Below, piece after piece: positions 1 to 64,000 of a stretch of 64,000 nucleotides of DNA. The stretch lies in contig NZ_JAFEWE010000004.1 of the NCBI RefSeq assembly GCF_017355785.1, positions 186,001-250,000 of the forward strand, read 5' to 3'. The notes under the pieces were generated by a model, which saw nothing but the letters and a program-made list of their open reading frames with translations, did no database searches and was not told where the DNA came from. The stretch's first letter is position 1. Every line of letters starts with the position of its first letter. Source of the stretch: Desertivirga arenae. Lineage in GTDB: Bacteria > Bacteroidota > Bacteroidia > Sphingobacteriales > Sphingobacteriaceae. The translations under genes and the position numbers were made by a program.

Positions 1-618
1 ACTCACAAGGGTTTTTATAATAATGGTAAAGGTGAGTTTTACACTAACGCTGTAGCTAATGGTGATACTTTAATAGCTGCACTACAAGGCTATATGGTAG
101 ATACTGTGAGGGTTCAATCTAGCACTGCAATTTTTCACCTTAAGCGTCTTAGTATCCTGTTAAAAGATGTAGTTATCAGGGATACAATCAAAGGTCCAGG
201 AGAAAGATATAAGGACAATCAAGAAGCTTATAAAGATATTTACAGGAAAGGTAACCCGGGAGACTTATTAAGGATTGGCGGAGTTAACGGTGTGGGCGTT
301 GGCTTAAGCGTAGATGCTTTATGGAGCCTGTTAAGCAGGGAAGGAAAGAACGCGCGGTATCTGCAAAAGATACTTGAACGCGATTATCATGAGATGATCA
401 TTGACTACCGCTTTACTAAAAGGCTCGTTTTTTCAGTAACAGGTCTGGACGAAAAGGAATTGCAGGATTTTATGGAACAGTACCGGCCATCCTACTACTT
501 TGTTCTTGATGCTAACGACTATAGCCTTATTGCTTATATCAAGGAAGCCTACTCGCGCTATAAACAGAATCCTGGAGCTAACCGTCTTCCTCCTCTAAAG
601 TCAGGTACCAACCCATGA
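1..618 (+). CDS. Carboxypeptidase-regulatory-like domain protein, 5' truncated by window edge
   Basis: The reading frame is open from base 1 to the stop at 618, so the true start lies outside the window; the first ATG (94) is internal. The visible N-terminus carries a pattern (N-x-K-G-x-F, then G-D-T-L, then G-Y-M) typical of the last strands of the Bacteroidota carboxypeptidase-D regulatory-like beta-sandwich, in which a protein asks for a flexible surface variant of an old fold. The remaining ~170 residues are polar, end in a proline-rich tail, and match no enzyme I recognise. It overlaps the next gene by four bases (ATGA), so the two are probably translated together. Function unknown; a secreted or periplasmic location is usual for this domain, but the signal peptide cannot be seen here. 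Confidence 0.6.
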   Translation, partial: THKGFYNNGKGEFYTNAVANGDTLIAALQGYMVDTVRVQSSTAIFHLKRLSILLKDVVIRDTIKGPGERYKDNQEAYKDIYRKGNPGDLLRIGGVNGVGVGLSVDALWSLLSREGKNARYLQKILERDYHEMIIDYRFTKRLVFSVTGLDEKELQDFMEQYRPSYYFVLDANDYSLIAYIKEAYSRYKQNPGANRLPPLKSGTNP

Positions 619-953
619 GGTTTCCCGTAATCCATATTCCTTTTTTACCGGCTGCAGGAATGGCTGTTTTTCCTTTTATATTTATTAAGCTAAAGCACTA
701 TAAGAAGGATCAGCTGTTATTGAGACATGAGAAGATTCATCTGATACAACAGTTGGAGCTTCTAATACTACCATTCTATCTGTTATATTTCTTCCATTAT
801 CTACTCAATCTTATTATATACAAGCAGCACAATAAAGCATATCGAAATATAGTTTTTGAGAAGGAAGCATATCAGAGAGAAGGGGAGGTTGAATACTTGA
901 AGAAGAGGAAGCTCTGGTCCTGGATAAATTACTTTAATTACTGCCAGGTGTAA
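615..953 (+). CDS. Small HExxH membrane protein (putative peptidase-like)
   Basis: 112 residues. A hydrophobic stretch at about 10-25 and a second at about 48-70 suggest two membrane segments. Between them is HEKIH (residues 38-42), an HExxH zinc-binding pattern, and a later F-E-K-E-A at about residue 87 could supply the third ligand, as in gluzincin-type membrane peptidases. The protein is much shorter than M48 or M56 peptidases, so it may be a minimal or non-catalytic relative. The start at 615 overlaps the stop of the preceding regulatory-domain gene, which supports a two-gene operon. No specific function can be assigned. Confidence 0.6.
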   Translation: MRFPVIHIPFLPAAGMAVFPFIFIKLKHYKKDQLLLRHEKIHLIQQLELLILPFYLLYFFHYLLNLIIYKQHNKAYRNIVFEKEAYQREGEVEYLKKRKLWSWINYFNYCQV

Positions 954-983
954 AAATGGCATAAATTTCTTTTCTTTGTACCG

Positions 984-1970
984 ATGCTGCGATTGCTGAA
1001 ATTCTTAATGCTAATGATGATTGTCTCTGTGTCTTTTGCACAGAAGAAAACCGATTCCATTGATATTTCAAGTCTTAAGCTATATCCTAAGAAAAACCCG
1101 CTTACAGCCCGTAGACCAGTTTTACAGCTACAAGCTGTGCAAATTCCCGAAGCTGATCTTAAATTAAAGGTGAATTACTGGAGAAACTGGGTTTCGTTTG
1201 GTATAAACGTTAACCAGGCTGCATTCAGCGATAATTGGAGTGGAGGAGGCGTTAATTCTGTAGCCGTCGGTACTTTATTCAATTATAAGACTGACTATAC
1301 ACGCGATTATAAGAACTACGTCTCAGAGCTGATTTTGCAATATGGAAAGTTGAAGAACCGGGACCAAATGCAGCGTAAAACTAATGACCGGATTTTTTGG
1401 GATAATAAAGTGGGTTTGAAGCTTTCCTCAAACTGGAATTTCTTTGGCTCTCTGAATTTTGAATCTCAATTCGATCAAGGTTACAATTATAGTAAAGGTA
1501 AAAATGGCGAGGAAGTTAAGGTGTTAATTTCTAAATTCATGTCGCCGGGATACTTAACAGAGTCTCTCGGTTTTGAGTATAAGCCAGGGAAGTCTTTTTC
1601 TTTACGTATCGGTACAGGGACAGCCAGGCAAACCTTCGTTTTCGATACGACACTCTATCGTAATAATTCTAAGAATTTTGGGGTCCCTATCGGCAGGCGA
1701 ATGAGAAACGAGCTTGCCTTTCAGCTGGTAACTAACTTCGAGAAGGATATTTTTGAGAATATTAACCTTAAGGCCCGGTATAATATGTTTGCAAATTATC
1801 ATCGGCTTAGCAATATGGATAGTAGATTGGACGCTACGCTCTCTGCACGAGTAAATCGGCTGGTTAATGTAACAGTAACTGGAATTGCAATTTACGACGA
1901 TGACCAGAGCGACAAGATTCAGTCGAGCCAAACCTTGGCTTTAGGTCTTATTTATAAATTTCCTCGTTAA
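984..1970 (+). CDS. DUF3078 domain outer-membrane protein
   Basis: 328 residues with a Sec signal peptide (hydrophobic core about 5-18, cleavage after S-F-A-Q). The body is rich in alternating aromatic and polar residues, with motifs such as N-Q-A-A-F-S-D-N-W-S-G-G-G near residue 75 and a C-terminus ending in Y-K-F-P-R, consistent with an outer-membrane beta barrel ending in an aromatic residue. This is the pattern of DUF3078, a Bacteroidota-specific family of unknown function. It follows the HExxH gene by 30 bases and may be cotranscribed. The family assignment is by recognition; the barrel is inferred from composition and the C-terminal strand. Confidence 0.72.
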   Translation: MLRLLKFLMLMMIVSVSFAQKKTDSIDISSLKLYPKKNPLTARRPVLQLQAVQIPEADLKLKVNYWRNWVSFGINVNQAAFSDNWSGGGVNSVAVGTLFNYKTDYTRDYKNYVSELILQYGKLKNRDQMQRKTNDRIFWDNKVGLKLSSNWNFFGSLNFESQFDQGYNYSKGKNGEEVKVLISKFMSPGYLTESLGFEYKPGKSFSLRIGTGTARQTFVFDTTLYRNNSKNFGVPIGRRMRNELAFQLVTNFEKDIFENINLKARYNMFANYHRLSNMDSRLDATLSARVNRLVNVTVTGIAIYDDDQSDKIQSSQTLALGLIYKFPR

Positions 1971-2076
1971 TAAAACTCAGCGCAGAACTTTACGTTCTGT
2001 TTCTATTTGGTTGTAAAACAGAGTGTGCAGGCTAAAATGATTTGTATTTGCTAATTATGCAAAAGCAAAAATTACG

Positions 2077-2084
2077 TAAGTTTG
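2077..2084 (+). promoter_or_regulatory. Putative -7 element of the ffh promoter
   Basis: TAAGTTTG matches the Bacteroidota -7 consensus TAnnTTTG and lies 23 bases before the ffh start codon. No clear -33 TTTG is found at the usual 18-20 base spacing, so this rests on one box and its position. Confidence 0.45.
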
Positions 2085-2107
2085 CACCTCTTTAAAGCAT
2101 AAGTAAT

Positions 2108-3451
2108 ATGTTTGAAAATTTACAGGATAAACTCGACAGAGCCTTTAAGGTTCTGAAGGGACAAGGTTCTATTACAGAAATTAACGTGGCTGAAACCATG
2201 AAAGAGATTAGAAAAGCTCTTTTGGATGCCGACGTAAACTATAAAACAGCAAAAGCTTTTACTGATGAAGTAAAGCAGAAAGCACTTGGAGAAAACGTAT
2301 TGACTTCAATTTCTCCGGGACAGTTGTTAACTAAGATCATGAACGATGAGTTAACCGCCTTAATGGGTGGCTCTGTTTCAGAAATTAGTTTCCCCTCCAA
2401 TCCAACTGTTATTCTTATTGCCGGATTGAATGGTGCTGGTAAAACTACTTTTTCAGGAAAATTAGCAAATTTCTTAAAAACCAAAAAAGGTAAGAAAGTC
2501 CTTTTAGTAGCAGGAGACGTTTATCGTCCTGCAGCAATCGACCAATTGCAGGTTCTCGGCCAGCAAATAGATGTACCTGTATATGCCAACCTGGGTTCTA
2601 AAGATCCGATTGGTATAGCAGAGGAAGGTATTGCTGAAGCAAAGCGCATTGGAGCAACTGTAGTTATCCTCGATACTGCTGGTCGGTTAGCGATCGACGA
2701 AGAAATGATGAATGAGATAGCTGCGGTAAAAGCTCGCACCAATCCTCATGAAATCCTTTTCGTGGTTGATGCGATGACCGGACAGGATGCAGTGAATACA
2801 GCTAAAGCATTTAATGACAGACTTGACTTTTCTGGGGTTGTTCTAACAAAGCTGGATGGTGATACCAGGGGTGGTGCTGCTCTTTCCATAAAATCTGTAG
2901 TTAACAAACCTATCAAATTCATTGGTACAGGTGAGAAGATGGAAGCTCTGGATGTTTTCTATCCGGATCGTATGGCTTCCAGGATCCTGGGTATGGGTGA
3001 CGTGGTTTCCCTGGTTGAACGTGCTCAGCAGCAATTTGACGAGAAGCAGGCAGCAGAACTTCAGAAGAAGATCCGCAAGAATAAATTTGACTTCAATGAC
3101 TTCCTTGGCCAGATCCAGCAGATCAAGAAAATGGGTAACATGAAGGATTTGATGGGTATGATTCCAGGTGTAGGAAAAGCGATAAAAGACGTTGATATAG
3201 ATGACAATGCTTTCAAGCCTATTGAAGCTATTATTCAGTCTATGACTCCTTTCGAACGCGAAAATCCTGATTCTATTAATCCAAGTCGTCGTAACCGTAT
3301 CGCTAAAGGAGCGGGGAGAGATTTGCAGGAGGTAAACAAGCTGATCAAACAGTTTGAGGATATGAGGAAGGTAATGAAACAATTCAGTAATCCTGCCCAA
3401 ATGGCTAAGATGATGAAAGGCATGCCTAAAATGCCGATGGGAAAAAGATAA
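2108..3451 (+). CDS. ffh: Signal recognition particle protein Ffh (SRP54)
   Basis: 447 residues, usual length for bacterial Ffh. SRP54 GTPase that, with 4.5S RNA and FtsY, targets nascent membrane proteins to the translocon. Order: helical N domain (1-90), G domain with P-loop G-L-N-G-A-G-K-T-T (106-114), D-T-A-G-R and T-K-L-D-G-D-T-R-G-G signatures, then a methionine-rich M domain from about 330, ending in a cluster of M-K-G-M-P-K-M-P-M-G-K-R. The start ATG at 2108 begins M-F-E-N-L, typical of the family. It is monocistronic, with a candidate -7 element upstream and a strong terminator immediately downstream. Confidence 0.97.
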   Translation: MFENLQDKLDRAFKVLKGQGSITEINVAETMKEIRKALLDADVNYKTAKAFTDEVKQKALGENVLTSISPGQLLTKIMNDELTALMGGSVSEISFPSNPTVILIAGLNGAGKTTFSGKLANFLKTKKGKKVLLVAGDVYRPAAIDQLQVLGQQIDVPVYANLGSKDPIGIAEEGIAEAKRIGATVVILDTAGRLAIDEEMMNEIAAVKARTNPHEILFVVDAMTGQDAVNTAKAFNDRLDFSGVVLTKLDGDTRGGAALSIKSVVNKPIKFIGTGEKMEALDVFYPDRMASRILGMGDVVSLVERAQQQFDEKQAAELQKKIRKNKFDFNDFLGQIQQIKKMGNMKDLMGMIPGVGKAIKDVDIDDNAFKPIEAIIQSMTPFERENPDSINPSRRNRIAKGAGRDLQEVNKLIKQFEDMRKVMKQFSNPAQMAKMMKGMPKMPMGKR

Positions 3452-3457
3452 AGATCT

Positions 3458-3487
3458 AAGCCGGAGTTCAACAACTCCGGCTTTTTT
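3458..3487 (+). terminator. Rho-independent terminator of ffh
   Basis: Perfect 11-bp stem AAGCCGGAGTT / AACTCCGGCTT with a four-base loop (3469-3472), followed by a T run. It begins 7 bases after the ffh stop. Confidence 0.9.
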
Positions 3488-3538
3488 GTTGTTTAATCAT
3501 CTTTAAAATTTATCCCTTAAACTGAGTGTCGGTTTTAA

Positions 3539-3569
3539 AAATACCTCTCAGGAAAATACCTCTCAGGAA
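3539..3569. repeat. 15-bp tandem duplication
   Basis: Two adjacent copies of AAATACCTCTCAGGA, period 15, in the short gap between the ffh terminator and the convergent murF stop. It looks like a simple slippage duplication; no gene or regulatory role is evident. Confidence 0.7.
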
Positions 3570-3654
3570 GAAGTGCTATACATAAAGTAGAGTTTGAAGT
3601 AAAATTCCTCAGTTTCTTGGATTGTCGACGGCTCTCCTTCCTAAATTCTCTCTT

Positions 3655-4953
3655 TTAAAATAAACTGGTTAGCGTTTCTAATCGCATTCCACGGGACCCC
3701 TTTATAAGAATAGTTGCGCCCTTTATTGGACTTTCTTTAAGGTATTCAAATGCTTCTTGCGTAGTATCAAAGAACTTCCCATTAAAGCTATCTTTACTTT
3801 TTGAGAATTCCTTCCCAATAAAAATAGAAGAAGTAGTTTTAATTGATGATGCTTTTTGTAATACGGTTAAATGTTCCGCTGCTGATTCGTCTCCGAGCTC
3901 AAACATGTCTCCAAGTACAATTACCTTGTTATCTACTTGCAAACTCCCAAAGTTTTCAAGAGCAACAGCCATGCTGCTTGGATTTGCATTATAATAGTCG
4001 CAAATTAGGGTGTTGTTATCTGTTTTTGTTACCTGAGAACGGTTGTTACCTGGAACATAAGATGTAATACCCTCATTTATTTCAGCTGCAACTAGATTGA
4101 AGTGTAGGCCTACAGTTATAGCGGCTAGGATATTTTCAAGATTATAGGCTCCCGTTAGGTTAGTGTCTACCGAGTAAAACTGCTCCGCTTTTTTCCACTT
4201 CACCCTTAAATAGGGGTTATTGTCGGTAATTTCTCCGCTAACGTCAGTACCTGGAGCATTTCCATAGAAGATAATATTCTCAAGCTCTCTGGCTTCAGAC
4301 ATCGCCAGTAAATACGAGTTCGCCTTATTAATAAATATAGTTCCTCCGCTTCCCTTCAGAAAATCATAAAGTTCCCCTTTTCCTTTTTTTACACCTTCAA
4401 AGCCGCCAAACCCCTCTAAATGGGCTTTTCCAACATTTGTAATTAACCCGTGAGTAGGTTGAGCAATGGATGACAGAAAACCGATCTCCTTCTGATGATT
4501 AGCACCCATTTCTATTATTGCTAATTCCACATTATTATCAATAGACAAAAGGGTAAGTGGAACACCAATATGATTGTTAAGGTTACCCTGGGTGGCGTAT
4601 GTTTTGTACTTTTTCGAAAGCACGGAATTTAAAAGCTCTTTTGTTGTCGTTTTGCCATTGGTTCCCGTTATTCCAATAAAAGGTATGTTAAGCTGTTTTC
4701 TATGGTATGTTGCCAGCTCTTGTAAGGAGATTAAAACATCCTCAACTAATATGCACTTTCCATTTACAACAAAATCAGGATTGTCAATAACAGCATAATC
4801 TGCCCCCTCATTTATTGCCTTTTCGGCAAAAGCATTACCATCAAAATTGTCACCTTTTAAGGCAAAGAATAGACATCCTTTTACAATTTTTCTTGTATCG
4901 GTACATATAGTAGGCGACTGCAGGTAAATGCTATAAAGTTCTTCTGTTGTCAT
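3655..4953 (-). CDS. murF: UDP-N-acetylmuramoyl-tripeptide--D-alanyl-D-alanine ligase
   Basis: 432 residues. Adds D-Ala-D-Ala to UDP-MurNAc-tripeptide, the last cytoplasmic step of the peptidoglycan pentapeptide. The N-terminal Mur ligase domain contains C-T-D-T-R-K (17-22), the central domain the ATP loop G-I-T-G-T-N-G-K-T-T-T (94-104) and the I-E-M-G-A-N-H segment, and the C-terminal domain the D-Y-Y-N-A-N-P-S-S-M motif characteristic of MurF rather than MurC, D or E. It is not in a dcw cell-division cluster here: it stands alone, divergent from the M14 carboxypeptidase and convergent with ffh. Confidence 0.95.
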   Translation of the reverse strand: MTTEELYSIYLQSPTICTDTRKIVKGCLFFALKGDNFDGNAFAEKAINEGADYAVIDNPDFVVNGKCILVEDVLISLQELATYHRKQLNIPFIGITGTNGKTTTKELLNSVLSKKYKTYATQGNLNNHIGVPLTLLSIDNNVELAIIEMGANHQKEIGFLSSIAQPTHGLITNVGKAHLEGFGGFEGVKKGKGELYDFLKGSGGTIFINKANSYLLAMSEARELENIIFYGNAPGTDVSGEITDNNPYLRVKWKKAEQFYSVDTNLTGAYNLENILAAITVGLHFNLVAAEINEGITSYVPGNNRSQVTKTDNNTLICDYYNANPSSMAVALENFGSLQVDNKVIVLGDMFELGDESAAEHLTVLQKASSIKTTSSIFIGKEFSKSKDSFNGKFFDTTQEAFEYLKESPIKGATILIKGSRGMRLETLTSLF

Positions 4954-5043
4954 GGCTTTCCAATTGTTGCAATAATACGTCTAAATCTATTTTAAATAAA
5001 GAATGTTCTTCCTAAAAGCTGCCAATAATGGTAGATTAGTGAT

Positions 5044-7527
5044 ATGAATAAATTTCCCTTATACCTGTTTTTTATTCTGATCTCCAATATTCTGCCTGCA
5101 CAAATAAAATCTCCTTCTGAGTTCCTGGGTTACGGACTAGGAGAAAGGTTCACTCCTTACTATCGTGTACTTGGGTACTATAATTATATCGCTTCGGTTT
5201 CTCCAAATGTAAAGCTTAGGAATTACGGTAAAACTTATGAAGGACGGGATCTTATATTAGCAGCAATTGGTACTGAAGAAAATCTTAGTAGACTGGAAAG
5301 TATAAGAAAAAATAATCTTCGGCTAAGTGGGATAATATCAGGAGAGGGAAGTACAAAGCAGCCAGTCATTGTCTGGCTAAGTTATAACGTTCATGGAAAT
5401 GAGGCCGTGTCAACAGAGGCGTCAATGAAGACTCTTTACTATCTTGTTAATCCCGCTAATTCTAATGTTGGGCCTTGGTTAAAGAACACAATTATCCTTA
5501 TTGATCCTTGTATTAACCCTGATGGGAGGGAACGTTATGTCAACTTTTATAATTCAGTCAGGAATGTTATCCCTGACCCACTGCCTTTTACACGCGAGCA
5601 CCTTGAACCTTGGCCAGGGGGGAGAACAAATCATTATTATTTCGATTTGAATCGCGATTGGGCCTGGCAATCTCAGATAGAAACAAAACAGAGGATTGAA
5701 GTATTTAATAGTTGGCTGCCGCAGATTCATGTAGACTTTCATGAACAGAGCTATAACGAACCCTATTATTTTGCCCCTGCCGCAGAACCTTTCCATCAGG
5801 ACATCACTCCCTGGCAACGAGAATTTCAAACGCTGATAGGAAGAAATAATGCAAAGTATTTTGATGATAAAGGCTGGCTATACTTTACTAAAGAGCGATT
5901 TGATCTGCTTTATCCTTCTTATGGGGATACTTATCCAACATATAATGGCTCGATCGGAATGACGTATGAGCAGGGGGGATCTGGAAGAGCTGGTATCTCC
6001 GTACTGAACAGGCAGGGAGATACACTTACTCTCTCTGATAGGATTGACCATCATTTCACAACCGGCTTATCAACAATTGAGGTAGCCTCTGCTAATGCTG
6101 CCAAAGTGGTAACAGAATTTCATAATTACTTTCTTAATAGCAAGTCAAGGCCACCTGGCAGCTACAAAACTTATATAATTAAAGGTGATAATACTGAAAA
6201 GTTAAGAAGTCTAAGTCAGTTGCTAGAGCGAAATGGAATCGAGTTTGGTTATGGAGTACAGACCCAGGCTCGTGGCTATAATTATATAAGCGGAAAGAAG
6301 GAAACTTTTGCTGTAAATCCAGCTGATTTAATAATTAATGCCTATCAGCCAAAATCAGTATTGTTGAAGATATTATTTGAACCAAAAACATTTGTTTCTG
6401 ATTCTGTAACCTACGACATAACCGCATGGTCCCTCCCCTATGCCTATGGAATACAAACGTATGCACTTACAGAAAGCATTAAACCTTTGACTAAGGCAAG
6501 AAGAGAGGAGAATTTGGCCGGTCAGGAGCCGAGGGCTCCCATTGCCTATGCTGTTAACTGGAATTCGGTTAATGATATCAAGTTTTTGGCAGAGTTACTA
6601 AGGAATAACGTTAAGGTACGTTACTCAGAAGTTCCGTTTACAACAGGGGGAGTTAACTTTAATTCAGGTTCATTGATCATCTTAAGAACAGGAAATGAAG
6701 TGCTGCGCGGAGGTTTCGACAATTTAATTTCGGCAATGGCTACGAAGTACGCTTTGAATCTCCAGGCCATACATTCAGGTTTCGCTGAAAAAGGTCCTGA
6801 TTTAGGTTCAGGCAGGATCCGATTAGTTAGAAAACCCCGTATAGCCCTGATTGGAGGTGAAGAGACTTCGGCTCAGGCATTTGGTGAATTATGGCATTAT
6901 TTTGAACAGGAGATAGGTTATCCTATATCTGTCTTAGATGCTAATGATCTTTCCGGGTTAAGTCTTTTCGAATTCAACGTAATCATTGTACCTGATGGAA
7001 ATTATGCAAAGGCTTTGCCTGCTGATAAATTATTGAATTGGACTAATGCGGGAGGTAAACTTATAGTAATGGAAGATGCCATTATGCAACTGGTAGGTAA
7101 GAAGGGCTTCAATATTACCCTGAAAGAAGATGAAAGAAAGGAAGGACCAACTGAAATTATTCCTTACGCTGATCGGGAACGGGTTTCGGTGAGAACGAAT
7201 ATTCCCGGGGCTATTTTCAAGCTTCATCTCGACAATACTCACCCACTTGCTTTCGGCTACCCCGATTATTATTTTACTTTGAAGCGAAACGACAAATTGT
7301 ACAACTATTTAGGTGGAGGCTGGAACGTAGGTTTGTTAACAAAAAATAGCTATGTTACAGGTTTTGTTGGTAACACCACTAAAAAGAAACTAGTTGAAGG
7401 CTTATTATTTGGTGTTCAGGAAACCGGGGATGGTTCAGTTGTATACCTTGCAGATGATATTTTATTTCGCGGGTTTTGGGAGAATGGCAAGTTGATGTTT
7501 GGAAATGCAGTTTTCCTTGTTCCCTAA
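5044..7527 (+). CDS. Secreted M14-family zinc carboxypeptidase
   Basis: 827 residues with a signal peptide (hydrophobic 5-18, cleavage after L-P-A-Q). The M14 catalytic domain covers roughly 25-350: H117-x-x-E120 gives the first two zinc ligands (N-V-H-G-N-E), H-V-D-F-H around 229-233 gives the third, R-D-W at about 204-206 is a substrate-binding segment, and E309 in M-T-Y-E-Q-G-G is the likely catalytic glutamate. A C-terminal half of about 450 residues resembles the glutamine-amidotransferase-like fold (G-G-E-E-T, I-I-V-P-D-G-N-Y) found behind many Bacteroidota M14 peptidases. Likely an exported exopeptidase for protein scavenging; the substrate is unknown. Divergent from murF. Confidence 0.88.
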   Translation: MNKFPLYLFFILISNILPAQIKSPSEFLGYGLGERFTPYYRVLGYYNYIASVSPNVKLRNYGKTYEGRDLILAAIGTEENLSRLESIRKNNLRLSGIISGEGSTKQPVIVWLSYNVHGNEAVSTEASMKTLYYLVNPANSNVGPWLKNTIILIDPCINPDGRERYVNFYNSVRNVIPDPLPFTREHLEPWPGGRTNHYYFDLNRDWAWQSQIETKQRIEVFNSWLPQIHVDFHEQSYNEPYYFAPAAEPFHQDITPWQREFQTLIGRNNAKYFDDKGWLYFTKERFDLLYPSYGDTYPTYNGSIGMTYEQGGSGRAGISVLNRQGDTLTLSDRIDHHFTTGLSTIEVASANAAKVVTEFHNYFLNSKSRPPGSYKTYIIKGDNTEKLRSLSQLLERNGIEFGYGVQTQARGYNYISGKKETFAVNPADLIINAYQPKSVLLKILFEPKTFVSDSVTYDITAWSLPYAYGIQTYALTESIKPLTKARREENLAGQEPRAPIAYAVNWNSVNDIKFLAELLRNNVKVRYSEVPFTTGGVNFNSGSLIILRTGNEVLRGGFDNLISAMATKYALNLQAIHSGFAEKGPDLGSGRIRLVRKPRIALIGGEETSAQAFGELWHYFEQEIGYPISVLDANDLSGLSLFEFNVIIVPDGNYAKALPADKLLNWTNAGGKLIVMEDAIMQLVGKKGFNITLKEDERKEGPTEIIPYADRERVSVRTNIPGAIFKLHLDNTHPLAFGYPDYYFTLKRNDKLYNYLGGGWNVGLLTKNSYVTGFVGNTTKKKLVEGLLFGVQETGDGSVVYLADDILFRGFWENGKLMFGNAVFLVP

Positions 7528-7592
7528 GCTTCTAAAAGTTTTCCCGCAGCTTAAGCCAGTAAGAATGGTCGATTTTTAAACAAAAAATCAAT

Positions 7593-7630
7593 ATAGAAAA
7601 GCCGGATCTGTTCTTATCCGGCTTTTCTAT
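7593..7630. terminator. Bidirectional terminator between convergent peptidase genes
   Basis: Perfect 15-bp stem ATAGAAAAGCCGGAT / ATCCGGCTTTTCTAT with an 8-base loop. T-rich on the exit side in both directions, so it can end both the M14 gene (+) and the M16 gene (-). Confidence 0.9.
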
Positions 7631-7632
7631 AG

Positions 7633-10494
7633 CTACTTCTTTTCTGGCATTAGTATAAACTTTATAAAGTTACTACCACTCAGATATTTATTTGCTGTCG
7701 CTTTCAAGGTTTCCGGACTAATCTTTTTGAGATCATTTAAGTAGTTGAGCACCTGCTTAACGTCATCTTTATTCTGATACTGTCCACTCAGGTATGCTAA
7801 CCAGAATCCATTATCTTTCAATTGCACTTCAGTACTCCTTCTCTCTTCGGCAAGGAATTTTTCAATGTCGTCCTTTTCAGGACCTTTTTGTTTAACCTTA
7901 TTTATTTCGTCAATTGTAGCTGCTACAAGTTTTTCAACATTTGCTGGTGCACAGCCGAAAACAAATGTAAAAGCAAACCGATTGCGAGGGTATTTATTAT
8001 AAGAAACGAAGGCGCCAGGGCTATATACTCCGCTCTCTTCTTCTCTTAAACGTTCAGTTAATTTTATTTGGAGTACTTCAGCAAGGGCATCAAGTTGATT
8101 ATTCGTTTCTTCACTGTATACATAGTCCCCATTCATTATCAGCCTTACGTTTGCCTTATCTTCCTGCCCTTTTAAAACTAATTTATTAAGCTTCCCGGCT
8201 GGAGGATAGATGCCCAGGTCTTTAGCCTCTTCTTTACGTTGCTTAGATGGCAAAGCTCCAAGATATTGTTCCAATAGAGGTTTTATTTCCTCTACTTTAA
8301 AGCTTCCCACGAAAGTGAAAGTGAAATCACCTGCATCGGCAAACCTTTCTTTATAAATATCAAATGCCCGGTCAAGGTTTATTTGAGCTAATTTTGCTGC
8401 AGAAGGACCTGTTCTCCGTGGATTATATCTTCCTAATACAGCAGATATGGTGTCTGAAAAAACACTACCGGGATCATTGCTCCGATTGGCAATTGCTCCT
8501 CTCTGTTGTGAGATGAATGCCTGGAATATTTCTGTGTCTTTTCTGGGTTCAGTAAAGAACAGGTAGGTAAGCTGCAATGCCGTCTCCAGGTCTTTTGGTG
8601 CAGCAAAGCCATTTAGGCCTTCTGTTCTTTCTGCAATGTAAGGATTCACGGATACTCTTTTTCCTGTCAGCATCTTTGGTAATTGAATAGAATTAAACTC
8701 TCCTATTCCACTTCTCGTGATTATTGAAGAAGCATTGGCTGCCGATTGAAAGTCTTTGTCAGCATATAAAGAGGTTCCTCCCGGGCTGAAGGCGGTGAAT
8801 TGTATTTCGTCATTTTTGAAATCAGTAGGTTTCAAAACAACTTTAACTCCATTACTTAATGTAAGCTCAGTAACTCCAAGATCTTCTATTTTCTTTTCTG
8901 CACTTATCTTTCCTGCTTCTGGTTTGTTGGCTAGCAAAGGCTTATTTAAAACCTGGTCTATATAAGCAGCTATATCTGATTTTTGAACTTCCTGAATCCA
9001 TGAGTTTACTCTAGCTTCATCTGGCAAATTCGCAGCCTCTTTCTCAGGAGCCATAATAATTACGTCTCGGTTGGTCTCCGTTAAGTATTTTTTTGCAAGG
9101 TCGTTTACCTCATTCAATGCTATTCCTGGAACATTCGCTTGCGCAAGATTATACTCATAAGCAATACCAGGGCTTGCTTCTCCCTCAAGGAACAATCTTA
9201 CATATTCCTGTACATAACTTTGAGAATTAGTTTTATCCCTCTCTTTGAATGAGGCTTCCATTGAAGTAAGATAAGATTGCTTAGCCCTATCGAGCTCAGT
9301 TTGCGTAAATCCAAATCTCTTCACTCTTTCTGTTTCTGCAAATACAGCTTTGAACCCTTTCTCAAGCTCTCCCGGACCAGGCTTGGAAACTACCACTGAA
9401 GATGCTACATCCAGATCTGCCAGAAATCCTCCTATGCTGCTACCTCCTTGCAAGAAAGGGGGATTAGCTTGTTTCATCAATTCAGCAAACCGTCCACCAA
9501 GCATTTGGTTATAGAGTGAACGGATAATACTGTTTCTGTAGTCAGTTTTTGTTTTTAACTGCATTTCAGGATGTTTTACATAAACCTGGGCCACTGTGTA
9601 CGGAAACTCAGGATCGGTAACTGCAATGAATTGATTTTTATTTTGAAGGGGGATATTATACTCTTTTCTCGGTTTAATATTAGCCGGAGTTTTTAGATCA
9701 GAGAACTTGTCTATAATGATCTTCTCCACTTTTTTTACATCAATGTCTCCCACTACAACCAGAGCTTCAAGATCTGGTCTGTACCATGTTTGATAGAAGT
9801 CCAGAATAGCTTCACGCTTGAATGTCTTTAGAACTTCCTCCGTTCCGATGGGCAGTCTGTTCGCGTATCTTGAATTATTTAATAAAAGAGGCAGGTATTT
9901 ATTTTGCATCCGCTCTGATGCTCCTTTGCCTAGTCGCTTTTCCTCGAGTATTACACCCCGTTCCTTTTCAATTTCCGCAGGGTCAAAGGTGGCATCCTGG
10001 GCCCAATCCCGCATTATTTGAATGCTATTTTTAAATAACGTGGAATCATCAGTCGGAACAGGGAGTTGATATACCGTTTCATCAAAACTAGTATAAGCAT
10101 TTAAGTCAGCGCCAAATCGAATGCCCGACTTCTGAAGATAATTTACCAGAGCGTTTTTAGGATAGTTTTTTGTTCCGTTAAAGCTCATGTGTTCAGTGAA
10201 ATGTGCAAGACCGCGTTGATCATCATTTTCGAGTACAGAACCTGCCTTAAGTGCAAGGTATAGTTGAGCACGGTCCTTCGGTTCGGTATTTCTTCGTATA
10301 TAGTAAGTGAATCCGTTTGGAAGCTTCCCCTTTAATACGGCAGTATCCAGTGGTATTGTGTCGTTAATTATAGAGGATACAATTCGTTGATCAGTTGGTG
10401 TTCCACTTGGTTTTTTAGCCGTGCAGCTGCCAATTAGTAATGCAGCGCTTACTGAAACAGGAATAATAAGCTTTCTTAATGGAGGTGTTATCAT
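7633..10494 (-). CDS. M16-family metallopeptidase lipoprotein (pitrilysin/insulinase type)
   Basis: 953 residues. An N-terminal lipobox (L-I-G-S-C, Cys24) predicts a lipoprotein. The inverted zinc motif H98-F-T-E-H102 is followed about 75 residues later by a conserved E-R-G-V-I-L-E-E segment supplying the third ligand. The protein is a full-length two-half M16 enzyme: an active first half and a second half (from about 530) without HxxEH, as is normal for the second half of single-chain M16 peptidases. These enzymes degrade peptides inside a closed chamber. The gene is alone on its strand, divergent from anmK. Confidence 0.92.
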   Translation of the reverse strand: MITPPLRKLIIPVSVSAALLIGSCTAKKPSGTPTDQRIVSSIINDTIPLDTAVLKGKLPNGFTYYIRRNTEPKDRAQLYLALKAGSVLENDDQRGLAHFTEHMSFNGTKNYPKNALVNYLQKSGIRFGADLNAYTSFDETVYQLPVPTDDSTLFKNSIQIMRDWAQDATFDPAEIEKERGVILEEKRLGKGASERMQNKYLPLLLNNSRYANRLPIGTEEVLKTFKREAILDFYQTWYRPDLEALVVVGDIDVKKVEKIIIDKFSDLKTPANIKPRKEYNIPLQNKNQFIAVTDPEFPYTVAQVYVKHPEMQLKTKTDYRNSIIRSLYNQMLGGRFAELMKQANPPFLQGGSSIGGFLADLDVASSVVVSKPGPGELEKGFKAVFAETERVKRFGFTQTELDRAKQSYLTSMEASFKERDKTNSQSYVQEYVRLFLEGEASPGIAYEYNLAQANVPGIALNEVNDLAKKYLTETNRDVIIMAPEKEAANLPDEARVNSWIQEVQKSDIAAYIDQVLNKPLLANKPEAGKISAEKKIEDLGVTELTLSNGVKVVLKPTDFKNDEIQFTAFSPGGTSLYADKDFQSAANASSIITRSGIGEFNSIQLPKMLTGKRVSVNPYIAERTEGLNGFAAPKDLETALQLTYLFFTEPRKDTEIFQAFISQQRGAIANRSNDPGSVFSDTISAVLGRYNPRRTGPSAAKLAQINLDRAFDIYKERFADAGDFTFTFVGSFKVEEIKPLLEQYLGALPSKQRKEEAKDLGIYPPAGKLNKLVLKGQEDKANVRLIMNGDYVYSEETNNQLDALAEVLQIKLTERLREEESGVYSPGAFVSYNKYPRNRFAFTFVFGCAPANVEKLVAATIDEINKVKQKGPEKDDIEKFLAEERRSTEVQLKDNGFWLAYLSGQYQNKDDVKQVLNYLNDLKKISPETLKATANKYLSGSNFIKFILMPEKK

Positions 10495-10551
10495 AGCTAT
10501 TGATATCGAATATGCATTAATTCAAAGTGTTACAGTTTTCTTAACCTTTTA

Positions 10552-10559
10552 CAAAGATA
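10552..10559 (-). promoter_or_regulatory. Putative -7 element for the M16 peptidase gene
   Basis: On the minus strand the bases read TATCTTTG, matching TAnnTTTG, 58 bases before the M16 start. A TTTG lies upstream but with a 15-base spacer, shorter than the usual 18-20, so the -33 part is uncertain. On the plus strand another TATCTTTG at 10619-10626 could serve anmK. Confidence 0.35.
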
Positions 10560-10733
10560 AAAGTCAGAGCAGAACAAAGGGAAAATGTAGTCCGGATAAT
10601 GAAGGAGCTCCTGGGAAGTATCTTTGTGCTAGTCTGATAGCTTAATATCATTTATTTGCGAAATATATTAAAGCTACAATTACTTTGCTTAAAACTATGT
10701 TCTTTTGCTAATCTACATGTTGTTATTTTCATT

Positions 10734-11912
10734 ATGAATAGATTTTTGAATAGACTGATTGAGTCGTCAAAGGCTGAAAGCAGATTGGTAATAGGATTAA
10801 TGTCAGGAACCTCCCTTGATGGACTTGATATAGCGCTTTGCCGGTTAGAGGGCTCTGGGCTATTTTCTAAGGTTAAAGTACTTCAGGAACGCACATCTTG
10901 CTATTCGGATGATTTCAAAGAAGACATAAGATCAGTTTTTTCAAAACGGGAGGTGGATCTCGAAAAAGTAGCGCTGTTGAATGCAAAAATAGGAAAGGTT
11001 CACGCCGGTCTTTTAATTGAAGCGTTAGAGGATTGGGGAGTAGAACCATCGGAAATAGATTTTATTGCGAGCCATGGTCAGACTATTTACCATGCACCTA
11101 AAAGCTTACATGGGTTAGAAAATTATCCCAACGCTACACTCCAAATAGGGGATGGAGATCACATAGCCATTAGAACGGGTATTATAACTTTAAGTGACTT
11201 CAGGCAAAAGCATGTAGCAGCAGGGGGAGAGGGCGCTCCTCTTGCCCTTTATGGAGATTATATACTGTTTTCATCAAGACTGGAAAATCGCGTGTTGTTG
11301 AATATTGGGGGTATATCAAATTTCACTTATCTGCCAATTGATAGTTCGAAGATAATTTGTAGTGATGTAGGTCCAGGAAATACGTTAATAGATTTGTTAG
11401 CAAGAAGATATTTTAATATCCCATTTGACGAGGGAGGACAAATTGCAGCGAGGGGAAAAGTTTGTGAGTCACTCTTGGATGAATTGATGGCTCATGCATT
11501 TTTTAGTGAGCCTTTTCCCAAAAGCACCGGGCCTGAATTATTTAGTATTAATTTTCTTGAATCTACTGTTCGAAATACCGGAAACACACATTTAGGTGGT
11601 GAGGACCTTATTGCCACTGTTACTGAATTTACCGCGCAGGCTATTGCTAAAGGACTCAATCTCATACTAAAAAACACAGAGTCAGCTCTGTATGTTAGTG
11701 GCGGAGGTTCACATAATAGTTGTCTTTTAGAAAGCTTATCAATTCTATTGCCTAAGGTAAGGATTGATAAGTTAGAATCTTTGGGAATAAGTTCAGATGC
11801 GAAGGAGGCTGTACTCTTTGCTGTTCTGGCAAATGAGACTGTTTGTGGGTCGGCAGTTGAGACGGGGGGAGGACCGGTTGTAATGATGGGGAAAATCAGC
11901 TTGCCGGAATAA
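10734..11912 (+). CDS. anmK: Anhydro-N-acetylmuramic acid kinase
   Basis: 392 residues from the ATG at 10734. Phosphorylates and opens 1,6-anhydro-MurNAc to MurNAc-6-phosphate, in peptidoglycan recycling. Visible family signatures are G-L-M-S-G-T-S-L-D-G-L-D near the N-terminus (phosphate loop), S-H-G-Q-T-I-Y-H, the segment L-Q-I-G-D-G-D-H-I-A followed by T-L-S-D-F-R-Q-K-H-V-A-A-G-G-E-G-A-P-L, and a late S-G-G-G-S-H-N loop. The frame stays open upstream to an ATG at 10656, but that adds 26 hydrophobic residues not found in the family, so 10734 is preferred. No recycling partner is adjacent. Confidence 0.94.
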   Translation: MNRFLNRLIESSKAESRLVIGLMSGTSLDGLDIALCRLEGSGLFSKVKVLQERTSCYSDDFKEDIRSVFSKREVDLEKVALLNAKIGKVHAGLLIEALEDWGVEPSEIDFIASHGQTIYHAPKSLHGLENYPNATLQIGDGDHIAIRTGIITLSDFRQKHVAAGGEGAPLALYGDYILFSSRLENRVLLNIGGISNFTYLPIDSSKIICSDVGPGNTLIDLLARRYFNIPFDEGGQIAARGKVCESLLDELMAHAFFSEPFPKSTGPELFSINFLESTVRNTGNTHLGGEDLIATVTEFTAQAIAKGLNLILKNTESALYVSGGGSHNSCLLESLSILLPKVRIDKLESLGISSDAKEAVLFAVLANETVCGSAVETGGGPVVMMGKISLPE

Positions 11913-11923
11913 GTTAATTTTAA

Positions 11924-11973
11924 GAAATACACGAGTTACTTAATCAGACAGGGATTTGTAATTCGTGTATTTC
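11924..11973. terminator. Hairpin between convergent anmK and phosphate permease genes
   Basis: Perfect 11-bp inverted repeat GAAATACACGA / TCGTGTATTTC with a 28-base loop and no strong T run. Its position 12 bases after anmK suggests a shared terminator, but the long loop makes this tentative. Confidence 0.45.
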
Positions 11974-11988
11974 CTGCCCTTAATCTTA

Positions 11989-12999
11989 TTAAATGAAGAA
12001 ACTAATAACGAAGTAGGTAAGCGCCGCCAGGGTTGCTGAAACAGGTATTGTTAGTATCCATGCCCAGATAAGGTTAATTGTTACCCCCCATCTTACAGCC
12101 GATACCCGCTTCGTTAATCCTACCCCTATAATTGAACCTGTAATAGTATGGGTAGTTGAAACTGGTATACCAAAGTGTTCTGTGATGCCAAGAGTTACCG
12201 CTCCCGCGGCTTCTGCTCCAACACCTTCGAGTGCCGTTACTTTTGTAATTCTTGAACCCATAGTTTTTACAATTCTCCAGCCTCCGCTCATTGTACCAAG
12301 AGCAATTGCTGCGTAACATACAACAGGTATCCATTCCGGCATAGAGGATCCATTGGAAATAACATTAGAAGCCACCATAGCCACATAGATAATACCCATT
12401 ACTTTCTGAGCGTCATTTCCTCCATGCGTGAAACTTAGTGCTGCTGATGAAAGCAATTGAAGTCTTTTGAACCACTTCTCTGCAGTGGCAGGTTTAGCAT
12501 GCCTGCATATATTGATAATAACAAGCGTTATGATCACTGAAATTATCATCCCTATTATCGGAGCGAGTACAATAAAGGAAATAGTAGTAAGAATCTTACT
12601 TACGTTAATTGCCTGAAGGGCGGCATCTCCCATAGTTAGTGCCTTGGCCATACCAGCACCAGCAAAACCGCCGATAAGGGTATGTGATGAGCTGGACGGG
12701 ATTCCGTAATACCACGTAAGCAGGTTCCAGGCAATAGCCGCCAGTAGACCAGCAAAGATTACGTGGAGCGTAATGTATTGTTCTAACACTGTTTTAGCAA
12801 TGGTGTTAGCTACTTTATGGTCATTAAAATAAAAATAAGCAGCGAAATTAAATATTGCAGCCCATAGCACCGCTTGAAACGGTGAGAGTACTTTTGTTGA
12901 AACGATAGTTGCTATTGAGTTTGCAGCATCGTGGAACCCGTTAATATAATCGAACGCCACAGCCATAATAATAACAACTACTAAGAGGGTAGTTACCAT
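11989..12999 (-). CDS. Inorganic phosphate transporter, PiT family
   Basis: 336 residues, about ten hydrophobic segments, inner membrane. PiT permeases take up metal-phosphate with protons or sodium. Both inverted family repeats are visible: N-G-F-H-D-A-A-N-S-I-A-T near residue 20 and G-G-N-D-A-Q-K-V-M-G near residue 190, with G-I-P-S-S-S-S-H-T and G-I-P-V-S-T-T-H-T in the paired re-entrant loops. It lies 10 bases downstream of the DUF47 gene, the usual partner, so the two form an operon under the Pho-box-like promoter at 13676-13709. Confidence 0.94.
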   Translation of the reverse strand: MVTTLLVVVIIMAVAFDYINGFHDAANSIATIVSTKVLSPFQAVLWAAIFNFAAYFYFNDHKVANTIAKTVLEQYITLHVIFAGLLAAIAWNLLTWYYGIPSSSSHTLIGGFAGAGMAKALTMGDAALQAINVSKILTTISFIVLAPIIGMIISVIITLVIINICRHAKPATAEKWFKRLQLLSSAALSFTHGGNDAQKVMGIIYVAMVASNVISNGSSMPEWIPVVCYAAIALGTMSGGWRIVKTMGSRITKVTALEGVGAEAAGAVTLGITEHFGIPVSTTHTITGSIIGVGLTKRVSAVRWGVTINLIWAWILTIPVSATLAALTYFVISFFI

Positions 13000-13009
13000 T
13001 AATTTTGTT

Positions 13010-13657
13010 TTAAGCGTTCTTTACAAGGATAGACTCCATAACATTAGCAGCATCTTCACACTTATCCGTTGCCGTCTCTAATGCAGAAAGGATCTCTTTG
13101 TATTTGATAAGCGCTACTGCATCTTTTTCATACTCGAACAACTCACCAACTGCAGTGTCAAAAACATAATCAGCCTGATTTTCCATGCTGTTAATCCTAA
13201 CGCAGGAATCAGTAATTACCCGGATATTTTTTAGGTTCTTCAACTCAACAACTGCCTTATCTACGTCCTGGCAACCTTGTAAAACAAGTTCTGCAAGTTT
13301 TTTAATTGGAGGGGTCATTACTTTTACTTTATACAATTGGATACGACTGGCGGATCCATGAATAAAGTCAGCTATATCATCAATGGCTGAAGCCAATGCA
13401 TGAATATCTTCGCGGTCAAAGGGAGTAATAAAGTTTTTGCTCAGCTCCAGAAATATTTGGTGCGTAATTTCATCGCCCCTGTGTTCCAGGTCTTCGATTA
13501 CCTTCCCGATTTCCTGTCTGCGGTCTTCATCCGTAGCGTTAACAAATTCAATTAAAGCCTCCCCAATCCTTATCAGGTTACCGCTTGCTTGCTCAAATAG
13601 AGGGAAAAATTTACGATCCTTCGGAACGAAGTACTGGAATATGCCGTTTAAGCCCAT
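13010..13657 (-). CDS. DUF47 / PhoU-like regulator of the phosphate permease
   Basis: 215 residues, almost wholly helical, with several acidic metal-binding type motifs (E-D-L-E-H-R-G-D-E-I-T, S-A-I-D-D-I-A-D). DUF47 proteins are PhoU-like helical bundles (TIGR00153 type) encoded next to PiT permeases, and are thought to regulate transport. The order on the minus strand is kinase, DUF47, PiT. The ATG at 13657 is preceded at 19 bases by a -7 element and at 34 bases by an 8-bp direct repeat, which makes this gene the likely first cistron of the Pi-regulated unit. Confidence 0.9.
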   Translation of the reverse strand: MGLNGIFQYFVPKDRKFFPLFEQASGNLIRIGEALIEFVNATDEDRRQEIGKVIEDLEHRGDEITHQIFLELSKNFITPFDREDIHALASAIDDIADFIHGSASRIQLYKVKVMTPPIKKLAELVLQGCQDVDKAVVELKNLKNIRVITDSCVRINSMENQADYVFDTAVGELFEYEKDAVALIKYKEILSALETATDKCEDAANVMESILVKNA

Positions 13658-13675
13658 AGTGTTAAAAAATCGTTA

Positions 13676-13709
13676 CAAATGTATTACTGCAATGTTAACT
13701 TAATGTTAA
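13676..13709 (-). promoter_or_regulatory. Pho-box-like activator site with -7 element before DUF47-PiT
   Basis: On the minus strand TTAACATT occurs twice with a 3-base spacer (13702-13709 and 13691-13698, period 11), followed 7 bases later by TACATTTG (13676-13683), a perfect TAnnTTTG -7 box. The repeat equals the TTAACA-N5-TTAACA arrangement of Bacillus PhoP boxes and resembles cyanobacterial PhoB boxes (8-mers, 3-base spacers). It covers the place where a -33 box would be, and no TTTG is present there, as expected for an activator-dependent promoter. That a PhoB-type regulator binds here is inference from position and pattern. Confidence 0.6.
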
Positions 13710-13717
13710 GCCTGCAA

Positions 13718-14764
13718 TTAAACTGGAATAAAGTTTTGTTTTGCTTTCTCCAACGTAAATGCAAAAGTTGAACCAACTCCTTCTGTGCTTCTTACAGTTA
13801 TGGTTTGCTGATGAGCTTCTAGGATATGTTTAACAATGGCCAAACCCAAACCAGACCCTCCAATCTGTCGCGACCTGCTTTTATCAGTTCTGAAAAATCG
13901 CTCAAATAGCCTTGGAAGAGCTTTCTCTTCAATTCCTGCACCATTGTCGGTAACTTCCACAAGGATCTGATCATGTAGCTCAAACAGTTTAAGAGAGGTA
14001 GTGCCTCCTTCCTTACCATATTTTATTGAATTGTCTATTAAATTCACCAATACCTGGCAAATTTTGTCCCGGTCAGCATTTACCCAGGTAGGTGAGTCAT
14101 ACTTATCCTTAAAGATCAAAGTAATCTTGTATTTGTTAGCTTTCCCTTCCATCTGTTCTGCTACTTCATTTATTAAAACAGACAGGTCGAATTTCTCAAA
14201 ATTTATCGGTACTTCCCCGCTTTCAAGTTTTGATATTATATCAATGTCTTTAATGAGGTAGCTTAAGCGATCAACGTTCTTTGCGGCTTTGCGCAAAAAA
14301 TGTTCAACCTGATCATGGTCTTCAAGTCCATCTTCGTCAAGTAAGGCATCAATATATCCTTGTATCGCAAACAGAGGAGTTTTCAGCTCGTGGGAAATAT
14401 TGCCCAAAAATTCCCTTCTATATTGTTCTTGTTGTTTAAGTGCCTCAATTTCAATCTTTTTTACTCTGGCCCATTCTTTAACTTCCTGCTCTACATCATT
14501 AATGGGGTCATTACTAACATATTCCCCTATAGCGTCTTTCAGATCTTTACCCAGTTTCAGGTTATGGATTAGCTTATAGATCAACTTAATTTTGCTATAT
14601 ACGTACCGTTCTATGAGGTAATAGAAAACTACAAAACAGATAATGAGGGTAATAATAAAGGTAATTACAAGATCTGTCAGACTATGCTGAAAATAGTAAT
14701 TGACTAATCCAAGCGATAGGGCAACAACAAAAGCATTAATAAAAACGAGAACCCTAAGTTTCAT
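13718..14764 (-). CDS. Two-transmembrane sensor histidine kinase, PhoR-like
   Basis: 348 residues. Two adjacent membrane helices (about 6-24 and 32-51) leave almost no periplasmic loop, then a coiled linker (90-118), the HisKA box F-L-G-N-I-S-H-E-L-K-T-P with phospho-acceptor His125, and a HATPase domain with N-box (N-L-I-D-N-S-I-K-Y-G), D-N-G-A-G-I, and G-S-G-L-G-L-A. The architecture is that of PhoR-type kinases and the gene sits 60 bases upstream of the DUF47-PiT pair, so a role in phosphate sensing is likely. No response regulator gene is adjacent; the partner must be elsewhere. The short loop suggests sensing through the membrane or a partner protein. Confidence 0.85.
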   Translation of the reverse strand: MKLRVLVFINAFVVALSLGLVNYYFQHSLTDLVITFIITLIICFVVFYYLIERYVYSKIKLIYKLIHNLKLGKDLKDAIGEYVSNDPINDVEQEVKEWARVKKIEIEALKQQEQYRREFLGNISHELKTPLFAIQGYIDALLDEDGLEDHDQVEHFLRKAAKNVDRLSYLIKDIDIISKLESGEVPINFEKFDLSVLINEVAEQMEGKANKYKITLIFKDKYDSPTWVNADRDKICQVLVNLIDNSIKYGKEGGTTSLKLFELHDQILVEVTDNGAGIEEKALPRLFERFFRTDKSRSRQIGGSGLGLAIVKHILEAHQQTITVRSTEGVGSTFAFTLEKAKQNFIPV

Positions 14765-14870
14765 TTTTCAAATATTTCAGTTTCAAACAACGACAAGGTG
14801 AAGCACTTGCTCTAATCAGGAAGGAATTAACCTAAAAGCATGCGGTAAACTTCATCCTGTTACAAGTATA

Positions 14871-15992
14871 CTAAAAAGGAGCTCCATGTGTTCTTTTGAT
14901 AATAAAATTTGATAAAGGCTTAATAGTCTGTAAACCGCGCACTGCTAATTCAGATGTTATCCTGCCTCCAAATAGCTTTTGTGTTAAACGGCCAACAGCA
15001 AGTCGTTGTGAAAAATACCGCCTCCATTGTTGACTATACAGATCTTCAACAACCTTGCGGTCATTTTTATAAAATGCTATAAGGGTATCACTTAAAATTT
15101 TCGCAGAATGGATAGCTATGGCCATCCCATTACCACACAGAGGGCTTATCATTCCTGCAGAATCCCCACAAAAAAGAACATGATCTTCAACCAGTCCTTT
15201 GCGTTCAAAACTGATCTCGTTAATCACTTCAGGCTTTGAGTAAAGGAATTCCGAATTTTGAAAGAGCATTTTAAGAAGAGGGTTTTCGTAGAGCACTGCC
15301 TTTTCCATGTCCAGAAGGTTGCCATGGGTCTTAATGTTATTTTTATGGGATAGATAACAAAGACAATACTTGTCGTCTTCTATTTTAACCGTTCCGCAGT
15401 AACCATCTTTAAAGTTGTCTAATTGAACAAGATTTTTTGGGAAGTCGGTTTTGATATGATACTTAACACCAATAAAGGGACTGCGATGTGTAAAGAAGGT
15501 TCTGGCTTTATCAAGATTTGAACGTTTTCCATGAGCAGCAATAACAAAATCTGAAGTGATCAGACGTCCATCCTCTAGTAACACTTCAAATTGATTATCA
15601 TTGAAGCTTATATTATTTGCCTTTATTCCAAGAACAACTTTGGCCCCTGAAGCAAGGGCCTTATGGTACAGATGGTCATCAAGGAGGAAGCGACTTAGTC
15701 CTAGTCCCCCTAAATCCAGTGAAGTTTTAAAAGTCCTCCCGGAAACAGAGCTTATGGCCAATTCAGTGATCTTGGCGCCGTTAAATCGATAAAGGTCAAT
15801 CTCTAAACTTTTTAGGAAAGCGATGACTTCATTTGAAATATATTCACCGCAAACCCTGTGAAAAGGGTAAGTTTTTTTTTCAAAAAGAGTTACTGGGAAA
15901 CCATTCCGGCTTAGAATAATAGAACAGACAAGGCCGGCTAAACCTCCACCAACAATAGTTATACTGGGCTTACTCTGCGTTAATGTTACCAT
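14871..15992 (-). CDS. FAD-dependent oxidoreductase of the type III PKS locus
   Basis: 373 residues. N-terminal dinucleotide fold G-G-G-L-A-G (15-20) ending in F-E-K-K, then H-R-V-C-G-E-Y (45-51), a motif of the geranylgeranyl-reductase/monooxygenase branch, and a C-G-D-S-A-G-M-I-S-P-L-C-G-N-G-M segment near residue 275 that closes the FAD site. It could be a hydroxylase or a reductase; sequence alone does not decide. It overlaps the methyltransferase gene by 23 bases, so it is the third cistron after the polyketide synthase. By analogy with the flavoprotein SrsC of the Streptomyces srs operon, oxidation of a phenolic PKS product is a reasonable hypothesis. Confidence 0.85.
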   Translation of the reverse strand: MVTLTQSKPSITIVGGGLAGLVCSIILSRNGFPVTLFEKKTYPFHRVCGEYISNEVIAFLKSLEIDLYRFNGAKITELAISSVSGRTFKTSLDLGGLGLSRFLLDDHLYHKALASGAKVVLGIKANNISFNDNQFEVLLEDGRLITSDFVIAAHGKRSNLDKARTFFTHRSPFIGVKYHIKTDFPKNLVQLDNFKDGYCGTVKIEDDKYCLCYLSHKNNIKTHGNLLDMEKAVLYENPLLKMLFQNSEFLYSKPEVINEISFERKGLVEDHVLFCGDSAGMISPLCGNGMAIAIHSAKILSDTLIAFYKNDRKVVEDLYSQQWRRYFSQRLAVGRLTQKLFGGRITSELAVRGLQTIKPLSNFIIKRTHGAPF

Positions 15993-16686
15993 CCTTATAA
16001 ATTATCAACTGCCAGCGAAATGCCCACATCCATCTTAACTGATAATTGGCGATGCCCGCTTTTGCCAGCAATTCCTCAATTTCTTTCCTTTGAAAACCTT
16101 TTAGAACAGAAAGCTTGGAGTCATGCTTTACCATTGGAGATTTTGAGAATGCTTGAGTCAGAACGCCAATAGAATGATAGGCAAACCAATGCCGGTGTAA
16201 ATCATTTACGATGACTGCTTTTCTACTACAATCTAACATTTTTCTTACGAGTGCTATCCAGTCGGCATTGTCAAAGTGATGGGTAAACAGACTAGAAAGA
16301 ACAATATCAAACTGATCAGCACGAAGCTTTTCAGACATAACGTCAGAATGAATGTAACTAATTTCAGGATAGGGTGAAGAATGAAGTCGTGCATATTCAA
16401 CTGCCGTTGCAGTAGCATCGACACCAACAAATTTTAAATTCTTGCCATTTTTCCTTCCCCATTTTGCCAGCACCCGCAGGGAATCTCCGCCTCCGCATCC
16501 CCAGTCACTTATAGTCATATCATTTTTAATTCCAATCTTCTTTAAGGCATTAAAAAATACAGCGTATCCTCCCAGTAGCTTGTTTATTACTTCCAGCTCA
16601 TCCATAATTGGAAAGATGGTATCATTCCCAAGCTGAAAGTCATCCATCATTTCAGGGAGAGTACTACGTTGAGTAAAGTCAGGCAT
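15970..16686 (-). CDS. SAM-dependent methyltransferase of the type III PKS locus
   Basis: 238 residues, class I fold. Motif I D-W-G-C-G-G-G-D (61-68), the acidic end of the next strand in G-V-D-A-T, and a Y-I-H-S-D-V segment after it bind SAM. Its ATG directly follows the PKS stop codon (TAA then ATG, no gap) and its end overlaps the flavoprotein gene, so the three are tightly coupled. In the srs operon a methyltransferase (SrsB) acts on the PKS product; the same role is inferred here. The methyl acceptor atom (O or C) cannot be told from sequence. Confidence 0.85.
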   Translation of the reverse strand: MPDFTQRSTLPEMMDDFQLGNDTIFPIMDELEVINKLLGGYAVFFNALKKIGIKNDMTISDWGCGGGDSLRVLAKWGRKNGKNLKFVGVDATATAVEYARLHSSPYPEISYIHSDVMSEKLRADQFDIVLSSLFTHHFDNADWIALVRKMLDCSRKAVIVNDLHRHWFAYHSIGVLTQAFSKSPMVKHDSKLSVLKGFQRKEIEELLAKAGIANYQLRWMWAFRWQLIIYKDGNINAE

Positions 16687-17778
16687 TTATATAGCTTCAA
16701 TTACCATGGTTTCAACTGTTAAACCAGGGCCAAAAGCAAAGGTCATTATGTTTTCGCCTCTTAATGCTTCTTTTAATAATCGTTTTAAAATAAAAAGGAT
16801 TGTTACTGAAGACATGTTTCCATATTGCCTTAGGATGTCATAGGAAATATCGAGTGCTTCTTCTGGCAGATCAAGCACTTGTTCACACACTTCCAGGATT
16901 CTTCGGCCTCCGGGATGTATAGCAGTTCGATTTATAGAAGTCCTTGATATTCCAGCTTTGGCCGCAAGATCATCTGCTACTTTATTTATTTTCTTGCCAA
17001 TATTCCTTGCGATCCCCGAAGAAAGACGCATTTCAAATCCATAATCACCTATGCGCCATGCCATTTCATCTTTCGCTTCGGTAACCAATGTATTATAAAA
17101 GCATTTCAAAGCAAGGCCATGTTTGTCTCCCTTATTATGTTCAACAAGTACTGCAGCAGCACCATCTGCAAACAATGAATTTGCTACCCAGTTCTCCATA
17201 GTGTTTTCTCGTTGAAAGTGAAGTGTGCACAATTCCACATCTACAATCAGAACTTTAGCTTCCACGTTGGCTCGACAAATGTAATCAGCCATTTTTAAGG
17301 CATTGAAAGCGCCATAACACCCCATAAAATTTATGCAGGTTCGTTCAATGGTCTCAGCAAGTTGCATTTCCTGAACTAGATCTATATCAAGTCCTGGCGC
17401 ATACATCCCTGTACAACTTACGGTGATAAGGTGAGTTGCATCAGCGAGATTGAATTCAAAACTCTCTTTCAGATTTTTTAGTGCCTGAATCGCTAAATCT
17501 TTTGCATTATTTTCATAGAAATCACTTCTTTTCTTTGTGCCTGGAAAAGGTTCTAAATTCCCATCGTTGCCAAAAAAAGTAAAGGTGCCACGTGAAACAC
17601 CAAAGTCAGGAATAACAGAATATCTGAATTGAATACCAGAAGCATCATAGAGTTTTTTTAGCCTGGAACCATTCAACTCATCCAGATTATGTGCGGTCGA
17701 CATAAACTCAAGAATTTTCATCTGAGGAAAACGGTATTCAGGATTTGCTGTTCCAATAGCGGTGATAGTGCTGCTCAT
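16687..17778 (-). CDS. Type III polyketide synthase (chalcone/stilbene synthase superfamily)
   Basis: 363 residues, the usual length for a bacterial homodimeric type III PKS. The catalytic triad is intact: Cys154 in F-M-G-C-Y-G, His288 in A-I-H-P-G-G-R, Asn321 in Y-G-N-M-S-S. The C-terminal cyclisation loop reads A-F-G-P-G (348-352). These enzymes extend an acyl starter with malonyl-CoA and cyclise it to an alkylpyrone, resorcinol or similar ring. Here it is the first gene of an operon with a methyltransferase and a flavoprotein, and is divergent by 50 bases from a UbiA prenyltransferase. The starter is unknown; a fatty acyl chain is plausible by analogy with SrsA and BpsA. Confidence 0.93.
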   Translation of the reverse strand: MSSTITAIGTANPEYRFPQMKILEFMSTAHNLDELNGSRLKKLYDASGIQFRYSVIPDFGVSRGTFTFFGNDGNLEPFPGTKKRSDFYENNAKDLAIQALKNLKESFEFNLADATHLITVSCTGMYAPGLDIDLVQEMQLAETIERTCINFMGCYGAFNALKMADYICRANVEAKVLIVDVELCTLHFQRENTMENWVANSLFADGAAAVLVEHNKGDKHGLALKCFYNTLVTEAKDEMAWRIGDYGFEMRLSSGIARNIGKKINKVADDLAAKAGISRTSINRTAIHPGGRRILEVCEQVLDLPEEALDISYDILRQYGNMSSVTILFILKRLLKEALRGENIMTFAFGPGLTVETMVIEAI

Positions 17779-17828
17779 TTCAGTTTCTGTAATTTCAAGA
17801 ACGTTTTTTAACTCTTAAGGTTTTTCTC

Positions 17829-18716
17829 ATGCCAATTCTGCCATCGAAGTCAGCATTACTCCACATGCGTTTCTTTTTTTCGTTTTTCCTGCTGCCTGTG
17901 TATGTTTTTGCATTAAGTCAGGCTAAAGGTACCCAGACGCTTCGTGCATTACTGGTATTTACCTGCTGGCACTTTTTTATTTACCCGGCAAGCAATGGCT
18001 ATAATAGTTACTTTGATAAAGATGAAGGCAGTATAGCACTGTTGGAAAAACCTCCCTCTGTAGACAAAAGCCTTTACTGGTTTTCTTTGTTTTTTGACCT
18101 TATTGGGTTTTTGCTGGGATTGCTGGTAAGTCTTGAATTTGCGCTGGCAACAGTGATATACGGACTATTATCAAAAATGTATAGCCACCCTACTATCCGG
18201 TTGAAAAAAAATCCAATAGCCAGTTTTCTTGTGGTATTTATTTTTCAGGGAGCTTTCGTTTATTGGGCTAGTTTGGCTGCTCTTTCTGGAAGTGGTATCA
18301 CAGAAGTATGGGATAGTAATGTTTTTATAGGGGGAATGATATGTTCATGTTTAATTGGTGCCTCCTATCCCCTTACTCAAGTTTATCAGCACGAAGAGGA
18401 TACCCGGCGTGGGGATAGGACCCTAAGTCTTTTGCTTGGAATCAATGGATCATTTGTGTTCTCCGGGATTTTATTTCTAACCGGTGTGATCCTTGTTTTC
18501 CTATACTGGCAATCAAAAGAGATTATTTCAAATTTCTGGCTCTTTGTACTTTTTATTCTTCCTGTATTATATGTCTTCCTTTCCTGGTTTACGAAGGTTT
18601 TAAGGAATAGTACTAATGCTAATTTTAGAAATATGAGTAGAATGACACTGGCAAGTGGTACTGCCATGTTGCTTTATTTTTTGGTGGTCTATTTTCGTGC
18701 TCTCTTTAAAATCTAA
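17829..18716 (+). CDS. UbiA-family prenyltransferase
   Basis: 295 residues with about eight membrane helices. The first Asp-rich motif is N-G-Y-N-S-Y-F-D-K-D-E (56-66) and the second Q-H-E-E-D-T-R-R-G-D-R-T (187-197), matching the two magnesium-diphosphate sites of UbiA enzymes, which move a prenyl group onto an aromatic ring in the inner membrane. It is not next to menaquinone or haem O genes; it shares a 50-base divergent promoter region with the type III PKS. The simplest reading is that it prenylates the aromatic product of that locus, but this is inference. A menA-like role is a less likely alternative. Confidence 0.85.
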   Translation: MPILPSKSALLHMRFFFSFFLLPVYVFALSQAKGTQTLRALLVFTCWHFFIYPASNGYNSYFDKDEGSIALLEKPPSVDKSLYWFSLFFDLIGFLLGLLVSLEFALATVIYGLLSKMYSHPTIRLKKNPIASFLVVFIFQGAFVYWASLAALSGSGITEVWDSNVFIGGMICSCLIGASYPLTQVYQHEEDTRRGDRTLSLLLGINGSFVFSGILFLTGVILVFLYWQSKEIISNFWLFVLFILPVLYVFLSWFTKVLRNSTNANFRNMSRMTLASGTAMLLYFLVVYFRALFKI

Positions 18717-18727
18717 TTTTCCAGTAC

Positions 18728-19372
18728 TTACTTCAGGCCATCCCATTCGCCATAAAACTGCTCGAGATATAATTCCATAAACTCATGTCGGTGCTGGGCC
18801 AGTCGCTTTCCTGATGAGGTGTTCATCTTGTCTTTCAGCAGCAATAGCTTTTCATAAAAATGGTTGATTGTCGGAGCTGAGCTTTTTTTATACTCCTCTT
18901 TAGTCATGTGCAGATTTGGCGGTATCTCAGGATTGTAGAATTCTCGTTGTTTATATCCGCCATAGCTAAATGCCCTTGCAATACCGATTGCCCCAATGGC
19001 GTCTAGTCTGTCCGCATCCTGAACAACTTCAAGTTCTTTTGATCTGAACTTAATTTCCCCAAAGCTTGCCTTGAAAGACATATATTTTATGATGTCAGTG
19101 ACATGTTTAATGATAGCTTCCTCAACCCCTATACTTTCGAGGAAGGCCCTCGCTTTTATAGGACCAATTTCCTCATCTCCGTCATGGAACTTGGAATCAG
19201 CAATATCATGTAACAGAGCGGCGAGTTCCACCACCAGTGTGTCTGCACCTTCCTCTTTTCCGATGGTTATAGCAGTTTGCCAAACTCTGTAAATATGCCA
19301 CCAATCATGGCCACCTTCTGCTCCTTCAAGCGTTTTCCTAACAAAAGTCTCGGTTTGGTCTATGAAGCTCAT
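18728..19372 (-). CDS. HD-domain phosphohydrolase
   Basis: 214 residues. H26, the H-D pair in A-A-L-L-H-D-I-A-D (55-56) and D-A-D in V-V-Q-D-A-D-R-L-D-A (about 117) form the metal site of HD-superfamily hydrolases, close to the YedJ-like group that acts on nucleotides or other phosphate esters. The substrate cannot be assigned. The stop lies 11 bases from the convergent UbiA stop, with no room for a terminator between them. Confidence 0.85.
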   Translation of the reverse strand: MSFIDQTETFVRKTLEGAEGGHDWWHIYRVWQTAITIGKEEGADTLVVELAALLHDIADSKFHDGDEEIGPIKARAFLESIGVEEAIIKHVTDIIKYMSFKASFGEIKFRSKELEVVQDADRLDAIGAIGIARAFSYGGYKQREFYNPEIPPNLHMTKEEYKKSSAPTINHFYEKLLLLKDKMNTSSGKRLAQHRHEFMELYLEQFYGEWDGLK

Positions 19373-19406
19373 CTCTAAAACTTGATTCTAATATAGCTGC
19401 CAGCGT

Positions 19407-20081
19407 CTAATAATATTTATAACTTTCCTTTCCGTGCCTTCTGCGCGCTCTGAAATTAAATCCCCTTACAAGTCCGTAAGCAAACCCTCCAATATGAGCC
19501 CAGTATCCAACCCCTGAAGTATCCGAAGCTTGAGCTCCGAGAGAATCCCAGCCTCCCAGCAATTGCTGAATGATCCATATAAGAAGAAAGACAAATGCTG
19601 AAACTCTAAAAAAGAAGAAAAAGAAAAAAACTTTGATTCTTGATGAGGGGAACATCACCAGATATGCACCGAGGGTAGCAGCAATAGCTCCCGAAGCGCC
19701 AATACAGGGGATGTTGCTGCCATTTAATACAACACAATGAACCAGGGCTGCTGCAACTCCGCCTGCAACGTAAAACAGAAGAAAACGAAGGTTTCCGATA
19801 GAAATTTCAATGTTATCGCCAAAAATCCACAGGAACAGCATATTTCCAATCAGGTGCATCCATCCCCCATGTAAAAACATACTGGTGAACAATGTGTACA
19901 ACTGTTGTCCTCGCATTACGCGTGAAGGCGTAGCACCGTAGGTGTAAAACAAATTCTGTAACTGCTCCTCGTTCAACTGTATCTCTTGCCAGAAAAAATA
20001 GCAGTTTACAATTATTAGCAGATAGGTAAATACGGGTCTGTGCTGTCCTTTAACATGATCGTCTCCTATGGGAAAAAGCAT
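19407..20081 (-). CDS. Rhomboid-family intramembrane serine protease
   Basis: 224 residues with six or seven membrane helices. The catalytic dyad is Ser130 in G-A-S-G and His196 in W-A-H-I-G-G; the H-G-G-W-M-H-L-I-G-N-M segment (71-81) gives the conserved helix-2 histidine and asparagine of the oxyanion region. Rhomboids cleave membrane proteins within the bilayer. Residues 152-158 are seven consecutive phenylalanines, encoded by a long A-rich tract on the plus strand (about 19609-19631), a place where replication slippage would shift the frame. Confidence 0.9.
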   Translation of the reverse strand: MLFPIGDDHVKGQHRPVFTYLLIIVNCYFFWQEIQLNEEQLQNLFYTYGATPSRVMRGQQLYTLFTSMFLHGGWMHLIGNMLFLWIFGDNIEISIGNLRFLLFYVAGGVAAALVHCVVLNGSNIPCIGASGAIAATLGAYLVMFPSSRIKVFFFFFFFRVSAFVFLLIWIIQQLLGGWDSLGAQASDTSGVGYWAHIGGFAYGLVRGFNFRARRRHGKESYKYY

Positions 20082-20150
20082 AGCTCTGGTTTAAAATGAA
20101 AATTTAAGATAAAAATTCAAATGGAGGCATTAAAATTTGAAAACAATAAT

Positions 20151-21125
20151 TTAAAGAGCAGACAGTAAGGCTTTTGTGAATTCTTCCGGGATCTGAACGT
20201 GCGGAATATGTCCTACTCCCTCAAACTCAATTAATTTGGCTCCTGGGATTTTTTTAGCAGTTTCTTTTCCAAGTAGCTTGTATTGCCCGTGCTTTGCCTG
20301 TTCTTCTTTTGATAATAGACCTTTGCCTACAATAGTTTTGTCTTCCTTTCCTATAAACAGCACGGTAGGAACTTTAAGGTTAGCAAACTCGTGAACAACT
20401 GGTTGTTCATAAATCATAGTAAAGGTCATGGCTGATACTTTAGCATATCTCGGAAAATCTGAACTCTTAGAGACACCACCACCTATCTTAACCAGGTAAT
20501 CGTATTCTCTTTTCCATTTAGGGAAGTAAGACGTCTCATAGTATTTCTTAACTGTCTCGGCCGTCGACTTCAGTTCAGTCTTATATTGCTCTTCTGTATT
20601 GATATAAGGAACAAAGCTGCGGTAATCCTCTAATCCTATTGGATTTTCCAGTAGAAGCTGAGCCGTTCTTTCGGGGAACATTAAAGCAAACCTGGTCGCA
20701 AGCATTCCACCCATAGAATGGCCTAGTATAGCTGCCTTTTGTACCCCTAAAGTATCTAAAAGTTGTCGGTTAAATCTGGCCAGGGAATGGAAGCTGTAAT
20801 GAATGAAAGCTTTCGAAGATTTTCCAAATCCAATCTGATCGGGAACAATCACCCTGTAACCCTTACTAGTAAGCACCGTTATAACCTCTGTCCAATAATA
20901 ACCACCAAAGTTCTTGCCGTGAAAAAGCACTACAGATTTTCCATTTGCGTTTTCAGGCCTGATATCCATATAAGCCATCCTTAGATCCTGACCCTCAGCG
21001 CTTATGTTTAAAAATTTAACCGGATGGGGATACCTCACATTTTCAAGGGTAATCGAGAGGGTGTCGTTTTGCGCCTCGGCAAAAAAAATGAAAAGTGTAA
21101 ATAGAAGAGTTAGTATTGTTCTCAT
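20151..21125 (-). CDS. Secreted alpha/beta hydrolase
   Basis: 324 residues with a signal peptide (hydrophobic 4-16, cleavage after A-E-A-Q). The alpha/beta hydrolase core has an H-G-K-N-F-G-G oxyanion segment (about 69-75), nucleophile Ser137 in G-H-S-M-G-G, an acid in G-K-E-D-K near residue 255 and histidine in G-V-G-H-I-P-H near the C-terminus. Likely an esterase or lipase in the periplasm; the substrate is unknown. Same strand as the SDR gene upstream (86-base gap) but not obviously coupled. Confidence 0.85.
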   Translation of the reverse strand: MRTILTLLFTLFIFFAEAQNDTLSITLENVRYPHPVKFLNISAEGQDLRMAYMDIRPENANGKSVVLFHGKNFGGYYWTEVITVLTSKGYRVIVPDQIGFGKSSKAFIHYSFHSLARFNRQLLDTLGVQKAAILGHSMGGMLATRFALMFPERTAQLLLENPIGLEDYRSFVPYINTEEQYKTELKSTAETVKKYYETSYFPKWKREYDYLVKIGGGVSKSSDFPRYAKVSAMTFTMIYEQPVVHEFANLKVPTVLFIGKEDKTIVGKGLLSKEEQAKHGQYKLLGKETAKKIPGAKLIEFEGVGHIPHVQIPEEFTKALLSAL

Positions 21126-21210
21126 TGTTAGCCAGAAGTATGAAAGTCCAGAATCAGGAGTATTGGAGGTGATATCCTTTTAGTCCGATATCTCCTTTAG
21201 TAATCAGGAT

Positions 21211-21996
21211 TTAAAGGGATGCAGTCTTTCCCCCGTCTACAGGGATGTTGATGCCGTTGATATAATTTGCTGCAGGACTTGCAAGGAATGCAACGGCTGC
21301 AGCAACATCTTCAGGAGTTCCAATTTTCCCTGCCGGTATCTCCTTAATCATTTCCTCCTGTATTTGTGCTGAAGTTTTTCCTTCCTTTTCTGCACGACCC
21401 TTAATAAGAGCCTCTAAGCGTCCGGTCATAGAGGTGCTGGGTAAAACGTTATTTACCGTTATCCCGTATCCTCCGAGTTCAAAAGAAAGAGTCTTTGCCC
21501 AGTTGGCAACTGCAGCCCTTATTGTATTTGATACCCCTAATCCCTTTAATGGTGTTTTTACGGAAGTAGAAATTATGTTTATGATGCGTCCCCAACCTGC
21601 TTGTTTCATATTAGGCACTACCAACTGTGTCAGCAATTGATTGCAAATCAGATGCTGTGAAAAAGCTCTTGTATAGTCATCAGGGTTGGCTTCGATCGCT
21701 TGCCCGGCCTGCGGCCCTCCGGTGTTGTTTATGAGGATATCAATCGGATTTTTTTTGGCATACTCTGCAACTTTAGCTTCTAAATCTTCCGGACTGTTAA
21801 AGTCTGCTACGATATAATGGTGAGATTCAGTGTCATCAGCAGGAAGATGGCTAACTACTTCTTTAAGTTTATCTTCATTGCGAGCCACTAAAGTAATACT
21901 AGCACCTAGTAGTGCAAGTTCCATTGCTGATGCTTTCCCTATTCCCTGTGTGCTTCCGCAAACCAACGCTCTTTTTCCGGTCAGATCTAAATTCAT
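21211..21996 (-). CDS. SDR-family protein lacking the catalytic Tyr and Lys
   Basis: 261 residues, classical short-chain dehydrogenase length. The Rossmann signature is degenerate but present (C-G-S-T-Q-G-I-G, 13-20), and N-N-T-G-G (90-94) and the N-I-I-S-T-S strand are conserved. The Y-x-x-x-K motif is replaced: aligned with the usual Y-S-A-S-K, this protein has S156-N-T-I-R160. Related FabG-like Bacteroidota proteins share this change. It may bind NAD(P) without ordinary SDR catalysis, or use other residues. It begins 2 bases after the rarA stop, so it is probably cotranscribed with rarA. Confidence 0.85.
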   Translation of the reverse strand: MNLDLTGKRALVCGSTQGIGKASAMELALLGASITLVARNEDKLKEVVSHLPADDTESHHYIVADFNSPEDLEAKVAEYAKKNPIDILINNTGGPQAGQAIEANPDDYTRAFSQHLICNQLLTQLVVPNMKQAGWGRIINIISTSVKTPLKGLGVSNTIRAAVANWAKTLSFELGGYGITVNNVLPSTSMTGRLEALIKGRAEKEGKTSAQIQEEMIKEIPAGKIGTPEDVAAAVAFLASPAANYINGINIPVDGGKTASL

Positions 21997-21997
21997 A

Positions 21998-23278
21998 TTA
22001 ATAGCCGTATTTGTCTTTCCACAAACGCTTCAAGTGCTCTCTAAGTTTTAACTCGGCTGCATTATTGCCAGGTTCATAAAGACGTGTCCCTGCTACTTTA
22101 TCCGGAAAGTATTCTTGCTCTGAGAAATTGCCTTCATAGGCATGGGAATATTTATATTCTGTACCATAGCCAATGTCTTTCATTAGCTTGGTAGGTGCAT
22201 TACGAATATGTAGAGGAACTGGAAGGTCTCCTGTCCGGGCTACTAATTCCTGCGCTTTGTTAATTGCCTCGTAGCTGGCATTGCTTTTAACCGAGGATGC
22301 AAGATAGACTACAGCCTGCGATAAAATTATTCTGGATTCTGGCCACCCTATAATATTAACGGCTTGAAAGCAGTTATTAGCCAGGAGGAGCGCATTAGGA
22401 TTGGCATTACCTATATCTTCCGAAGCCAGAATAAGTAGCCTTCTTGCGATAAACAAGGGATCTTCTCCTCCAGCAATCATCCTTGCCAGCCAATAAACAG
22501 CAGCGTTAGGGTCACTTCCCCGAATAGATTTAATAAAGGCAGAAATAATATCGTAATGTTGCTCCCCGGCTTTATCGTACAAAGCCAGGTTCTGCTGCAC
22601 ATTATCAAGGACTAATTTATTGGTGATCTCTAACTGATCTCTTCCAAGAGCATTAATTACGATTTCGAAGATATTCAAAAGTTTTCTTGCGTCACCTCCA
22701 CTCAGTCGCAATAAAGCTTCATGCTCTTTTATAATAACTTGTTTCTGTGACAAGTATTTATCGTCCTTAAGAGCCCGCCTAATAAGCTGAACCAGATCAT
22801 CTTCAGTAAGATGCTTTAAAATATAAACCTGGCAGCGCGAAAGTAAAGCTGATATAACTTCAAAAGAAGGATTTTCTGTTGTTGCTCCAATTAAAGTAAC
22901 CAATCCCCGCTCTACGGCCCCTAATAAGGAATCTTGCTGTGATTTTGAAAACCTGTGGATTTCGTCTATAAACAGAACCGGAAGATTTTGTTCGATCTCT
23001 CTTAGTCTGGAAGCTTTTTCGATGACCTCTCTGACGTCTTTCACTCCTGAGTTAATAGCGCTCAGACTGAAGAATGGACGTTTTAGTTGTTGAGAAATAA
23101 TAAAAGCGAGCGTTGTTTTCCCCACTCCGGGAGGGCCCCATAGAATTAAAGAGGGAAGGTTTCCACTTTCTATGGCTCTTCTTAATATAGCATTTTCACC
23201 TACTAAGTGTTGTTGTCCAACATATTCATCCAAAGAAGTTGGACGCATTCGTTCTGCTAAAGGAGGAATGGTAGGCAT
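21998..23278 (-). CDS. rarA: Replication-associated recombination protein A (RarA/MgsA, AAA+ ATPase)
   Basis: 426 residues from the ATG at 23278. Clamp-loader-like AAA+ ATPase acting at stalled replication forks. Walker A is G-P-P-G-V-G-K-T-T, Walker B L-F-I-D-E-I-H-R-F, sensor region G-A-T-T-E-N-P-S-F, followed by the C-terminal tetramerisation domain (R-G-S-D-P-N-A-A-V-Y-W, A-S-E-D-I-G). The frame extends upstream to an ATG at 23329, but that region holds the glnS terminator hairpin (23303-23330); M-P-T-I-P-P-L-A-E-R-M-R-P is the usual family N-terminus, so 23278 is chosen. Confidence 0.95.
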   Translation of the reverse strand: MPTIPPLAERMRPTSLDEYVGQQHLVGENAILRRAIESGNLPSLILWGPPGVGKTTLAFIISQQLKRPFFSLSAINSGVKDVREVIEKASRLREIEQNLPVLFIDEIHRFSKSQQDSLLGAVERGLVTLIGATTENPSFEVISALLSRCQVYILKHLTEDDLVQLIRRALKDDKYLSQKQVIIKEHEALLRLSGGDARKLLNIFEIVINALGRDQLEITNKLVLDNVQQNLALYDKAGEQHYDIISAFIKSIRGSDPNAAVYWLARMIAGGEDPLFIARRLLILASEDIGNANPNALLLANNCFQAVNIIGWPESRIILSQAVVYLASSVKSNASYEAINKAQELVARTGDLPVPLHIRNAPTKLMKDIGYGTEYKYSHAYEGNFSEQEYFPDKVAGTRLYEPGNNAAELKLREHLKRLWKDKYGY

Positions 23279-23298
23279 TGGTATGATGTTTTTGATGT

Positions 23299-23330
23299 TA
23301 AAATTGAGGCCGGAAACTTCCGGCCTCAAT
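23299..23330 (-). terminator. Rho-independent terminator of glnS
   Basis: Perfect 13-bp stem ATTGAGGCCGGAA / TTCCGGCCTCAAT (23303-23315 and 23318-23330) just after the glnS stop on the minus strand, followed by TTTT. It separates glnS from rarA. Confidence 0.88.
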
Positions 23331-23333
23331 CTC

Positions 23334-25004
23334 TTATCCTTTCTTAACTTCTTTAGCCCATGTATCTTTTAAACTTACTGTTCGGTTGAATACAAGGTTT
23401 TCGGAAGTTGATTCTTTGTCTAATGTAAAATATCCTTTCCTGATAAACTGATACCCTTTTCCTGGTTTAGCAGTCGACAAATCAGGTTCCATATAGACCT
23501 TTGGAATGATTTGTAAACTCTCCGGATTGATCAGCTCTTTAAAATCACGCTCTTCTCCAGCAGGATCTTCAGCACGGAATAACCGGTCATAGATACGGAC
23601 CTCTGCGGTAGCAGCATGTTTTACACTAACCCAATGGATCGTACCTTTCACATTTATTCCTGAAGTATCTTGTCCTGATTTTGACTCGGGGATATACGTA
23701 CAATGAACTTCAGTAATATTTCCGCTTTCGTCCTTAACAAAATCCTCACACTTAACAATATATGCATGTTTCAAACGTGCCATCAAACCAGGGCCCAAAC
23801 GGAAGAATTTTTTTGGTGCATTTTCCATAAAGTCTTCACGTTCAATCCATAGTTCTTTGCTAAACGGAATATCACGAGAACCTTCTCCGCCTTCAACTTC
23901 AGGGTTGTTTTCTCCATGAAGCATTTCTTCCTGACCCTCTGGATAATTCGTGATCACGAGTTTAATAGGATCAAGTACAGCCATACGGCGCCAGGCTGTT
24001 TTATTAAGATCTTCACGAACGCAAAATTCAAGAAGACTAACATCTATAATGTTTTCTCTTTTAGCAACTCCTATTCTTTCGCAAAAATCGCGAATGGAAT
24101 GGGCTGTAAAACCTCTTCTTCTTAAGCCACTAATAGTAGGCATGCGCGGATCATCCCAACCACTTACAAAACCCTCATTAACCAATTGAAGCAGCTTACG
24201 TTTGCTCATAACCGTATAGGTCATGTTTAATCTCGCAAACTCATACTGGCGGGACGGGAATATTTCCAGCTGATCAAGGAACCATTCGTATAAGGGACGG
24301 TGAGGAATAAACTCAAGCGTACATATAGAATGTGTAATATTTTCAATCGAATCAGACTGACCATGAGCAAAATCGTACATCGGATAGATACACCATTTAT
24401 CTCCGGTCCTATGGTGATGAGCATGACGGATACGATACATTATCGGGTCGCGCATATGCATATTTGGAGAAGCAAGATCAATTTTTGCCCTCAAAACTTT
24501 TTCTCCATCCTGAAATTTACCTTCCCTCATCTCAGAAAATAGGCGCAGGTTTTCTTCAACAGAACGATCCCGGTAAGGAGAAGCTGTTCCTGGTTCGGTT
24601 GGAGTACCTTTTTGTGATGCTATTTCATCTGGAGTACTGTCGTCAACGTAAGCAAGCCCCTTCTGTATAAGCTTAACGGCAAAGTCATAAAGTTGATCAA
24701 AGTAGTTAGATGCATAAAGCTCTTCAGCCCACTCAAAACCTAACCATTTAACATCTTCCTTAATACTCTCTACATACTCAGTTTCCTCAGTCTCGGGATT
24801 GGTATCATCAAAGCGAAGGTTAGTTTTGCCATTGTATTTTATAGCAAGTCCGAAATTAAGGCAGATAGATTTAGCATGGCCAATATGTAAATAGCCATTT
24901 GGCTCAGGAGGGAAACGAGTAAGTACCTGGCCCCCATTTTTGCCATTCCTGATATCTTCTTCAATAATTTCTTCTATAAAATTTAAGGATCTTTCTTCGC
25001 TCAT
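23334..25004 (-). CDS. glnS: Glutaminyl-tRNA synthetase
   Basis: 556 residues, class I synthetase that charges tRNA-Gln directly. The H-I-G-H signature is in [10 protein letters not shown] (about 36-45) and the K-M-S-K-S equivalent is V-M-S-K-R-K-L near residue 265. GlnRS-specific segments such as F-D-D-T-N-P and the C-terminal anticodon-binding beta barrels are present. Most Bacteroidota possess GlnRS, so this does not indicate recent transfer by itself. A candidate -7 box lies 20 bases upstream and a strong terminator follows. Confidence 0.96.
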
Positions 25005-25023
25005 ACGCTGTTTTAAAAGGCTA

Positions 25024-25031
25024 CAAAAGTA
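25024..25031 (-). promoter_or_regulatory. Putative -7 element of glnS
   Basis: Minus strand TACTTTTG matches TAnnTTTG, 20 bases before the glnS ATG. No clear -33 box at standard spacing. Confidence 0.4.
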
Positions 25032-25243
25032 ATAAAATGATTTTTGGCATACTAATGTTTATTATGTCATAACTTTTCTGTAAGAATTAAGTATAAGGGG
25101 CCATGTAAACGTGTGCAGCTCTAAGGAAGGGTTGAGACGGAATGTTTTCTACCAATACTTTTAATTAATAATTTTTTAAGTTGTAGAAATAATTTCCCAA
25201 CTCATCTATAACCACTATCTTTATCTGCCAAGTTACCCAGGAT

Positions 25244-26659
25244 ATGAAGAGGATATTAATAGTTGATGATGAGATAAATATAGGACTGCTTCTGTCGAAA
25301 TTCTTGACCAGAAATGGTTTCGAAGTAGCGACAGCAACCCATGGTTATGCAGCCCTCGAATTATTGGCAAAGGAGAAGTTCCACCTTGTGCTTTGCGATT
25401 TTCGTCTTGAAGATACCGACGGGCGGGAAATGCTTAAGAAGATTAAGGCAGCTTATCCGGCAACCGGAGTGATCATCATTACAGGCTATTCTGATATTAA
25501 GCTCGCTGTCGAGCTTATTAAGATGGGCGCGTATGATTACATCACTAAGCCTTTGTATCCTGATGAGATTTTAAACACAATTAATAAGGCGCTTGAAACT
25601 CAGGAGGCTTTATCCAAGAAGTTCACTAATGAAAATGAACAGGCCCTAAATCCTAAAAAGGAAAAGGTGTCAAATTCAAGCGCTCTACCGGAAGACTTTG
25701 TCCTGGGTGAAGACCTGGCATCTAAAGAACTTCAAAAGCAAATTGAGGTTATTGCCCCAACTAATTACAGCGTGATCCTTACAGGAGAGAGTGGTACAGG
25801 TAAGGAATCAGTAGCCAAGGCTATCCATTTGAAAAGCAGCCGGAAGGAAAAGCCATTCATTGCGATGGACTGCGGCTCCTTAACGAAGGAGTTAGCGGGT
25901 AGTGAGTTTTTTGGACATGAAAAAGGATCCTTTACCGGAGCTCTTTATACAAAGATTGGTCACTTTGAGATGGCAAATGGTGGAACATTGTTTCTGGACG
26001 AGGTTGGTAACCTTTCTTACGATATACAGGCTGCATTGCTTAGAACGGTGCAGGAAAGAAAGGTAAAGAGGATTGGAAGTACAAAGGAGATCGATCTTGA
26101 TGTAAGGATCATTGTGGCAACTAATGAAAATCTTACTGATGCTATTCAGAAAGGTCGTTTCCGTGAAGATTTGTACCATCGTTTCAATGAATTTAGTATT
26201 CATCTTCCTGGCTTGCGCCAAAGAGGAAGAGATATAATGCTCTTTGCTGAGAATTTTCTCAAGGTAGCAAACAGGGAATTGAATCGGAATATAGAAGGGT
26301 TTTCAGAGGAAGTAAAGGAGTGTTTGCTTACCTATAACTGGCCTGGAAATATTCGTGAGCTGAAGAACGTGATAAGACGAGCTACATTACTTACTGAAAC
26401 GAATAAGATTCAGTTAAAAGCGCTTCCTCTAGAGCTATCAACCTTTGCTAGAGCTTCTGCAATAGAAAGTGCAGTAGAAACAATACAAAGCAAACCGGTT
26501 ACTAAAAAGGGGCTGAAAGATGCTGCACTGGAAGCTGAATATGAAACTATTCTGAAAGTTCTTAAAGAAGTAAATTTCAATAAGACTAAGGCTGCAAAGA
26601 TTCTAAACATAGACAGAAAGACCCTATATAATAAGATGAAAGCTATTAACCTGGAGTAA
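25244..26659 (+). CDS. Sigma-54-dependent response regulator (NtrC family)
   Basis: 471 residues. Receiver domain with phospho-acceptor Asp52 (L-V-L-C-D-F), a linker to about 148, an AAA+ domain with Walker A G-E-S-G-T-G-K-E and the sigma-54 contact loop G-S-F-T-G-A, Walker B-like G-G-T-L-F-L-D-E-V, then a Fis-type helix-turn-helix (N-K-T-K-A-A-K-I-L-N-I-D-R-K-T-L-Y, about 450-466). It activates transcription by RNA polymerase with RpoN. The stop shares one base with the ATG of the kinase gene, so the two are translationally coupled and probably form a cognate pair. Confidence 0.93.
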   Translation: MKRILIVDDEINIGLLLSKFLTRNGFEVATATHGYAALELLAKEKFHLVLCDFRLEDTDGREMLKKIKAAYPATGVIIITGYSDIKLAVELIKMGAYDYITKPLYPDEILNTINKALETQEALSKKFTNENEQALNPKKEKVSNSSALPEDFVLGEDLASKELQKQIEVIAPTNYSVILTGESGTGKESVAKAIHLKSSRKEKPFIAMDCGSLTKELAGSEFFGHEKGSFTGALYTKIGHFEMANGGTLFLDEVGNLSYDIQAALLRTVQERKVKRIGSTKEIDLDVRIIVATNENLTDAIQKGRFREDLYHRFNEFSIHLPGLRQRGRDIMLFAENFLKVANRELNRNIEGFSEEVKECLLTYNWPGNIRELKNVIRRATLLTETNKIQLKALPLELSTFARASAIESAVETIQSKPVTKKGLKDAALEAEYETILKVLKEVNFNKTKAAKILNIDRKTLYNKMKAINLE

Positions 26660-29430
26660 TGAAAGTAAGACCGGCATTATCCGAAGCATCTACATCAAAA
26701 CTAGGTATACCTTCTCTTGTATTTTGGATACTGATTCCAGTCTGTCTAGCAGCAGTTACTTTCGCTCTTGTCAATGTAGGCTCCTCATCCTATCTGGCCA
26801 GCACTAAGATTGCGGGTGTAAAGTTTGGGATGATATTCTTTTCTATCTGGTTGATTTCAGGTATAACAGTTGCTTTCATTACCGGCGGTCTTTCATTTAT
26901 CGACTTCTTTGTTAAGCGATCCTTGTCAACTACAGTTATCGGAGGGCTCTCCCTTGCCGTAGGGACATACGAAATTTTTTATTTTTTCCTGTCGCTTCAA
27001 AATTCTGCTCCCGAGGCAAGCACTTATTCCCGCTGGTTTATAAGTCGCTGTTTGCATTTGATTTTAATTCTGGGGGCTACCTTCTATTTCAGCTTCTCCC
27101 GACTCAAAGGTCTTCGAAATCCTGATAAACGTAAGTCGCGATTAATAGGCTTTCATATTGGTAATTTCCTCGGCTTAATCCTGGCAATAGTTTGCACCTA
27201 CTTACTGGAAGACAACTTCATCTGGGATTTTAAATTCCTTGGCCTTCAGCATCCTTTCGAACTGCTGATCATTGCGAGTTATCTTTTCTTGGGGTGCTTT
27301 ATTTTGCCCACTTTCCTTAAAAGGTTTCCTTCACTTTTTGCCAATCTTCTTGGGTTAAGCCTCATCCCAGCGGTACTATCAAGCCTTATTATGGCCTTGC
27401 ATGTACACCATTTTGATGTACTTTTCAATACGGCTTATTTTTTAAGGGTAGTGCAGTATTTGATGCCTCTCCTTGGTATTGGGCTTAACTATATCGAAAG
27501 TAGCAATAAGGAGAGGTTTACAGTTAAACAGTTAAGGGCTCAGATCAGAGAGAGGGTTCGTACGCAGCAAAAGCTGAAGCAACGGGAAGCTCTCCTTGCA
27601 AATGCTGAAAAGATTGCTCACTTGGGGAGCTGGAACTTCGATCCTCAAACCAGGGAGCTTAACTGGTCTGATGAAATGTATGCTATCTTTGGTGTGGAAC
27701 CTGGATCATATAAGCCAGAACCGGATAAATGGCAGCACTGGATTGCTGAAGATTATCGTGAGATGGTTCAGGAAAGAATGGGTTCTGCTGTAAGATCTCA
27801 GACATCTTACAGTATTGAGTTCCCAATAGTAAGACCTGACGGTCGACTGAGGTATATTTTGGGACAAGGATATTACTCTAAGGAAGACAAGAAACTAATA
27901 GGGGTAATGCTTGACCTTACCGAGGTAAAAGAAGCAGGTTACAAAATAGAGCAGAGTGAGGCCTTGTTAAAAGAGGCAGAAGCTCTTTCTCATAATGGTA
28001 GCTGGGAATGGTCTCAGGAAAAAAATGCCTTTTTCTGGTCAGACGAAATGTACAGGATCCATGGACTCGAACCTCAGAAGGATGAGCTGGATCTGAGAGT
28101 TTATTTAACCTTAATTCATCCGGGCGATGTAGAACGTTTTGTTACTACCCTTGCAGATACACAAAGTCACCTGAATGAGTTTTCTATCGACTACCGTATT
28201 GTTAGGCCAGATAATGAAGTCAGATACCTTTCTCTCAATGGAAAATTTAAGAAGGACTTCTCGGGTAACGTAAATAAGGTATTAGGGAATACACAAGACG
28301 TTACAGCGCTTAAAATAGCGGCTATAAAGCTCGAGCAAAGCGAAAGTATTTACAGAACTATCGTGAAAAATGTTCCTGATAGCGCTATTTTCTTCTTTGA
28401 TAAAGATTTGGCTTTGGTTCTTAGCGGAGGTCCTGCTTTGGAAGTGATCGATCCGGAGAACCTTATTCTCAATGCCCACAACTTTCATTATTTGTTTTTT
28501 AAGAACAAAGATTCGCAGCCCTTATTGTATTTCAATATGGCGCTGGATGGTCAGGAAAATAGCCTGGAGCACAGAATAAATAGTAAAATCTTTAAAATAA
28601 CATTTACACCCGTTTCTTTAACCGGCGGTGCCATCTTCGGAATTATGGTAGTGATGAATGATATTACCGATCTGAAGGTTGCCCAACAAAGCCTTGAGCT
28701 TAAGGTCAACGAGCTTAATCGTTCCAACAGGGATTTGGAACAGTTCGCTTATATAGCGTCTCATGACTTGCAGGAGCCTTTAAGAAAGATACGAGCCTTT
28801 GGCGAACGATTGAATATGAAATACAAGGCAGACTTGAAAGAAGACGGAGTAGATTATCTCAACAGGATGAACTCCGCTTCTGAAAGAATGCAACATTTAA
28901 TAGAGGATTTGTTAACTTTCTCGCGCATCAGTAGAACAGGGGAAGAACTTAAGCCAGTGAACATTCATGAAACAATAGCGCAAGTGTTGGTTGATCTTGA
29001 ATTTTCGATTGAGCAGCAACAAGCAGTAGTTAACTGCCAGTGTGCGCACGATATAAAAGTAGTACCATCATTGTTGAGGCTTTTGTTTCAGAATTTAATT
29101 TCAAATTCAATAAAGTTTGCACGCCGCGACTCTCCTTTAGTAATAGACATATGCTCTGAAATAGTAAATGGAAAAGATTACAAAGGTTTAGATAAGAAGA
29201 AAAATTATTGCAAGATCGAAGTGACAGATAACGGGATAGGTTTTGAGAATCAGTTTTCAGAAAAAATCTTCGTACTGTTTCACCGGCTTCACCCTCGTCA
29301 CGTGTATGAAGGAACAGGAATAGGGTTGGCCATTTGTAAGAAAATAGTAGAAAATCATAACGGAATAATAGAAGCAGAAGGAGTGGAAAACAGAGGAGCT
29401 ACTTTCAGAATCTTTTTCCCTACAGAGTAA
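26659..29430 (+). CDS. Multi-PAS membrane sensor histidine kinase
   Basis: 923 residues. The N-terminal ~280 residues hold about seven or eight membrane helices, then a coiled coil, two similar PAS domains each starting L-x-x-A-E-x-x-x-H-x-G-S-W (about 310 and 440), a third, diverged PAS domain (about 555-670), HisKA with phospho-acceptor His702 in A-S-H-D-L-Q-E-P-L-R-K, and a HATPase domain ending G-T-G-I-G-L-A-I-C. The H-D-L-Q-E-P-L box is typical of phytochrome-like and light/redox kinases that signal to small Rcp1-type regulators, one of which follows 6 bases downstream. The signal is unknown. Confidence 0.9.
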   Translation: MKVRPALSEASTSKLGIPSLVFWILIPVCLAAVTFALVNVGSSSYLASTKIAGVKFGMIFFSIWLISGITVAFITGGLSFIDFFVKRSLSTTVIGGLSLAVGTYEIFYFFLSLQNSAPEASTYSRWFISRCLHLILILGATFYFSFSRLKGLRNPDKRKSRLIGFHIGNFLGLILAIVCTYLLEDNFIWDFKFLGLQHPFELLIIASYLFLGCFILPTFLKRFPSLFANLLGLSLIPAVLSSLIMALHVHHFDVLFNTAYFLRVVQYLMPLLGIGLNYIESSNKERFTVKQLRAQIRERVRTQQKLKQREALLANAEKIAHLGSWNFDPQTRELNWSDEMYAIFGVEPGSYKPEPDKWQHWIAEDYREMVQERMGSAVRSQTSYSIEFPIVRPDGRLRYILGQGYYSKEDKKLIGVMLDLTEVKEAGYKIEQSEALLKEAEALSHNGSWEWSQEKNAFFWSDEMYRIHGLEPQKDELDLRVYLTLIHPGDVERFVTTLADTQSHLNEFSIDYRIVRPDNEVRYLSLNGKFKKDFSGNVNKVLGNTQDVTALKIAAIKLEQSESIYRTIVKNVPDSAIFFFDKDLALVLSGGPALEVIDPENLILNAHNFHYLFFKNKDSQPLLYFNMALDGQENSLEHRINSKIFKITFTPVSLTGGAIFGIMVVMNDITDLKVAQQSLELKVNELNRSNRDLEQFAYIASHDLQEPLRKIRAFGERLNMKYKADLKEDGVDYLNRMNSASERMQHLIEDLLTFSRISRTGEELKPVNIHETIAQVLVDLEFSIEQQQAVVNCQCAHDIKVVPSLLRLLFQNLISNSIKFARRDSPLVIDICSEIVNGKDYKGLDKKKNYCKIEVTDNGIGFENQFSEKIFVLFHRLHPRHVYEGTGIGLAICKKIVENHNGIIEAEGVENRGATFRIFFPTE

Positions 29431-29436
29431 TATCAG

Positions 29437-29847
29437 ATGAGTAAAGAAAAGGTTATTTTAATTGCAGAGGATGATGCAGACGACAGGCTTCTGATCAGGG
29501 AAGCTTTTGCAGAAAGTGGATCTGCAGCAATGTTAATCTTCTTCGAGAACGGAGAGGAGCTTTTAAATTATTTGAAGGACTTTTCGAAAGAAGAAGCGGC
29601 AATTCTGCCAGATCTGTTCATTTTAGATCTAAATATGCCTAAAACAAATGGTACGGAGGTGCTAAGTTATTTGAAGGCACAAAACATATTCCAAGACATA
29701 CCAGTGATCGTGTTAACCACTTCTAAGTTAAAGGAAGATGAAGAAACGGCCTTGAGCATGGGTGCTGCAGGATTTTTTAGTAAACCATCTTCATTTACAG
29801 AGCTGGTTGAGATCACCTATTCTATTTCAGAGCAGTGGGTTAAATAG
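29437..29847 (+). CDS. Single-domain response regulator (Rcp1-like)
   Basis: 136 residues, receiver domain only. Acidic pocket E11-D12-D13 with phospho-acceptor Asp64 in L-F-I-L-D-L-N-M-P, conserved Thr in V-L-T-T-S and Lys in F-S-K-P. No output domain, so it acts as a phosphorelay shuttle or by protein contact. It lies 6 bases after the PAS kinase and closes the operon, which suggests that the kinase has two receivers: this one and the sigma-54 activator. Confidence 0.92.
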   Translation: MSKEKVILIAEDDADDRLLIREAFAESGSAAMLIFFENGEELLNYLKDFSKEEAAILPDLFILDLNMPKTNGTEVLSYLKAQNIFQDIPVIVLTTSKLKEDEETALSMGAAGFFSKPSSFTELVEITYSISEQWVK

Positions 29848-29950
29848 TATTATTTTTATAACGCTGAGAGGTATCTGTCATTGAACAAAACGGGTATACG
29901 CGTGTTATAGCAAAAGTTCTCAAATTACACTCTTGCATAACTCGTTCTAG

Positions 29951-30994
29951 ATGCCCGTTTTTAACTATAAGCAACGCAACAATATTTTACTGATTACCCT
30001 TATAGTTTTAGGGTGTTTTATACTTTATACGCTCCGCTTTATTGCGGGCGCCGTATTAAGCACTGTTGTTACTTATACAGTTCTTAGACCTGTATATCTG
30101 TACCTTACCGATAAATTGAAATGGAATCGAATTATGGCTTGTGCCAGCATTATGCTAAGTTCCTTTCTGGTAATTGTATTACCTTTTATTGTACTAAGTC
30201 TTCTCGTAATAAATAAGATCTCCGAGTTTGAAAGAGATCAGATTAAGATAAGGATATTAGTTAACAGGATTGATGGTTTTGTAACTTCAAGATTTCACCA
30301 ACCGGACTTGGTTGATAATCTTGTGAAAAGGGCTTCTTCCTATATTGGTGAACTGTTTCCTACCATTGTTAGCAGTGCCTTCGACCTGCTGCTCGGTATA
30401 GTTATAATGTACTTCTTACTGTATTTTATGTTCACCAACCATGAAAAGTTTGAATCAGAAGCAATTAAATATTCACCTTTCAGAGAACAAAATGCCCTAC
30501 GCTTTGGTGAAGAGCTGAAGAATACAACTTACGCAAATGTATTAGGACAAGGACTAATTGCCGTAGTTCAGGGAGCACTTGTGAGTCTTGGATTTTTCAT
30601 CTTTGGGATAAAGGACCCTATCTTCTGGGGGGTAATATCCACCTTTCTGTCATTTATGCCAGTTCTGGGCTCACCCCTGGTTTTTGTGCCGGCAGCTCTC
30701 ATCGAAATAGCCAATGGCAATAGCAGCGGTGGAATTGGAATGTTAATTTGGGGCTTTGTCCTGGTAATTAACATTGACAATGTGATAAGGTTTCTGATTG
30801 CTAAAAGGGTAGGAGATATACACCCGATCATTACTGTGGTGGGGGTGATAATTGGTATCCCTGTATTTGGTATTATGGGTCTTGTTTTCGGTCCTTTATT
30901 GTTATCCTATTTTATTCTTACAGTGCGAATATATGAAACAAGTAAGCTGGCTACTGAGCGACTGGAAAAGCTGAAGGCAGCGGAAGAAGAATAA
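29951..30994 (+). CDS. AI-2E family membrane permease
   Basis: 347 residues with seven or eight membrane helices and an amphipathic central loop (about 75-130), the plan of the AI-2E/PerM superfamily. The G-x-x-x-F-G-I-x-x-P-x-x-W-G segment near residue 215 and P-x-x-G-x-P-L-V-x-x-P-A after it are family hallmarks. Members export autoinducer-2 (TqsA) or sodium/protons, and most are uncharacterised, so the cargo is not assigned. Stands alone between the kinase operon and the envelope trio. Confidence 0.85.
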   Translation: MPVFNYKQRNNILLITLIVLGCFILYTLRFIAGAVLSTVVTYTVLRPVYLYLTDKLKWNRIMACASIMLSSFLVIVLPFIVLSLLVINKISEFERDQIKIRILVNRIDGFVTSRFHQPDLVDNLVKRASSYIGELFPTIVSSAFDLLLGIVIMYFLLYFMFTNHEKFESEAIKYSPFREQNALRFGEELKNTTYANVLGQGLIAVVQGALVSLGFFIFGIKDPIFWGVISTFLSFMPVLGSPLVFVPAALIEIANGNSSGGIGMLIWGFVLVINIDNVIRFLIAKRVGDIHPIITVVGVIIGIPVFGIMGLVFGPLLLSYFILTVRIYETSKLATERLEKLKAAEEE

Positions 30995-31197
30995 AAATAA
31001 ATTATACTTTCAGGAAAAACTCCCCCTGAGCATAAACCTGCAAACAGAGGAAGAAAGTGTTCTGGAAGTTCTTCTTGGCCATTGAAGAACAAATTAAACT
31101 TTCAAGAAAAATATTCAAACCGTTTAATCAATTTTATTGTATTATAGCATATTGAATTGGTAATTAAGCGAGTAGAAAACAATTAAATTTTTACGCC

Positions 31198-31488
31198 ATG
31201 AACGATAATACAAAAGTATTGGTAGCCTTAATGGCTGGAGTTGCTGCAGGTGCTGCATTAGGGATTCTTTTTGCGCCTGATAAAGGATCTGAAACCCGCG
31301 ACAGGTTAAATGATGCCCTTAAAAATCTTGGTGACACCATCAAGGACAGAGCGGCAGAAGAGATTGAAAATTTAACTGCTTTCAAAGATAAAGTAGTTGA
31401 TGAAGTAAAGACAAGATTTAATTCAGCTTCAGAAGAAGGCTTTAGCACTGCTGAGCAACAACAAGCTCCGGTTGCGGAACAAATTTAA
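31198..31488 (+). CDS. YtxH-domain protein
   Basis: 96 residues. One glycine/alanine-rich membrane helix (about 8-26, G-V-A-A-G-A-A-L-G-I-L-F-A-P), the D-K-G-S-E-T-R-D motif, then a long amphipathic coiled region and a Q-rich tail. YtxH proteins are small membrane-associated stress proteins in many bacteria and are sometimes mislabelled gas vesicle proteins. It is followed by a holin-like gene and an uncharacterised gene, a trio common in Bacteroidota. Function unknown. Confidence 0.82.
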   Translation: MNDNTKVLVALMAGVAAGAALGILFAPDKGSETRDRLNDALKNLGDTIKDRAAEEIENLTAFKDKVVDEVKTRFNSASEEGFSTAEQQQAPVAEQI

Positions 31489-31493
31489 TCAAG

Positions 31494-31519
31494 GCTCCGG
31501 TGAGAGCCGGAGCTTATTT
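31494..31519 (+). terminator. Weak hairpin between the YtxH and holin-like genes
   Basis: GCTCCGG / CCGGAGC (31494-31500 and 31507-31513) with a 6-base loop, followed by TTATTT. The stem is only 7 bp and the T run is broken, so it may attenuate rather than end transcription. Confidence 0.4.
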
Positions 31520-31535
31520 AACCCCCTAATTGTTT

Positions 31536-31901
31536 ATGGCAGAAACCACAGAAGAAAAACAGGAACAAGCATCACCAGATATATTCGTTTTAATTAAGGA
31601 ATATATCGCAACACGTGTTGAACTTATTAGGCTAACAGCGATTGAAAGAGCAACAGTTGTAGCATCTAACCTGATTACAGATACCTTTGTATTTCTTACT
31701 GGTATACTTACGTTTCTTTTTGCCTCATTTGCATTAGCCCTATGGTTGGGAGAACTAACTGGCTCATATGCGGCAGGTTTTGGAATAATGACTTTAATAT
31801 ATCTGGCTTTAACGTTAATTGTGTTATTTACGAAAGATAAAATTGTAGATGGCTTTTTAAACGATTTCCTTGTTAAGCGGATCTTTAAACGTAAAAAATA
31901 A
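31536..31901 (+). CDS. Phage-holin-superfamily membrane protein
   Basis: 121 residues from ATG 31536; an in-frame TTG two codons earlier is unlikely. Acidic N-terminus, an amphipathic segment (E-Y-I-A-T-R-V-E-L-I-R-L-T-A), then two membrane helices (about 48-70 and 78-100) joined by a short loop and a basic tail ending K-R-K-K. This is the plan of DUF1469/Holin-X proteins, chromosomal membrane proteins not tied to a prophage. It overlaps the next gene by one base. Function unknown. Confidence 0.75.
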   Translation: MAETTEEKQEQASPDIFVLIKEYIATRVELIRLTAIERATVVASNLITDTFVFLTGILTFLFASFALALWLGELTGSYAAGFGIMTLIYLALTLIVLFTKDKIVDGFLNDFLVKRIFKRKK

Positions 31902-32347
31902 TGGAAAAGGCCTTTGTTAGTTTAGCGGAATTGCAGGCTGAAGTTCAGTATTTGAAGGTTCAGCAGTTCAAGCAGGAAGAGGTATTAAAGGAGAAGCTTA
32001 GCAGCCCGAAAGAAATATTCAAAGCAGTTACTTCTTTATTTAAGTCAGATACCGGAAAAAGACAATCTTTTACTTCCGAGTTGATGAATCAGGATCTTAT
32101 CACAAATATTACCAGAGTAATACTTCCTCTTTTACTTAATGGCGTGGTATTTAAAAAGTCTGGCTTCATTGTGAAAACACTAATGACCTTTATTTCTCAA
32201 AAAGCTGCCACACAGGTGAACTCCCATACGCTCTCAGGTTTGGTGGATAAGGTCACTGGTATCTTTAAGAAGAAGGATGCGCAGAAGCCTGGTAAAGTTG
32301 CGGTCGTAAGAGACTATGGAATTCCTCTGGATAGCGAGACTTATTAA
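31901..32347 (+). CDS. Hypothetical protein of the YtxH/holin-like trio
   Basis: 148 residues. Predicted coiled coil at 5-35, then a mixed region with two moderately hydrophobic stretches (about 68-85 and 88-105) and a basic C-terminal third. I do not recognise a domain. Its ATG overlaps the stop of the holin-like gene by one base, so it is translated with that gene and probably acts with it at the membrane. A terminator follows. Confidence 0.7.
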   Translation: MEKAFVSLAELQAEVQYLKVQQFKQEEVLKEKLSSPKEIFKAVTSLFKSDTGKRQSFTSELMNQDLITNITRVILPLLLNGVVFKKSGFIVKTLMTFISQKAATQVNSHTLSGLVDKVTGIFKKKDAQKPGKVAVVRDYGIPLDSETY

Positions 32348-32366
32348 TATAGGATCTTTGATACAT

Positions 32367-32414
32367 AGAAATAAAAAACCGGCTCTTTTTTGAAGTGCCG
32401 GTTTTTTTATTTCT
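32367..32414. terminator. Bidirectional terminator between the envelope trio and fcl
   Basis: Stem AGAAATAAAAAACCGGC / GCCGGTTTTTTTATTTCT with a 13-base loop; A run on one side and T run on the other give a terminator in both directions for the convergent genes. Confidence 0.88.
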
Positions 32415-32438
32415 AGAGCTTTTAGTTTTCCTAAAGAA

Positions 32439-33374
32439 TTACCTTTCTACAAAGGCAGTCAGGAAATCTTCGTAAGCCATTTGTATACCTTCTTTTAATT
32501 CAACTTTATGCTTCCATCCAAAAGAATGAAGCTTTGACACATCCATTAACTTTCTAGGTGTTCCGTCTGGCTTCGAGGTGTCAAATTCAAGTTCACCTTC
32601 AAAGCCAACCACTTCCTTAACTGTTAAAGCAAGTTCTTTAATGGTTACGTCTTCGCCGGTTCCAATGTTCACCAGACCCGCTTCGTTATAATGTTCCATT
32701 AAATAGAAGCAGGCGTCAGCTAAGTCGTCAGCAAATAGGAACTCGCGCATTGGGCTTCCAGTTCCCCAAATAATTACTTTGTCCCTTCCCTCTTCTTTAG
32801 CTTCGTGAAATTTGCGGATCAAAGCAGGTAAAACGTGAGAGTTTTCAGGATGGTAATTATCATTGTATCCGTAAAGATTAGTGGGCATAACAGACACATA
32901 GTTACAGCCATATTGATCCCTATAGGCATCACACATTTTTATTCCAGCAATCTTTGCAATTGCATAGGGTTCGTTAGTTTGTTCTAAAGTACCTGTTAAC
33001 AGAAAATCTTCCTTCAATGGCTGTGGCGCCATCTTTGGATAAATACAACTTGATCCAAGGAACATCAGCTTTTTTACATTGTTCAAATAAGAGTTATGAA
33101 TGATGTTGTTTTGGATCATTAAGTTATCATACAAAAATTCTCCTCTGTAAGTGTTGTTGGCAATAATGCCTCCAACTTTTGCTGCTGCCAGAAATACATA
33201 GTCGGGTTTTTCAGTCGCAAAGAAATCTGCAACGGCTTGTTGACTTCTTAAGTCGAGCTCTTTTGAGCCTCTGGTAATAATATTTGTAAAGCCTTCTCTT
33301 TCAAGTTTTCTTACAATTGCAGAGCCAACCATACCGCGATGACCTGCTACATAAATTTTTGCGTTTTTTTCCAC
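32439..33374 (-). CDS. fcl: GDP-L-fucose synthase
   Basis: 311 residues, extended SDR. Converts GDP-4-keto-6-deoxy-mannose to GDP-L-fucose for surface polysaccharide. N-terminal NADP site G-H-R-G-M-V-G-S (12-19), S-S-C-I-Y-P (catalytic Ser), Y-A-I-A-K (catalytic Tyr/Lys), and the G-T-G-S-P-M-R-E-F substrate segment are all present. The usual partner gmd is not beside it, so GDP-mannose dehydratase must be encoded elsewhere. It shares a 54-base divergent region with trmB. Confidence 0.94.
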
Positions 33375-33392
33375 TTGATGTATTTAATGCCC

Positions 33393-33400
33393 CAAAATTA
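33393..33400 (-). promoter_or_regulatory. Putative -7 element of fcl
   Basis: Minus strand TAATTTTG matches TAnnTTTG, 19 bases before the fcl ATG. It lies back to back with the trmB element, 6 bases away, so the two promoters overlap. Confidence 0.4.
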
Positions 33401-33406
33401 AAGTTT

Positions 33407-33414
33407 TATTTTTG
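33407..33414 (+). promoter_or_regulatory. Putative -7 element of trmB
   Basis: TATTTTTG matches TAnnTTTG, 14 bases before the trmB ATG, which would give a very short leader. No -33 TTTG at the normal distance. Confidence 0.4.
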
Positions 33415-33428
33415 CGCCTTATTAAATC

Positions 33429-34079
33429 ATGGGTAAAGATAAATTAAGGCGTTTCGCTGAAGTAGACACGTTTCCTAATGTGTTACAATTAGACGAAGGT
33501 AAAAGTTTTAAAGGATATTGGAAAGTTAATCATTTTCATAACAATAATCCTTTAATTTTAGAATTAGCGTGTGGAAAAGGAGAATATACTGTAAATCTCG
33601 CAAAACTGTTTCCCGATAAGAATTTCATTGGTGTCGACTATAAAGGCAACAGGATTTGGCGAGGAGCAAAGACCGCACTCGAAGAAAATATTAACAATGT
33701 GGCCTTTCTTCGAATCCAGATAGAGAATATCCTGGATTATTTTGAGCCTGGTGAGGTTTCTGAAATATGGATCACCTTCCCTGATCCTCAGCCACAACTT
33801 AGTCGTGAGAAGAAAAGGCTGACTTATCCTGCATTCCTTGAAAAGTACAAAACAATCCTTGAGCCCGGCGGAATTATGCATTTGAAGACCGACAACGACG
33901 GATTGCATGAATACACTCGCGAGAAGATTGAGCAATTGGGATTAAAACTGCATGCGCGAACGGAAGACCTGTATAAATCAGAGCTGGTAGACGAGGTGTT
34001 GTCAATAAAAACTTATTACGAGAAGAAGTATCTCGCTGACGATAAAAACATCAACTATTTGAAGTTCACATTTGAGTAA
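33429..34079 (+). CDS. trmB: tRNA (guanine-N7-)-methyltransferase
   Basis: 216 residues. Makes m7G46 in the variable loop of tRNA. SAM motif L-E-L-A-C-G-K-G-E-Y (about 44-53), F-I-G-V-D-Y-K-G as the acidic strand end, and the TrmB signature F-P-D-P-Q-P (about 117-122) followed by R-L-T-Y-P. The stop overlaps the next ATG by one base (TAATG), so it heads a run trmB, alkyltransferase-like, then tag. Confidence 0.94.
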   Translation: MGKDKLRRFAEVDTFPNVLQLDEGKSFKGYWKVNHFHNNNPLILELACGKGEYTVNLAKLFPDKNFIGVDYKGNRIWRGAKTALEENINNVAFLRIQIENILDYFEPGEVSEIWITFPDPQPQLSREKKRLTYPAFLEKYKTILEPGGIMHLKTDNDGLHEYTREKIEQLGLKLHARTEDLYKSELVDEVLSIKTYYEKKYLADDKNINYLKFTFE

Positions 34080-34414
34080 TGAATAAAGAAACCTTCTTCG
34101 ACAAAGTATATGAGGTGGTCAGACAAATTCCTGTAGGAAGAGTAAGCTCCTATGGGGCGATAGCTGAATATTTAGGAACGAAGGGTTCTTCACGAATGGT
34201 TGGTTATGCAATGAATGCTTGCGGAAATACTTTTCCGCCTGTTCCGGCTCATCGCGTGGTAAACAGGAATGGTATGTTAACCGGCAAGCATCATTTTCCG
34301 GTTCCTGAACTAATGGAACAGTTGCTCGAAAGTGAGGGCGTTTCAGTATTTAACGATAAGGTTGTAAACTTCAGGGAAGTTTTCTGGGATCCAACATTGG
34401 AACTGAAAATTTAA
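34079..34414 (+). CDS. Alkyltransferase-like protein (MGMT fold, no active-site Cys)
   Basis: 111 residues, only the DNA-binding/alkyl-pocket half of MGMT. The helix-turn-helix and arginine finger region is present (S-S-R-M-V-G-Y-A-M, about 37-45). The catalytic P-C-H-R-V motif reads P56-A57-H58-R59-V60, so the acceptor cysteine is alanine. Alkyltransferase-like proteins bind O6-alkylguanine, flip the base and flag it for nucleotide excision repair without removing the alkyl group; most known ones have Trp or Ala there. Coupled to trmB by a one-base overlap and followed by tag. Confidence 0.88.
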   Translation: MNKETFFDKVYEVVRQIPVGRVSSYGAIAEYLGTKGSSRMVGYAMNACGNTFPPVPAHRVVNRNGMLTGKHHFPVPELMEQLLESEGVSVFNDKVVNFREVFWDPTLELKI

Positions 34415-34469
34415 GCTTTGCTTTGATTGCTAAAAATATTAGTTTTATCGCTCAGGATTCAAGAATGAT

Positions 34470-35051
34470 ATGAATGGTCTATCGCAACAAAATTTAACTG
34501 TAAATCGCTGCTCCTGGTGTGGAACAGATCCCTTGTATGTCAAATATCATGATGAAGAATGGGGGAAGGAAGTTCATGATGATAGAGTGCTTTTTGAGTT
34601 TCTCATACTTGAATCTGCGCAAGCAGGCTTAAGTTGGATTACAATTCTTCGCCGTCGCGAGGGTTATCGAAAAGCATTTGCGGGTTTTGATCCTGAAAAA
34701 GTCTCTAGGTTTACTGAGGAAGACGTTGAGCGACTAATGCAAGATACTGGAATAATCAGAAACCGACTCAAGATTATTGCTGCTATAAATGCTGCAAGGC
34801 TATTTTTAATTGTACAAAAAGAATTTGGCTCATTTAGAGCATATATGTATTCTTTTATACCAGGTGGAACGCCTCTTATCAACAATCTCCAGGAACAGGG
34901 ATCCGTTCCTCCAAGAACAGAAATTTCAGATCAAATAGCCAAAGACATGAAAAAGCGAGGGTTCAAGTTTTTCGGGACTACCATCTGTTACGCCTACATG
35001 CAAGCCGTTGGAATGGTGAACGATCATATTTCTACCTGTTCCTTCAAGTAG
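34470..35051 (+). CDS. tag: DNA-3-methyladenine glycosylase I
   Basis: 193 residues. Removes 3-methyladenine in base excision repair. The N-terminal zinc-snap residues R-C-x-W-C (about 14-18) and H-D-E-E-W-G (about 28-33), L-E-x-x-Q-A-G-L-S-W and the R-N-R-L-K-I helix are diagnostic of Tag. An H-x-x-C pair near the end (D-H-I-S-T-C) completes the zinc site. With the alkyltransferase-like gene before and polA after, the strand carries three genes that together suit repair of alkylated DNA. Confidence 0.94.
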   Translation: MNGLSQQNLTVNRCSWCGTDPLYVKYHDEEWGKEVHDDRVLFEFLILESAQAGLSWITILRRREGYRKAFAGFDPEKVSRFTEEDVERLMQDTGIIRNRLKIIAAINAARLFLIVQKEFGSFRAYMYSFIPGGTPLINNLQEQGSVPPRTEISDQIAKDMKKRGFKFFGTTICYAYMQAVGMVNDHISTCSFK

Positions 35052-35109
35052 TAAATACATTTTTCTCTTCGTCCTCGTTTCCTTAAAGATGTTATTAACT
35101 TTGACATCG

Positions 35110-35193
35110 GTGAAATCACCCCGTGAGTTGTAATTACAGGAATATCTGTGTAATCGCGACGTCTGGTATAATCACATTAAAATCCGTGTAATC
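35110..35193 (+). repeat. Degenerate GTGTAATC repeat array upstream of polA
   Basis: Five degenerate copies related to GTGTAATCA at 35110 (GTGAAATC), 35128 (TTGTAATT), 35148 (GTGTAATC), 35166 (GTATAATC) and 35186 (GTGTAATC), period 18-20 bases. The last copy ends 11 bases before the GTG start of polA. The same element precedes the tyrosine phosphatase gene (47201-47267). It is interspersed repeat DNA of unknown nature and occupies the likely leader of polA. Confidence 0.65.
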
Positions 35194-35204
35194 AAGAAAT
35201 TATA

Positions 35205-38012
35205 GTGGAATCAACAAAGAAAAAACTGTTTCTTCTCGATGGAATGGCGCTTATGTATAGAGCCCATTTCGCCTTAAGCAAAAATCCCAGGTTTACTTCT
35301 AATGGTTTAAATACATCCGCGGTGATGGGTTTTACCAATACATTGCTTGAAATATTAAAGAAGGAAAGACCAACGCATTTGGCAGTAGTATTTGATACGG
35401 ATGCACCGACAGAGCGGCATACTGATTTTACCGAATATAAAGCACATCGGGAAGCAATGCCGGAAGATCTTGCTGCGGCTATGCCCTATGTGATTAAAGT
35501 GATAGAAGGTTTCAATATCCCGGTAATAACATCTGATGGCTATGAAGCTGATGATATTATCGGAACCTTGGCAAAGAAAGCAGAACAGGTTGGTTTTACC
35601 GTTTTTTGCATGACTCCCGACAAAGATTTCGCCCAGCTTGTTTCTGAAAATATCTTCATTTATAAACCGGCAAGGATGGGAAACGATATGGAAATCCTGG
35701 GTGTTCCGGAAGTTCTTGCAAAATGGGAAATCGAACGTGTTGACCAGGTTATTGATATCTTAGGATTATGGGGTGATGCGGTAGATAACATACCCGGAAT
35801 ACCAGGTATTGGGGAAAAGACAGCTAAGGCTCTCATAAAACAATACGGTAGTGTAGAGAACATCATTGCTAATAGCCATGAACTGAAGGGGAAGATGAAA
35901 GAGAACGTCGAGAAGTTTGCGGAACAGGGCTTGATCTCTAAAAAGCTCGCTACCATACTTCTTGATGCTCCGGTTGAACTGGATGAAGAATCCTTACAAG
36001 TAGATCCCCCAAGTCGGGAAAAGCTGGAGCCGCTCTTTGCTGAGCTGGAATTTAGAACAATAGGTAAGCGGGTGTTCGGGGAAGAATACAATGTTGGCGA
36101 AGTTAAAACAGTTAGTTACGGACAGCAAACCGATCTTTTTGGACAAACAGTTGAAAGAATAGAGGTTAAAACAGAAGTTATTATAGAGCCTGTTGTTCCC
36201 TCTAAAAACATTCATAACACTTCGCATGAGTACCATTTAGCAGATACTAAGGAAAAAAGAGCGGCATTAATAAAATTGCTGGAACAGCAAAAGGCTTTTT
36301 GTTTCGATACTGAGACTACTTGTATGGATGCCAATGCTTGCGAATTGGTCGGGATGTCTTTCTCTATTAAGCCTGGTGAAGCTTATTATGTTCCTATGCC
36401 TATTGAACAGGAGGAATGTTGCCTGATCGTTGACGAATTCAAACCCTTGCTTGAAAATCCTGAAATAAAGAAAATAGGGCAAAACCTTAAGTACGATATT
36501 TTGGTGCTTAACTGGTACAATATCACTGTTAGAGGGGAACTGTTTGATACGATGCTTGCTCACTATCTAATAGATCCTGATACCCGTCATAATATGGATA
36601 TTTTGGCCGAGAATTTCCTTGGATATACTCCTGTCTCTATCACCTCATTAATTGGCACAGGCAAAAAACAGGGTAATATGCGTGATGTAGAGTTGCAGAA
36701 GATAAAGGATTATGCAGCAGAAGATGCAGATATAACGCTGCAACTTCATAACGTCTTTCAGCCTGCATTGATCAAAGCTAAGGCCGATAAATTAGCTATG
36801 GATGTGGAAAATCCTTTAATTTACGTTTTGGCGGATATGGAAAGGGAGGGCGTTAGAATCGATAAAGAGGGCTTAAGGGAATATTCGCAACAACTGGAAA
36901 AAGAAGTCAAAGAGCTTGAACTTACTATTTACGAAAAGGCAGGGGTCCGTTTTAATATTGCTTCCCCTAAGCAGTTAGGAGAAGTGCTTTTTGAGAAGCT
37001 GCAGTTGGATCCAAAGGCTAAGAAGACGAAAACCGGACAGTACCAGACCGGGGAGGATATATTAACCGCGCTCGCTAGCAAAAGTGATATTGCTAAAGAT
37101 ATTCTTGATTTCCGTCAGATGCAGAAACTAAAATCCACTTATGTAGATGCTTTGCCTCTGATGATCAACTCGAAAACTGGTCGTGTGCATACTTCCTATA
37201 ATCAGGCTGTTGCTGCTACCGGAAGACTAAGCTCAAACAATCCAAACCTTCAAAATATTCCTATTCGTACAGAGAGGGGAAGAGAAGTTAGGCGCGCATT
37301 TATCCCTAGAGATGAAGATCATGTGTTGTTGTCTGCTGATTATTCTCAGATAGAATTAAGATTGATTGCTCAAATAAGCCGGGATGAGGCCATGTTGGAT
37401 GCTTTTCAAAAGGGACTTGATATCCACACAGCAACAGCTGCTAAGGTGTACGGAAAAGCCTTGGATGAAGTTGATTCCACTATGCGAAGAAATGCAAAAG
37501 CAGTAAACTTTGGAATTATTTATGGCCAGTCTGCTTTTGGCTTATCCCAAAATCTTGGAATTTCACGTAAAGAAGCAGCTGAAATTATTGAAGAGTATTT
37601 TAAGCAATACTCGGGTATTAAGGCTTATATGAGTGACACCATGAACTTTGCACGGGAGAATGGTTACGTACAAACACTGATGGGACGAAGAAGATACCTG
37701 CGCGATATCAACTCTGCAAATGCAACGGTCAGAGGTTTCGCCGAGCGAAATGCTATTAACGCACCGATCCAGGGCTCTGCTGCTGATATGATTAAAATAG
37801 CAATGATCAATATTCACAGGGATTTTCAGGATCAGAAGCTGCAGTCTAAGATGACGATGCAGGTACATGATGAATTGGTGTTTGATGTAATTAAACCTGA
37901 GGTTAGCCAGGTAAAAGAAATAATAGAAAATAGGATGAAGACAGCGATCAAGACTGATGTCCCAATCGTTGTAGAGATTGGGGAAGGTTTTAACTGGCTG
38001 GAGGCCCATTAA
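35205..38012 (+). CDS. polA: DNA polymerase I
   Basis: 935 residues from a GTG start (no ATG fits upstream). Repair and Okazaki-fragment polymerase. Order: 5'-3' exonuclease (1-290, D-G-M-A-L-M-Y-R, G-Y-E-A-D-D-I-I-G-T), 3'-5' exonuclease from about 350 with F-D-T-E-T-T intact, so proofreading residues are kept, and polymerase with motif A D-Y-S-Q-I-E-L-R, motif B R-R-x-A-K-A-V-N-F-G-I-I-Y-G and motif C V-H-D-E-L. It follows the alkylation repair genes on the same strand after a repeat-filled gap and ends in a terminator. Confidence 0.97.
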   Translation: MESTKKKLFLLDGMALMYRAHFALSKNPRFTSNGLNTSAVMGFTNTLLEILKKERPTHLAVVFDTDAPTERHTDFTEYKAHREAMPEDLAAAMPYVIKVIEGFNIPVITSDGYEADDIIGTLAKKAEQVGFTVFCMTPDKDFAQLVSENIFIYKPARMGNDMEILGVPEVLAKWEIERVDQVIDILGLWGDAVDNIPGIPGIGEKTAKALIKQYGSVENIIANSHELKGKMKENVEKFAEQGLISKKLATILLDAPVELDEESLQVDPPSREKLEPLFAELEFRTIGKRVFGEEYNVGEVKTVSYGQQTDLFGQTVERIEVKTEVIIEPVVPSKNIHNTSHEYHLADTKEKRAALIKLLEQQKAFCFDTETTCMDANACELVGMSFSIKPGEAYYVPMPIEQEECCLIVDEFKPLLENPEIKKIGQNLKYDILVLNWYNITVRGELFDTMLAHYLIDPDTRHNMDILAENFLGYTPVSITSLIGTGKKQGNMRDVELQKIKDYAAEDADITLQLHNVFQPALIKAKADKLAMDVENPLIYVLADMEREGVRIDKEGLREYSQQLEKEVKELELTIYEKAGVRFNIASPKQLGEVLFEKLQLDPKAKKTKTGQYQTGEDILTALASKSDIAKDILDFRQMQKLKSTYVDALPLMINSKTGRVHTSYNQAVAATGRLSSNNPNLQNIPIRTERGREVRRAFIPRDEDHVLLSADYSQIELRLIAQISRDEAMLDAFQKGLDIHTATAAKVYGKALDEVDSTMRRNAKAVNFGIIYGQSAFGLSQNLGISRKEAAEIIEEYFKQYSGIKAYMSDTMNFARENGYVQTLMGRRRYLRDINSANATVRGFAERNAINAPIQGSAADMIKIAMINIHRDFQDQKLQSKMTMQVHDELVFDVIKPEVSQVKEIIENRMKTAIKTDVPIVVEIGEGFNWLEAH

Positions 38013-38080
38013 TAATAAAGGAATTTTCAAATTATTAGCTTGTAAATGAGGGAGAAAGTTCTTTAGAAACAAAAAACGTA

Positions 38081-38109
38081 AAACCCGCCGAAAAAAGGCG
38101 GGTTTTTTT
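38081..38109 (+). terminator. Rho-independent terminator of polA
   Basis: AAACCCGCC / GGCGGGTTT (38081-38089 and 38097-38105) with a 7-base loop and a seven-T run. Confidence 0.9.
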
Positions 38110-38158
38110 GTTTTCCCGAAATATATTTTCTTAAATTTCAAACGAATAAAACGGCATT

Positions 38159-39577
38159 ATGAACGTAATACATCTAAGTGCAGAATGTTACCCTGTAGCG
38201 AAAGTCGGAGGATTAGGTGATGTGGTTAGCGCCCTTCCAAAATATCAACAACTGGCAGGAATTTATGCTAGTGTGGTGATGCCTTATTATGACAGGAAGT
38301 TTGTACAGGAGAACGAGTTTGATGTAATTCTTGAATCTGAATTTGTAATGGCAGGTATAACCTTGCCTTTTCAGGTCCTTAAAGAAAAAACAGACAAGCT
38401 CGGATTTGCACTTCACCTGATAAAGATCCCCGGACTTCTGGACCGGCCGGAAATATACTCTTACCCCGATGAAACAGAGCAATTTGTAGCATTCCAACTT
38501 GCGTTTCTCGAATGGCTGACTTACTTTTCTATCCGCCCTGATGTTATCCATTGTCATGATCACCATACGGGTCTGGTCCCTTTTCTGATCAAGCATTCTA
38601 CCCGCTATAATCAATTTGCTGACATTCCCACAGTATTGACTATACACAATGCGCAATATCAAGGTTGGATAGGCTGGGAGAAGTTCAATTACCTTCCAGA
38701 TGTGGAACCAGATAAGACAGGCTTGTTAGAGTGGAACGACTGTATTAACCCCTTAGCCACTGCTGTCAAAAATTGCTGGGCTTATACTGCTGTGTCTCCT
38801 ACTTATCTAAAAGAATTAACATGGAATTCGAACGGTCTTGAACCCTTATTTCAGGCAGAACAGGGAAAAGGTTTAGGCATTATAAATGGAATTGACACGG
38901 AGGTTTGGAATCCGGAGACCGATCCGATGATAAGAGTTAACTTCAGCGTCGAGACAGTAGCCACCCAAAAGAAGGAGAATAAGAAATTAATAACCGAGGA
39001 GTTCGGCTTAAAGGCGGATAAACCTCTTATTGCATTTATCGGTCGATTAGTAGGAGAGAAGGGTGCAGATCTGCTACCTAAGGCGATCACAGAGATCCTT
39101 ACTGCTTACAAGGATCAGGTTAATATATTAATTCTTGGATCAGGTGAACACCATATTGAGGATGAGCTTTCAGGTCTAAAGGATACCTTTTCTGGTCAAT
39201 ATAGTGTATTCATCGGTTATAATGAGGCTTTATCTCACCGAATCTATGCTGGTGCAGATTTCCTTGTGATGCCCTCCCGTGTTGAGCCATGTGGATTAAA
39301 CCAGCTTTACTCTTTACGCTATGGAACAATACCAATTGTGAGAAGCACGGGCGGATTAAAAGACACCGTGATTGATCATTCTCAGCCGGATGGTTATGGT
39401 ATTTGCTTTCTGAATGCCGATGTAGAAGATATTTATTCAGCTTTTTATCGCGCAATTGAATTATATCAAAACACAGAACGTGTGAATTTGTTACGTAAGC
39501 GTATGATGCAGTTAGACTATTCTTGGCATCAATCGGCAAGCCAATACATAGAACTTTACAATAGCCTTAAAAAATAA
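38159..39577 (+). CDS. glgA: Glycogen synthase (ADP-glucose)
   Basis: 472 residues, GT5 family. Extends alpha-1,4-glucan from ADP-glucose. N-terminal K-V-G-G-L-G-D-V-V (16-24) binds ADP-glucose; the GT-B C-terminal half has G-R-L-V-G-E-K-G-A-D and P-S-R-V-E-P-C-G-L-N-Q. GlgC follows 5 bases downstream, so ADP-glucose supply and polymerisation are cotranscribed. Branching enzyme and phosphorylase are not in this window. Confidence 0.95.
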   Translation: MNVIHLSAECYPVAKVGGLGDVVSALPKYQQLAGIYASVVMPYYDRKFVQENEFDVILESEFVMAGITLPFQVLKEKTDKLGFALHLIKIPGLLDRPEIYSYPDETEQFVAFQLAFLEWLTYFSIRPDVIHCHDHHTGLVPFLIKHSTRYNQFADIPTVLTIHNAQYQGWIGWEKFNYLPDVEPDKTGLLEWNDCINPLATAVKNCWAYTAVSPTYLKELTWNSNGLEPLFQAEQGKGLGIINGIDTEVWNPETDPMIRVNFSVETVATQKKENKKLITEEFGLKADKPLIAFIGRLVGEKGADLLPKAITEILTAYKDQVNILILGSGEHHIEDELSGLKDTFSGQYSVFIGYNEALSHRIYAGADFLVMPSRVEPCGLNQLYSLRYGTIPIVRSTGGLKDTVIDHSQPDGYGICFLNADVEDIYSAFYRAIELYQNTERVNLLRKRMMQLDYSWHQSASQYIELYNSLKK

Positions 39578-39582
39578 CATAT

Positions 39583-40842
39583 ATGTCCAATGTAATCGCC
39601 GTAATTTTAGGTGGAGGGCAGGGAACACGCCTTTCTCCGCTTACTGCAACAAGATCCAAGCCAGCCGTGCCTATTGCAGGAAAATATCGCTTAGTTGATA
39701 TTCCGATCTCAAACTGTTTAAATTCGGGGATTGACAGAATTTTTGTATTAACTCAATTTAATTCTGCATCTCTCAATAAACACATCAAGAACACTTACCA
39801 TTTTAACGTATTTAGTACTGGCTTCGTTGACATTCTGGCTGCTGAACAAACTCCAACCAACGCTGGTTGGTTCCAGGGAACTGCAGATGCCGTTCGTCAA
39901 AGTTTGCATCACTTAACACCTTTCGAATTTGAGCACGTTCTGATCTTATCCGGCGATCAGCTTTATCAAATGGACTTCAATGATATGATCCAGAAGCACG
40001 TGGAAAGGGGTGCTGAAATATCTGTAGCAACCATCCCGGTAACTGCGGCAGATGTACCTGGATTCGGTATTATGAAAACCGATGAGAACGACAACATTAC
40101 CGCTTTTATAGAAAAACCTAAAACTGATTTCGAAGAATGGGCATCCGAGGTAAGTCCTGCTATGAAAGCACAAGGAAGGCTTTATCAGGCTTCCATGGGT
40201 ATTTACATCTTCAATCGGGATACTATCTATGATACACTTACCAATGATCCTCATACAGACTTCGGTAAGGAGATTATTCCTGAGGCAATAAAGAAGAGAA
40301 AAGTAACAAGTTATCAGTACGAAGGTTACTGGACTGACATTGGTACTATTCCGTCATTCTTTGAAGCCAATCTTGGACTTACAGACGATATCCCTTCCTT
40401 CAATATGTTTGATAGAAGAAGTATATTTTCTCGTCCCAGAATGCTTCCTCCATCCAAGATACAGGGGACGACACTTGAGAAAACAGTCATCGCTGACGGA
40501 TGTATTATACAGGCTAGCAGAATTGAGCGATCAGTGATCGGTATCAGAACCAGAATCGGGAAGGGTACTACTATAGAGTGCAGTTATATAATGGGAAGCG
40601 ATTATTACCAAACCCTCGAGCAACTAGAAGCGGCTAAGAATAACGGCGCGCCGATAATGGGAGTTGGAGAAAGATGTTATATCAAAAATGCTATCCTTGA
40701 CAAAAACTGTTACATTGGTAATGATGTAAGGATTAATGGTGGGGCTCATCTTAAGGATGGAGACTACGACAAATACACAGTAAGCGGCGGAATTGTCGTA
40801 GTCAAGAAATCGGCTGTATTACCAAACGGTACTGTTATCTAA
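39583..40842 (+). CDS. glgC: Glucose-1-phosphate adenylyltransferase
   Basis: 419 residues. Makes ADP-glucose from glucose-1-phosphate and ATP, the committed step of glycogen synthesis. N-terminal nucleotidyltransferase signature G-G-G-Q-G-T-R-L-S-P-L-T (10-21) followed by K-P-A-V-P and Y-R-L-V-D-I-P-I-S-N-C; the C-terminal left-handed beta helix (from about 300) is the usual regulatory domain. It pairs with glgA. The stop codon overlaps that of the convergent UPF0173 gene by 4 bases. Confidence 0.96.
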   Translation: MSNVIAVILGGGQGTRLSPLTATRSKPAVPIAGKYRLVDIPISNCLNSGIDRIFVLTQFNSASLNKHIKNTYHFNVFSTGFVDILAAEQTPTNAGWFQGTADAVRQSLHHLTPFEFEHVLILSGDQLYQMDFNDMIQKHVERGAEISVATIPVTAADVPGFGIMKTDENDNITAFIEKPKTDFEEWASEVSPAMKAQGRLYQASMGIYIFNRDTIYDTLTNDPHTDFGKEIIPEAIKKRKVTSYQYEGYWTDIGTIPSFFEANLGLTDDIPSFNMFDRRSIFSRPRMLPPSKIQGTTLEKTVIADGCIIQASRIERSVIGIRTRIGKGTTIECSYIMGSDYYQTLEQLEAAKNNGAPIMGVGERCYIKNAILDKNCYIGNDVRINGGAHLKDGDYDKYTVSGGIVVVKKSAVLPNGTVI

Positions 40843-41519
40843 AGAGATATTTCAGAACCAATATCTATAAGTTTTAGTTGAAGCCCGGCATTTGCAAATT
40901 TTGTCCGGGCTTCTTCTTTGTCTATCTTTATGTAACCAAATGTATCATAATGCATTCCAACAATTGTATCGCACTTAATAAATTTAGAGGCTACAATAGC
41001 ATCATCGATACCCATCGTAAAATTATCTCCTATTGGCAGGAATGCAGCGCTGAAGTTATACATGTCACCGAATAGCTTCATCTCCTGCATCAAGGCCGTA
41101 TCTCCAGAGTAATAAAACGTCTTTTCTTCGGTTTCGATAATGAATCCTGCTGCGGTACCACCATAGGTTCCGTCAGGCAAAGAGTTTGAGTGAGCTGCAA
41201 AAACCATTTTTACATTACCGAAATCAAATTTCCTTTGGCCCCCTAAATTCATTGGATGAACATTAGATACTCCCTTTGCATTCAGCCAAACCATTATCTC
41301 GTAGGAGCATATAACAAGCGCGCCCGTACGGGTAGCTATATCAACAAGGTCAGCTGTATGATCTGCGTGTCCGTGGGACACCAGAATAAAGTCTGCCTGT
41401 ATCGCATTAACATCAATATGTTTAGCAAGTTCGTTTGGTGTGATGAAAGGATCGATCAACACCTTTTTACCTGCTGTCTCGAATAGAAAGCAGGATTGTC
41501 CATAAAACGTAACCTTCAT
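40839..41519 (-). CDS. UPF0173 metal-dependent hydrolase (metallo-beta-lactamase fold)
   Basis: 226 residues. The MBL motif H-G-H-A-D-H (about 50-55) with later H and D residues (F-A-A-H-S, Y-S-G-D-T-A, G-M-H-Y-D) gives a dinuclear metal site. UPF0173 proteins are widespread hydrolases of unknown substrate. The gene is convergent with glgC and overlaps its stop. Its 3' coding part also contains a hairpin that can serve as the glgC terminator. Confidence 0.88.
   Translation of the reverse strand: MKVTFYGQSCFLFETAGKKVLIDPFITPNELAKHIDVNAIQADFILVSHGHADHTADLVDIATRTGALVICSYEIMVWLNAKGVSNVHPMNLGGQRKFDFGNVKMVFAAHSNSLPDGTYGGTAAGFIIETEEKTFYYSGDTALMQEMKLFGDMYNFSAAFLPIGDNFTMGIDDAIVASKFIKCDTIVGMHYDTFGYIKIDKEEARTKFANAGLQLKLIDIGSEISL
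40880..40920 (+). terminator. Possible glgC terminator inside the convergent hydrolase gene
   Basis: Perfect 9-bp GC-rich stem GAAGCCCGG / CCGGGCTTC (40880-40888 and 40905-40913) followed by TTCTTTG on the plus strand, 38 bases after the glgC stop and within the coding sequence of the opposing gene. Confidence 0.5.
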
Positions 41520-41530
41520 AAATCGTAGCG

Positions 41531-41836
41531 TTATCCTCCAAAAAGATTACCTAAATTTCCAAGCATATTTTGGCTTGCGGCTGCCATTTCAGATTGATGG
41601 ACGCTTTCTGCCTGAGCGAGTGCTTTATTAACGGCAACAACTAAAAGTTCTTCAAGTTCTTCTTTGTCTGCCTCTTTCAGGAAGTTTTCATCAATTGTAA
41701 TAGACGTAATGCTTTTATTGCCAGTCGATGTTACTTTTATTTTTCCGGCTTCGGCTTCTCCTGAAACTATAACAGTATCAAGTCTTTTTTTTATTTCCTC
41801 GGCCTGTTGCTGTACCTGGAGTAATTTGTCAAACAT
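41531..41836 (-). CDS. YbaB/EbfC family nucleoid-associated protein
   Basis: 101 residues, typical for the family. N-terminal helix (M-F-D-K-L-L-Q-V-Q-Q-Q-A-E-E-I-K), central strands, and the A-E-A-G-K-I-K-V-T-x-x-G motif, then a C-terminal helix and a G-N-L-G-N-L-F-G-G tail. Dimeric DNA-binding protein. In many bacteria it is next to dnaX and recR; here it lies 11 bases upstream of the UPF0173 gene instead. Confidence 0.9.
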   Translation of the reverse strand: MFDKLLQVQQQAEEIKKRLDTVIVSGEAEAGKIKVTSTGNKSITSITIDENFLKEADKEELEELLVVAVNKALAQAESVHQSEMAAASQNMLGNLGNLFGG

Positions 41837-41883
41837 ATCTGGTAAAGATTTTTGAATTCATAACAAGGGCTAAGCCTAAAAGT

Positions 41884-42264
41884 TTAGCGCGTACCACGGA
41901 GAATATCCGGCGAAAGGGGTTTTGAAATAAAACCGTGAACATATGCGTAAGATTGGGAACGCAGGATGTCTTTCTCGTCAACGGAAGAACTAACGATATA
42001 AATTTTTATGGTCTTTATTAAAGAAGTCCGGAACGTATCGAACTTTTCAAGGAAATCCCAGCCGTCAACAACCGGCATATTTAAATCAAGTAAGATTACA
42101 TCGGGTAAAGCCTCTGCATTTTGCACATTCTCCTGAAGAAACTCTAAGGCCTTTCCAGCTTCGGTATAGCTCTTAAATTCCTCATAGATCTGATGCTTCT
42201 GGATCATGATCTGAGCTATACGCTGGTGTATTGGGTCGTCATCAATTATAAAAACTTTGCTCAT
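41884..42264 (-). CDS. Single-domain response regulator
   Basis: 126 residues, receiver only. Acidic pocket D8-D9-D10, phospho-acceptor Asp60 in V-I-L-L-D-L-N-M-P, S-S-S in place of the usual T-S, and K in F-I-S-K-P. The nearest relatives are the two-step regulators that follow Bacteroidota kinases, but no kinase is adjacent. A 16-bp perfect palindrome lies 67 bases upstream of its start. Confidence 0.88.
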   Translation of the reverse strand: MSKVFIIDDDPIHQRIAQIMIQKHQIYEEFKSYTEAGKALEFLQENVQNAEALPDVILLDLNMPVVDGWDFLEKFDTFRTSLIKTIKIYIVSSSVDEKDILRSQSYAYVHGFISKPLSPDILRGTR

Positions 42265-42330
42265 TGCCGGTTGAAACCTTATTCCTTAGTGCGGTTCTAA
42301 AATATCTCTTTTATTTTACAATTACTAGCG

Positions 42331-42346
42331 CTCAATTATAATTGAG
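42331..42346. promoter_or_regulatory. 16-bp perfect palindrome upstream of the response regulator
   Basis: CTCAATTATAATTGAG, perfectly self-complementary, in the 200-base gap between a serine hydrolase and a receiver protein. Symmetry and size suit a dimeric regulator's operator; it has no T run and is weak as a terminator. No known operator matches it in my recollection. Confidence 0.4.
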
Positions 42347-42464
42347 TGTCTTGACAACAAAACTTGCTGTCGTTGGATTTGAAAAACTGACTATTTATTG
42401 CAGTTTGTATCATTGAGGGCAAAAATCAACAAAATGACTCAAAAAGAGTAACTATTTCTACACT

Positions 42465-43667
42465 TTAATCTTCAGAGGTTTCGCCTGCTCCTGTGTAAGC
42501 TGATTTTCGAACCACCGGCATTCCCACCAAATTAAAAAGCTCATCTAATTGTAAGAGACTTCCATTGGTTAAATTGCTTAACAAAACAATAGTTATGTCC
42601 GCTGTTAAATCTCTAAGGTAAATATGTCTAAAACCATGCCACCAGCCTGTATGATAAACCACCTTATGTCCGTCGCCCTCAAATATCCGCCAGCCATAAC
42701 CATAGTTAAAATGACCTTTTATCATAGGATTGTGTCCGGTATATGCTGAATCCTGCCATGCCTTACTTAAAAGACGCCCTTTTTTCAATGCATGGTCCAA
42801 CAGAAGAAGATCCTGAACGGTACTGTAAATACCTTTATCACCCACCGGGCCGTCAAGGAAGTTTTGTACAACGGAATATCTCCAGGTCCTGTCGTGTCCT
42901 ACAACATCCGTGGGGATCTTGTCGTAGGTTGCTTTCGATAGTACCGCAGTATTTTTCATACCGGCCGGATCAAACACATTCTCCTTCATGTACTCTGTAT
43001 AACTCTTGCCAGTCACTTTCTCAATAATTGCAGCCAGGACCATGAAATTAGAATTGTTATAATGAAATTTCCTATTCGGCTGCGTGTAAGGAGCTGGCTT
43101 TTTTTCTGCAATAATTTTCATCACATCTTGATTGGTGATGCCTTTGCTTTGGTTTTTGTGTTCCTTACGGAATATTCCATCTACGAAGTATACGTAGTTC
43201 ATCATTCCTGAACGGTGGCATAAAAGCATCCTTACCGTTATCCCTGTATACGGAAAATCGGGGAAGAAATCACGCACATCCTGATCAAGCTTAATCTTTC
43301 CCTGTTCAACCAGCTGCAGAACCGCGATGCCGGTCATAGGCTTGGTAACGGAAGCAAGTTCAAATCTTGAGCTGGTGGTCAGGCTGTCTTTATGCAGGTA
43401 GTCTGCCCATCCTATAGCGTTTTCGTATAAGATCTTTCCCTTTTTTGCAACAAGGACATTTCCGTTAAATCCTCTGGTTTTATGTAATTTCTGCATAAAC
43501 GCGTGGATACGGGTGTCGGCTTTCGCAGGATCATAAACTAAAAGTAAGCTGTCTGATTTGTCGTCCTCAGAGGTTCTGATCTTAGTGTTTTTTTGCTCAC
43601 GTGACGAACACGATGTTAAAAAAAATAATGCGAGAATGATTTGCGCTAGCGCTGGAAATTTAAACAT
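42465..43667 (-). CDS. Serine hydrolase lipoprotein (class C beta-lactamase/PBP4 fold)
   Basis: 400 residues. Lipobox ends at Cys20 (F-F-L-T-S-C), so membrane-anchored. Catalytic S106-V-T-K109 in the S-x-x-K motif, Y-N-N-S-N near residue 198 as the Y-x-N motif, and H-T-G-W-W near residue 345 in place of the K-T-G triad. The family covers esterases, D-aminopeptidases and carboxypeptidases as well as lactamases; sequence does not fix the substrate and antibiotic resistance should not be assumed. Confidence 0.87.
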   Translation of the reverse strand: MFKFPALAQIILALFFLTSCSSREQKNTKIRTSEDDKSDSLLLVYDPAKADTRIHAFMQKLHKTRGFNGNVLVAKKGKILYENAIGWADYLHKDSLTTSSRFELASVTKPMTGIAVLQLVEQGKIKLDQDVRDFFPDFPYTGITVRMLLCHRSGMMNYVYFVDGIFRKEHKNQSKGITNQDVMKIIAEKKPAPYTQPNRKFHYNNSNFMVLAAIIEKVTGKSYTEYMKENVFDPAGMKNTAVLSKATYDKIPTDVVGHDRTWRYSVVQNFLDGPVGDKGIYSTVQDLLLLDHALKKGRLLSKAWQDSAYTGHNPMIKGHFNYGYGWRIFEGDGHKVVYHTGWWHGFRHIYLRDLTADITIVLLSNLTNGSLLQLDELFNLVGMPVVRKSAYTGAGETSED

Positions 43668-43749
43668 ACACTTCTTGAAGTCCTTTTGCCGGACGAAAAT
43701 TAGAAAATATTACACGAAGAGGCCTTAAAGAGTTTTAAACAATAAAACT

Positions 43750-43890
43750 TTAGTTCTGCAGCACCTCAAACGGCAGGGCTTCCAGCTTAGTATCTAAGTT
43801 TACATAGAAAGAGAAAGAGGGCGGCATCAACTTTTTCCGGGAAGATGTTCTTGATATACTTAGGGAATTACCGTTAAGCTGCTCATAGCC
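43750..43890 (-). pseudogene. Possible gene remnant (46 codons, no start)
   Basis: A stop-bounded frame of 46 codons ends with TAA at 43750-43752 and is bounded upstream by an in-frame TGA at 43891-43893. The C-terminal half reads like real protein (P-P-S-F-S-F-Y-V-N-L-D-T-K-L-E-A-L-P-F-E-V-L), with few rare codons, and the only ATG lies well inside it. I cannot name the parent gene. It may be the truncated tail of a lost gene; chance is also possible. Confidence 0.35.
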
Positions 43891-43959
43891 TCATTTAAAG
43901 CAGTTTTTTATATACTTATTAAATTTACCTCCTCGGAAGCTTGTTTTTTACTTTTCACT

Positions 43960-43989
43960 TTTGATTTTTCGCTTAAGTAACTAAGTTTG
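43960..43989 (+). promoter_or_regulatory. fumC promoter with -33 and -7 boxes
   Basis: TTTG at 43960-43963 and TAAGTTTG at 43982-43989 with an 18-base spacer, the best match in the window to the Bacteroidota TTTG/TAnnTTTG consensus. About 100 bases before the fumC ATG, giving a roughly 90-base leader. Confidence 0.65.
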
Positions 43990-44089
43990 CGCGACTAAAA
44001 CCTGCTTACCGAATGATGGTTGGGAATGAGAGCGTTAGCAGGCAATTTTTGTCATAAAACAGATTAAATTCACAAAAACTCCTAAAATC

Positions 44090-45487
44090 ATGACTTTTAG
44101 AATAGAACGTGATACCATGGGCGATGTGCAGGTTCCTGCAGATAAGTATTGGGGAGCCCAAACTGAACGCTCAAGAAATAACTTCAAGATCGGACCGGAA
44201 GCATCAATGCCGCAAGAGATCATAGAGGCATTTGCCTACCTTAAAAAAGCTGCAGCTTACACCAACACTGATTTAGGTGTGCTTTCTGCTGAGAAGCGGG
44301 ATTTGATTGCCCAGGTATGCGATGAAATACTAGAAGGGAAATTAAATGCAGAATTTCCACTGGTAATCTGGCAAACGGGTTCAGGCACACAGTCCAACAT
44401 GAATGTCAACGAAGTTGTAGCTAACAGGGCTCATGTACTTCAAGGGAATAAATTAGGTGAAGGAAAAACTTTCATTCACCCTAACGATGATGTGAACAAG
44501 TCACAATCCTCAAATGATACTTATCCAACTGCAATGCATATTGCAGCTTTCAAAAGTATTATGGAAATCACTATTCCCGGAGTGGAAAAACTTCGCGATA
44601 CTTTGCAAGCTAAGTCTGAGGAGTATAAAAATGTAGTAAAGATCGGCAGGACGCACTTGATGGATGCTACTCCACTAACTTTAGGCCAGGAGTTTTCCGG
44701 TTATGTATCTCAATTAAACCATGGCCTTAAAGCGCTTAGAAATACCCTGGACCATCTCGCAGAACTAGCATTAGGCGGAACCGCCGTTGGGACAGGAATC
44801 AATACTCCTCAGGGATATGACGTAAAGGTAGCGGAGTATATCGCTCAGTTTACAAACCTTCCTTTCCGCACAGCCGAAAACAAATTCGAAGCCCTGGCAG
44901 CTCATGACGCAATGGTTGAATCTCACGGAGCTTTAAAGCAATTGGCAGTGTCGTTAATGAAGATCGCTAACGACATCCGTTTGTTAGCTTCAGGTCCCCG
45001 TGCTGGTATAGGCGAACTTTTCATCCCTGAAAATGAGCCAGGTTCTTCAATTATGCCGGGCAAGGTAAATCCTACCCAACCAGAAGCACTTACTATGGTG
45101 GCTGCACAGGTAATGGGTAATGACGTAGCAATTTCTATTGGTGGAGCTACAGGTCATTACGAGTTGAACGTATTTAAGCCTCTTATTGCCGCTAATTTCT
45201 TACAATCAGCACGCTTAATTGGCGACGCTTGCGTTTCCTTCAATGATCATTGTGCGGTTGGTATAGAGCCAAACTACGAAGGCATCAAGAAGCACGTAGA
45301 GAATTCTTTGATGTTAGTAACCGCTCTTAACCCTCATATTGGTTATGAAAACGCTGCAAAAATTGCAAAGAAAGCGCACAAGGAAAATAAATCCCTTCGT
45401 GAAGCCGCACTTGAACTCGAATTGTTAACAAACGAACAATTCGATCAATGGGTACGTCCTGAAGATATGATAGGAAGTCTGAAGTAA
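44090..45487 (+). CDS. fumC: Class II fumarate hydratase
   Basis: 465 residues, iron-independent fumarase that interconverts fumarate and L-malate in the TCA cycle. Signatures include [11 protein letters not shown] and [13 protein letters not shown] (about 315-328, with the mobile SS loop that holds the catalytic serine), plus T-G-T-G-I-N-T type substrate segment. Monocistronic, with promoter and terminator both visible. Confidence 0.96.
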
Positions 45488-45511
45488 AAAAATTGTTCAG
45501 CTGATAATATT

Positions 45512-45546
45512 ATCCCTCTCTGAGAAAATCAGAGAGGGATTTTTTT
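45512..45546 (+). terminator. Rho-independent terminator of fumC
   Basis: Perfect 12-bp stem ATCCCTCTCTGA / TCAGAGAGGGAT with a 5-base loop and seven T. Confidence 0.92.
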
Positions 45547-45612
45547 CTTATGAAGCTGCAATAAAAGATTTTAGATAGTTTTGTACCATCCCTGAAGGGA
45601 TTTTTATTCTAT

Positions 45613-46122
45613 ATGCTTAAAAACTTGCTTGGAACTTCAGTAGTGCTTTTTTTTATTGCCTCAGCTTTTTTATCTTCATGTACTTTCAATCCAAATGTGC
45701 AGGGGCGTGGAGCAGATGTTCTTCAAGGGGTTTGGGATGAGCAGCCTTATGTATTTAGGGATAGTTTGATTCAATATACCTCCCATCATTTTAAGTTTAC
45801 CTGCGACTCATTCTATGTTGTGCTTTCCACTAGGGCAAAACACAATTATTACGAAGACAGCTGTTTTAATGGAGGTAGTTGGAAGGAATATGCTAAGGGA
45901 ACCTATGTGGTAAGTCGTGATACCTTATATCTCCTGGGAACCTTCACAAAGTCTAACTACAAACAGAAACTGCACGATTGCTATCGTATAGGCCAATATA
46001 TACCTGTTTTCTTAATAAAAAATACTTCTTCAGATAAAATTGAGTTACAAAGTTTGCAGCAACATATACCGGTGACATTGAAATTGAAGGAAAAGATAAT
46101 TTGTAACCCGCAACCATTATAG
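45613..46122 (+). CDS. Putative lipoprotein of unknown function
   Basis: 169 residues. Signal with lipobox (F-L-S-S-C, Cys23). The mature part has a repeating beta pattern and four other cysteines (C in F-T-C-D-S, D-S-C-F, H-D-C-Y, I-I-C-N) that could form two disulfides. I do not recognise the family; similar small proteins lie beside fumC or S1/P1 genes in related genomes only as a guess. It ends 2 bases before the nuclease gene, so the two are probably cotranscribed and both exported. Confidence 0.6.
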   Translation: MLKNLLGTSVVLFFIASAFLSSCTFNPNVQGRGADVLQGVWDEQPYVFRDSLIQYTSHHFKFTCDSFYVVLSTRAKHNYYEDSCFNGGSWKEYAKGTYVVSRDTLYLLGTFTKSNYKQKLHDCYRIGQYIPVFLIKNTSSDKIELQSLQQHIPVTLKLKEKIICNPQPL

Positions 46123-46124
46123 TA

Positions 46125-46916
46125 ATGAATAAGATAATCAAGAATGTAGTAGTAATCGTTTTTCTATTGTATGTGCCTGTCGCCTCTTTTGGCTGGGGAC
46201 AATTAGGACATCGAATCGTGGGTGAGATAGCAGACTCTTATCTCTCATCCAAAACTAAAAAGGAAATAAAGAAAATCTTAGGAAACGAATCGGTTGCCAT
46301 GGCGAGCAACTGGCCTGATTTTGTAAAATCAGATCCATCTTATAAGTACCTTGACACCTGGCATTATGTTGATTTCGACAGAGGAATAACGTTCCCCCAA
46401 ATGCAGTCTATCCTGGCAAAGGATACCACAACAAACGCGTATACTAAACTTAACTTCCTTATCTCTGAACTGAAGAAAAAAGATCTGCCTCAGGATAAAA
46501 AAGTGATGTACCTAAAGCTTATTATTCACATAGTTGGGGATATCAATCAACCTTATCACGTAGGGTATTCAGATGACAGAGGAGGAAATGACATAAAAGT
46601 AACCTGGTTTAACGAGAATACCAATATGCACACTATTTGGGATTCAAAGCTTATTGAATTCCAGCAGTTAAGCTATACAGAATATGTAAAAGCCATTAAT
46701 TTCACTAGCCCGGAACAGCGTAGAACAATCCTTCAGGGGGGCCTCGTTAGCTGGCTTTGGGATTCTTTCCAAATAACAGAATCCCTGTACAAAGATGTAA
46801 AAACAGGAGACAAGCTTTCCTATCGCTACAATTATCTTCATATCAATACGCTTAATAGCCAATTGGTAAAAGGGGGAGTTAGGTTAGCCGAGGTTTTAAA
46901 TGATATTTTTGGTTGA
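46125..46916 (+). CDS. S1/P1-family zinc nuclease, secreted
   Basis: 263 residues. Signal peptide cleaved after S-F-G so that the mature chain begins with Trp24, which is a zinc ligand in this family through its amino group. His29 (L-G-H), D-x-W-H-Y-V-D-F near residue 84, H-I-V-G-D-I-N-Q-P-Y-H and N-M-H-T-I-W-D complete the trinuclear zinc site. It hydrolyses single-stranded nucleic acids and 3'-nucleotides outside the cell. The stop is directly followed by a repeat array. Downstream of the lipoprotein gene with a 2-base gap. Confidence 0.93.
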   Translation: MNKIIKNVVVIVFLLYVPVASFGWGQLGHRIVGEIADSYLSSKTKKEIKKILGNESVAMASNWPDFVKSDPSYKYLDTWHYVDFDRGITFPQMQSILAKDTTTNAYTKLNFLISELKKKDLPQDKKVMYLKLIIHIVGDINQPYHVGYSDDRGGNDIKVTWFNENTNMHTIWDSKLIEFQQLSYTEYVKAINFTSPEQRRTILQGGLVSWLWDSFQITESLYKDVKTGDKLSYRYNYLHINTLNSQLVKGGVRLAEVLNDIFG

Positions 46917-47276
46917 TGGGATTTCACCGATTATTGGGGATGATTACACTGATTATTGGGGATGATTCCACCGATTATTAGAATGATAAGACTGATTATA
47001 TATGTGATGATTCCACCGATTATTTGGTGGGATTCCACCGATATTTGGGATGATTCCACCGATTGAAGGCTGTTATGCTAAAGGTTTGATACTTGTAAGC
47101 GTTGCATCTAATAATTGTCGTAAATAAATCTATTCATATAACCATCAGTAACTTCAGTAAAATTTATCATCAACCAATACGTCAGTATCAATAATAACCG
47201 GTGTAATCACAACAAATATCAGTGTAATCAATAATAATCAGTGTAATCATATCAAATTCGTGTAATCACAACAAAT
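46917..47276. repeat. Inverted pair of degenerate repeat arrays between nuclease and phosphatase genes
   Basis: Left array, 46920-47068: seven copies around GATTCCACCGATTATT starting at 46920, 46942, 46964, 46985, 47009, 47031 and 47052, period 21-24 bases. Right array, 47183-47267: copies of GTGTAATC at 47201, 47222, 47241 and 47260, with a decayed copy near 47183, period 19-21, in inverse orientation. TGATTACACTGATTATT at 46941-46957 is an exact inverted repeat of 47233-47249. About 115 bases of unique sequence separate the arrays. The left array begins at the nuclease stop and the right one ends 9 bases before the phosphatase ATG. Confidence 0.75.
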
Positions 47277-47732
47277 ATGAAAATTTTAATGGTCTGCCTT
47301 GGCAATATTTGTCGTTCTCCTCTGGCTCATGGAATAATGGAGAACATTGTAAAAGAGAAAGGACTTGACTGGTCAGTTGATTCTGCCGGAACGGGTGACT
47401 GGCATATAGGTTCACCTCCAGATCGTCGTTCTATCGCCGTAGCAAAAAGCTATGGACTTGATATTTCTACACAGGTTTGTCGTCAATTCAATGTTACTGA
47501 TTTCGACGAGTTCGACAGGATATTTGTGATGGACAAAATGAATTTAAGGGACGTCCTTAATCATGCAAGGAATGAAGAAGACAAGAGGAAAGTCCGCTTA
47601 TTATTAAATACCGAAGTTGTACCTGATCCTTATTATGAAGACAACCAATTTGATCCGGTGTACCAGCTTATCGAGCAAGGTTGCCGACGCATTGTGGAAG
47701 AGGAATTAAAGAATAAAGGCCTGAAGAATTAA
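47277..47732 (+). CDS. Low-molecular-weight protein-tyrosine phosphatase
   Basis: 151 residues. P-loop C7-L-G-N-I-C-R13-S with nucleophile Cys7 and Arg13, and general acid Asp117 in V-P-D-P-Y-Y, all as in the family. It dephosphorylates tyrosine-phosphorylated proteins; in many bacteria such enzymes regulate capsule-chain synthesis but no tyrosine kinase or polysaccharide gene is adjacent. A repeat array fills its upstream region up to 9 bases from the ATG. Confidence 0.93.
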   Translation: MKILMVCLGNICRSPLAHGIMENIVKEKGLDWSVDSAGTGDWHIGSPPDRRSIAVAKSYGLDISTQVCRQFNVTDFDEFDRIFVMDKMNLRDVLNHARNEEDKRKVRLLLNTEVVPDPYYEDNQFDPVYQLIEQGCRRIVEEELKNKGLKN

Positions 47733-47750
47733 TCTTTCAGGCCTTTATAT
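47713..47750. terminator. Bidirectional hairpin at the end of the phosphatase gene
   Basis: 13-bp perfect stem ATAAAGGCCTGAA / TTCAGGCCTTTAT (47713-47725, 47736-47748) with a 10-base loop, overlapping the phosphatase stop and lying just before the convergent PepSY gene end. Confidence 0.75.
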
Positions 47751-47753
47751 TAC

Positions 47754-48938
47754 TCAATTAACCACTGATGAAGATTTCTTCAGTTTTGCTTTTCGCGTTT
47801 GAAGCAGCTTTGCTCCAGTAGTAGCTTTCGATTTTTTGCGGCGGCCTCGCCAGATTAAAAATCCGGTAACAGGCATACTCGCAGCCAAAAGACTTGCAAG
47901 GAAAACCAGGATTTTACCGGGCAGACCCCATACTGCTCCTACATGAATATCATAATTCATCCTCATTATCTTGTCGGCAGTACTTGCCTTTGAAAATTTT
48001 CCATATAAATGAGTGACTTCAATCTCCTTTAAAGTCTTTTGATCAAAGAACCTGTAATCAGTCTTCCAGTAAGTCTCTGTGTCTGGATTGAATGCTAATT
48101 CAATAGACTCCTTTTCGTTTTCCGGGAAATGCACTTCAAAGCTTCCTCCCTGATGTTTCCAGTCATCCTGCATCTTCAACCATAACACATCTTCAGCCTT
48201 TTCTTTAAAATCTATTTTAGTAATCGTACTATCAGAAAGAGCCGGATAATATTGAACCATTGCCTTGCCTCCAGACGAAATCCAGTAGACCGACTTTGAG
48301 AACCATTGAAAACCCATTACCAATCCCGTTATGGCTATAAAGATTGCAACCCAGGTCATATAGAAGCCCAGCACGTTATGCAAGTCATAATTAACTCTCT
48401 TCCATTGAGCGTTTAATTTTAACGTGAACCTCTTTTTCCTCGCCGCAGCGTTTTTAGGCCACCAAAGGATCAATCCTGATATAAGAAGAATAACGAAAAT
48501 GAGAGTGCCCGTGGCTACTATCGGTTGCCCAATTTCCGGAGGTAACCATAAGTAATAATGCCCCATGATCACTACGCGGAAGAAGTCCCTGCTCATATCC
48601 TTTACCTTTAATACATTCCCGCTATACGGATTTACGTAGACGAGATAATAGTAATCTGGCTGGCTGTTATAGAACGTTACTACAGCGTTCCTTCCATCCT
48701 GGTACTTCACACTATGTGCATGTTTTCCTGGTAGTTCAGCCTCAGCAATGGTTTTAATTTGAGAAGGAGTCAGAAGTGCTTTGTGATCTTTAGCTAAGTA
48801 CCGGTAGGATTGTGAGGCGTTTTCAATCTCCTGCTGGAAAGCAAGAATACACCCGGTGATCCCTAAAAATAGCACGAGTAGCCCGGATGATAACCCGAGC
48901 CACAAGTGGAGCTTTCCAACTAATTTCTTAATTCTCAT
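47754..48938 (-). CDS. PepSY-associated TM-helix membrane protein
   Basis: 394 residues. Four main membrane helices (about 13-34, 138-160, 190-212, 345-365) and two PepSY-type periplasmic stretches, in the PiuB-like plan. The G-x-x-L-x-L-F-L-G-I-T-G-C-I-L-A-F helix and the paired H-x-x-x-G motifs are family features. These proteins accompany siderophore receptors and are thought to reduce ferric siderophores at the inner membrane. It begins 2 bases after the receptor gene ends, so it is cotranscribed with it under the Fur-box-like sites. Confidence 0.87.
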   Translation of the reverse strand: MRIKKLVGKLHLWLGLSSGLLVLFLGITGCILAFQQEIENASQSYRYLAKDHKALLTPSQIKTIAEAELPGKHAHSVKYQDGRNAVVTFYNSQPDYYYLVYVNPYSGNVLKVKDMSRDFFRVVIMGHYYLWLPPEIGQPIVATGTLIFVILLISGLILWWPKNAAARKKRFTLKLNAQWKRVNYDLHNVLGFYMTWVAIFIAITGLVMGFQWFSKSVYWISSGGKAMVQYYPALSDSTITKIDFKEKAEDVLWLKMQDDWKHQGGSFEVHFPENEKESIELAFNPDTETYWKTDYRFFDQKTLKEIEVTHLYGKFSKASTADKIMRMNYDIHVGAVWGLPGKILVFLASLLAASMPVTGFLIWRGRRKKSKATTGAKLLQTRKAKLKKSSSVVN

Positions 48939-48940
48939 AA

Positions 48941-51352
48941 TTAAAATTTATAAGCAACGCTAAGCCGGTAATTGCGTGGAGCTTCAGCCTGCCAATAATA
49001 AACTTCACTGGTAAAATAATAGTTAGCAGGATAATACCCTCCATTGTACAGATACCTGTCTAAAATGTTGAAAGCATTGAACGTTAATCTGAGGTTATTC
49101 TTTTCCCAGAATGCTCCCGCGTCCAATTTGAAATAATCGGGAAGATTCTGCTCAGGATTAGTTTTGCTGAAAGTAGTTGTAGCACGGTCCACCAAATAAG
49201 TAAACCCTCCTGATAATCCTGATCCTTTTATTGGCCCCGACAGAACTTTATAGTTCAACCAACTATTAACAGTGTGCTTGCTAGAACCTGGAGTCCGTTG
49301 ACCTTCTACCGCTATTGATTCACCAACGCCTTCGTTAACTTTAGTTACCTTTGCATCTGTATAGGCATAGTTTGCAGTAAGATTTAAACCCTTTAGTATT
49401 TCACCTCGAACGTCAAACTCGATTCCCTGAGCTACCTTTTGTCCAATTTCAATACTTCTTCCCTGATTAAATGCATCAGTAGTAACTTCGTGATTCTTGG
49501 TGATCTTGTAGGCCGATAAAGTTGTATTCCATTTGCCCCCGAACCAATCTTTTTTTACTCCAAACTCTGTATTATTTCCTGTAATCGGTTTTGCTGCCTC
49601 CCCTGAAGTGAGTATGGCGTTTTGAGGAACAAATGCCTGATCATAAAGGCCGTAAACGGAGGTTTGATCATCAACTGAAACGCTCAGACCCACACGTGGA
49701 GTGAAATGCTTTGCTGTTTGAGGAGCGCCCCCATAGTTTGATTGACTTACGTAAGTATAACGTCCCGCAAGTGTTAAACGCAGTTTGTTGTCGAGGAAGC
49801 CCAGCTCGTCCTGAGCGTAAAGGCCTGTGTACCGTTGGTCCATCAAGCCTCCTCCTCTTACTGCTCTTTCCTCAACGCTAAGGCTTCTGTCGAAAAGTGG
49901 GAATCCGTTATCCACCGTATTAACAGGGGATAGTGCATTAAACTCTCCGCCAATAGTATCCAATGCAGCTGTCTGATTCCAGTCTGCATAGTAATTTTTA
50001 GTACCTACATCAAGTCCTGCCAGAATACGATGTTGAATTTCTCCTGTTTTCGCTGTTCCATTCAGAAATACCTGCCCTAGCGTCATTTCGCTGAAAGCAT
50101 CCCAAATACTTGCGCTTCTTCTTACTAATCCGTTAGTGGCAACACTATCAGGCCACATAGAGCTACCCTTTTGCTGGTAGTTGAAGTAAGAGGCTTGTGC
50201 GTTCAATTTCCACTTATCACTGATGTTGTGCTCAAGATTTACAAATAGGCTATGGTCATTTATTTTCGTAGGCTCCAATCCTGGTGCTAACATGGTAAGG
50301 TTACGGTTATAAGAGGCATAGCCGTTAGGGGAAAAAATATAGAACGAGCCAACATTAGACATTTTTGCATGCTGTAATGTATATTCCGCAGTTACTTTTG
50401 TATTGGGATCAATCTGGTATGAGATAACAGGAGCAATGCTGTATCGGTTATTGTACTCATTCGCCCGGAAAGAGTTCTTATTCTGGCCAGCTATGTTTAA
50501 ACGATACAATAGCTTACCATTTTTACTGAGTATACCATCTAAATCAGCAGTGGCACGATAGAGATCAAAGCTTCCAAGTGTCAAGGTTGCTTCACCTTTA
50601 TTTACTCCAGTTGGCTTTTTGGTTACCACATTATACAGTCCGCTAGGATCACCATTCGCTAGCATGAAGCCCGCTGGGCCTTTAACGAATTCGATATGGT
50701 CAACAAAGCTCATATCTTCTGTTAGAGGGCCCCAGTAAGAGTTCACTACGTTGAACCCGTTTCTGAATGCCTGAATCTGGGATCCACGCATAGTAATATT
50801 AGTATATAGATCACCCCAATGTTCTACTCTGGCAGCTCCGCTTACATTTCGTACTAATCCGTCGCTCATACTTATAATCTGCTGATCTGCAAGTGCCCCC
50901 TGGCTTACTACCTGAATGTTTTGAGGGATTTCCTGAAGTGGAGCATTTAATCTAAGCGAATTAGAGGGTTTATCTATTTTGTACCTGTTCTGTCTTCCCT
51001 GTATAGTTACGGCATCTAGTTGTGATGCGCTTTCATTCAGTACGAAATCTGCTATTACAATTGCTCCCGCCGTTACCGTTACGTTTTTCTCCTCGCCTGT
51101 TAAACCTATTGCTGATACTTTAATGGTATAGTTACCGGGCTTTACGCCGTTTAATTTGTATTCACCTTTTGCATTAGTGAGTGTACTTTGTTTACGTTCT
51201 TTCAGTTGCACTGAAACGTACTCTGCAGTTTTACCGTCGGAACTGGTAATCTTTCCGCGTATTGATCCCGTATTTTGGGCGAGGCCCGCTAGGCTAGTAA
51301 ACAGGAATATTGCGGTAGATAAGAGCTGTAAAAAAGGGTAAGCAATTTTCAT
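48941..51352 (-). CDS. TonB-dependent siderophore receptor
   Basis: 803 residues. Signal peptide to about 25 (A-G-L-A-Q), then a carboxypeptidase-regulatory-like domain (about 29-110, G-S-I-R-G-K-I), TonB plug (about 125-245) and a 22-strand barrel ending in Y-K-F. It brings ferric siderophores across the outer membrane with energy from TonB-ExbB-ExbD. Such receptors are usually iron-repressed, which agrees with the palindromes upstream. The PepSY protein follows as second cistron. Confidence 0.93.
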   Translation of the reverse strand: MKIAYPFLQLLSTAIFLFTSLAGLAQNTGSIRGKITSSDGKTAEYVSVQLKERKQSTLTNAKGEYKLNGVKPGNYTIKVSAIGLTGEEKNVTVTAGAIVIADFVLNESASQLDAVTIQGRQNRYKIDKPSNSLRLNAPLQEIPQNIQVVSQGALADQQIISMSDGLVRNVSGAARVEHWGDLYTNITMRGSQIQAFRNGFNVVNSYWGPLTEDMSFVDHIEFVKGPAGFMLANGDPSGLYNVVTKKPTGVNKGEATLTLGSFDLYRATADLDGILSKNGKLLYRLNIAGQNKNSFRANEYNNRYSIAPVISYQIDPNTKVTAEYTLQHAKMSNVGSFYIFSPNGYASYNRNLTMLAPGLEPTKINDHSLFVNLEHNISDKWKLNAQASYFNYQQKGSSMWPDSVATNGLVRRSASIWDAFSEMTLGQVFLNGTAKTGEIQHRILAGLDVGTKNYYADWNQTAALDTIGGEFNALSPVNTVDNGFPLFDRSLSVEERAVRGGGLMDQRYTGLYAQDELGFLDNKLRLTLAGRYTYVSQSNYGGAPQTAKHFTPRVGLSVSVDDQTSVYGLYDQAFVPQNAILTSGEAAKPITGNNTEFGVKKDWFGGKWNTTLSAYKITKNHEVTTDAFNQGRSIEIGQKVAQGIEFDVRGEILKGLNLTANYAYTDAKVTKVNEGVGESIAVEGQRTPGSSKHTVNSWLNYKVLSGPIKGSGLSGGFTYLVDRATTTFSKTNPEQNLPDYFKLDAGAFWEKNNLRLTFNAFNILDRYLYNGGYYPANYYFTSEVYYWQAEAPRNYRLSVAYKF

Positions 51353-51361
51353 TCTTCTTTT

Positions 51362-51380
51362 ATTTGGATTGATTCTAAAT
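51362..51380 (-). promoter_or_regulatory. Fur-box-like palindrome, proximal
   Basis: ATTTGGATT-G-ATTCTAAAT, a 9-1-9 inverted repeat with two mismatches from the palindrome ATTTAGAAT-N-ATTCTAAAT, starting 10 bases before the receptor ATG. It matches the distal site (51422-51440) in length and pattern. Confidence 0.5.
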
Positions 51381-51421
51381 CATCGCAAAATAAAAAGCTT
51401 TTCTTTTGGTATGCAAGTATT

Positions 51422-51440
51422 ATTTAGAATTATTTTAAAT
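51422..51440 (-). promoter_or_regulatory. Fur-box-like palindrome, distal
   Basis: ATTTAGAAT-T-ATTTTAAAT, a 9-1-9 inverted repeat with one mismatch per arm pair, 70 bases before the receptor ATG. Fur boxes of other phyla have the same 9-1-9 geometry. Binding by Fur is inferred from pattern and from the iron-uptake gene that follows. Confidence 0.6.
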
Positions 51441-51454
51441 AAAAGAAACAGGCA

Positions 51455-51482
51455 TAAAAAGCCCTCTTGGTGGGAGGACTTT
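51455..51482 (-). terminator. Terminator of the downstream tandem paralogue
   Basis: On the minus strand AAAGTCCTC pairs with GAGGGCTTT (one G-U) with a 7-base loop, followed by five T, 17 bases after the stop at 51499. It also isolates the siderophore receptor operon. Confidence 0.75.
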
Positions 51483-51498
51483 AATTTCTTAAAAATTC

Positions 51499-52089
51499 CT
51501 ATTGTAAGGTTTTCGCGAGTTGGCCTACAGGAATAGTTGACGCGAATTTTTTAATCTCGTCTTCTGTAGCATTTGGTGCTTTAAGGGTAATTAAAGAAGA
51601 GTTTAGAGGAAGCTGAATCTCATAAGTAACTTTACTGGTTTCAGAGTCCTTGTTTATATTTAATAACGCTTTGTATCCTTCCAATTTTATTACTTTCTGA
51701 TTGGCATTGTTCGCAATAAAAGGAAGGGCAAGAAGCGCATTTATAGAGCTAAGCATTGGAGAGTTTCCAATGATATCAACTTCTGCCATCTTTTCTCCAG
51801 CACCGTAATCCCTATGAATAATAATTCCTGCGAATCCTGAAGCTCCGCTTACGTTATCATGTGCGGCGTTTGCATTCAGTGCATCCATCTTTGCTGGCAG
51901 CATTTTAAGAATATCTTTGCCTGCCATAATATCCAGTTCCTGAAGCATTTGTTGCATAGCAAATCTTGCTTCCTCGAGTTTTTTCCCTGAGTAAGCAGTC
52001 CTGGCGGTAGACAGCTGCTTATTAAAGTCTTGTGCCTGAAGCGATGAGAGGGTAGCTATAGAAAATATGGTAATAAGTAAAGTTTTCAT
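51499..52089 (-). CDS. Secreted hypothetical protein, tandem paralogue 2
   Basis: 196 residues from ATG 52089 (M-K-T-L-L-I-T, signal cleaved after L-Q-A-Q). An in-frame ATG 13 codons upstream would add non-signal residues. The body matches the upstream neighbour at many points: E-A-R-x-A-x-Q-Q, D-I-L-K-x-L-P, G-x-x-G-x-x-I-H-R, and a K-L-x-G-Y-K-A strand. This pair is a tandem duplication. No domain is recognised. Exported, small, with a beta-rich C-terminus; function unknown. Confidence 0.7.
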   Translation of the reverse strand: MKTLLITIFSIATLSSLQAQDFNKQLSTARTAYSGKKLEEARFAMQQMLQELDIMAGKDILKMLPAKMDALNANAAHDNVSGASGFAGIIIHRDYGAGEKMAEVDIIGNSPMLSSINALLALPFIANNANQKVIKLEGYKALLNINKDSETSKVTYEIQLPLNSSLITLKAPNATEDEIKKFASTIPVGQLAKTLQ

Positions 52090-52135
52090 GTAAGGGGTAT
52101 TAATTAGATAAATGATAAAATGAATCAATTGCTTC

Positions 52136-52981
52136 TTATTTTTCTCCTAAAGTTTTCTTGATCTTATCAATATCAACTTGAGACGCCGCGGTCATCAGAT
52201 CTTGTTCATTGGCGAAATTTATACCCTCGTAAACAAGCATTGAGCTCTGCCCAAGTGGCACCGTAAGCTTATACCCGGTATTGTCGTCATACTCAATCAC
52301 TGCCTTATATCCTTTAAGGCGTGTTTGTTTCCATTTTTGTTCACCTCCTGTGCTTTGAGCATATCCACTATTGGTTAAAAAGAGGTTCACAGCAGACATC
52401 ATTACAGAGTTATTTGCTATCGTTAACCCTAATTGCTTATCGTCTTTTAAGTATTCCCGATGAATAGTTAATCCTACCCAGCCCCAGCCGTTGCTGGTTA
52501 CCTGGTCTTTATCGGCTTGTTTTGGTAAACTTGCTATAGTTTCGGGAAGTGACTTTAATAGATCCTGACCAATCTCCATTTCAACGCCAAGAATAGCTTG
52601 TTGAAGCGCAGAGCGGGCTTCGCCATAATTGGCAGTTTTAAACGAACTTTCAGCGAGGCTCAGGTTCTCTTTTACATCAGGAGGTGTGGTTATTAAACCT
52701 GCGCCGCCCTTGTTTCTAACCGAAGACGAGGAAGATCCGGTTCCGCTGTTACCTGTACCACCAACGCTTGTTCCAGGTACAGAAACACCACCTGCTACTT
52801 CAGAGGTAGCTCCTGATTTCTTTTTGCCATTTAGGAATTCATCTGCTTTCTTGTCGATTGTCTTATCAGCAACTTCATTTGCTTTGTCTTTAAGTTTTTT
52901 AAGAAGCCCCTGGGCTCTTACTGATGGGGACAGGAAGCCAAGCACTAAAAGGCAGGCTGCAAATTTTTGTAAGGTTTTCAT
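52136..52981 (-). CDS. Secreted hypothetical protein, tandem paralogue 1
   Basis: 281 residues from ATG 52981 (signal peptide cleaved after S-V-R-A-Q). A K/D-rich helical stretch (35-65) and a low-complexity G/S/T linker (about 68-105) precede a domain that matches the next gene (E-A-R-S-A-L-Q-Q, D-L-L-K-S-L-P, G-W-G-W-V-G-L-T-I-H-R-E-Y, L-K-G-Y-K-A). The linker suggests a stalk between membrane and domain. The frame is open upstream to 53056, but that part lacks a signal sequence. Function unknown. Confidence 0.7.
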   Translation of the reverse strand: MKTLQKFAACLLVLGFLSPSVRAQGLLKKLKDKANEVADKTIDKKADEFLNGKKKSGATSEVAGGVSVPGTSVGGTGNSGTGSSSSSVRNKGGAGLITTPPDVKENLSLAESSFKTANYGEARSALQQAILGVEMEIGQDLLKSLPETIASLPKQADKDQVTSNGWGWVGLTIHREYLKDDKQLGLTIANNSVMMSAVNLFLTNSGYAQSTGGEQKWKQTRLKGYKAVIEYDDNTGYKLTVPLGQSSMLVYEGINFANEQDLMTAASQVDIDKIKKTLGEK

Positions 52982-53142
52982 AGCTATCAGCTTTTGATTG
53001 ATCCCTAAAGTTAGGGTGAAAAAACCAATAGTTAAAGAGTTTAGTTTTTTTGCCATGCAGGCAAAACGAGATTGTAAAGCTGAACGCTACATCTCGTGCT
53101 AATAATAATGAAACAAATAGTATGTACCAGTAAACTCCTCGT

Positions 53143-54090
53143 CTAAATTTTAAGACTGAAGTCCCCTTTTGGCAGTTCATCCTCCATATCCGGTATTGGA
53201 GGTTTCTCCTTTACCTTATTGGCTATGCTTTTGCCCTGCTTTTTCCATAGATCCTTAAACTTAGCTTGGATCTCAGGACCAGAATAACTTAATGATTTTA
53301 TGAGTACTTCTCCCACTACTGCCTTTTCTTTTTCCAGTCTGTTTGTGTTTTCAGGCTCTTCCTGTGCAGGAGCCTGCCATCCGCCGATTATTCCACCCGG
53401 ACTCCAGGCTTTATTATTAATACGTGTATAGCCATCAAAAGTATCCCAGTTGTAAGCGTGAATAAACATGCCAAGCAAAACCAGACGGCCTTGAGGGATT
53501 GATTGAAGAACCTCTATTTCACCACCTTCAAATCCTTTTCCCTTTTCTATTTTGATCTCTTTATTACTTAAATAGCTTGCTAGTGAAGTTTTAAAGTTGA
53601 AAGATATGGCCATCAACCGAATAACATAATGACTTTCAGCAGGTCCGCGGAGATCATTGTCGGTAAAAGCGGGAATATTTACCATTATTCTTCCATCTTC
53701 AGTTAATTTAACCTGTGGTTTCACCCTCAGACAGTCCTCCAGCGTGGAATTTTTATTAAACTGAAAACCCGAAAACATATCAGGATCGCCATCATGAATA
53801 TCTCTTTCGCCTCTGCGCTTATGGGTAGCAGTTTTTATACTTTTTAAAGTTAGTGCGGTAAGGCGATTAGCCATTCCGCCGTCATTTGCTTTGTAACCAG
53901 GAAAGAATACAGCCCGAAAGCTTGCTGCAGTGGTAGCAGCCAGTCCGAACTCCAGACTTGCTTCTCGGCTGGCGAGGCTTTGCTTAACTTTTGAAGGCTT
54001 AATTTGTGCAATCTGCATCCCCCGGTAAGAACGGTACAAAATATTGTCTACGGGTCCGTGCAAAATTCCTTTCTTATCAACGATAGCCAT
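53143..54090 (-). CDS. DUF6266-like hypothetical protein
   Basis: 315 residues from ATG 54090 (M-A-I-V-D-K-K-G-I-L-H-G-P). The start M-A-I-x-x-K-G-I-L-x-G, an early R-S-Y-R-G, and a run of helices after it recall the DUF6266 family of Bacteroidota. The C-terminal 90 residues are acidic, proline-rich and end F-S-L-K-I. No signal peptide and no known activity. The frame extends 11 codons upstream to 54123; M-A-I is the more likely start. Convergence with nothing: it is divergent from a 590-base structured intergenic region. Confidence 0.5.
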   Translation of the reverse strand: MAIVDKKGILHGPVDNILYRSYRGMQIAQIKPSKVKQSLASREASLEFGLAATTAASFRAVFFPGYKANDGGMANRLTALTLKSIKTATHKRRGERDIHDGDPDMFSGFQFNKNSTLEDCLRVKPQVKLTEDGRIMVNIPAFTDNDLRGPAESHYVIRLMAISFNFKTSLASYLSNKEIKIEKGKGFEGGEIEVLQSIPQGRLVLLGMFIHAYNWDTFDGYTRINNKAWSPGGIIGGWQAPAQEEPENTNRLEKEKAVVGEVLIKSLSYSGPEIQAKFKDLWKKQGKSIANKVKEKPPIPDMEDELPKGDFSLKI

Positions 54091-54305
54091 AAGGTCTGAA
54101 TTATAGAGTGAAAGAATGTTCAAGCAATATAAAAGCTATTGTCAAAAGAAAAAATGTTTCAAATCACATTTGGGTTTTAACCGCAGTATCACCTGATTAT
54201 CCCCCTGCTTTATATGTTCCCTGTCTTTACCCTGTTTAACTGCGTGATAAGTCCACATATACTGACAAAAAGGTGGACTCATCAGGGATATATGGAGGAT
54301 AAAAG

Positions 54306-54386
54306 ATGCAGACATATAAAGGCAGGGCAAAACCAGAAGACAAGCACTATCAGCGCTTTCAATTCCTTGTTAAAAAGATATTGTGA
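54306..54386 (+). CDS. Possible 26-residue peptide ORF with strong Shine-Dalgarno
   Basis: ATG at 54306, TGA at 54384-54386. The upstream bases G-G-A-G-G lie 8 bases before the ATG, a good Shine-Dalgarno sequence, unusual in this window. The peptide is basic (M-Q-T-Y-K-G-R-A-K-P-E-D-K-H). It sits between two inverted repeats of the structured region and may be a decoy or chance ORF. Confidence 0.2.
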   Translation: MQTYKGRAKPEDKHYQRFQFLVKKIL

Positions 54387-54679
54387 TGAACAGTGAGTGT
54401 ATGAGCTTTATTGTAACGGACTTGTTGCTAAGCGGGTAGCCGCTTTAATGAATAAAGCAACACTTTAAACACACTCACAAAGAAGCCCCCGAACAAGATC
54501 GTCGATTTCAAAAGAAATAAATTTGCTTCAACCGCAGTTTGAAACATGCTAAGGCTTCTTTTTCCCAAATTTTATTCTGTTTACTGTGATTTTTTTAAGC
54601 TTTTGCGTGAATAAAGTTTTTTATGATGCCACTTTCTAAACAAAACATTTTGAATTTCTTTTTTTTAGCAAGTAATAAT

Positions 54680-54687
54680 TAGATTTG
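54680..54687 (+). promoter_or_regulatory. Putative -7 element of pdhA
   Basis: TAGATTTG matches TAnnTTTG, 25 bases before the pdhA ATG. A TTTG upstream is 27 bases away, too far for a standard -33. Confidence 0.4.
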
Positions 54688-54712
54688 CCTTCCCAAAAAT
54701 ACATATTGACTA

Positions 54713-55708
54713 ATGAGTTCAGTTGCAATCACTAAGGATACTTACCTAGACTGGTACGAGCAAATGCTTTTAATGCGCCGGTTTGAAGAAAAATCAGGAC
54801 AATTATATGGACAGCAAAAGATCAGAGGTTTCTGTCACCTATACATTGGTCAGGAAGCTGTTTTGGCTGGAGCAATGTCTGTATTAGGGCCTGGCGACTC
54901 TATGATTACTGCTTATCGTGACCATGCTCATGCTATGGCTCGTGGTATGACTGCAAACGAAATTATGGCAGAACTTTACGGAAAAGCAACTGGTTGCTCT
55001 AAAGGTAAAGGTGGTTCAATGCACATGTTCAGCAAAGAGAAAAAGTTCTTTGGGGGGCACGGGATTGTTGGTGGCCAGATCCCTTTAGGAGCTGGTGTGG
55101 CTTTCGCTGAAAAGTATCTTGGAACAACTAATGTTAACGTATGTTACATGGGTGATGGTGCCGTTAGACAAGGTGCTTTAAATGAAACTTTCAATATGGC
55201 GATGCTATGGAAGTTGCCTGTTATATTCGTTTGTGAGAATAACGGATATGCGATGGGTACTTCAGTGCAACGTACTACCAATATGATCGATATCTATAAA
55301 ATTGGTTTAGGTTTCGATATGCCATGTGCTCCTGTTGATGGCATGGATCCTGTTGCAGTACACAATGCAATGGATGAAGCCGTTCAACGTGCACGTCGTG
55401 GAGAAGGACCAACTTTCCTTGAAATGCGTACGTACCGTTACAAAGGTCACTCGATGTCTGACCCGGCTAAATATCGTACTAAAGAGGAGCTTGAGAGATA
55501 TAAAGCAAAAGATCCAATCGGTGTAGTTAAAGCAGCGATCGTTGAAAACAATTATGCTGATGAAGCTTGGTTCGATCAGATCGATGCTAAAGTTAAAGCT
55601 ATTGTTGAAGAGTCTGTGAAATTTGCGGAGGAATCACCATGGCCAGAGCCAAGTGAATTGTACGACGATGTTTATGTACAAGAGAACTATCCGTTTATCA
55701 AAGACTAA
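54713..55708 (+). CDS. pdhA: Pyruvate dehydrogenase E1 component, alpha subunit
   Basis: 331 residues. Thiamine-diphosphate-binding alpha subunit of the E1 heterotetramer, which decarboxylates pyruvate and acetylates lipoyl-E2. Signatures: T-A-Y-R-D-H-A-H-A near 62, G-G-S-M-H-M-F near 100, and the TPP motif G-D-G-A-V-R-Q-G ... N-N-G-Y-A (about 146-180). The conserved phosphorylation-loop R-x-x-x-x-S-M-S-D-P is also present. The beta subunit gene is not adjacent. A terminator-like hairpin lies between this gene and E2. Confidence 0.95.
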   Translation: MSSVAITKDTYLDWYEQMLLMRRFEEKSGQLYGQQKIRGFCHLYIGQEAVLAGAMSVLGPGDSMITAYRDHAHAMARGMTANEIMAELYGKATGCSKGKGGSMHMFSKEKKFFGGHGIVGGQIPLGAGVAFAEKYLGTTNVNVCYMGDGAVRQGALNETFNMAMLWKLPVIFVCENNGYAMGTSVQRTTNMIDIYKIGLGFDMPCAPVDGMDPVAVHNAMDEAVQRARRGEGPTFLEMRTYRYKGHSMSDPAKYRTKEELERYKAKDPIGVVKAAIVENNYADEAWFDQIDAKVKAIVEESVKFAEESPWPEPSELYDDVYVQENYPFIKD

Positions 55709-55726
55709 ATAATTCGACTATAAAAT

Positions 55727-55783
55727 AACCTGCAAGCACATAGTTTAAAACGAAGGTTTAAAAGTGTTTTGCAGGTTCTTTTT
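55727..55783 (+). terminator. Long-loop terminator or attenuator after pdhA
   Basis: AACCTGCAA / TTGCAGGTT (55727-55735, 55769-55777), with GCAC / GTGT extending the stem, 33-base loop, then CTTTTT. It would separate pdhA from the E2 gene or reduce read-through. Confidence 0.55.
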
Positions 55784-55829
55784 GGCCTTAATAAAACAAA
55801 ATAACTTTCACAAAAACTTACATAAAGAA

Positions 55830-57473
55830 ATGGCTGAAGTAGTTCGTATGCCTAAAATGAGCGATACCATGACAGAAGGTGTTATCGCAAAATGGCACAA
55901 AAAAGTTGGCGATAAGGTAAGCACCGGTGATTTGATCGCTGAGGTGGAAACCGATAAAGCTACTATGGACTTTGAATCATTCCAGGAAGGAACTGTATTA
56001 TATATTGGAGCAGAAGAAGGTTCAGCAGTACCAGTTGATGAGGTGATTGCTGTTCTTGGCGCTCCGGGCGAAGATTATAAACCACTATTAGAAGGTGGAT
56101 CTGCTCCTAAGGCAGAAGCTAAATCTGAAGCTGCTCCTGCAGAATCTTCAGCTCCTGCTGAAGAGGAAGAAGGCGGAATTGATCCCGAATCAGTAGGTGC
56201 AACAGTTATTCGTATGCCTTTATTAAGTGATACGATGACAGAAGGTGTTATTGCAGAATGGCATAAAAAAGTTGGTGATACTGTAAAAAGTGATGATACA
56301 CTTGCTGATGTTGAAACTGACAAAGCTACAATGGAAGTAACAGCTTACGCAGAGGGTACTTTACTATACGTAGGTGTAGATAAAGGTCAGGCTGCTAAAG
56401 TAAATGACATTATTGCAATTGTTGGTAAACCAGGTACTGATGTTGCTCCTTTATTAAAAGGTGGCAAGAAGGCTTCTACAAATCCAACTGAAGGAAATAA
56501 AGCACAGGAAACGTCTGCTGCACCCCAACCAGCTGAAACTGCAGCTCAAACTGTAAGTTCATCTGATTCAAGGGTAAAAGCTTCTCCTTTAGCTAAGAAG
56601 ATCGCCCAGGAAAAAGGTATTGATCTTTCTCAGGTAAAAGGTAGTGCAGAGGGTGGACGTATTGTTAAAGCTGACGTTGAAAACTTTACTCCGTCTGCTA
56701 AACCTGCTGCTCAGGCTGCTGCTCCTGAAGCTGCTGCTGCTCCGGCTGCAAAAGCTGAAAAATCAATCACTATTCCTCAATTCATCGGGGAAGAGAAATA
56801 TACAGAGAAGCCAGTTACTCAGATGCGTAAGGCTATTGCCCGTTCGCTTTCTGATAGCTTGTTCACTGCTCCGCATATTTTTATTACCATGAGTATCGAT
56901 ATGGATAACGCCATCGCTGCCCGTGCTAAGATCAATGAATATGCTCCTGTTAAAATTTCATTCAACGACTTAGTAGTTAAAGCTACTGCAATTGCGTTGA
57001 AACAACATCCTGCCCTTAACTCTTCATGGTTAGGTGACAAGATCCGTATTAACGAGCACGTGAATATTGGTGTTGCCGTTGCGGTTGACGAAGGTTTGGT
57101 TGTTCCTGTTGTGAAATTTGCTGATGGTAAATCATTAACTCATATCTCTCTTGAAGTGAAAGATTTTGCTGGTAAGGCTAAGTCTAAGAAACTTCTTCCA
57201 ACCGATATGCAAGGTTCTACTTTCACTATTTCTAACTTAGGAATGTTCGGTGTTGATGAGTTTACAGCTATCATCAATCCTCCAAACTCTGCAATTCTTG
57301 CAGTGAGTGGAATTCAACAAGTTCCTGTTGTTAAAAACGGTGCTGTTGTTCCTGGAAATATCATGAAGTTAACTGTAAGTGGTGACCACCGCGTTCTTGA
57401 TGGTGCATCTGTTGCAGCCTTCCTTCAAACATTAAAAGCTCTGTTAGAAGAGCCTGTAAGATTGCTTGTTTAA
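55830..57473 (+). CDS. Pyruvate dehydrogenase E2, dihydrolipoamide acetyltransferase
   Basis: 547 residues from ATG 55830 (M-A-E-V-V-R-M-P). Two lipoyl domains, lipoylation lysines Lys43 and Lys165 in V-E-T-D-K-A-T-M, each followed by a proline/alanine/glutamate-rich linker; a subunit-binding domain (about 247-286, V-K-A-S-P-L-A-K-K-I-A); a catalytic acetyltransferase domain with D-H-R-V-L-D-G-A near the C-terminus. It transfers acetyl groups to CoA. The frame is open to 55764 but that part overlaps the hairpin after pdhA and lacks family similarity. Confidence 0.95.
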   Translation: MAEVVRMPKMSDTMTEGVIAKWHKKVGDKVSTGDLIAEVETDKATMDFESFQEGTVLYIGAEEGSAVPVDEVIAVLGAPGEDYKPLLEGGSAPKAEAKSEAAPAESSAPAEEEEGGIDPESVGATVIRMPLLSDTMTEGVIAEWHKKVGDTVKSDDTLADVETDKATMEVTAYAEGTLLYVGVDKGQAAKVNDIIAIVGKPGTDVAPLLKGGKKASTNPTEGNKAQETSAAPQPAETAAQTVSSSDSRVKASPLAKKIAQEKGIDLSQVKGSAEGGRIVKADVENFTPSAKPAAQAAAPEAAAAPAAKAEKSITIPQFIGEEKYTEKPVTQMRKAIARSLSDSLFTAPHIFITMSIDMDNAIAARAKINEYAPVKISFNDLVVKATAIALKQHPALNSSWLGDKIRINEHVNIGVAVAVDEGLVVPVVKFADGKSLTHISLEVKDFAGKAKSKKLLPTDMQGSTFTISNLGMFGVDEFTAIINPPNSAILAVSGIQQVPVVKNGAVVPGNIMKLTVSGDHRVLDGASVAAFLQTLKALLEEPVRLLV

Positions 57474-57494
57474 TCAATCTTAACACCTATAAAG

Positions 57495-57526
57495 AAAGCG
57501 GATCTGATTTTCAGGTCCGCTTTTTT
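57495..57526 (+). terminator. Terminator of the E2 gene
   Basis: AAAGCGGA / TCCGCTTT (57495-57502, 57516-57523) with inner CTG / CAG, followed by six T. Confidence 0.88.
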
Positions 57527-57570
57527 ATGCTTCAAGCCTATATCTGTATTTCATGTCTTTATAAATTCAT

Positions 57571-58011
57571 TTACTTCTGCCAGGCTATTTTTTTCCCAAA
57601 TCCCAGTGTATTGTCAGTCAGTTTAATGCTTGATAATTCAATTGCCCACAATTCTCCTTTCATCGTTAAAGCGATAGGATATTTCTTATAATAAGTTCTT
57701 TGTAGTTGGCCTAGTGCTTCTCCTTCTGGCTTGAAAAATTTTCCCAGTAGCTGTAGCCCTCTTACTCGTGTTTTTTCAAGTTTGTCTGGTAGTACTGAAC
57801 CTGAAACAAGAGGATTCGATAAAGCCTGCCTAATATGAAGAGTATCTTCATTTGATTTAAAGACCATGGCATTAAATTCCTCCGAATAAGCATAAAAACA
57901 AATGCAGCTATAGGGGATGTTTTCAGAACAAGTACAAATACTCACGGCCGTTTGAGATTTGAGAAAAGCTACGATTCTTTCATCTATCCTTGTTTGCTGA
58001 GCTATCTCCAT
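57571..58011 (-). CDS. PNPOx-like FMN-binding split-barrel protein
   Basis: 146 residues from ATG 58011 (M-E-I-A-Q-Q-T-R); an ATG seven codons upstream is possible. The order of helix, then strands with I-C-I-C-F-Y-A, F-K-S-N-x-D-T, H-I-R-Q-A and R-G-L-Q-L-L-G-K-F, fits the pyridoxamine-phosphate-oxidase-like fold. Known members bind FMN or F420 and reduce varied substrates; I cannot name this one. No operon partner. Confidence 0.7.
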   Translation of the reverse strand: MEIAQQTRIDERIVAFLKSQTAVSICTCSENIPYSCICFYAYSEEFNAMVFKSNEDTLHIRQALSNPLVSGSVLPDKLEKTRVRGLQLLGKFFKPEGEALGQLQRTYYKKYPIALTMKGELWAIELSSIKLTDNTLGFGKKIAWQK

Positions 58012-58413
58012 AATGCTGCATTTAGTTTTCAATCAATTTTTATACTAAGACAAAGGAGGTTTTTTCTTTTCAGAAAAAATATGACGGGAATCAAAACAGG
58101 GTTTTTTTTATTTGATCCACCGTTGGAAGTCCTTTATATTGCCTTAATAAATCAGGGCCTTATGTCAGAATTACAATTAACATCAAAGCAATACTTCAGG
58201 CAAATCACCATTATTCATTCTGCCTTAATTATCGGATAATTGTTATTTCTTGGTGTCTCATTAAAAATAGTTTCAGATTGGGAAGTTGAGGGATGACTAT
58301 TATATAATCCAGAAGCACTGCTAGCGGTGGCCCAAAAGAGATATAGCGACTAAAACAAAGAAGGCTGAAACGTTTACATTTCAGCCTTCATATTTTTGGT
58401 TTGTGTTGTGAGC
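58012..58413. other. 402-base gap before the aldolase gene
   Basis: Contains one 52-codon frame (58081-58239, M-T-G-I-K-T-G-F-F-L-F) with a G-G-A-G-G about 20 bases upstream, too far to be convincing, and the aldolase terminator at 58360-58389. I see no tRNA, promoter pair or repeat family here. Confidence 0.55.
58351..58389 (-). terminator. Terminator of the class II aldolase gene
   Basis: 11-bp perfect stem GAAGGCTGAAA / TTTCAGCCTTC with an 8-base loop; the minus-strand exit is T-rich (CTTTGTTTT). Confidence 0.85.
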
Positions 58414-59712
58414 TTATTTAAGAAATGCTGCACGCAGCTCTTCAACTTGTTCGTTGCTTATCGGAACAAGGTTTCCAATTGACGCACACAAAACTAATGA
58501 TTTGGCACTGAATTCTGCTACTTCTAAATAGTCAAATGTTTGAAGAAGACTATTACCTGTGACCAGAACACAGTCATTCTTAATAATAACCGCCGGATTG
58601 TTTTTAGCAACAAGATCAGGAATAGTAGTCTGATTGTTGAAATGAGAACCGAAATCAACTGAAGAAACATCCTGAAGGAAGATCCAGCTTTCAGGGATCG
58701 TTCTAACGTTAAAATTAGTACCTGTTACGGCAAACGCCATAAGGTAAGGTGACTGCGTTAGAATGATGGAGTTGATCTCAGGATGCTTTTTGTAAATTTC
58801 CTGGTGCAAGTATGTAGTGCGACTGGGATTCTTTCCGGGTTCGCGTTTCCCATCTCTGATCTGTACAATATCTTCAACCTGCATATCCCAACGGGGAATG
58901 CCGGTAGGAGTGATCAGAAAGTCATCACCTCTCCACCGTGTTGAAATGGTTCCGTATGAACTGATCATCAATCCCTGAGTACAGGCTCGTTTTACAATAT
59001 TGTATATCTCCAGGCGCTTCTCTCTTTCATCAGAGGGATGTTCAACCACCTCCATTTCTAGTAGAGGTGCAGGAACCTGGTCTTCAAAAGCCTGGATCTG
59101 CTCGTCAGTTAGGTAGCTGGGAGAGCCCACTGATTTCCCGTATAAGATTGTCCTGGCACAGAATTCTAATGTCTCAAAACGCTCAAAAGTATCCACCAAA
59201 TTGCTTCCTCCAACAACAGTACCATGGTTTTCCATGATCACAGCTTTATAACCCTTAGTAAATTCTTTAGCGATCTTTGCTCCTAAAGCCTCGCTTCCAG
59301 GTAATTCATATTCAGCATAACCTACATGTCCAACCACGTGCTGAGCTTGACTGATAATATTTGTATCAGGTATTGCCCTTACAATACTGAAGGACACAAG
59401 TGCAGGGGGGTGAGCGTGAATGATAGCTTTGATATCTGGCCTTATTTCGTAAATAGCTTTATGAAACGGAAATTCAGATGAAGGTCTATGAAGGCCTTCG
59501 ATCGTTCCGTCTTTTTTTACACAAACAATATCAGATGGCTGTAAACGCCCTTTATCAACGGCGGAAGGAGAAATCCAGATATCACCATTCTCATCCATAA
59601 CGGAAATATTTCCTCCGGAGGTAGTGGTTAATCCTCTTCTGTAAATTCTTGTCATCACTAATGCAATCTGATCCCGCGGATGCATTAGTTGAGTATTTAG
59701 TATATCAGTCAT
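58414..59712 (-). CDS. Double-domain class II aldolase/adducin family protein
   Basis: 432 residues, two tandem domains of about 215 each. Domain 1 keeps the zinc site and catalytic residue: Glu80, His99 and His101 (I-I-H-A-H-P-P), His163 (E-N-H-G). Domain 2 has the same fold pattern but replaces all four: Thr299, Leu318, Gln320 and Asp380 (K-N-D-C). So one domain is probably an active zinc aldolase or epimerase acting on a phosphorylated sugar, and the other a regulatory or structural copy. The natural substrate is unknown. Confidence 0.88.
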   Translation of the reverse strand: MTDILNTQLMHPRDQIALVMTRIYRRGLTTTSGGNISVMDENGDIWISPSAVDKGRLQPSDIVCVKKDGTIEGLHRPSSEFPFHKAIYEIRPDIKAIIHAHPPALVSFSIVRAIPDTNIISQAQHVVGHVGYAEYELPGSEALGAKIAKEFTKGYKAVIMENHGTVVGGSNLVDTFERFETLEFCARTILYGKSVGSPSYLTDEQIQAFEDQVPAPLLEMEVVEHPSDEREKRLEIYNIVKRACTQGLMISSYGTISTRWRGDDFLITPTGIPRWDMQVEDIVQIRDGKREPGKNPSRTTYLHQEIYKKHPEINSIILTQSPYLMAFAVTGTNFNVRTIPESWIFLQDVSSVDFGSHFNNQTTIPDLVAKNNPAVIIKNDCVLVTGNSLLQTFDYLEVAEFSAKSLVLCASIGNLVPISNEQVEELRAAFLK

Positions 59713-59845
59713 ATTATAGTTTTTGAGAGTGGATACTATTACAAAAGATTAAATTTTTTTCCTATAGCGGAATGATGCTGGTCATAATTTAGAACAACCC
59801 CTATCATTAACTGTTTTATGCTTAAATTCAAATCAGCCTAAATGG

Positions 59846-61138
59846 TTGAACCCTTTCTCTTTGCGTGAATTAAAACGTTATCTTAGTAAAGCTACCCATA
59901 TTTTGAACCTTGCTTCTACTAAACGGCTTTTATTATCTGCATTATTCACACTGTTGATCTTGCAGAGTGGAAGCGCGCAGTTCAAGCTGGAAAAGTTATC
60001 AAATACGGAAGCATTTGAGTTTAGGTTTATCAAAAACCTCATCATCATACCTTTACTCATAAACAATAAGGGACCCTTCAACTTTGTGCTTGATACCGGA
60101 GTTGGGGTATTTCTAATTACTGACCCAGGTTTGGTCGATTCATTACAACTTCCGAAGTCTTTAAGGAAAATAAAAGTTGTCGGATTCGGAGAAGGAAAAG
60201 AACTTGAAGCTGCCGTTACAGGCAACCTGGATGTAGCTGTAAATGCTGTAATAACAGGGAACCTGCCAGCTGCTATTTTAAAAGAAGATGCTTTTGATCT
60301 GTCTTCTTATACAGGTATTCCGATTCACGGTCTTATAGGTTATGAGTTTTTCAACAGCTTCACTGTTCGCCTCAACTATATGGACAAGATCATTAAGGTT
60401 TATAGGCCGGAGGCGCGTTATTTCTTAAGACGAGCTGAGGCAATTCCTATTACCATTGAAGCGGGCAAGCCTTATATCAACGCAGAGGTAGCGCTTAATA
60501 AAACTTTATCCTGGGTAAAGCTGATCATTGATACAGGAGCGGGGCATCCTCTCTGGCTGGAAAGTATTGCAGGAAAACGGGTAGAGGTTCCTCAAAAAAA
60601 TATAAGAGCAAATCTGGGAGTGGGCCTAAGTGGAACCATAGATGGATCAATGGGACGTTTGAGCTTACTAAAATTGGGTAAGTTTGAATTAAAGGAAGTT
60701 GTAGCGGCTTTTCCGGATTATGAAGATGTAGGTTCAAAAGTATTTGCAGAGCGTAACGGTAATATGGGAAATGCAGTGTTGAAAAAGTTTGAGGTTATAT
60801 TTGACTACCAAAGGAGTTTATTATTTCTACGGCCCAACTACGATTTTAAAAAGCCCTTCGAGCACGATATGAGCGGAATAGAATTGATCTATCACTCTCC
60901 GGACTACAGCAGGTTATTTATAGGAAGGGTAGAACCGGGATCTGCAGCAGACTTAATTGGGTTAGAGGTAAACGATGAAATAGTAGATATAAATTTTCGC
61001 AGGGCAAAGGATTGGAATATCGATGAGATTTACCAGTTGTTCAGGTCCCGGCCCGACAAAGGTATATTGTTAACGATAATACCTAAAGGTGAAAAGAAGA
61101 CTCAGGTGGTAGTGTTAACATTAAAAAGGAGGATCTGA
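59846..61138 (+). CDS. Exported bilobed aspartyl protease with C-terminal PDZ
   Basis: 430 residues if the TTG at 59846 is used; an alternative TTG at 59903 gives a more usual signal peptide (M-N-L-A-S-T-K-R-L-L-L) cleaved after G-S-A-Q. There is no ATG before the signal. Two retropepsin-like aspartyl motifs occur, D83-T-G-V-G and D229-T-G-A-G, one in each lobe, followed by a PDZ domain (about 345-425). This is the pattern of Bacteroidota periplasmic pepsin-like proteases. The substrate is unknown. It ends with a hairpin that includes its stop codon. Confidence 0.82.
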   Translation: MNPFSLRELKRYLSKATHILNLASTKRLLLSALFTLLILQSGSAQFKLEKLSNTEAFEFRFIKNLIIIPLLINNKGPFNFVLDTGVGVFLITDPGLVDSLQLPKSLRKIKVVGFGEGKELEAAVTGNLDVAVNAVITGNLPAAILKEDAFDLSSYTGIPIHGLIGYEFFNSFTVRLNYMDKIIKVYRPEARYFLRRAEAIPITIEAGKPYINAEVALNKTLSWVKLIIDTGAGHPLWLESIAGKRVEVPQKNIRANLGVGLSGTIDGSMGRLSLLKLGKFELKEVVAAFPDYEDVGSKVFAERNGNMGNAVLKKFEVIFDYQRSLLFLRPNYDFKKPFEHDMSGIELIYHSPDYSRLFIGRVEPGSAADLIGLEVNDEIVDINFRRAKDWNIDEIYQLFRSRPDKGILLTIIPKGEKKTQVVVLTLKRRI

Positions 61139-61154
61139 CAATCCTCCTTTCTTT
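61125..61154. terminator. Convergent terminator at the end of the aspartyl protease gene
   Basis: 10-bp perfect stem AAAGGAGGAT / ATCCTCCTTT (61125-61134, 61141-61150), 6-base loop, covering the protease stop (61136-61138). T-rich after the stem. It can also serve the convergent FAD gene. Confidence 0.75.
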
Positions 61155-62346
61155 AGCTTTTTAAATTTCCTTCCAGATCGATCTTCCGTTCAAAGGGTTT
61201 CAGGTAGAGGTCCACCAAGCGAGCAAATTCTCTCCGCGTTATGAGCTTTTTCGGGTCGTATTTTCCGGTTAGTCTCAGGGTTTTGTTCCAGCCTCTTTCA
61301 ACTTCTTTGTCCAGTTCATTTCCACGACTACCTGTAAATTTGATGAGACTTAGCACGTCTGCAATGGTTAAGCGTTCAGCTTTATGGTCTAAAAACCAGA
61401 TCTGACTTCTGGAATAATACTCCCTTATCGGTTGTTTGATTTCATCTATTGTTACAGTTGAATCGTGAAGAAATAGAAACTGGTTATTTTTCAATTTACC
61501 CTTTAGGATACCAGTAATAGCAATTTTTTGAATAGATCCAGCCAGGGAATCTGTAACCCGAACATCATCAAACTTCAAAAATTGAGAGTTAAAGGTTGAA
61601 AGCTCTCCCTGTGTTTTCCTAATGTCTAGATCTTTGGTAGTTACTTTGAAAAAAGCACAATATGCTGCAGCTGTTCCAGCTCCCTGTCCTATCAATAAGT
61701 TGGGATTTAAGCTTTCGCTAATTATTAAAAAGTTATCAGCGTTCTGTGCAAACAGAGAGGTTACGGGAACGCCGGCAGGATAATACCCCTTCGCCTCACT
61801 GATGGCAACAGAAGTACGATAGATTTTATCGGGATAAATGCCAGTTGTTGTTCTTATAGGAGCGGCATTAACCTTAGCCAGTTTTGCTATGGTATTGCTT
61901 TTTGTTGCATCAATTACCAGATCAGCTTTGATCTCCCGTTTATCGATCAGCTCAATTTCCCAGTTCTTACCATCTTTCTCAATTTTTTTTACCAGACCTT
62001 TTCTAATAACTGACAAGTTTTTAATGGTGTCAGTCCATCCTTTGAAAACCGTAGCAGTATAGGCAGGCAGCAGATTTTCATTACTAAGATTTTTTCCCTT
62101 CTGTAAAGAATCTACCCGTTTTAAAAAATCAGCATAAACTCCGATCCTATATGCTTTGTCAGACGCGGTGAGGACAACTTGGTCCATACCGTTCTGGTCT
62201 ATTAAAACTGTCTTAACTCCTGAATGAGCGGATTGTATGGCGGCTGCAAGTCCTGCAGGAGTAGCGCCGAAAACAACTACCCCAGCTTTTTGGCCAAATG
62301 TAGATAGACTTAACAGACAAAATAAACCTAAAATGTATCTCTTCAT
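61153..62346 (-). CDS. Exported FAD-dependent oxidoreductase
   Basis: 397 residues with a signal peptide (cleaved after S-T-F-G-Q) followed directly by a Rossmann FAD motif, V-F-G-A-T-P-A-G-L-A-A-A (26-37). Similar secreted FAD proteins, labelled xanthan lyase or FAD-dependent oxidoreductase, are frequent in Bacteroidota and are longer (about 550-600), so this one is short. Middle region has V-I-D-A-T-K-S (FAD site). The substrate and the folded-export route are unknown. Confidence 0.78.
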   Translation of the reverse strand: MKRYILGLFCLLSLSTFGQKAGVVVFGATPAGLAAAIQSAHSGVKTVLIDQNGMDQVVLTASDKAYRIGVYADFLKRVDSLQKGKNLSNENLLPAYTATVFKGWTDTIKNLSVIRKGLVKKIEKDGKNWEIELIDKREIKADLVIDATKSNTIAKLAKVNAAPIRTTTGIYPDKIYRTSVAISEAKGYYPAGVPVTSLFAQNADNFLIISESLNPNLLIGQGAGTAAAYCAFFKVTTKDLDIRKTQGELSTFNSQFLKFDDVRVTDSLAGSIQKIAITGILKGKLKNNQFLFLHDSTVTIDEIKQPIREYYSRSQIWFLDHKAERLTIADVLSLIKFTGSRGNELDKEVERGWNKTLRLTGKYDPKKLITRREFARLVDLYLKPFERKIDLEGNLKS

Positions 62347-62525
62347 TTAATCCTTGTAGTTTTTGTAAGTGGAAACTTGTTTCTAATGAGAAAAGACTTT
62401 CAAATTACTTTTATTCCCCGTAAGGGACGCTTGTTTTGTGAAAGTTTTTCAAAGATATATGACAGATGAACGATATAAAGGATTAGTCGGTTTTCTGTCA
62501 TTTAAATTAACATAAATTAACTTAT

Positions 62526-63644
62526 TCAGGAGCGCTTGTGATAACTTAAGACGGCCCAGCAGTTTAATACCATGCCAAAGCAGAGAACTGTTAGGGTTTG
62601 AGGCAGAATATCCCTTAAAGTGCTTCCTTTCAAAACAACCATTCGCATTACTTCTACAAAGTATGTTACAGGATTCAGTCTTGTGAGGATCTTCGCCCAT
62701 TCAGGCATACTATCTATAGAAGTATAAAGTCCACTAAGTAGAATAAAGATCATCATTAAAAAGAAGGAGATAAGCATAGCCTGCTGCTGATTGCTGGTAT
62801 AGTTGGAAATTAGCAAGCCGAGTCCGAGGATTGAAAAAAGATAAATTGCTGCAAAGGCATATATTGTATAGAAATGCCCTGCAGGCAATATACCATAGAA
62901 TAACCTGGCAATGCTTAGGCCAATAGTCAGGATCACCATGCCTAGTATCCAGAAGGGGATAAGTTTACCTAGAATGAAATGATGCCTTTTTATCGGTGTA
63001 ACGTTTATTTGTTCTATCGTGCCAATTTCTTTCTCCTTCACAATATTCAACGTAGCGAGGAATGAACCCACCATGGTTATGAGTACTACCAGAATCCCCG
63101 GTACCATAAAGAATTTATAGTTCATCAAGGGATTGAACCAATTTGAATAGGTTATATCGATAGTAGGTTCTGGGTTTAATCTGGGAAATTGTATCCACTT
63201 CAATCGGACCTCTCTGTTATAATCCTGAATGATCATTCCCAAATAGGCTCCTCCAAGATTTGCCTTAACTCCATTGATGGCATTAACCGCCATAAAAACT
63301 TTGCTTTCGTTTTCTTTTACAAGGTCTTTCTCAAACCGGGCAGGTATAGTTAATATGAGATCTGATTTTTCGCGTTCAATATCTTCTATAGCACTTTTAT
63401 AAGAGGCACTATAGTCGGTAAGCTTAAAATAGCCAGAGGCTGTTATTTTTGAAGTAAGCTGCTGAGAGTAAGAAGAATGATCGTGATCTACTACCGTTAG
63501 TTGTATGTTCTTCATCTCGTAATCTGCTGCCTGAGGTAAAAGGATCAGCTGCATCATGGGCATTATAAAGATGATCCGTAATATCGATGGATCCCGGAAG
63601 ATCTGCCTGAATTCTTTCTGTAGCAGGAATTTTAAAGTTCTCAT
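62526..63644 (-). CDS. ABC-2 type transporter permease
   Basis: 372 residues. One N-terminal helix (about 20-38), a periplasmic domain of about 130 residues, then five helices (from about 176), the ABC-2 permease plan of YbhR/YhhJ type. The C-terminal F-V-E-V-M-R-M family motif is present (M-R-M-V-V-L-K-G). It probably exports a hydrophobic compound with an ATPase and a membrane fusion protein. Its ATG overlaps the stop of the second permease gene by four bases (ATGA). Confidence 0.87.
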   Translation of the reverse strand: MRTLKFLLQKEFRQIFRDPSILRIIFIMPMMQLILLPQAADYEMKNIQLTVVDHDHSSYSQQLTSKITASGYFKLTDYSASYKSAIEDIEREKSDLILTIPARFEKDLVKENESKVFMAVNAINGVKANLGGAYLGMIIQDYNREVRLKWIQFPRLNPEPTIDITYSNWFNPLMNYKFFMVPGILVVLITMVGSFLATLNIVKEKEIGTIEQINVTPIKRHHFILGKLIPFWILGMVILTIGLSIARLFYGILPAGHFYTIYAFAAIYLFSILGLGLLISNYTSNQQQAMLISFFLMMIFILLSGLYTSIDSMPEWAKILTRLNPVTYFVEVMRMVVLKGSTLRDILPQTLTVLCFGMVLNCWAVLSYHKRS

Positions 63645-64000
63645 GCCAGTCTGATTTTGAATTTTTTAATGCTTAACAGCAGGAAGAAACCTGTCATTGC
63701 AACGAGGATTAAGGTTTCGCGCCATACTGATGCAAGTCCTACGCCTTTAATCATTACTGATTTTACTATAAAGTAGAACCACTTAGCGGGGACAATATTT
63801 GAAATGATCTGTAAGGGAAGCGGCATATTCTCTATTGGGAACATAAAGCCGCTAAGCATTACGGTAGGTAAGAACATCCCGGTAAGGGAAATAAACATGG
63901 CCGTTTGCTGTGAATCGGTCACGGTTGAAATCAATAATCCCAGGGCCAGTGAGGTTAGGGTGAATAAAATAGCTTCCGAAACCAGAAGTATAATGCTGCC
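63641..64000 (-). CDS. ABC-2 type transporter permease, N-terminus beyond the window
   Basis: The minus-strand frame is open from base 64000 to the stop at 63641, so only the last 119 residues are seen. They contain helices and the C-terminal signature G-F-M-F-P-I-E-N-M-P-L-P-L-Q (about 42-55 of the visible part). Its TAA/ATG overlap with the following permease gene shows the two form a pair, with upstream ATPase and HlyD-type genes expected outside the window. Confidence 0.85.
   Translation of the reverse strand, partial: GSIILLVSEAILFTLTSLALGLLISTVTDSQQTAMFISLTGMFLPTVMLSGFMFPIENMPLPLQIISNIVPAKWFYFIVKSVMIKGVGLASVWRETLILVAMTGFFLLLSIKKFKIRLA

Follow-up and report, generated by a model that had tools for sequence, protein, structure and literature searches.

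A conserved gene set for a type III polyketide synthase, methyltransferase, FAD enzyme and UbiA prenyltransferase in Desertivirga arenae suggests a prenylated phenolic lipid pathway in Bacteroidota

Four neighbouring genes of Desertivirga arenae, encoding a type III polyketide synthase (PKS), a methyltransferase (MT), an FAD-dependent oxidoreductase (FAD enzyme) and a membrane prenyltransferase of the UbiA superfamily (hereafter UbiA), very likely cooperate in the synthesis of a membrane-associated phenol or quinone with a fatty and an isoprenoid tail. They occupy positions 14871-18716 of the window, i.e. the whole stretch of 64,000 nucleotides that was analysed (contig NZ_JAFEWE010000004.1, positions 186,001 to 250,000). 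Coordinates and overlaps of the four genes had been given in a preliminary description of this DNA, and the re-called ORFs match them exactly. The locus and its flank are organised as follows:

11989-12999: phosphate transporter (Pit), beyond the PhoU_div/DUF47 gene
13010-13657: PhoU_div/DUF47 protein, next after the flanking histidine kinase
13718-14764, minus strand: flanking core histidine kinase; position conserved, probably outside the pathway
14871-15992, minus strand: FAD-dependent oxidoreductase, class A monooxygenase/halogenase fold, 373 aa, without the WxWxIP halogenase motif
15970-16686, minus strand: class I SAM-dependent methyltransferase, PRK06202-like, 238 aa
16687-17778, minus strand: 363-aa type III polyketide synthase with the complete triad C154-H288-N321 and an invariant W241
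17779-17828: divergent PKS/UbiA intergenic region, 50 bases
17829-18716, plus strand: membrane prenyltransferase of the UbiA superfamily, 295 aa, in a clade of its own

No base separates the PKS and MT genes, the MT and FAD genes overlap by 23 bases, and the UbiA gene diverges from these three across the 50-base region, which presumably serves as a shared promoter region. The four proteins gave Pfam matches above cut-off to Chal_sti_synt_N and _C, Methyltransf_25, FAD_binding_3 and UbiA, respectively. The histidine kinase, DUF47 and Pit neighbours were rejected as pathway members: the kinase is present in 121 of 121 Sphingobacteriaceae tested, with or without the PKS, so its linkage to the PKS is probably positional.

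Synteny and co-occurrence both bear out the earlier proposal that the four genes function together. Among the 80 nearest PKS loci, 68 have a divergent UbiA gene upstream of the PKS, and 63 carry all four genes no further than about 8 kb from it, a grouping that exceeds chance. The prenylation claim was to fall if UbiA were missing from most homologous loci, which is not the case. Other lineages, in several families, carry the genes as one-strand UbiA-PKS-MT-FAD operons (L133, L134, L141, L142 and L143) or in the order PKS-MT-FAD-UbiA (L135), and the MT-FAD-PKS trio also occurs in Deinococcus, Roseomonas, Sphingobium, Paludisphaera and Psychrobacter. Across 251 Sphingobacteriaceae genomes, given here as raw counts that ignore shared ancestry, this UbiA is encoded in 64 of 74 PKS-bearing and none of 177 PKS-less genomes, and every genome with the UbiA (64/64) also has this PKS. 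Among 395 genomes of the phylum, again by raw count, the 26 genomes with the best PKS and the 26 with the best UbiA are identical sets, including pairs of unlinked genes (G391, G411 and G627). UbiA is an almost obligate partner of the PKS in Bacteroidota and not a chance neighbour. In Mucilaginibacter loci, a YceI gene (lipid/isoprenoid-binding type) sits between the UbiA and PKS genes.

Assignment to the UbiA superfamily is based on the Pfam score (PF01040, 70.6 bits against a cut-off of 34.2), a helical fold and two Asp-rich motifs, NSYFDKDEGS and YQHEEDxxRGDxT, the first of which is atypical in showing NxxxDxD in place of NxxxDxxxD. In structure comparison, the AlphaFold model (pLDDT 94.9) scored Z 20-23 against UbiA structures, with ApUbiA (Z 22.9), MjDGGGPS (Z 20.3) and UBIAD1 among the best structural neighbours; these modelled fold matches do not settle the substrate or acceptor. 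A sequence search against the PDB returned no matches, even with a profile, and no equivalog for MenA, CtaB, UbiA or MqnP matched at or near its cut-off. In the tree the protein forms its own clade, apart from E. coli UbiA, MenA and CyoE and also from the CtaB and the MqnP-like enzyme of the same genome; the grouping with MenA or CtaB that would likewise have removed the prenylation claim was thus not observed.

That MenA was not found in the genome could suggest that this UbiA is the menaquinone prenyltransferase of the organism, tied to the PKS by position only. However, MenB was not found in the genome either, whereas MqnC exceeds its cut-off and another locus encodes an MqnP-like UbiA, so that menaquinone apparently arises by the futalosine route. 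Together with the absence of this UbiA from 187 relatives in the Sphingobacteriaceae sample and its separate place in the tree, this largely refutes a role as the missing MenA, to which we assign a negligible probability. Menaquinone synthesis appears to be served by separate enzymes of the genome.

A second alternative keeps UbiA tied to the locus but lets it prenylate a separate acceptor of the lipid, sugar or phosphate type, as archaeal lipid synthases do; the phenolic lipid from the trio would then be hierridin-like and carry no prenyl group. It agrees with the lack of a close PDB relative by sequence and with the archaeal lipid synthase MjDGGGPS being one of the best structural neighbours, but fold neighbours, which also include ApUbiA and UBIAD1, cannot tell acceptors apart. 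Furthermore, ten Sphingobacteriaceae genomes have the PKS without UbiA, and those inspected retain the trio or most of it, which can therefore make sense alone. The near-perfect co-occurrence with the PKS, the same-strand operons and the correlated divergence of the two proteins (r=0.90 for PKS-UbiA distances) favour one product instead, and we regard a separate acceptor as unlikely.

With its CHS N- and C-terminal domains and a Cys-His-Asn triad, the PKS is a type III enzyme. Cys154, His288 and Asn321, already named as the triad in the preliminary description, align with the catalytic residues of PKS18, Steely1 and ScoTHNS, and the triad is invariant in 35 PKS homologues. DpgA was rejected as an assignment, with 160 bits against an NCBIfam cut-off of 425; no dpgBCD-type enoyl-CoA hydratase neighbours were found beside the PKS. 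In the tree, the PKS clusters with enzymes of MT-FAD-PKS operons from other phyla, including one planctomycete, and is separate from the single ICMT-associated PKS included, that of Azospirillum. W241 can be likened to Trp281 of ArsB, which favours resorcinol over pyrone formation (PMC9927152), but since Pks11 also has a Trp in this column and ArsB lies outside the alignment, W241 does not settle the ring type. We consider it improbable that the PKS forms an alkylpyrone or another non-resorcinol ring that is later modified by the MT and the FAD enzyme: although the alkylpyrone synthase PKS18 is a top PDB match and Pks11 is named an alpha-pyrone synthase in the PDB, PKS18 lacks the Trp and belongs to another clade, characterised PKSs from MT-FAD-PKS operons yield alkylresorcinols (PMC10896814), and prenylation or hydroxylation of an aromatic ring requires that it be a phenol.

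By its Pfam domain, Methyltransf_25, the MT is a soluble SAM enzyme of class I; a Pfam search gave no match to the ICMT family PF04140. In contrast, SrsB of Streptomyces griseus is a membrane methyltransferase of the ICMT type. For this reason, and because of the distance of the PKS from its ICMT-associated counterpart in Azospirillum, srsABC is not supported as the model for the trio that it was first taken to be, and the comparison holds only loosely.

The FAD enzyme belongs to the class A flavin monooxygenases, as judged by its PHBH-like fold and FAD-binding motifs. Monooxygenase and halogenase folds match it at Z 34-37.5, with aromatic hydroxylase structures at Z 34-35 and halogenases as the best fold matches. 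A halogenase function was nevertheless rejected, since WxWxIP is absent and the site aligned with Mpy16 and CmlS reads GYCGTVKIEDD. The fold matches to 3HB6H and GGR do not settle the substrate. The enzyme might alternatively saturate the prenyl tail as a reductase of the geranylgeranyl-reductase type, given that TIGR02032, the superfamily of such reductases, is its second-best match (80 bits) and that structure 3oz2 matches at Z 32.7. But this score is far below the cut-off of 158.8, the monooxygenase and halogenase folds match better, and homologues are found in trios of phyla without UbiA nearby; ring oxidation thus seems preferable, and a prenyl reductase quite improbable.

We therefore favour, as a probable rather than a secure reading, a four-enzyme pathway to a membrane phenolic lipid, the product of which is most likely a prenylated, methylated and oxidised lipid of the alkylresorcinol type. 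The acyl starter of the PKS would most likely be a fatty acyl-CoA or -ACP, which the enzyme would elongate with malonyl-CoA and cyclise to an alkylresorcinol-type ring, as its clade and W241 suggest. The MT would methylate a ring carbon or oxygen. Judging from its fold and the hid and pkq analogues, the FAD enzyme may hydroxylate or oxidise the ring to a hydroquinone or quinone. UbiA would use a prenyl diphosphate as donor to prenylate the ring at carbon or oxygen; both ring prenylation and the quinone state are what we infer for the product. The literature searched yielded no description of such a phenolic lipid from Bacteroidota, nothing specific on the Bacteroidota cluster and no known product of any Bacteroidota locus.

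The gene set, which recurs in many members of the abundant Bacteroidota, seems to mark a new branch within an already known kind of lipid pathway. Retention of the gene pair across several families, even where unlinked, predicts a real, conserved lipid. More speculatively, many aerobic Bacteroidota might maintain a second membrane quinone pool beside menaquinone, consisting of a polyketide quinone with both an alkyl tail and an isoprenoid one, produced by PKS, MT, FAD enzyme and UbiA, that would carry electrons or protect the membrane. The predicted pathway would extend the idea of polyketide quinones as alternative electron carriers beyond Actinobacteria, and would add a new family of bacterial aromatic prenyltransferases, of use for cannabinoid-like phenols. 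Plant cannabinoid-type pathways also combine a resorcinol core made by a type III PKS, a UbiA-type aromatic prenyltransferase and an FAD oxidase, but their gene assembly is unrelated and the FAD enzyme comes from a different family.

Three known systems come closest: hidABC, the alkylresorcinol operon of Planctomycetota, and agq of Actinoplanes. With a PKS of the operon-type clade coupled to genes for a class I MT and an FAD oxidoreductase, the locus falls by its gene make-up into the hierridin/planctomycetal class of MT-FAD-PKS operons. hidABC, the hierridin cluster of picocyanobacteria, belongs to another phylum, with HidC outside our sequence comparison, and lacks a conserved UbiA partner, although a prenyltransferase was reported in one hierridin-type cluster, that of Raphidiopsis mediterranea (PMC8086630). 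The planctomycetal mtr-fdo-t3pks operon has the three functions of the trio in the order MT-FAD-PKS, with no UbiA reported; it gives pentadecyl- and heptadecylresorcinols, methylated when the MT and FAD genes are co-expressed, i.e. simple and singly methylated alkylresorcinols (PMC10896814). The PKS of the sole planctomycetal trio included, on a Paludisphaera plasmid (L121), shares 36% identity and the clade with the enzyme described here. srsABC and pkqABC follow the same PKS-MT-oxidase logic to alkylquinones without a prenyltransferase, the polyketide quinones of pkqABC in mycobacteria and streptomycetes being respiratory carriers (PMC9927152); this likeness is one of pathway logic. As summarised in PMC10896814 and PMC4044012, the actinobacterial agq cluster of Actinoplanes missouriensis produces alkyl-O-dihydrogeranyl-methoxyhydroquinones (Awakawa 2011) and has all four functions in common with the locus, namely alkylresorcinol formation by a type III PKS, methylation, hydroxylation and a membrane-bound prenyltransferase, a likeness of functional make-up. 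The preliminary description, in calling UbiA an addition, correctly recognised a membrane prenyltransferase but undersold it, as the protein is almost obligate here and, according to the same summaries, the pairing of a membrane prenyltransferase with a type III PKS is already known from agq.

Open reading frames place the type III polyketide synthase (PKS), methyltransferase (MT), FAD-dependent oxidoreductase (FAD) and UbiA-type prenyltransferase (UbiA) genes as follows:

14871-15992, minus strand, FAD gene
15970-16686, minus strand, MT gene
16687-17778, minus strand, PKS gene
17829-18716, plus strand, UbiA gene

These coordinates agree exactly with those of the preliminary description, and the ends of the reading frames confirm the coupling it had proposed: no bases lie between PKS and MT, and the MT and FAD frames share 23 bases. 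The divergent starts of PKS and UbiA are 50 bases apart, and each of the four assignments scores above its Pfam cut-off. The biosynthetic genes lie upstream of a core histidine kinase, a PhoU_div/DUF47 protein and a phosphate transporter (11989-14764). The kinase begins directly downstream, on the same strand and after a median gap of 10 bases, in 54 of 55 relatives. Because the kinase is also found in genomes without the PKS, read-through or positional linkage is the likeliest explanation for this neighborhood.

A contig search for PKS relatives yielded 80 loci, and the partner genes were then sought by tblastn in the same stretch. MT was present in 76, FAD in 73 and UbiA in 68 of them, so the absence of UbiA from most homologous loci, which the preliminary description had named as an argument against prenylation, was not observed. 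All four genes occur together in 63 of the 80 loci, and UbiA is upstream of the PKS and divergent in all 68 loci that carry it. The gene set survives rearrangement, since the order of FAD and MT is swapped in Mucilaginibacter and FAD is located beyond UbiA in Roseivirga and Flammeovirgaceae. Other lineages show one-strand operons, either UbiA-PKS-MT-FAD (loci L133, L134, L141, L142 and L143) or PKS-MT-FAD-UbiA (L135). Two Cytophagales-type loci (L105, 7995-9095; L111, 7998-9101) have the PKS without MT, FAD or UbiA nearby; in both, a pyruvate-dehydrogenase E1 alpha-like gene adjoins it.

Among 251 Sphingobacteriaceae genomes, 74 encode a PKS and 64 a UbiA from the clades of the cluster enzymes (PKS at ≥41% identity, one gene being split over two contigs; UbiA at E≤1e-30), all 64 within the 74, in counts that ignore kinship. 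None of the 177 genomes without this PKS contains the UbiA at that threshold. Ten genomes keep the PKS and lack UbiA; an unprenylated product is therefore viable, at least there. Across 395 genomes of the phylum, the top 26 by UbiA score are also the top 26 by PKS, again ignoring kinship and with a PKS threshold chosen after the UbiA score gap below them (272 vs 152 bits) had been seen. This co-occurrence is independent of linkage, since PKS and UbiA share a contig but are separated by hundreds of kilobases in genomes G391, G411 and G627, and lie on separate contigs in the Arcticibacter-type genomes G020 and G054. Distances correlate more strongly for PKS-UbiA (r=0.90) than for PKS-MT (0.69), a comparison of these two pairs only.

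All of 35 homologues retain the PKS triad Cys154/His288/Asn321, previously described as intact, and its residues line up with the triads of type III PKSs of known structure. In a PKS phylogeny, those of Bacteroidota are nested in a group with operon-type PKSs of other phyla. Support is 95/82 for the set that includes Paludisphaera and 99/96 for Bacteroidota plus Psychrobacter; THN synthases, PhlD, Pks11 and the Azospirillum PKS linked to an ICMT gene branch outside this group. W241 is invariant in this group; the column holds Trp also in Steely1 and in Pks11, Leu in PKS18, Tyr in THN synthases and Phe in FAS-linked Pedobacter PKSs. As Pks11 is a named pyrone synthase, its Trp weakens this residue as a marker of ring type. 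On a Psychrobacter urativorans plasmid (L117, 6001-8824), FAD and MT are convergent to a PKS nested among the Bacteroidota enzymes, likely a horizontal transfer.

For UbiA, no NCBIfam equivalog came near its cut-off (best PRK12884, 46 vs 269 bits). We built a tree of the cluster enzymes, the remaining UbiA-type proteins of the genome, and UbiA, MenA and CyoE of E. coli. In it, the cluster enzymes group together and apart from these families, with only a distant relative from family f24 of the genome sample intruding among them; many outer branches are long. The placement with MenA or CtaB considered in the preliminary description did not appear. Family f24 (L154, L155) has operon-type PKS genes, and its distant UbiA relative is found unlinked in 34 genomes (E 1e-33 to 1e-44). 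The genome's CtaB and MqnP/UbiA_other enzyme are encoded elsewhere. Menaquinone synthesis is probably served by genes other than the cluster UbiA, since MqnC is present and a search of the genome for menaquinone genes found neither MenA nor MenB. The UbiA structure model (pLDDT 94.9) matches ApUbiA (Z 22.9), AfUbiA (22.3), an archaeal lipid synthase (20.3) and UBIAD1 (19.7), a predicted fold that points to a membrane prenyltransferase and does not indicate the acceptor.

MT belongs to a soluble class I family (Methyltransf_25; PRK06202-like, 139 of 243 bits). The FAD enzyme has a class A monooxygenase/halogenase fold, closest to ChlB4 (Z 37.5) and PltA (37.4), followed by 3-hydroxybenzoate 6-hydroxylase (35.0), 4-hydroxybenzoate 1-hydroxylase (34.1) and the geranylgeranyl-reductase-like 3oz2 (32.7); the halogenase motif WxWxIP is absent from it. 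MT-FAD-PKS sets occur on plasmids of Psychrobacter, Deinococcus, Roseomonas, Sphingobium and Paludisphaera, with no UbiA annotated adjacent. Other Sphingobacteriaceae (L162, 4220-9540; L163; L164) combine close FAD and MT homologues with a type III PKS of a different clade (about 28% identity). Genes for a FabA-like dehydratase, a ketoacyl synthase and a phosphopantetheinyl transferase come next, and a small fatty-acid-like type II system thus seems to supply this PKS.

In Mucilaginibacter, a YceI-family gene lies between UbiA and PKS. It is found directly upstream of the PKS (L047, 7398-7928; L079, 7442-7987; L128-L131) and is retained even after UbiA loss. In the UbiA-less L079, a phytoene-desaturase-like gene (5754-7238) and apparent isoprenoid/lipid genes precede YceI-PKS-FAD-MT. 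The YceI family includes lipid- and isoprenoid-binding members, and the position of the gene would fit a lipid or isoprenoid product. One planctomycetal-type operon likewise contains a gene for a lipid/isoprenoid-binding protein (PMC10896814).

Judged by W241, the clade and characterized relatives, the PKS would convert an acyl starter and malonyl-CoA to an alkylresorcinol, which MT may methylate on carbon or oxygen, the FAD enzyme may hydroxylate on the ring and UbiA may prenylate. With gene set, intact motifs, co-occurrence, operons and clade all observed, the four genes most probably form a real, conserved pathway of the phenolic lipid/polyketide quinone cluster kind, with predicted chemistry. 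A knockout and lipid analysis, both simple, could reveal its product.

Our literature search found no description of the conserved form in several Bacteroidota families with its own UbiA clade. The combination of functions is already known, because other systems provide precedents. Planctomycetal operons share the MT, FAD and PKS functions; their PKSs make pentadecyl- and heptadecylresorcinols, and co-expression with MT and FAD adds one methyl group, probably on carbon (PMC10896814). Hierridin B is the product of hidABC (PMC8086630). Mycobacterial and Streptomyces sets of three similar genes yield polyketide quinones, which are electron carriers, and resorcinol formation has been linked to Trp281 of ArsB (PMC9927152). 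As far as Awakawa 2011 is reported in PMC10896814 and PMC4044012, agq of Actinoplanes encodes a membrane-bound prenyltransferase, and its alkylresorcinols are both prenylated and hydroxylated. The loseolamycin PKS is flanked by a UbiA gene and an MT gene (PMC7587189).
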